From Clostridiales bacterium (GTDB lineage: Bacteria > Bacillota > Clostridia > Christensenellales > CAG-917): a stretch of 16,307 nucleotides of DNA. The DNA lies in contig JAAZIO010000086.1 in assembly GCA_012800805.1 (NCBI GenBank), positions 1 to 16,307 of the forward strand, given 5' to 3'. Below the pieces are notes generated by a model, which was not told the origin of the DNA, made no database searches, and saw only the letters and a program-made list of their open reading frames with translations. Positions 1 to 16,307 of the stretch are shown here, piece by piece (position 1 is the stretch's first letter; every line of letters begins with the position of its first letter). The translations under genes were made by a program, and so were the position numbers.

Positions 1-867
1 GTGGTATTCACCCCGCTTGTAGAGTATCTTATCAAAGCTTTGGGAGACCCCGCAGTTGTCGGAAGTGGCGAGCTTGCTTCGTTCCTTGTCCTTGGCATTA
101 TCTTCTTGGTTATATGTGTTGTTTGCGGTTTTTTCATAAACGAGCCCCCGAAAGATTACAAAGTGGAAGGCTGGGAGCCGAAACCGTCTCCTTCGATTTC
201 AAGACAAAGCTTATCGCCGAAAGAAATGCTCAAAACCTATCAGTTCTATCTTATTACGGTCGCTTTTCTGCTTGCCTGCATGGGCGGCCTTATGATGATA
301 AATTTCGCAAAACCCATAGCGATAGCAAAGGGGATGGCGCAGGCTGCGACAATAGGCGTTATGCTGATTTCACTTTTCAACTCAATCGGCAGGCTTGTTT
401 GGGGCTGGATTTCGGATAAGCTAGGAAGAAAACTTACCATTATAATCCTTCTTTGCGGAACAGCGGTGCTGTCGCTGTTTGTAAACCTCGCAACAGGATA
501 CTTCATCTTTATTCTGATAGGACTTATCGGTTTCTTCTACGGCGGATTCTTAAGCACTTTCCCCTCGCTTACCGCAGACTATTTCGGCCCGAAATACATG
601 GCGTTCAACTACGGTATAGTGCTTTTGGGCTTTGGCGTGGGCGCGGTGGTCTCGTCGTTTATTGCAGGTCACTATAAAAACGTCGCGGCGCAAGACATCA
701 ACCTTATGTTCCCTGCGTTTATCATAGCGGCGGCTGCTGCTGCGGCGGCGCTTATACTGATTGCGGTGTTAAAGCCGCTTAAAAAGAGCGAAGAGATTGT
801 TGCCGAAAACGCCGTAGCCGCTGTTGAGGGCGCGGAGGAAGATAAAAAAGAAGAGGAGAGAGAATAA
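1..867 (+). CDS. OFA-type MFS transporter, C-terminal part (5' end outside window)
   Basis: This is a membrane carrier of the major facilitator superfamily, most like the oxalate/formate antiporter (OFA) group. The visible 288 residues hold about seven hydrophobic segments: one near residues 25-46, then after a charged loop (about 47-75) six more to about residue 258. The loop motif GWISDKLGRK (about 135-144) is the MFS motif-A repeat between helices 8 and 9, and the FYGG...PSLTADYFG stretch (about 179-196) is typical of OFA proteins. The C-terminus is a charged Glu/Lys tail. OFA proteins usually have about 400-430 residues and 12 helices, so roughly the first third lies upstream; the GTG at base 1 is just the window edge, not a start I would defend. 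Substrate is unknown; a small carboxylate is a family-based guess. A perfect hairpin terminator follows the stop. Confidence 0.85.
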   Translation: MVFTPLVEYLIKALGDPAVVGSGELASFLVLGIIFLVICVVCGFFINEPPKDYKVEGWEPKPSPSISRQSLSPKEMLKTYQFYLITVAFLLACMGGLMMINFAKPIAIAKGMAQAATIGVMLISLFNSIGRLVWGWISDKLGRKLTIIILLCGTAVLSLFVNLATGYFIFILIGLIGFFYGGFLSTFPSLTADYFGPKYMAFNYGIVLLGFGVGAVVSSFIAGHYKNVAAQDINLMFPAFIIAAAAAAAALILIAVLKPLKKSEEIVAENAVAAVEGAEEDKKEEERE

Positions 868-900
868 ACTAAAATAAAACTAATAAAGGCGTAAAACTAA

Positions 901-936
901 AAAAGGCGTAAAGTTAACTTTACGCCTTTTAATTTT
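901..936 (+). terminator. Perfect-palindrome terminator after the MFS gene
   Basis: Bases 901-930 form a loopless perfect palindrome (AAAAGGCGTAAAGTT and its exact complement) ending in TTTT and followed by AT-rich DNA. A partial direct copy of the left arm (AAAGGCGTAAAACTAA) lies just before it at about 885-900. The symmetric A and T flanks would let it work in both directions. Confidence 0.8.
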
Positions 937-1039
937 ATTTCCGTTTGGATAAGAATAAAAGCATTTTTTGAACAAGCATTAAATAATAACAGGAAAGTAA
1001 AGAGTAAGCTTTTAAGATAGGTAAGCATCTAAAGCTAAA

Positions 1040-1056
1040 TATAATAAGTTATTATA
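1040..1056. repeat. 17-bp palindrome TATAATAAGTTATTATA, copy 1
   Basis: This is an inverted repeat of two 8-base arms around a single G. An identical copy lies at 1381-1397, a one-mismatch copy at 1195-1211, and a shorter version near 1237-1251. All four lie in the gene-free spacer between two convergent genes. Confidence 0.75.
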
Positions 1057-1229
1057 AGCGGTTAATGCTATATATTATAAAGCAAAAAGTAAGCTTTAAA
1101 AGCATATCGCAAGCGGCTTTTAAGCTGGTTATAAGATAAGCTAATGTAAAAGATAAGCGGCTAAAGCTTGTAAAAAATAAGCGTTAAAGTTAAATATAAT
1201 AAGTTTTTATAATGGCTAAGCAGTTATCA
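1055..1229. repeat. Long imperfect direct repeat, copy 1 (about 175 bp)
   Basis: This block begins with TAAGCGGTTAATGCTA, runs through AAAAGTAAGCTTTAAAA, an AAGCGG box and TAAGCTAATGTAAAAGATAAGCGG, and ends with TAATGGCTAAGCAGTTATCA. The same landmarks recur in the same order at 1274-1415. Copy 1 is longer, mainly because of an additional roughly 23-base stretch around 1171-1194. All frames carry frequent stops, so it is not coding. The sequence is dominated by TAAGC/GCTTA words. Function is unknown. Confidence 0.75.
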
Positions 1230-1273
1230 GACCAGATATAAGTTATTATATAGCGTAAGCAGTAAATTAAAGG

Positions 1274-1415
1274 TAAGCGGTTAATGCTAAATATTAAAAA
1301 GTAAGCTTTAAAACTATATCACAAGCGGTTAATAAGCTTTTAATATAAGCTAATGTAAAAGATAAGCGGTTAATGCTTGATATAATAAGTTATTATAATG
1401 GCTAAGCAGTTATCA
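1274..1415. repeat. Long imperfect direct repeat, copy 2 (about 142 bp)
   Basis: This is the second copy of the block at 1055-1229, separated from it by about 44 bases. It keeps the TAAGCGGTTAATGCTA start, the AAAAGTAAGCTTTAAAA word, TATAAGCTAATGTAAAAG, and the shared end TAATGGCTAAGCAGTTATCA. It contains an exact copy of the 17-bp palindrome (1381-1397). The 15-16 base box TAAGCGGTTAATGCT occurs twice inside (1274, 1363), with related boxes at 1022, 1055 and 1154. The whole 931-1471 interval holds no credible gene. Confidence 0.75.
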
Positions 1416-1462
1416 AAAAAATAATTTGTTAAATAATATAGTATATAATTTAACTATATAAT

Positions 1463-1491
1463 AATAAAACAAAACCGCAAGAGTGCGGTTT
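1463..1491 (-). terminator. Terminator of the small membrane protein gene
   Basis: An 8-bp stem (AAACCGCA at 1472-1479 with TGCGGTTT at 1484-1491) around the loop AGAG overlaps the stop codon of the minus-strand gene. Read on the minus strand it is followed by TTGTTTTATTATT. It faces the terminator at 901-936 across the repeat spacer. Confidence 0.8.
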
Positions 1492-1780
1492 AATTTTTGT
1501 CTTTTTTCTCTTTAAGTTTTTTTAACTCTGCCTCCAGAATTTTTATTTGCTCGTCTATCGGCGGCTCTTCATCTTTAAGTTTTTTCCTTATCTTTTCGTC
1601 GGTCACCATGCTGATTATAAGCTGGAATAAAAGCAGGACGGCAAGAGATATAAAAGTCGCCGCTACGCCGATTTTTGCGGTTCTAGGAACAGCGACAAAC
1701 CACAAAACAATCATGCATACCGCAGCCGCGCAAGACAGCGCAAGCGTTATAAAAAATAGCGTATCGCGGACTTTTTTCAT
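1490..1780 (-). CDS. Small two-span membrane protein with charged C-terminal helix
   Basis: I do not recognise a family. The 96-residue product has a short basic N-terminus, two hydrophobic segments (about residues 8-28 and 38-60), then a strongly charged tail (about 63-96, rich in Lys, Glu and Leu) that should form an amphipathic helix or coiled coil. The tail is expected on the cytoplasmic side given two spans and a basic N-terminus. A near-consensus promoter lies directly upstream, its -10 box only 6 bases from the ATG, and I see no Shine-Dalgarno sequence, so the message is probably leaderless. A terminator overlaps the stop codon, so this is a monocistronic unit. It is divergent from the sigma factor gene, which may hint at a shared context but proves nothing. 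Confidence 0.7.
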   Translation of the reverse strand: MKKVRDTLFFITLALSCAAAVCMIVLWFVAVPRTAKIGVAATFISLAVLLLFQLIISMVTDEKIRKKLKDEEPPIDEQIKILEAELKKLKEKKDKN

Positions 1781-1786
1781 AATAAA

Positions 1787-1815
1787 ATTCTATCTTAAAT
1801 TACAGGGCGTGTCAA
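1787..1815 (-). promoter_or_regulatory. Sigma-A-type promoter for the 1780- gene
   Basis: Read on the minus strand: TTGACA (1815-1810), a 17-base spacer, TAGAAT (1792-1787). The expected start site, 7 bases past the -10 box, coincides with the A of the ATG at 1780. Confidence 0.8.
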
Positions 1816-1834
1816 TGTTATTATTCTGCCCGTC

Positions 1835-1863
1835 TTTACAAGGTTTATAATAAAGGATATTAT
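1835..1863 (+). promoter_or_regulatory. Sigma-A-type promoter for the sigma factor gene
   Basis: TTTACA (1835-1840), a 17-base spacer and TATTAT (1858-1863) predict a start near 1870 and a leader of about 28 bases. Its -35 box lies 19 bases from the -35 box of the divergent promoter at 1787-1815. Confidence 0.6.
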
Positions 1864-1897
1864 ATTAAAAAACAATCATAATAAAATATCGGTGTAA

Positions 1898-2437
1898 ATG
1901 GACAAAAGCGAACTCGATTATTACATGACGCTTTTAAGGCGCGGAGATGAAACGGCGTTTGAGATTATCTACGAAAAAACAAAACGCGGCCTCTTTGCGT
2001 TCATTTTGTCCTATTGCAAAAACTACCACACAGCGGAAGACCTAATGCAATCCACTTATATAAAGCTAAGGTCGTCAATAGACAGCTATAAACCAGGCTC
2101 CAACGCGGGGGCATGGCTGTTTACCATAGCTAAAAACCTCACAATCAATGAGGTGAAAAAAAACAGGAGGGAAGTGTCGTCCGATTTCAGCGAAAAGGAA
2201 AACCAATTCGGCGAATACAATATGGACGAAAATCTGACCAGCCCTCTTTTGAAAACCATGCGGGAGAATCTGAACGAAACCGAGCTTAGAATTGTCCTGC
2301 TCTATCTTGTATCGGGCTTTAAACACCGCGAGATAGCCCAGATGCTTGAAAAACCGCTGGGAACCGTGCTTTGGTCATACAGAAACGCTATCGGCAAAAT
2401 CAAAAAGGCTTTGGAGGCGGAAGAGAATGAAAATTAG
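1898..2437 (+). CDS. RNA polymerase sigma factor, sigma-70/ECF type
   Basis: This is a small alternative sigma factor that would redirect RNA polymerase to a specific promoter set. The 179-residue length fits two-domain ECF sigma factors. Region 2 spans about residues 15-90 (DETAFEIIYEKTKRGLFAFI, then HTAEDLMQSTYIKL, then GAWLFTIAKNLTINEVKKNRR, the usual core-binding and -10 recognition helices). Region 4 spans about 125-175, with a helix-turn-helix ending KHREIAQMLEKPLGTVLWSY that should contact the -35 element. The ATG has only a weak ribosome binding site upstream. The gene overlaps the next one by 11 bases, the classic arrangement of an ECF sigma factor with its membrane-bound inhibitor. 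The specific ECF group and signal cannot be told from sequence alone. Confidence 0.88.
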   Translation: MDKSELDYYMTLLRRGDETAFEIIYEKTKRGLFAFILSYCKNYHTAEDLMQSTYIKLRSSIDSYKPGSNAGAWLFTIAKNLTINEVKKNRREVSSDFSEKENQFGEYNMDENLTSPLLKTMRENLNETELRIVLLYLVSGFKHREIAQMLEKPLGTVLWSYRNAIGKIKKALEAEENEN

Positions 2438-2720
2438 AGAACTCAAAAAAAAGCTAAACCACGAAACTGAACAAATCGTGCCAGATGTTCTCCACAAAGT
2501 TAAAAAGGTGCCCATAAACGGCATGCTTAACGCCGAAACCCCCACGCAAATTTTCAGGCGCAAGCTGCTTGTTCTTTTGATTGTCCCCATGATTATCGCC
2601 TTTATAAGCCTAATCGTTGTCGTAACCGCCTTTGCAGTAAGACAAAAACCCGCATCCGATGCCAAACCGAATAATTATATAAAATCCTTTACTTGTTTGG
2701 AGACATCAAATAAAACATAA
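2427..2720 (+). CDS. Short single-span membrane protein, candidate anti-sigma factor
   Basis: The start is the ATG at 2427, preceded by GGAGGCGGAAGAG inside the sigma gene; reading begins 11 bases before the sigma stop codon. The 97-residue product has a charged cytoplasmic part (about 1-47, including TEQIVPDVLHKVKKVPI, which resembles the sigma-binding ends of clostridial anti-sigma proteins), one hydrophobic span (about 48-71), and only about 26 residues outside. Position, overlap and topology suggest it holds the sigma factor at the membrane. I see no zinc-binding HxxxCxxC motif, so it is not a ZAS-type inhibitor. The near absence of an external sensor domain is odd: related proteins usually carry a large one. 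The stop codon abuts the tRNA terminator hairpin. The role is inferred from context. Confidence 0.65.
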   Translation: MKIRELKKKLNHETEQIVPDVLHKVKKVPINGMLNAETPTQIFRRKLLVLLIVPMIIAFISLIVVVTAFAVRQKPASDAKPNNYIKSFTCLETSNKT

Positions 2721-2743
2721 AAGCCGCGATTTCTCGCGGCTTT
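2708..2743 (-). terminator. Terminator hairpin of tRNA-Ser, abutting the anti-sigma gene stop
   Basis: The stem AAAGCCGCG (2720-2728) pairs with CGCGGCTTT (2735-2743) around a 6-base loop. On the minus strand it is followed by a T-rich run (TTTTATGTTTTA), fitting termination of the tRNA transcript. On the plus strand the T-run is only three bases, so it is a poorer terminator for the sigma operon. It begins at the last base of the stop codon at 2720 and ends at the encoded CCA of the tRNA. Confidence 0.75.
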
Positions 2744-2833
2744 GGCGGAGAAGCCGGGATTTGAACCCGGGCTACGCTTTCACGTACTACTCCCTTAGCA
2801 GGGGAGCCCCTTCGGCCTCTTGGGTACTTCTCC
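2743..2833 (-). tRNA. tRNA-Ser (anticodon GCU)
   Basis: On the minus strand the acceptor arms GGAGAAG and CTTCTCC pair, discriminator G is followed by an encoded CCA (2745-2743), and the T arm is CCGGG-TTCAAAT-CCCGG. The anticodon arm is CTCCC-CTGCTAA-GGGAG, giving anticodon GCT at 2799-2797. A long class II variable arm with a TACG/CGTA stem is as expected for serine. It should read AGC and AGU codons. It has its own promoter and terminator. Confidence 0.97.
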
Positions 2834-2853
2834 AATATATAAAGAACGTTAGT

Positions 2854-2882
2854 ATAATAGCAGTTTTGTAAGCTTTAGTCAA
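2854..2882 (-). promoter_or_regulatory. Strong promoter for tRNA-Ser
   Basis: On the minus strand: TTGACT (2882-2877), a 17-base spacer and TATTAT (2859-2854). The predicted start near 2847 gives a roughly 13-base 5' leader before the mature tRNA. Confidence 0.85.
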
Positions 2883-3444
2883 GTGGTTGCGTTAAGTTGA
2901 ACGGCCGGCTGTGAATGGTATTTTTTATAATAAACCGCTCATATAACGCCTTTTTATCTTTAAAAAATAAAGCCAAATAAAAGACCTTGTTTTAAATGGT
3001 TTGACTTAATTAAAAATTTTATTCTAAGATTTATGGCGAATTTAATGTGGAATTAAAGATTATAAAAATTGACGCTTGGCGGCGGTAATTTTGGTTTATT
3101 ATATTTTCGCCGCTTTATTTTAAGCCTTATATGTTTACCGTTAAATTGTTTATAGCTTTTAGTAAAGAGCAAAGACAATTAATCATACGCATATCTTGCG
3201 GCTGTGATAGTTTCTTTTGAAGTTTCAAAGTTTAAATTTTGTTATGGCGTTATTTATAATTTCTCAGATTTACACGCCATTTTTTTGTTTTAACCGTAAA
3301 CAGTAATAGAATTTAGTATTGAATGATAGGCGAAATCATACAAAAAATTTTATAGGCAAATAAACAGTTATTATATTTAATATCCAGCGAACAGGCTTAT
3401 ATGTTAATTCATAAAAGCGGCAAAATGGTAAAGATAATTTTTTG
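2883..3444. other. Gene-free AT-rich stretch with two long-loop inverted repeats
   Basis: I find no convincing protein gene in this stretch of about 560 bases. Two hairpin candidates stand out: GCGGCG (3079-3084) with CGCCGC (3108-3113), and ATGGCGT (3244-3250) with ACGCCAT (3274-3280), each with a 23-base AT-rich loop. The second is followed by TTTTTTGTTTT, which would make it a plus-strand terminator, although no gene ends there. A TATAAT at 2926-2931 lacks a matching -35 box. Confidence 0.5.
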
Positions 3445-3472
3445 TTGTGTCATAGTAAAAATCGGGTAAAAT
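3445..3472 (+). promoter_or_regulatory. Possible promoter of the lipoprotein gene
   Basis: TTGTGT (3445-3450), a 16-base spacer and TAAAAT (3467-3472) would start transcription near 3479, two bases before the preferred ATG at 3481. The boxes are imperfect, so this is tentative. Confidence 0.35.
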
Positions 3473-3480
3473 ATAAGTGT

Positions 3481-5058
3481 ATGAAAGGTGTCGGATTTTA
3501 TAAAGCAATAAAGACCGTTGCGGTTGCTCTTGCTCTTGCGGCTGTTTTGGCGGCGTTTTTCGGCTGCGTCAAAGATGCGGAACCGCCTTTGTCTCCTACT
3601 ATTAACGATACGATAAAGTGGCCGCTAAGCCTTTTGCCCGACGAGTTTTTACCTCTTAAAGGCTTTAACGGGGCGGAGGAAGCATATTCCTCGGGCGTAA
3701 AAAGATACACCATGTTTTACGCCCAGGACGTTTCGGATAAGTTTGCCGCCGCGCTGGAGGCTCTTGAAAAAGCGGGATATCAAAGAAACGGCAACACTTT
3801 CACAAACGGCGGGCAAACTTATACCGTTACGCACAGCACGGTGGGCGAAAGGCAGTCGGTTACGGTATCGTTCCCTTATGACTATTACCTGGGCGCGCTC
3901 CCTGAGGAAATGGCAAGCCTTCCTCTTTTTAACGGCAGGCTGAAAGAAGAGCCCAAATCTTATAACAGCGGCGAATACCAAAGCGCCTCCAATAACTCCG
4001 TTTGGGTGACGGGCCATTACTTTAACGTCAGCGAAGACGAGGCGATGGTTTATTCCAAATTCATTGAAATCAACGGCTACACCGCGGGCGTTGAGGCCGG
4101 CGGAGTAAAGCTTTATATAATTTTAGATCAAAACAACTCGGGGATAAACGGCGAAATATTCGTCACTTATACAATGAGCGGCATACCAAACGAGTTTAAA
4201 TACAACAGAATGGTTGCGGCGCTTGAAAATTTCGACTATGAGCTGAAGACAAACCCTCTGCCCGAGCTGGATAAGGCATACTATTCCTGGGTAAACTGGG
4301 GTCTTGACCTTTTCCACGCAAGCGGAATGCTCCCCAATCCCGAAGAGATATATCCAAACGCCAAAGTCGCGGGCTATGACTTTTACCGCAACGAGAACGC
4401 AGGGGGCAACGGCAGCATTTATTGCTTTAACGTAACCATTGACGGAATGACAAAGCTTGAAACAAAGCTTTATTTGGAAAGTTTAATGGAGCTGGGCTGG
4501 GAAGTGGACGAGCTGTCGGGGCTTGGTTATAAAACCGTGGACGAAGCGTTTGACATACAAAACAACGCCTCCGCCACCATCGAGCTTAAGTGGAGACATC
4601 TTTATGCCGTCTGCGAGTGGACTTTTGCCGAAAACGGCGGCAGATTCACCATAAGCGCGGAGCGTTCGCTGAAAGACTTCTCCGACGAGCTGCTTTTAAA
4701 GTGCGGCAACTATGAGATTGAATACACCTTCGACGGGCAAACCTACACGGCAACCGCAAACGATTATAATTATGTAAGGTCGGAAAACGGAAAAGACACT
4801 GTTGAGCGTTGTCCCATATTTGAAACGCATGGCTTTGGCGACGCTTTCTCCGCCCACATTTACGCAAGAGGAGGCCCCCAAGGGCATCTTTTTACCAAAA
4901 CGGGCGAGGAGAATTATCTTGGCAGGACGGTGGAGATATATATGTTTGCCGAAAACGACAACATTTATCTGTATTATGTCGATAAAGAGCTTGACATTAC
5001 GCTTAAACATGTGGACAATCAAATTGTGAGGTTTGAAGTCAAAAAACTGGATATTTAG
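3481..5058 (+). CDS. Large secreted lipoprotein with degenerate internal modules
   Basis: I do not recognise a family. I prefer the ATG at 3481 over an upstream in-frame TTG at 3442, because it places a classic lipoprotein signal at the N-terminus: basic start, hydrophobic core (about residues 12-27) and a lipobox ending FFG-C29. The mature 497-residue protein should be lipid-anchored outside the cytoplasmic membrane. Three stretches look alike: about 50-132, 135-235 and 285-385. Each has an LP-containing lead, an aromatic strand leading into a helix ending near Gly-Tyr/Trp (YAQDVSDKF...KAGY, FNVSEDEAM...INGY, FNVTIDGMT...ELGW), then strands. The tail (about 405-525) is Tyr-rich and probably beta-strand. 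No catalytic motif is visible, so binding or an envelope role is a guess. No strong Shine-Dalgarno precedes the start, and no terminator follows. Confidence 0.75.
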   Translation: MKGVGFYKAIKTVAVALALAAVLAAFFGCVKDAEPPLSPTINDTIKWPLSLLPDEFLPLKGFNGAEEAYSSGVKRYTMFYAQDVSDKFAAALEALEKAGYQRNGNTFTNGGQTYTVTHSTVGERQSVTVSFPYDYYLGALPEEMASLPLFNGRLKEEPKSYNSGEYQSASNNSVWVTGHYFNVSEDEAMVYSKFIEINGYTAGVEAGGVKLYIILDQNNSGINGEIFVTYTMSGIPNEFKYNRMVAALENFDYELKTNPLPELDKAYYSWVNWGLDLFHASGMLPNPEEIYPNAKVAGYDFYRNENAGGNGSIYCFNVTIDGMTKLETKLYLESLMELGWEVDELSGLGYKTVDEAFDIQNNASATIELKWRHLYAVCEWTFAENGGRFTISAERSLKDFSDELLLKCGNYEIEYTFDGQTYTATANDYNYVRSENGKDTVERCPIFETHGFGDAFSAHIYARGGPQGHLFTKTGEENYLGRTVEIYMFAENDNIYLYYVDKELDITLKHVDNQIVRFEVKKLDI

Positions 5059-5080
5059 GCTTAAAATACTCTTTGTTTGC

Positions 5081-5109
5081 TTGTTTTTGTAAAATATATA
5101 TTATATAAT
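5081..5109 (+). promoter_or_regulatory. Promoter of the SCP2-like/alcohol dehydrogenase operon
   Basis: TTGTTT (5081-5086), a 17-base spacer and a perfect TATAAT (5104-5109) predict a start near 5116 and a leader of about 21 bases, which includes the ribosome binding site at 5123-5130. Confidence 0.6.
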
Positions 5110-5136
5110 GTTCATACTAAAGTAAGAGGATACGAT

Positions 5137-5631
5137 ATGGAAAAGAAGAAAGCTAACAAGCGCTTTAAGAGGGGGCTTGTGGGCGTGGTAATGACGCTGC
5201 TTGGCAAAGGTATCCGCTATGCCTATAAAGTTGATGAGAGGGTCAAGGCGGAAATCGACAGCCTCGGCGACAACTGCACGATAAAGATTACTGTCGCTCC
5301 CGTCGGCCCGTCGCTGCTTTTCGGAAAAGCCGACGGCAAGATTTTCTCAAAGCGTTGCGACTACGATACACCCGCCGATATAGTAATGTCATTTAAAGGA
5401 GTCGAAGGCGCGCTTCTAATGTTCACGGGAAGAATGGGCCTCGGCGAAGGTTACGCCCAGCACCGCTTCACCATTAAAGGCGACCTTTACAAAGTTATGG
5501 CTATCACGCGCATCATGAGCTACGTTGAAAGCGAAATGTTCCCCAAGTTCATCACAAAGAAAATCATGAATCCCGTCCCCAAGAGAGCGGTAAATATGCT
5601 CCGCTTCTATTTGGGAATGCTTTTCATTTAA
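5137..5631 (+). CDS. SCP2-like (sterol carrier fold) lipid-binding protein
   Basis: The ATG at 5137 is chosen because TAAGAGGA (5123-5130) sits 6 bases upstream. The 164-residue protein resembles the SCP2 fold: a strand pair (TIKITVAPVGPSLLF), then ADIVMSFKGVEGALLMFTGR (about 83-102) and the hallmark-like HRFTIKGDLYKVMAITRIM (about 112-130), matching the family pattern of a small G-rich helix region followed by x-GD-x helix. In this fold a hydrophobic tunnel binds acyl or sterol-like lipids. There is no signal peptide; the N-terminus is Lys/Arg-rich and may touch membranes. It is directly followed by the iron-dependent alcohol dehydrogenase, whose ribosome binding site begins at the last base of this stop codon, so the two are probably co-translated. 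A link to long-chain alcohol or aldehyde metabolism is inference. Confidence 0.65.
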   Translation: MEKKKANKRFKRGLVGVVMTLLGKGIRYAYKVDERVKAEIDSLGDNCTIKITVAPVGPSLLFGKADGKIFSKRCDYDTPADIVMSFKGVEGALLMFTGRMGLGEGYAQHRFTIKGDLYKVMAITRIMSYVESEMFPKFITKKIMNPVPKRAVNMLRFYLGMLFI

Positions 5632-5641
5632 AGGAGTCACT

Positions 5642-6823
5642 ATGCTGCCAAAATATTATGAGTTTTTGAATTCGGTAAAAATCATGTCGGGTATCAAAGC
5701 GCTTGAAAACATTCCCCATGAGCTTAATATGCTCGGCGCTAAAAAACCCATCATCCTCACCGACGCCATTTTAGCCAAAACAGGCGCGCTCGATAAGCTC
5801 GTCAAAGTATTCTCGGGCTGGGACATTGATGTAAGCGAAGTTTACACAAACATTCCCCCCGACAGCTCAATAAAGGCAATAAACGAAATCGCCGGCATCT
5901 TTAAGGAAAAGGGCTGCGACGCTATAATCGCCCTCGGCGGCGGCTCGGTCATCGACACCGCGAAAGGCCTTAGGGTTGTAATAGAGCAGGGTGGCGACGA
6001 TATCATGCAATACATGGGGCTTGAGTGCCTGCCCAGAAAGACGCGCGTTCCTTTCGCCGTCATTCCCACCACCAGCGGAACGGGCAGCGAATGCACCAAC
6101 GTCGCGGTTATCGCAAACCCCGACAAGAATGTAAAGATGGAGTTCGTCTCATACGACCTTCTTCCCGACTTTACCGTGCTTGACCCCGAGATGACAAAGA
6201 CCATGCCTCCCAAAATCACCGCCAACACGGGCGTGGACGCTCTCGTTCACGCGGTTGAGGCCTACACCTGCCTGCAGAAGAACCCGCTCTCCCAGTCATA
6301 CGCTTTTGCGGCGATAAGGCTTATAACCACTTATCTTCCCAAGGCAGTTCTCGACGGCTCTAACGACGAATATCGTCTTGCCATGTCCAACGCGGCAACG
6401 ATGGCGGGCATAGCCTTCTCCAACTCCATGGTAGGCATCGTGCATGCGATAGGCCACGCTCTTGGAGGCGTAGCCCATGTTCCGCACGGCACGGCAATGT
6501 CTATTCTCCTTCCGCACTGCATGCGCTTTAACTTAAAGGAGCTTAACTCAGCTTACGGCGAGCTTCTGCTCCCGCTTGCGGGCGCCGAAACTTACGCCAA
6601 GACTCCCAAAGAAGAAAGAGGAGCGAAAGCGGTCGAGTTCGTCACCGAGTTTATCAAGCAGTTTGAGGCGGTAGGTCTTCCCACTACGCTTTCGGCGGCT
6701 GGAGTAAAGGAAGAACAGCTTGAAGCGATTGCCGAAACCGCTATCAACGACGGAGCGAGCCTTGTAAATCCCATAACCGCCACAAAAGAGCAGGTAATAG
6801 AAATTCTAAAGGCCGCGTTTTAA
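5642..6823 (+). CDS. Iron-containing alcohol dehydrogenase
   Basis: This is an NAD(P)-dependent dehydrogenase of the group III (FucO/ADH2-like) family, interconverting an alcohol and an aldehyde or ketone in the cytoplasm. The 393-residue length is normal. The nucleotide-binding GGGS (99-102) with D105 and the PTTSGTGSE block (142-150) are present. The four metal ligands are all in place: D199 and H203 in GVDALVHAVEAY, H268, and H282 in HVPHGTA; H268 and H282 are 14 residues apart, as in FucO. Ribosome binding site AAGGAG at 5631-5636. It is the second gene of an operon with an SCP2-like protein and ends at a strong terminator. Substrate cannot be deduced: butanol, lactaldehyde and 1,3-propanediol dehydrogenases share these motifs. 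Confidence 0.93.
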   Translation: MLPKYYEFLNSVKIMSGIKALENIPHELNMLGAKKPIILTDAILAKTGALDKLVKVFSGWDIDVSEVYTNIPPDSSIKAINEIAGIFKEKGCDAIIALGGGSVIDTAKGLRVVIEQGGDDIMQYMGLECLPRKTRVPFAVIPTTSGTGSECTNVAVIANPDKNVKMEFVSYDLLPDFTVLDPEMTKTMPPKITANTGVDALVHAVEAYTCLQKNPLSQSYAFAAIRLITTYLPKAVLDGSNDEYRLAMSNAATMAGIAFSNSMVGIVHAIGHALGGVAHVPHGTAMSILLPHCMRFNLKELNSAYGELLLPLAGAETYAKTPKEERGAKAVEFVTEFIKQFEAVGLPTTLSAAGVKEEQLEAIAETAINDGASLVNPITATKEQVIEILKAAF

Positions 6824-6855
6824 TTGAATATTTATACAATGTTGTGAATAATTAT

Positions 6856-6887
6856 AAGGAGCGCAAAAAGCGCTCCTTGTTGTTTTT
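6856..6887 (+). terminator. Terminator after the alcohol dehydrogenase gene
   Basis: The stem AAGGAGCGC (6856-6864) pairs with GCGCTCCTT (6870-6878) around AAAAA, followed by GTTGTTTTT. The same GCGCTCCTT core recurs in the terminator at 8729-8760. Confidence 0.88.
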
Positions 6888-6974
6888 AGCTATATAATAT
6901 AGTTATTTTTTGTTTTCAATTTAGAAAAATGTAGAATTTTGGCATTTTGGGCCTTTCGTAGGAGTCTCATTCGC

Positions 6975-7003
6975 TTGACATAATTTGCATAAACGCATAA
7001 AAT
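6975..7003 (+). promoter_or_regulatory. Consensus promoter of the purine permease gene
   Basis: TTGACA (6975-6980), a 17-base spacer and TAAAAT (6998-7003) predict a start near 7010 and a leader of about 69 bases. I see no purine riboswitch core in the leader. Confidence 0.85.
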
Positions 7004-7078
7004 TTCACTGTTGCTAAATATTATTACTGATATTTTAGATAAAATTTAGCCGTCTGGCGGAAAAAAACGGAGGTAATT

Positions 7079-8716
7079 ATGGCAAAAGAACCGATTGAGA
7101 CTAAGCCCGAAGAGCAAATGTCTCAAGAAAACATCGAGATTTCGGAAAACGCCGAAGCTGCCATCAAAATCAGCAAGTTCGATAAGTTTTTCGATATCAC
7201 GGCAAGAAAGTCAAGCATCAGGACCGAAATTTTTGGCGGTATTACGACCTTCTTTGCAATGTGCTACATCATGTTCGTAAACCCGTCGCAAATCACCGGC
7301 GCAAGCGGCGGCCCGCTCTGGAACGCGGTTTATATCGCAACCGCAATAGGCGCGATTATCGGCACGATTCTTATGGCTCTTGTCGCTAAAATGCCTTTGG
7401 CTCAGGCCCCCGGTATGGGACTTAACGCATTCTTCTTTGTCTCATTCATGCTGATGACCGTCGCAGGCACATTTGACGAACAGCTTGCCAGTTTCCAATA
7501 CGGCATGTCGGTTATCGTGGTAGCGGGCGCATTGTTCTTGCTCTTGTCCTTGACCAAAGTTCGCGAAAAAATCGCTCAGGCTCTTCCCGACTGCCTCAAG
7601 AAGTCAATCGCCGCCGGCATCGGCTTGTTTATAGCCTTTATCGGGCTTAAGAACGCAGGCCTCGTTCAGTTTAACCCCTACACCTTTGTCCAGATTGGCA
7701 ACTTCGCCATCGGCAGCAGCAATCCAATACTCGATACCAACGCGTTCCCGATGGTTGTCAATTATCAAAATATAACCTGGTATTCCATCGTTCCAGCTCT
7801 TGTCGCCTTTATCGGTCTTCTTACGATGGGTATTTTAAGAAAGTCCAGATTCCGCATTCTGCGCACGCTCAATGTCGTTTTGGGCATTGCTGTGGGTACC
7901 GCTCTTTACTATCTTTTCAACATCAACAATCCCGACCCCGGCGTATACGGCGTATTCAGCAGCATGGTCAATCCCGGCCAGGCATTCGTGGACTGGGCCA
8001 ACTATGGTCTCGGCGCGTTTGCTTACGGTTTCCAATACTGGGACGCTGAAAACGCTCTCAACATTGTCATCTTAATTATTACCTTCTTCCTTATCGATAT
8101 GTTCGATACCCTCGGAACCCTTCAGGGAACCTGCTCCGAAGCCGGTATGCTTGATAAAAACGGCGTTCCAATGAATCTGGCCAAGTGCCTCCTTTGCGAC
8201 TCAATCGCAACGGTTACGGGCGGCGTTTCCGGCACATCCACCGTTACGACTTACGTTGAGTCCGCCGCGGGCGTTTCGGCAGGCGCAAGAACGGGCTTCA
8301 GCTCCATCATCGTTGCGGGCCTTTTCGTAGTCGCCATGTTCCTCAGCCCCATCGCGTCCATCATTCCCTCGGGCGCGGTAGCAAGCGCTCTCATCTATGT
8401 AGGCGTTCTCATGATGGGCAATGTCAAGGAAATCGACTTCAGCGAAATCACTTCGGCGCTTCCCGCTTTCATCACGCTTATCATGATGCCTCTGACTTAC
8501 TCGATTTCAAACGGCATCGGCATGGGCATGATAACCTATATCATCATAAAGCTCATCACCACTTTCATGGCGGGCAAAGAAGCTATCGTTTCCTACTTCG
8601 GTGTTGTTAAGAATGAAGACGGCGTCAGAGTTTACGGCGACTTCCTCTCAAAAGACATCTATGTTCTTGTCATCGCTATTCTCTTTGCCGTCCGCTTCTT
8701 TGTGGTATACGTTTAA
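7079..8716 (+). CDS. NCS2/AzgA-type purine permease
   Basis: This is a polytopic membrane transporter, probably importing adenine, guanine or hypoxanthine with protons. After a hydrophilic N-terminus of about 35 residues comes the family signature region FFAMCYIMFVNPSQI (about 59-73), then KMPLAQAPGMGLNAFFF (about 104-120) and the substrate-site region SGTSTVTTYVESAAGVSAGARTGF (split near 383-406), characteristic of AzgA-like members of the nucleobase-ascorbate (NCS2) superfamily. Also typical is FLIDMFDTLGTLQGT (about 340-354). About 12-14 hydrophobic segments fit the fold. The length of 545 residues is slightly above many relatives (430-490), partly from the N-terminal extension. GGAGGT (7069-7074) lies 4 bases before the ATG. 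The gene is monocistronic, with its own promoter and terminator. Exact purine specificity is not visible. Confidence 0.9.
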   Translation: MAKEPIETKPEEQMSQENIEISENAEAAIKISKFDKFFDITARKSSIRTEIFGGITTFFAMCYIMFVNPSQITGASGGPLWNAVYIATAIGAIIGTILMALVAKMPLAQAPGMGLNAFFFVSFMLMTVAGTFDEQLASFQYGMSVIVVAGALFLLLSLTKVREKIAQALPDCLKKSIAAGIGLFIAFIGLKNAGLVQFNPYTFVQIGNFAIGSSNPILDTNAFPMVVNYQNITWYSIVPALVAFIGLLTMGILRKSRFRILRTLNVVLGIAVGTALYYLFNINNPDPGVYGVFSSMVNPGQAFVDWANYGLGAFAYGFQYWDAENALNIVILIITFFLIDMFDTLGTLQGTCSEAGMLDKNGVPMNLAKCLLCDSIATVTGGVSGTSTVTTYVESAAGVSAGARTGFSSIIVAGLFVVAMFLSPIASIIPSGAVASALIYVGVLMMGNVKEIDFSEITSALPAFITLIMMPLTYSISNGIGMGMITYIIIKLITTFMAGKEAIVSYFGVVKNEDGVRVYGDFLSKDIYVLVIAILFAVRFFVVYV

Positions 8717-8728
8717 TAAAAAAGCAAT

Positions 8729-8760
8729 AAAAAGCGCTCCTCAAGGAGCGCTTTTTTATT
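8729..8760 (+). terminator. Strong terminator after the purine permease gene
   Basis: The stem AAAAAGCGCTCCT (8729-8741) pairs with AGGAGCGCTTTTT (8744-8756) over a 2-base centre and ends in a T-run. Its symmetric A/T flanks also suit the opposite direction, although yabQ ends 190 bases away. Confidence 0.9.
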
Positions 8761-8930
8761 GCAAATAATAATATTTATTCTGCACATTCCTTTAATATGT
8801 GTAAGGCTAAACCATTTAAGCCGAAAGTTTTATTAAATTGAATTTAGCTTTGTGTAAGAGCAAGGAAGTAAAACAAAAAAATTTTTAATTCAATGCTCTT
8901 TCAATCAACGCTTTTATCAATTTAAGATAA

Positions 8931-8950
8931 TTAAAGTTTTTAAACTTTAA
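8931..8950 (-). terminator. Weak AT-rich hairpin at the end of yabQ
   Basis: TTAAAGTTT (8931-8939) and AAACTTTAA (8942-8950) form a short AT-only stem overlapping the yabQ stop codon. It lacks a G+C core and a clear T-run, so termination here is doubtful. The interval 8761-8930 otherwise shows nothing I can assign. Confidence 0.3.
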
Positions 8951-9324
8951 AGTCTTATTTTTCTAAACGCCGTTTCTTTTGATGCTGTCTGTTTTTCAAT
9001 CAAGGCTTTATCTCTTGCTTTCTTTAACTCTTTAAGCTTATAGCCTATGGTGCCGAAAAGTTTTTTAAATCCCGTGTTTGAAACAAGGGCGGAGAGTATA
9101 AATAAAATTATCGAAAAAGGCTCAAGCCTGCCCTCAAAGAAAAACTGGATAACGGCAAGGTATATGCTTGTTGAAACAACCAAAAGCAGCGCATCCAGCG
9201 CCGCGCGAGCGGGCAGGGGCATCTTAAACGATAGCGCGCGCCATAAAAGAGCGCACCCCGCACCGCATAGAAGTGAGGCAACAGCTTTTATCAGTTGGTC
9301 AAGCGCGTTTATGTTGCTAAGCAT
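8947..9324 (-). CDS. yabQ: YabQ-like sporulation membrane protein
   Basis: YabQ is a membrane protein needed for spore cortex formation in Bacillus subtilis and acts in the outer forespore membrane of the mother cell. This 125-residue product has three hydrophobic segments (about 10-31, 42-65 and 70-86) and the family pattern: a Gly-rich first helix, an Arg, then LDALLL (Asp at the head of the second helix), an aromatic FFFEGRLEPF turn, and a final GFKKLFGTIGYKLKE before a basic tail. It is shorter than the B. subtilis protein, which has additional helices, but short forms occur in Clostridia. The start codon is 2 bases after the yabP stop, so translation is probably coupled; that pairing supports the call. 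In many genomes divIC follows yabQ; here it does not. Confidence 0.75.
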   Translation of the reverse strand: MLSNINALDQLIKAVASLLCGAGCALLWRALSFKMPLPARAALDALLLVVSTSIYLAVIQFFFEGRLEPFSIILFILSALVSNTGFKKLFGTIGYKLKELKKARDKALIEKQTASKETAFRKIRL

Positions 9325-9326
9325 AA

Positions 9327-9602
9327 TTACTTAAATATGCTCTTGAAAAACGATGCCGCGCTTTTTTTGGAAGCATACTTAAGCGCATTGATTTTGCCGT
9401 CTGCGGCAAGCGAGCCACTCTCGAGGTCAAGGTTTGTTATGTTTATGCCCTCGCCCTCGATAATCAGCCGCTCGTCGTTGACTTCGACGATAAGGTTTTT
9501 ATCCGAAAACGACTCAACATTCTTTACGCCCGTCATGGAAAAAGACTTTCTGTTTTCGATTTTAAGGTTGTGAATTTTAAATGCGGGTTTTTTTTCTTCC
9601 AT
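9327..9602 (-). CDS. yabP: YabP-like spore cortex protein
   Basis: YabP is a small protein required for spore cortex assembly, made in the mother cell. The 91-residue product has the family signature in order: HNLKIENRKSFSMTGVKNVESF (about 11-32, split by one strand), then DERLIIEGEGINITNLDLESG (about 43-63) and the DGKINALKY ending (about 67-75). This is the short beta-rich YabP/YqfC-type domain; the pairing with a YabQ-like gene favours YabP over YqfC. A strong ribosome binding site, GGAGGGG, lies just before the ATG at 9602. It is the first gene of a two-gene minus-strand unit, divergent from the acyltransferase operon. In B. subtilis the pair depends on sigma-E; a CATATATT at 9632-9625 loosely resembles a sigma-E -10 box, without a convincing -35. 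Confidence 0.88.
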   Translation of the reverse strand: MEEKKPAFKIHNLKIENRKSFSMTGVKNVESFSDKNLIVEVNDERLIIEGEGINITNLDLESGSLAADGKINALKYASKKSAASFFKSIFK

Positions 9603-9657
9603 ATCCCCTCCAAACCGCTATAAAAATATATGCTTGGGCAATAAATTAAATGTTAAC

Positions 9658-9687
9658 TTGACAAGTAAAAACACGGTAATTTAATAT
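9658..9687 (+). promoter_or_regulatory. Promoter of the acyltransferase-alaS operon
   Basis: TTGACA (9658-9663) is followed after 17 bases by TTAATA or after 18 by TAATAT. The predicted start is 9693-9694, one or two bases before the ATG at 9695. Confidence 0.7.
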
Positions 9688-9694
9688 ATCTATT

Positions 9695-10978
9695 ATGAAA
9701 AAAATCTTAAAGTGGTATAAACTCGATTATTCCGCGAGCTATTACCCGATACTGATGACAAAAAACACACAAAGCATATTCCGCTTGTCCGCCGTGCTCA
9801 AAGAAAAGGTTGACCCCGCGGTTTTGCAAAGCGCTCTTTGCGACATAATGCCGAGGTTTCCGTCCTTTTCGGTTAGGCTGAGAAGCGGCTTTTTTTGGTA
9901 TTACTTTGAAGAGAACACAAAACCCCTTAAAGTTTTTGAAGACGACGGGATACTGCTCAGCAACATAGCCGTCAAAAAAACAAAGGGTTATCTTTTCAGA
10001 GTTACTTATTTTGAAAGAAAGGTTTCTCTTGATATTTTTCACGGCATCACGGACGGTATCGGCGCTATGGAGTTCTTTAAGGCGCTTATCGCAAGATATC
10101 TTGAAAAAACGGGAGCGCAAACAGGAAAGGACAACATCAAGGACATAACCGAACCTCCAAAGCCCGAAGAGCTTGAAGACAGCTTTATAAAAGCATATAA
10201 GCCCACAAAGCTTAAGGACATAAACCTTAAAAAAATTGCGGGCAAACCTCCGCTTATAATTAAAGGAAGCAGGTTTAAAGGCCAGGGCTACGGCACAATA
10301 TCGGGGCTTATGTCGCTGTCCGAGATAAAGCAAAAAGCAAAAGAAGCCGAAGCGGGAATAACAGCTTTTTTATGCGCGCACCTTGCAAAGGCCATTATAG
10401 ACACGCAAAAAGGGGAGAGAAAGCCCGTTTCAATAATGGTGCCTGTAAACCTGCGTCCGCACTTTGGCTCCGAAACGCTTAAAAATTTCGTTTTGTTTGT
10501 AAGACTTAGCGTAAACGCTGACAAAAATTTAAATATCGGTGATATAATTAAGTCATTCGATAAACAGCTTAAGGCGGAGACGGCAAAAGAAAAGCTGCAG
10601 GAGCAGATAAATACCACCGTCAAAGGAAGCTCGTTGTTTGTCTTTAAAGCGCTGCCGCTGCCGCTTAAACATTTCTTTATACGCTTTGGCAAGCTGTTTT
10701 ACAAGTCGCGCCAGAGCATGATATTTTCAAACCTTGGCAACGTAAAGCTGCCAAGTGGAGCGGAGGAGAGCGTAGACAGGCTGTTGTTTAACCTTAATGT
10801 TTCAAAGCACGCTCCCTGCAACGCCTCCGCGATAAGTTTTAACGATAAGCTGGTTATATCCTTTACGAGAGCGATAAAGGAAACCGAGGTTGAAAGGGGG
10901 TTCTTTACTTCGCTCGCAAAGCAAGGAATCAATATAAAAGTATCTTCAAATTTCAGAGAGGAACAGCATGTACTGTAA
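9695..10978 (+). CDS. Condensation-fold acyltransferase (alcohol acetyltransferase-like)
   Basis: This belongs to the CoA-dependent acyltransferase superfamily that includes alcohol acetyltransferases, PapA proteins and NRPS condensation domains. The 427-residue length fits a free-standing two-lobed enzyme. The catalytic motif is FHGITDG (115-121), matching HHxxxDG with the second, catalytic His (H116) and structural D120 kept and the first His replaced by Phe. A later conserved block, MIFSNLGNVKLP (about 348-359), resembles the latch region of this group. There is no signal peptide. It likely transfers an acyl group to an alcohol or amine, but donor and acceptor are unknown. No Shine-Dalgarno precedes the ATG, and the promoter sits next to it, so the message is probably leaderless. 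It overlaps the next gene by 11 bases. Confidence 0.8.
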   Translation: MKKILKWYKLDYSASYYPILMTKNTQSIFRLSAVLKEKVDPAVLQSALCDIMPRFPSFSVRLRSGFFWYYFEENTKPLKVFEDDGILLSNIAVKKTKGYLFRVTYFERKVSLDIFHGITDGIGAMEFFKALIARYLEKTGAQTGKDNIKDITEPPKPEELEDSFIKAYKPTKLKDINLKKIAGKPPLIIKGSRFKGQGYGTISGLMSLSEIKQKAKEAEAGITAFLCAHLAKAIIDTQKGERKPVSIMVPVNLRPHFGSETLKNFVLFVRLSVNADKNLNIGDIIKSFDKQLKAETAKEKLQEQINTTVKGSSLFVFKALPLPLKHFFIRFGKLFYKSRQSMIFSNLGNVKLPSGAEESVDRLLFNLNVSKHAPCNASAISFNDKLVISFTRAIKETEVERGFFTSLAKQGINIKVSSNFREEQHVL

Positions 10979-11630
10979 GCACTGTGAGGTAGAAATTGAG
11001 GGAGCCGCAAGGCTTTGCCCTCTTTGCCACCGCCCCCTTGACGGCGAAGCGGCGCTGTTCCCCGTTGTCATAAAATCAAAAAAGCTAAGCAAAGTTACCT
11101 TTACCGCGACATACCTTATCGCGGCATTGATAATCGCGGTTGTGTGCCTTATCGTAAACCTTGTTTTAGGCCACAAGATACTTTGGAGCGTCGCCGTGGT
11201 GGGGCTTTTAATTTATCTGTATATACTTTTTGCTTGGACGCTCTTTTCCCAAAGGCATACCGCAACCAAGATATTCGTGCAAACTTTAGGCCTTGCCGTA
11301 ATGGTGGCTTTAATGCAGCAGCTCTCGCCGGAGGTCAAATGGTCGCTTAATTATGTCGTGCCCTTTATAATGATGCTTGGCGGCATACTGCTTGCAATCA
11401 TTGCTTTTGCCGCAAAAAAAGCGGGGAGCTATATATTCAATCTTTTGCTTGTAATGATAACAGGTCTTATACCTTTGGTGTATAATCTTATCGTAAAAGA
11501 GGCGACGCTTTGGCCTAGCATCGTTTGCGTAAGCGTTTGCGGCGCGCTTTTTCTGGTTCACATAATTATAAGCGCGGGCAACGCCAAAAACATCATTATT
11601 GAGGAAATCAAAAGGAAGTTTCATCTATAA
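10968..11630 (+). CDS. Zinc-ribbon multispanning membrane protein (DUF6320-like)
   Basis: The 220-residue product starts with a tight zinc ribbon (C3xxC6 ... C17xxC20) and continues, after a short linker, into six hydrophobic segments between about residues 43 and 205, ending in a basic tail. This layout, and its position directly after an alcohol-acetyltransferase-like gene, match the uncharacterised DUF6320 family as I know it. The ATG overlaps the end of the acyltransferase gene and is preceded by GAGAGGA. The tight coupling suggests that the two proteins act together, perhaps acylating a membrane-associated substrate, but this is inference; no catalytic residues are evident in the membrane part. 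Confidence 0.7.
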   Translation: MYCKHCEVEIEGAARLCPLCHRPLDGEAALFPVVIKSKKLSKVTFTATYLIAALIIAVVCLIVNLVLGHKILWSVAVVGLLIYLYILFAWTLFSQRHTATKIFVQTLGLAVMVALMQQLSPEVKWSLNYVVPFIMMLGGILLAIIAFAAKKAGSYIFNLLLVMITGLIPLVYNLIVKEATLWPSIVCVSVCGALFLVHIIISAGNAKNIIIEEIKRKFHL

Positions 11631-11656
11631 ACTAAAGACTGCCTAAAGGAGAAACA

Positions 11657-13438
11657 ATGGAAAGACTTACTTCTTCGGAACTTAGACAAGCATATCTCAA
11701 CTTTTTCAAAGAGAGAGGACATGCCGTTATACCGACATCCTCACTCATTCCCGAAAACGACCCCACGGTTCTTTTTACAACCGCAGGAATGCATCCCCTC
11801 GTGCCTTATCTTCTCGGCGAAAAGCACCCCGCGGGCACAAGGCTTACGGATGTGCAGATTTGCGTGCGCACAGGCGACATCGACGAAGTAGGCGACGCGT
11901 TTCACCTTACCTTCTTTGAAATGCTGGGCAACTGGTCGCTTGGCGATTATTTTAAAAAGGAAGCGATATCTTGGAGTTACGAGTTTTTGACAAAGGTCTT
12001 GGGCATACCCGTTGAAAAACTTGCGGTGAGCGTTTTTGCGGGCGATGAGGACTGCCCCAAAGATGAGGAGAGCGCGCGCATTTGGCAGGAGATGGGCATT
12101 CCCAAAGACAAGATTTTCTTCCTCCCCAAGAAAAACAACTGGTGGGGGCCTGCCGGCATGACCGGCCCCTGCGGACCCGACACCGAGATGTTTATCGACA
12201 CGGGCAAAGAAAAATGCGGCGAGGGCTGCTCTCCCGCTTGCGACTGCGGCAAATACCTTGAAATCTGGAACGATGTATTCATGGAATACTTCAAAAATCA
12301 GGATGGAATGTTTGAGCCGCTCAAACAGCGCAACGTGGATACGGGAATGGGTCTTGAAAGAACCATTTGCATACTTAACGGATACAATTCCGTATACGAA
12401 ACCGACCTTTTCGACTTTGCGATAAAAAAGCTTGAGGAGCTTTCGGGCAGAAAGTACTCGGAAGGCGGCGACGTTACGCTTGCAATGAGGATAGTTGCTG
12501 ACCATGTCCGCACCGCCACATTTATTATAGGCGATGTAAAGGGCGTGACGCCCTCCAACGTCGACCAGGGCTATGTGCTTAGAAGACTTATCCGCCGCGC
12601 CCTGCGTTATCTTAAAAAGCTTGAGCTTGACGGCTCGGCCATGCAAGAAATCGCAAAGCTCTATATAGAAAAATACGGCGATGTATACCCGTTTATAAAA
12701 GAGAACGGAGAAAAGATTATATCCGAGCTTGAGCTTGAGGCGGAAAGGTTCTCAAAAACCTTGGAGCAGGGCCTTAAAGAGCTTGAGAAAGTTCTTACTC
12801 ACATTCAGGGCAAGGTGCTTCCCGGAAAGACCGCGTTCAGGCTTTACGATACCTTCGGTTTCCCGCTTGAAATCACTAAGGAGCTTTGCGCCGAGCAGGG
12901 CTTTAGCGTGGACGAGGAGGGCTATCACGAGGCGTTCAGAATTCACCAGGAAAAGTCAAAGATGGGCGCCGAGCAAAAGTTCAAGGGCGGCCTTGCCGAC
13001 AACGCGGCGCAAACCGCTAGGCTGCATTCCGCGACGCATCTTCTCAACGCCGCTTTAAAGAAAGTTCTTAACGATAACAACATCAACCAAAAGGGCAGCA
13101 ACATAACCGCCGAGCGCCTTCGCTTTGACTTTAATTTCGACAGACCTTTGACGCCCGAAGAGATTAAGGCGGTTGAGGACTTCGTCAACGCCGAAATCAA
13201 AAAGGGCGGCGAGATTATATGCGAGGAGATGACGGTAGACGAAGCTCTTTCAAAAGGCGCTGTAGGCGTGTTCACTTCCAAATACGGCGAAAAAGTAAAG
13301 GTTTATACAATCGGCTGCTCCAAGGAGATTTGCGGCGGCCCGCACGCGGCAAACCTTTCTGAGCTCGGCACTTTCAAAATAGTTAAAGAGCAGAGCTCCT
13401 CGGCGGGCGTAAGAAGGATTAGGGCAATCCTTGAATAA
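11657..13438 (+). CDS. alaS: Short-form alanyl-tRNA synthetase (no C-terminal domain, no editing beta-barrel)
   Basis: This enzyme charges tRNA-Ala with alanine in the cytoplasm. The class II catalytic domain is intact: motif 1 region (TAGMHPLVPYLLG, 42-54), motif 2 (CVRTGDIDEVGD...TFFEMLGNWSLGDYF, 69-99, shorter than in the usual bacterial enzyme), and motif 3 (GMGLERT). The helical tRNA-recognition domain follows. Editing metal ligands are present: H457 and H461 in HSATH, C559 and H563 in CGGPH. At 593 residues it lacks the DHHA1/C-Ala region of the usual roughly 870-residue enzyme, and the beta-barrel normally preceding HxxxH seems missing, as only about 40 residues separate GFSVDEEGY from HSATH. 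A Cys cluster (C187, C191, C195, C197) suggests an extra zinc site. Similar short enzymes are known in Patescibacteria and some Clostridia. AAAGGAG precedes the ATG. It is the third gene of a four-gene operon. Confidence 0.9.
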   Translation: MERLTSSELRQAYLNFFKERGHAVIPTSSLIPENDPTVLFTTAGMHPLVPYLLGEKHPAGTRLTDVQICVRTGDIDEVGDAFHLTFFEMLGNWSLGDYFKKEAISWSYEFLTKVLGIPVEKLAVSVFAGDEDCPKDEESARIWQEMGIPKDKIFFLPKKNNWWGPAGMTGPCGPDTEMFIDTGKEKCGEGCSPACDCGKYLEIWNDVFMEYFKNQDGMFEPLKQRNVDTGMGLERTICILNGYNSVYETDLFDFAIKKLEELSGRKYSEGGDVTLAMRIVADHVRTATFIIGDVKGVTPSNVDQGYVLRRLIRRALRYLKKLELDGSAMQEIAKLYIEKYGDVYPFIKENGEKIISELELEAERFSKTLEQGLKELEKVLTHIQGKVLPGKTAFRLYDTFGFPLEITKELCAEQGFSVDEEGYHEAFRIHQEKSKMGAEQKFKGGLADNAAQTARLHSATHLLNAALKKVLNDNNINQKGSNITAERLRFDFNFDRPLTPEEIKAVEDFVNAEIKKGGEIICEEMTVDEALSKGAVGVFTSKYGEKVKVYTIGCSKEICGGPHAANLSELGTFKIVKEQSSSAGVRRIRAILE

Positions 13439-13447
13439 GGAGGCATT

Positions 13448-14242
13448 ATGAAAGTCGATTCACATTCGCATTCCAAATTCTCGCCTGACGGCCATGCCGA
13501 AATCGCCGAAATGGCGGCAAAAGCAAAAGAGCTCGGGGCCGGTTATCTTGCCATAACCGACCACTGCGACAAAGACGCTCTTCAGCCGGGCAACGAAGTT
13601 CCCGTGCCGTGGCGCCAGCTTGACATCGACGCCTATTATTCGGACTATAAAATGGTCAAAGCGGGTGAAAGAGAGCTGTATCTTGCTTTCGGAATAGAGG
13701 CGGGATACGACCACAGAGCGGAAAAGCTTTACAGGGAAATAATAGACAAATACCCCTTTGATGTCGTAATAAATTCCGTTCATTTCGTAGAGGGCTGGGA
13801 TGTTTACTTCCCGTATTTCTTTGAGGGCAAGACAAAGGATGTAGCGTATAGGATGTACTTTGAAAAGGTTTACGAAAGTCTGTTCGCCGATTACCCTTAC
13901 GACATAGTGGGCCATATCGGATACTGCGTGAGAAATGCTCCTTATCCCGACCCCGTTATACATTACGAGGACTATTCCGACCTTCTTGAGCCGATTCTGA
14001 GAACAATTATAAGGCTCGGTAAAACTTTGGAAGTAAACACACATCATGACATGTGTCCAAACATTGAAATACTGAAAAAATACTACGAGTTCGGCGGAAG
14101 AAAGATTTCGTTCGGCTCGGACGCTCACAGGGGCGATGTGCTTAAAGATTACGATAAAGTCAGCAAGACGCTAAAGGAAATCGGTTTTACGCACTATACC
14201 TACTTTAAGCAGCATATCGAGGAATACGAACCCATTGAATAA
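13448..14242 (+). CDS. PHP-family phosphatase, histidinol-phosphatase (HisK/HisJ)-like
   Basis: This is a trinuclear metal phosphoesterase of the PHP superfamily. The 264-residue length fits the HisK-type histidinol phosphatases that hydrolyse L-histidinol phosphate in histidine synthesis. The metal ligands appear in the usual order: H6 and H8 (DSHSHSKFS), D38-H39 (ITDHCD), E83 (GIEAGYD), H111 (NSVHFVEG), H155 (GHIGYC), and D224 with H226 (FGSDAH). Translation starts 9 bases after the alaS stop with a strong AAGGAGG site (13437-13443), so it is the last gene of the operon; a terminator follows at once. No other his gene is in view, so a different phosphate ester as substrate is possible. Confidence 0.85.
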   Translation: MKVDSHSHSKFSPDGHAEIAEMAAKAKELGAGYLAITDHCDKDALQPGNEVPVPWRQLDIDAYYSDYKMVKAGERELYLAFGIEAGYDHRAEKLYREIIDKYPFDVVINSVHFVEGWDVYFPYFFEGKTKDVAYRMYFEKVYESLFADYPYDIVGHIGYCVRNAPYPDPVIHYEDYSDLLEPILRTIIRLGKTLEVNTHHDMCPNIEILKKYYEFGGRKISFGSDAHRGDVLKDYDKVSKTLKEIGFTHYTYFKQHIEEYEPIE

Positions 14243-14243
14243 T

Positions 14244-14272
14244 AAACGGCGGCATTGCCGCCGTTTTATTTT
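14244..14272 (+). terminator. Terminator of the acyltransferase-alaS-PHP operon
   Basis: AAACGGCGGC (14244-14253) pairs with GCCGCCGTTT (14257-14266) around ATT, followed by TATTTT. The interval 14273-14412 holds no gene that I can support. Confidence 0.9.
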
Positions 14273-14412
14273 AAGATATCAGCAAGGTAAAGGTTTAATT
14301 ATAAATGCGGCGAAAAGCAGTACAATTATTTCGCATTATCAACAAGCAAAGAAACTATTACGGGTTTTAGTACAGCAAAGCCTTATATGACAATATTTGC
14401 ATATTATGATAT

Positions 14413-14441
14413 AAAAAAAGCGCGCCGCGGCGCGCTTTTTT
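14413..14441 (-). terminator. Symmetric GC-core terminator of the phosphoesterase gene
   Basis: A 16-base perfect palindrome, GCGCGCCGCGGCGCGC (14420-14435), is flanked by A7 and T6. On the minus strand it ends in seven T, 9 bases past the stop codon at 14450. The structure is symmetric and should work both ways. Confidence 0.9.
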
Positions 14442-14449
14442 GTTTTGTT

Positions 14450-15820
14450 TTATACCTGCCTATGGTATTCAAAGAGGTATTCGTTGCTGTCGCCTACCAT
14501 GGGGCGCGGGTCAACATCAAAGCTTCCGTCGGGTTTGATGGTTATCAAAGTGCCGCCGCGCTGCTCGACCTGTTTTGCTATTCCAAAGTACGCAAGATAG
14601 TCTATGCTGAGGCCGTATGTAAGCCTTATGCCTTTATAATCCACCGAGAAGTTGTTAAGGTGGTCGTGGCCCGTGAATATGCCTTTTGTGCTGCCCAGCT
14701 CAAGCATGACATCAAAGAGGTCGCAGCCTTCCTTGCCCGAATAAACCTGCTCGCCCTTTTCGCCTGCTTTGCCGTAGTAATACTTTACATTGTCGGTATT
14801 TTTGTAGCCGTTGTTTTTGAACTCTTCCCAGGCGAGGCGATATTCCACAAGCGGTATATGGAAGAACATGATGGATTTTACTACGCTTCCCTCAGCCGCT
14901 CCGCGCGCGATGTTGATAGCGTTCATCTTCGCTACCGAGCCGCGATACCAGTCAATCTGATTGTCGTGGATTTTATCGTATTTCCAGGCTATGCCGAAGA
15001 TGTCGCCGTCTGTGTATGAGTGGGAGTCGACAAGATATATAGACTGCGTTAAAAGTCCCGATGTGTTTTGAACATTGATTACATAGTTTCCGTATCCGTC
15101 CACATCCTCGTCGCCCGCCATAAAGAGGCACTTTGTCCAGCGCTCCTGCATATAAAAATCGGCAATCTCCTTGCGGTCATACATGCTGTAACTTTCCGTG
15201 TCGTGGTTGCCAAAAGTTATCGCCCAAAATACGCCGAGCTTTTCCATAAGCGTCGCAAACAGCTCCGCCTCTTTCAGGTTGTTGAATGTGCCTGCCTGGA
15301 AGGGGACGGGGTAAGCGATGTCGCCCGTGATAATAACTAAATCGGGCCTGTTTGCTTTAACTACTTCCGCTACAGCACTTATGGCCCAGCTGTCTTTTTG
15401 GATAGAGAACGCGCCGGCGCCGATATGTATGTCGGTGAGCTGAAGCACGGTAAAGTCGCCGTCGGTTACAAATGTCCAGGCTCCAGTCTCGTCGTCAAAA
15501 CCCACGGTGTTTTCGGCGGCGGTCTGATAGTTGAAGCTTTCTACTTTTGTAAAGCGAGAGTCAACGGTTTCAATCGCTTCCACTCTCTTATAGTTGCCCG
15601 AAAGTCCCACGGCCGCGGAAATTGCAAAGCACGCAAACAACAATCCCACCACGCCGAACACAATGCCCGTGATGATAAGGTCGCGAATGGTCCTTTTCTT
15701 TTTCTGCTCGGGTGTCATGTCGCGGCGGCGGATTCTCTTTTTCTTTTCGGCGGGAGCGCTCTGCTCCGCCTGTTCGGTTTGGATGTTCTCTTCGGTTAAG
15801 ATTTTCTCTTTATCACTCAT
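14450..15820 (-). CDS. Membrane-anchored calcineurin-like metallophosphoesterase
   Basis: This is a two-metal phosphoesterase predicted to act outside the membrane. The 456-residue protein starts with an acidic then Lys/Arg-rich cytoplasmic segment (1-45), one transmembrane helix (about 47-72), and a large external domain. The metallophosphoesterase motifs come in order: D130xH132 (TDIHIG), GD167 (ITGDIAY), GNH206D (FGNHDTE), H321 (FFHIPLVEY), and GH385xH387 (FTGHDHLNN). The FFHIPLVEY and GHDH context resembles the Dcr2/PhoD-like calcineurin branch seen in secreted phosphatases. AGGAGCGG precedes the ATG, inside a region overlapping the end of the upstream transporter gene by 8 bases, so the two are probably one operon. 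Substrate is unknown; a phosphodiester or a cell-envelope phosphate is possible. Confidence 0.9.
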   Translation of the reverse strand: MSDKEKILTEENIQTEQAEQSAPAEKKKRIRRRDMTPEQKKKRTIRDLIITGIVFGVVGLLFACFAISAAVGLSGNYKRVEAIETVDSRFTKVESFNYQTAAENTVGFDDETGAWTFVTDGDFTVLQLTDIHIGAGAFSIQKDSWAISAVAEVVKANRPDLVIITGDIAYPVPFQAGTFNNLKEAELFATLMEKLGVFWAITFGNHDTESYSMYDRKEIADFYMQERWTKCLFMAGDEDVDGYGNYVINVQNTSGLLTQSIYLVDSHSYTDGDIFGIAWKYDKIHDNQIDWYRGSVAKMNAINIARGAAEGSVVKSIMFFHIPLVEYRLAWEEFKNNGYKNTDNVKYYYGKAGEKGEQVYSGKEGCDLFDVMLELGSTKGIFTGHDHLNNFSVDYKGIRLTYGLSIDYLAYFGIAKQVEQRGGTLITIKPDGSFDVDPRPMVGDSNEYLFEYHRQV

Positions 15821-16307
15821 AAATTCCGCTCCTTATTTCGATATTTAGCGCAATGTTCGATGTCTTTCGCGCTTCTTCCTTTATTTTCTCGCAAATTTTT
15901 GTTGCGTCGATTAAGGTCATATTTCTGTCGAAAAATATTACCGCCACAGCGTAAATGCTGTTTTCACCGTAACGGTGTATGTCGATTTTAACTACTTCTT
16001 TTACTTCCTTGAAACTTTTTATAAGAGAGCGCAGATTTTTTTCCGTTTCGTCATCTCTTTCGCCCGAAAGTTTCTTAAAGGCGTCCGTTACAAGCTTTAT
16101 GCCCTCCGTTATCACTATTGCGCTGATAATTACGCCCGCAATAGCGTCAACTGGTATGCTTGTGTAGATTTGAATTATCAGCGCGGCAAGGGTCAGCGTT
16201 GTGATGATGGCGTCCATGGTGCTGTCAAGCCTTTCCGAGCGCATGACCGTAGAGCCTGTGGACTTGGCCGCGAAATGGAACATCAGCCCAAGTCCCGCTT
16301 TTACAAC
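15813..16307 (-). CDS. Cation diffusion facilitator transporter, C-terminal part (5' end outside window)
   Basis: This is a divalent-cation exporter of the CDF family. The open frame runs to the window edge, with 164 residues visible; the in-frame ATG at 16283 is internal. The fragment begins in helix 4 (VVKAGLGLMFHFAAKSTGSTVMRSERLDS), continues through a STMDAIIT helix and the PVDAIAGVIISAIVITEGIKL helix, and ends in the cytoplasmic ferredoxin-like domain (about 80 residues, with KIDIHRYGENSIYAVAVIFF). The AKSTGSTVMRSERLDSTMD stretch matches the family pattern aKxxxSxxLxAxxxxxxxD, with Arg-Ser-Glu-Arg in place of the more common small residues. Metal specificity (zinc, manganese or iron) cannot be read without the N-terminal half. 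The stop overlaps the phosphoesterase start by 8 bases. Confidence 0.87.
   Translation of the reverse strand, partial: VVKAGLGLMFHFAAKSTGSTVMRSERLDSTMDAIITTLTLAALIIQIYTSIPVDAIAGVIISAIVITEGIKLVTDAFKKLSGERDDETEKNLRSLIKSFKEVKEVVKIDIHRYGENSIYAVAVIFFDRNMTLIDATKICEKIKEEARKTSNIALNIEIRSGIYE

Follow-up and report, generated by a model that had tools for sequence, protein, structure and literature searches.

A short alanyl-tRNA synthetase with an editing core and without beta-barrel and C-Ala domains in a Clostridiales bacterium

Judged by its sequence, the alaS gene of a Clostridiales bacterium encodes a complete alanyl-tRNA synthetase (AlaRS) of the short NF002436/PRK01584 type, in which a short linker joins the catalytic and tRNA-recognition parts to an editing core, and the beta-barrel and C-Ala domains are missing. 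The enzyme belongs to an already catalogued and widespread family, of which the gene described here is one ordinary member. The short form is ordinary for its order and is neither truncated, rare nor recently transferred. We propose that this protein, probably the only AlaRS of its genome, charges tRNA-Ala as a monomer and edits its own products in cis, using a core that arose by deletion and was later exchanged between genes; as a whole, this proposal seems to us likely.

Gene and domain layout

The window, i.e. the whole stretch of 16,307 nucleotides that was analyzed, contains an open reading frame running from ATG to TAA with AAAGGAG just 5´ of the start. Its length of 593 residues, instead of ~870, bears out the original prediction. 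In a profile search, NF002436 (PRK01584) matched residues 5–593 on positions 2–593 of 595 with 916 bits (cut-off 529), and this match above the curated cut-off, covering nearly the whole profile, identifies the product as a family member at the sequence level. The short type was defined in the present analysis, its definition being absent from the text of the family model, as an AlaRS of ~595 aa that ends at the editing core and has no barrel; the window protein has this form. Its parts are as follows:

11657..13438, forward strand: alaS, short-form alanyl-tRNA synthetase, 593 aa; match to the NF002436 profile and to Pfam PF01411 and PF07973
11657..12967, forward strand: class II catalytic domain and tRNA-recognition helices, residues 1–437, the parts expected of an AlaRS
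12968..13024, forward strand: linker, residues 438–456, 19 residues replacing the beta-barrel in the alignment; pLDDT below 50 at residues 436–448 of the AlphaFold model
12983..13000, forward strand: KGGLAD, residues 443–448, possible remnant of the GGQxGD glycine-rich loop, dependent on the alignment and on structure comparison with AlaX-M
13001..13435, forward strand: AlaX-S-like editing core, residues 449–593
13025..13039, forward strand: HSATH with ligands H457 and H461; both H in 176/176 short sequences and in 42/42 other sequences with a whole core
13100..13108, forward strand: N482-I483-T484, characteristic of the short form; among 176 short sequences N occurs in 163, I in 166 and T in 162, and among 42 others in 0, 1 and 5, respectively
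13331..13345, forward strand: CGGPH with ligands C559 and H563 and the short-form proline P562; C, P and H in 176/176 short sequences, P in 0/42 others

The HxxxH and CxxxH zinc-ligand motifs of the AlaX/AlaRS editing core are present, with H457, H461, C559 and H563 at the positions previously named for them. Two domains of the four-domain AlaRS prototype are absent. In an 83-row alignment, the gap from residue 437 to H457 holds 19 residues here, compared with 117–138 in 20 rows labelled long and 108–113 in four archaeal rows. The tail after the editing core is 2 residues followed by the stop, compared with 172–183 in 19/20 long rows and none in the row L144, and no DHHA1 match is listed for the alaS protein; the statement that nothing follows the core, and that C-Ala is missing, thus stands. 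The AlphaFold model (mean pLDDT 87.6) leads directly from a helix at 420–446 to a helix at 451–470 with no strands between 446 and 451. An intact barrel in a predicted structure had been named as a possible refutation, and the model has none. The same gaps are seen when the full-length model TIGR00344 is run on short enzymes of Spirochaetota, where it matches ~1–432 and 552–692 of its 847 positions and skips those of the barrel and C-Ala.

PF01411 finds a single place in the genome (72.85% complete), and the suggested check for a second, full-length alaS accordingly found none there. A protein of 593 aa that is 99% identical to the alaS product (P0001) comes from a contig of 355,612 bases and may be from the same organism. 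Elsewhere in the window are a tRNA gene (2746–2833, reverse strand; Rfam RF00005, 54.8 bits) and a gene for a YabP-family protein of 91 aa (PF07873; 9327–9602, reverse strand). Downstream of alaS, a PHP-domain protein is encoded at 13448–14242 on the forward strand and matches the HisJ-family phosphatase model TIGR01856 with 112 bits (cut-off 90).

Conserved residues and a proposal for editing in cis

The rows used to examine conservation were chosen by similarity, length and closed ends and are a non-random sample. The 183 short rows represent 176 distinct sequences, and three copies of the window protein and nine cut or interrupted short rows were left out of this count. H457, H461, C559, P562 and H563 are invariant in 176/176 distinct short sequences. 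The proline of CxGPH is found in 0/42 longer bacterial and archaeal AlaRS, which carry T, S, C, I or L instead, and N482, I483, T484, Y550 and K577 are further marker residues of the short form. Seven of the nine omitted short rows keep the core motif, all as CxGPH; L117 and L127 stop short of the motif, the former being cut and the latter having a frame that breaks off. On the long side, eight bacterial rows and one archaeal row were omitted, all with CGGTH. L212, a frame of 683 aa, was left out because the core ligands C and H lie outside its coverage, and L211, long by length, was reassigned to the short type by its anatomy. The latter (G537, 338–2494, reverse strand) is 719 aa long, its catalytic domain being interrupted by an insert of ~120 aa.

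The linker from residue 437 to H457 has a length of 19 residues in 159/176 distinct short sequences. GGL occurs within it in 150 of the 176, and GGQ in 42/43 other rows. The two triplets are aligned with each other in one alignment (Q in 43/44 others) and are unaligned in a larger one, such that only the former places K443-GGLAD-448 over the GGQxGD loop of long enzymes. A structure aligner run against AlaX-M (2e1b) gives as its first pair model residue 443 and residue 41, at which, going by the printed sequence, GGGQ begins. The linker of one Patescibacteria short enzyme (L152 and L284, same genome) contains GGGQGD. KGGLAD may be what is left of the glycine-rich loop; model confidence is low at this place, some short enzymes lack the motif, and the likeness is suggestive only. 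The original prediction had both the barrel and its SGGQxGD signature lost, which holds for the barrel and perhaps only in part for the signature.

The simplest reading would be that a tethered AlaX-S-like core edits in cis, with residues particular to the short form compensating for what is missing. tRNA-Ala would be charged by recognition of G3:U70 through the usual helical bundle. Position 3:70 is G:U in 19/19 tRNA-Ala genes that were read, that of the same genome included, with a search pattern that fixed G3 and not U70; the scan covered 23/30 loci, 4 of the 23 having no tRNA-Ala or a cut one. The E. coli fragment 1–700, which lacks C-Ala, is described as monomeric with wild-type-like charging, and 1–461 as the minimal charging fragment (PMC4649089), so charging requires only parts present here. 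The enzyme would be a monomer because the dimerizing C-Ala is missing. The 19-residue linker, nearly fixed in length, could keep the core beside the acceptor end, where it would remove Ser, and perhaps Gly, from tRNA-Ala, and P562, N482-I483-T484, Y550 and perhaps the KGGLAD linker may partly replace the barrel and C-Ala. We count the structure model and its PDB matches in support of this proposal; the low confidence of the model in the linker and the alignment-dependence of its likeness to GGQ count against it.

A review (PMC3158927) and a recent paper (PMC10485164) portray AlaRS as a conserved multi-domain enzyme in which C-Ala brings the editing domain to the mischarged tRNA, and removal of C-Ala from the editing domain is stated to reduce editing ~1000-fold (PMC3158927). 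An enzyme without C-Ala might therefore edit poorly. Accordingly, the core could have been retained in a weak state, the Ser-for-Ala error being tolerated or dealt with by other quality control; in favour of this, a Tupanvirus AlaRS without an editing domain supports growth of yeast (PMC10036535). We consider this unlikely, given that the four ligands are kept in every distinct short sequence across several phyla, which points to selection on the chemistry, and we retain editing by the tethered core as the preferred reading.

A large family of natural enzymes that retain their editing ligands and have neither barrel nor C-Ala offers a direct test of the purpose of those domains, for which the short AlaRS, as a small single-chain enzyme, is well suited. 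How it edits without them is a testable question raised by the ~1000-fold loss reported elsewhere (PMC3158927). According to the same review, the editing domain of every AlaRS has C-Ala attached to it (PMC3158927), and the short family contradicts this by its anatomy. Our search of the open-licence literature found no paper on a bacterial AlaRS with an editing core and without barrel and C-Ala, which is a weak negative. Tentatively, and with rather less than even confidence, we suggest that the short AlaRS may constitute a distinct editing architecture of many phyla: a core of single origin, with the proline by the zinc ligands, the 19-residue linker and a possible glycine-loop remnant, that would deliver mischarged tRNA to itself without C-Ala, this core and its catalytic partner moving as modules between AlaRS genes, among them long ones with a catalytic domain of the short type. 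If true, this would qualify the textbook view that C-Ala is needed by all AlaRS for editing.

Descent of the core and the search for partners

Trees were built from 83 rows, 59 of them short, with archaeal AlaRS as outgroup for both the catalytic part and the editing core; the editing-core tree has 144 columns, few for 83 rows. The 59 short editing cores are monophyletic (SH-aLRT 88), and the sister of their clade (97) is L144, an enzyme with a barrel and without C-Ala. C-Ala may therefore have been lost before the barrel. L144 itself (G406, Patescibacteria; 1462–3534, forward strand) encodes an AlaRS of 691 aa. In the catalytic tree, by comparison with the core tree, the short rows are not monophyletic, and a constraint holding them together was rejected (AU p = 8e-5). 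In that tree, the short rows L042 and L191 are placed with long AlaRS from families f49 and f62, a grouping rejected by the editing core (AU p = 1e-8); the groups for the AU tests were named after the trees were seen. Pairwise identities show the same conflict. For L191, from the same family as the window, identity in the catalytic part is 81% with L042 and 52% with the window enzyme, and in the core 50% with L042 and 74% with the window enzyme; between the long L048 and L042 it is 60% for the catalytic part and 37% for the core. A single core clade without a single catalytic clade points to exchange at the domain junction, which probably gives the best explanation of the tree conflict and the identities. 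L043, L046, L048 and L050 (f62, f49) are probable chimeras of a catalytic part from the short lineage and an editing half from the long one. We suggest that the core probably derives from a long bacterial AlaRS by deletion, and then spread and was swapped between AlaRS genes at this junction.

The order of events might be the reverse, with fusion of a catalytic AlaRS and an AlaX-S-like core coming first and the barrel and C-Ala being added later. When rooted on archaeal AlaRS, the catalytic tree has its root among short rows, which counts against deletion unless it is a long-branch artefact, and in one published scheme AlaRS acquired both editing and C-Ala through fusion with AlaXp (PMC10485164). 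The archaeal branch in the catalytic tree is, however, very long (2.68), and in the core tree, likewise rooted on archaeal sequences, every short row lies nested within the long bacterial enzymes, L144 being their sister. The core is also 41–46% identical to four long bacterial AlaRS, against 24–25% to AlaX-S. A primitive short form thus appears improbable, and deletion from a long enzyme is the reading that we follow.

It had also been suggested that the enzyme depends on a free partner, i.e. that a protein such as AlaX provides the barrel or C-Ala function in trans. A SAD-domain search found no complete free AlaX in the genome or in 25 relatives of the same family (at least 90% complete). 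SAD matches in the family were of AlaRS size and ThrRS size only (ThrRS being assigned by size), the genome itself having the AlaRS match alone; as exceptions, G011 has one more match, G022 one fewer, and in G029 the second is a 314-aa fragment at a contig end. No small C-Ala-like frame was found in the 26 family genomes, the own genome included, where DHHA1 occurs only in open frames of at least 320 aa, two per genome and four in G007, with RecJ and NrnA labels given by size only. At the level of the family, a free AlaX or C-Ala partner is rejected, and editing in cis is therefore likely. Absence from the genome itself would alone be weak evidence, given its completeness of 72.85%. Free AlaX-like frames do exist in 8/60 genomes of the order, all in other families (seven of 376–442 aa, one of 284 aa), and in several DPANN genomes that carry a short AlaRS there are open frames of ~195–257 aa that match the barrel end of PF01411; these count against our proposal. 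Among 25 named genomes of other groups, however, three have a free frame of AlaX size (that of G267 below the family cut-off), G270 has a candidate frame of 296 aa, and the remaining 21 have only SAD matches of AlaRS or ThrRS size. A partner in trans would on this evidence be very improbable.

Distribution and comparison with known enzymes

The short form extends through the order. Among 60 genomes, 55 have an apparently complete short AlaRS, four have a fragmentary one (G002, G015, G017, G059) and one has none (G040, 51% completeness). PF01411 matched in 59/60, the own genome included, with no AlaRS match beyond position 459 of 552; the barrel end of the profile was matched only by free frames of 411–433 aa in G037, G046 and G057. 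Some genomes of the order (e.g. G037, G047, G049) have frames of 680–735 aa that PF01411 matches as two separate segments. Overlong frames in G020 and G008 of the order, and in G294 of another phylum, were rejected as C-terminal extensions, the extra frame lying upstream on the N-terminal side. The long frame of G461 was likewise rejected, as it crosses a scaffold gap (a run of X) into a separate protein, presumably of FtsA type.

In a sample of the class, 21/196 genomes, the own genome included, have a full-span short match, namely all 10 of the same order and 11 in families f46, f58, f61, f67 and f76; G101 has a long gene plus a short fragment. These counts and those that follow are manual tallies from the listed rows. 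Of 100 genomes from the phylum of Treponema berlinense (Spirochaetota), 21 have the short form, 72 the long form and 7 a fragmentary match or none. At least 85/96 Patescibacteria genomes (the phylum of a Parcubacteria genome) have an apparently complete short AlaRS, and 10 a fragmentary or split one among the matches listed; G406 has the barrel and no C-Ala. In 80 genomes from the DPANN phylum of a Woesearchaeota genome, 33 enzymes are short, 46 are long over the barrel (frames of ~700–900 aa) and one genome is matchless. One genome of this phylum, G550, has two short AlaRS matches on one contig (C1:268260–269615 and C1:753613–754926). Named carriers, among the best 80 of 597 and with some MAG titles possibly misbinned, include Treponema, Borreliella bissettiae, Uhrbacteria, Kuenenbacteria, Peregrinibacteria, Woesearchaeota, Pacearchaeota and Lentisphaeria. 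Short enzymes had been expected mainly from Patescibacteria and some Clostridia; they are seen in these two groups, in part of Spirochaetota and in the DPANN phylum.

The presence of the short form in nearly all sampled Patescibacteria would make them a conceivable donor for a recent horizontal transfer into this genome, an option left by the original prediction. The order-wide presence of the short form, and the nearest rows in the catalytic tree, which are relatives from the same family and order, speak against it, and we find recent transfer highly improbable; an older transfer into the ancestor of the order may have occurred. Finally, the draft state of the genome (208 contigs) could raise concern that an assembly error or frameshift conceals a C-terminal half, which is practically excluded, and in practice refuted, by the identical architecture in 55/60 genomes of the order, the 2–4 residues past the core in 113/142 short rows and the next gene beginning 9 bases after the alaS stop. 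Overall, the interpretation given in the original prediction is partly supported.

Among known systems, the closest is NF002436 (PRK01584, an alanine--tRNA ligase equivalog of 595 positions), which matches over the full length with the same architecture and no substantial difference; its description is silent on the missing domains. The short AlaRS of Borreliella and Treponema have the same layout, 19-residue linker and CGGPH, and two from this group are 53% (L126) and 56% (L098) identical to the window enzyme by BLASTP; they differ in belonging to another phylum and to separate tree branches. A Borrelia AlaRS has long been listed at ~594 aa. Compared with full-length bacterial AlaRS (TIGR00344; E. 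coli), the window enzyme is 43% identical to that of E. coli in the catalytic and tRNA-recognition parts and 43% in the editing core, and differs in the missing barrel and C-Ala, in P562 in place of T and in N482-I483-T484. The P. horikoshii proteins 1v7o and 1wnu (AlaXp-I), which we take to be of class AlaX-S, are free-standing and 24–25% identical to the core.

Split short AlaRS were seen in four Patescibacteria genomes, with the pieces on different contigs and each closed by stops. In three of these, a catalytic piece covers ~1–264 and a C-terminal piece ~274–590 of the profile (L295 and L299 in G435, L294 and L298 in G467, L296 and L300 in G417); in G453, there are three pieces covering 1–263, 272–381 and 392–590 (L297, L301, L302, L304). 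The C-terminal pieces retain CGGPH. This arrangement recalls N. equitans, the AlaRS of which is described as encoded by split genes (PMC10036535; PMC6349945). The mini-AlaRS of Tupanvirus is, according to its description, likewise without C-Ala and functional, but differs from the short enzymes in that the editing domain is missing too and in its kinship to the AlaRS of the amoeba host (PMC10036535).
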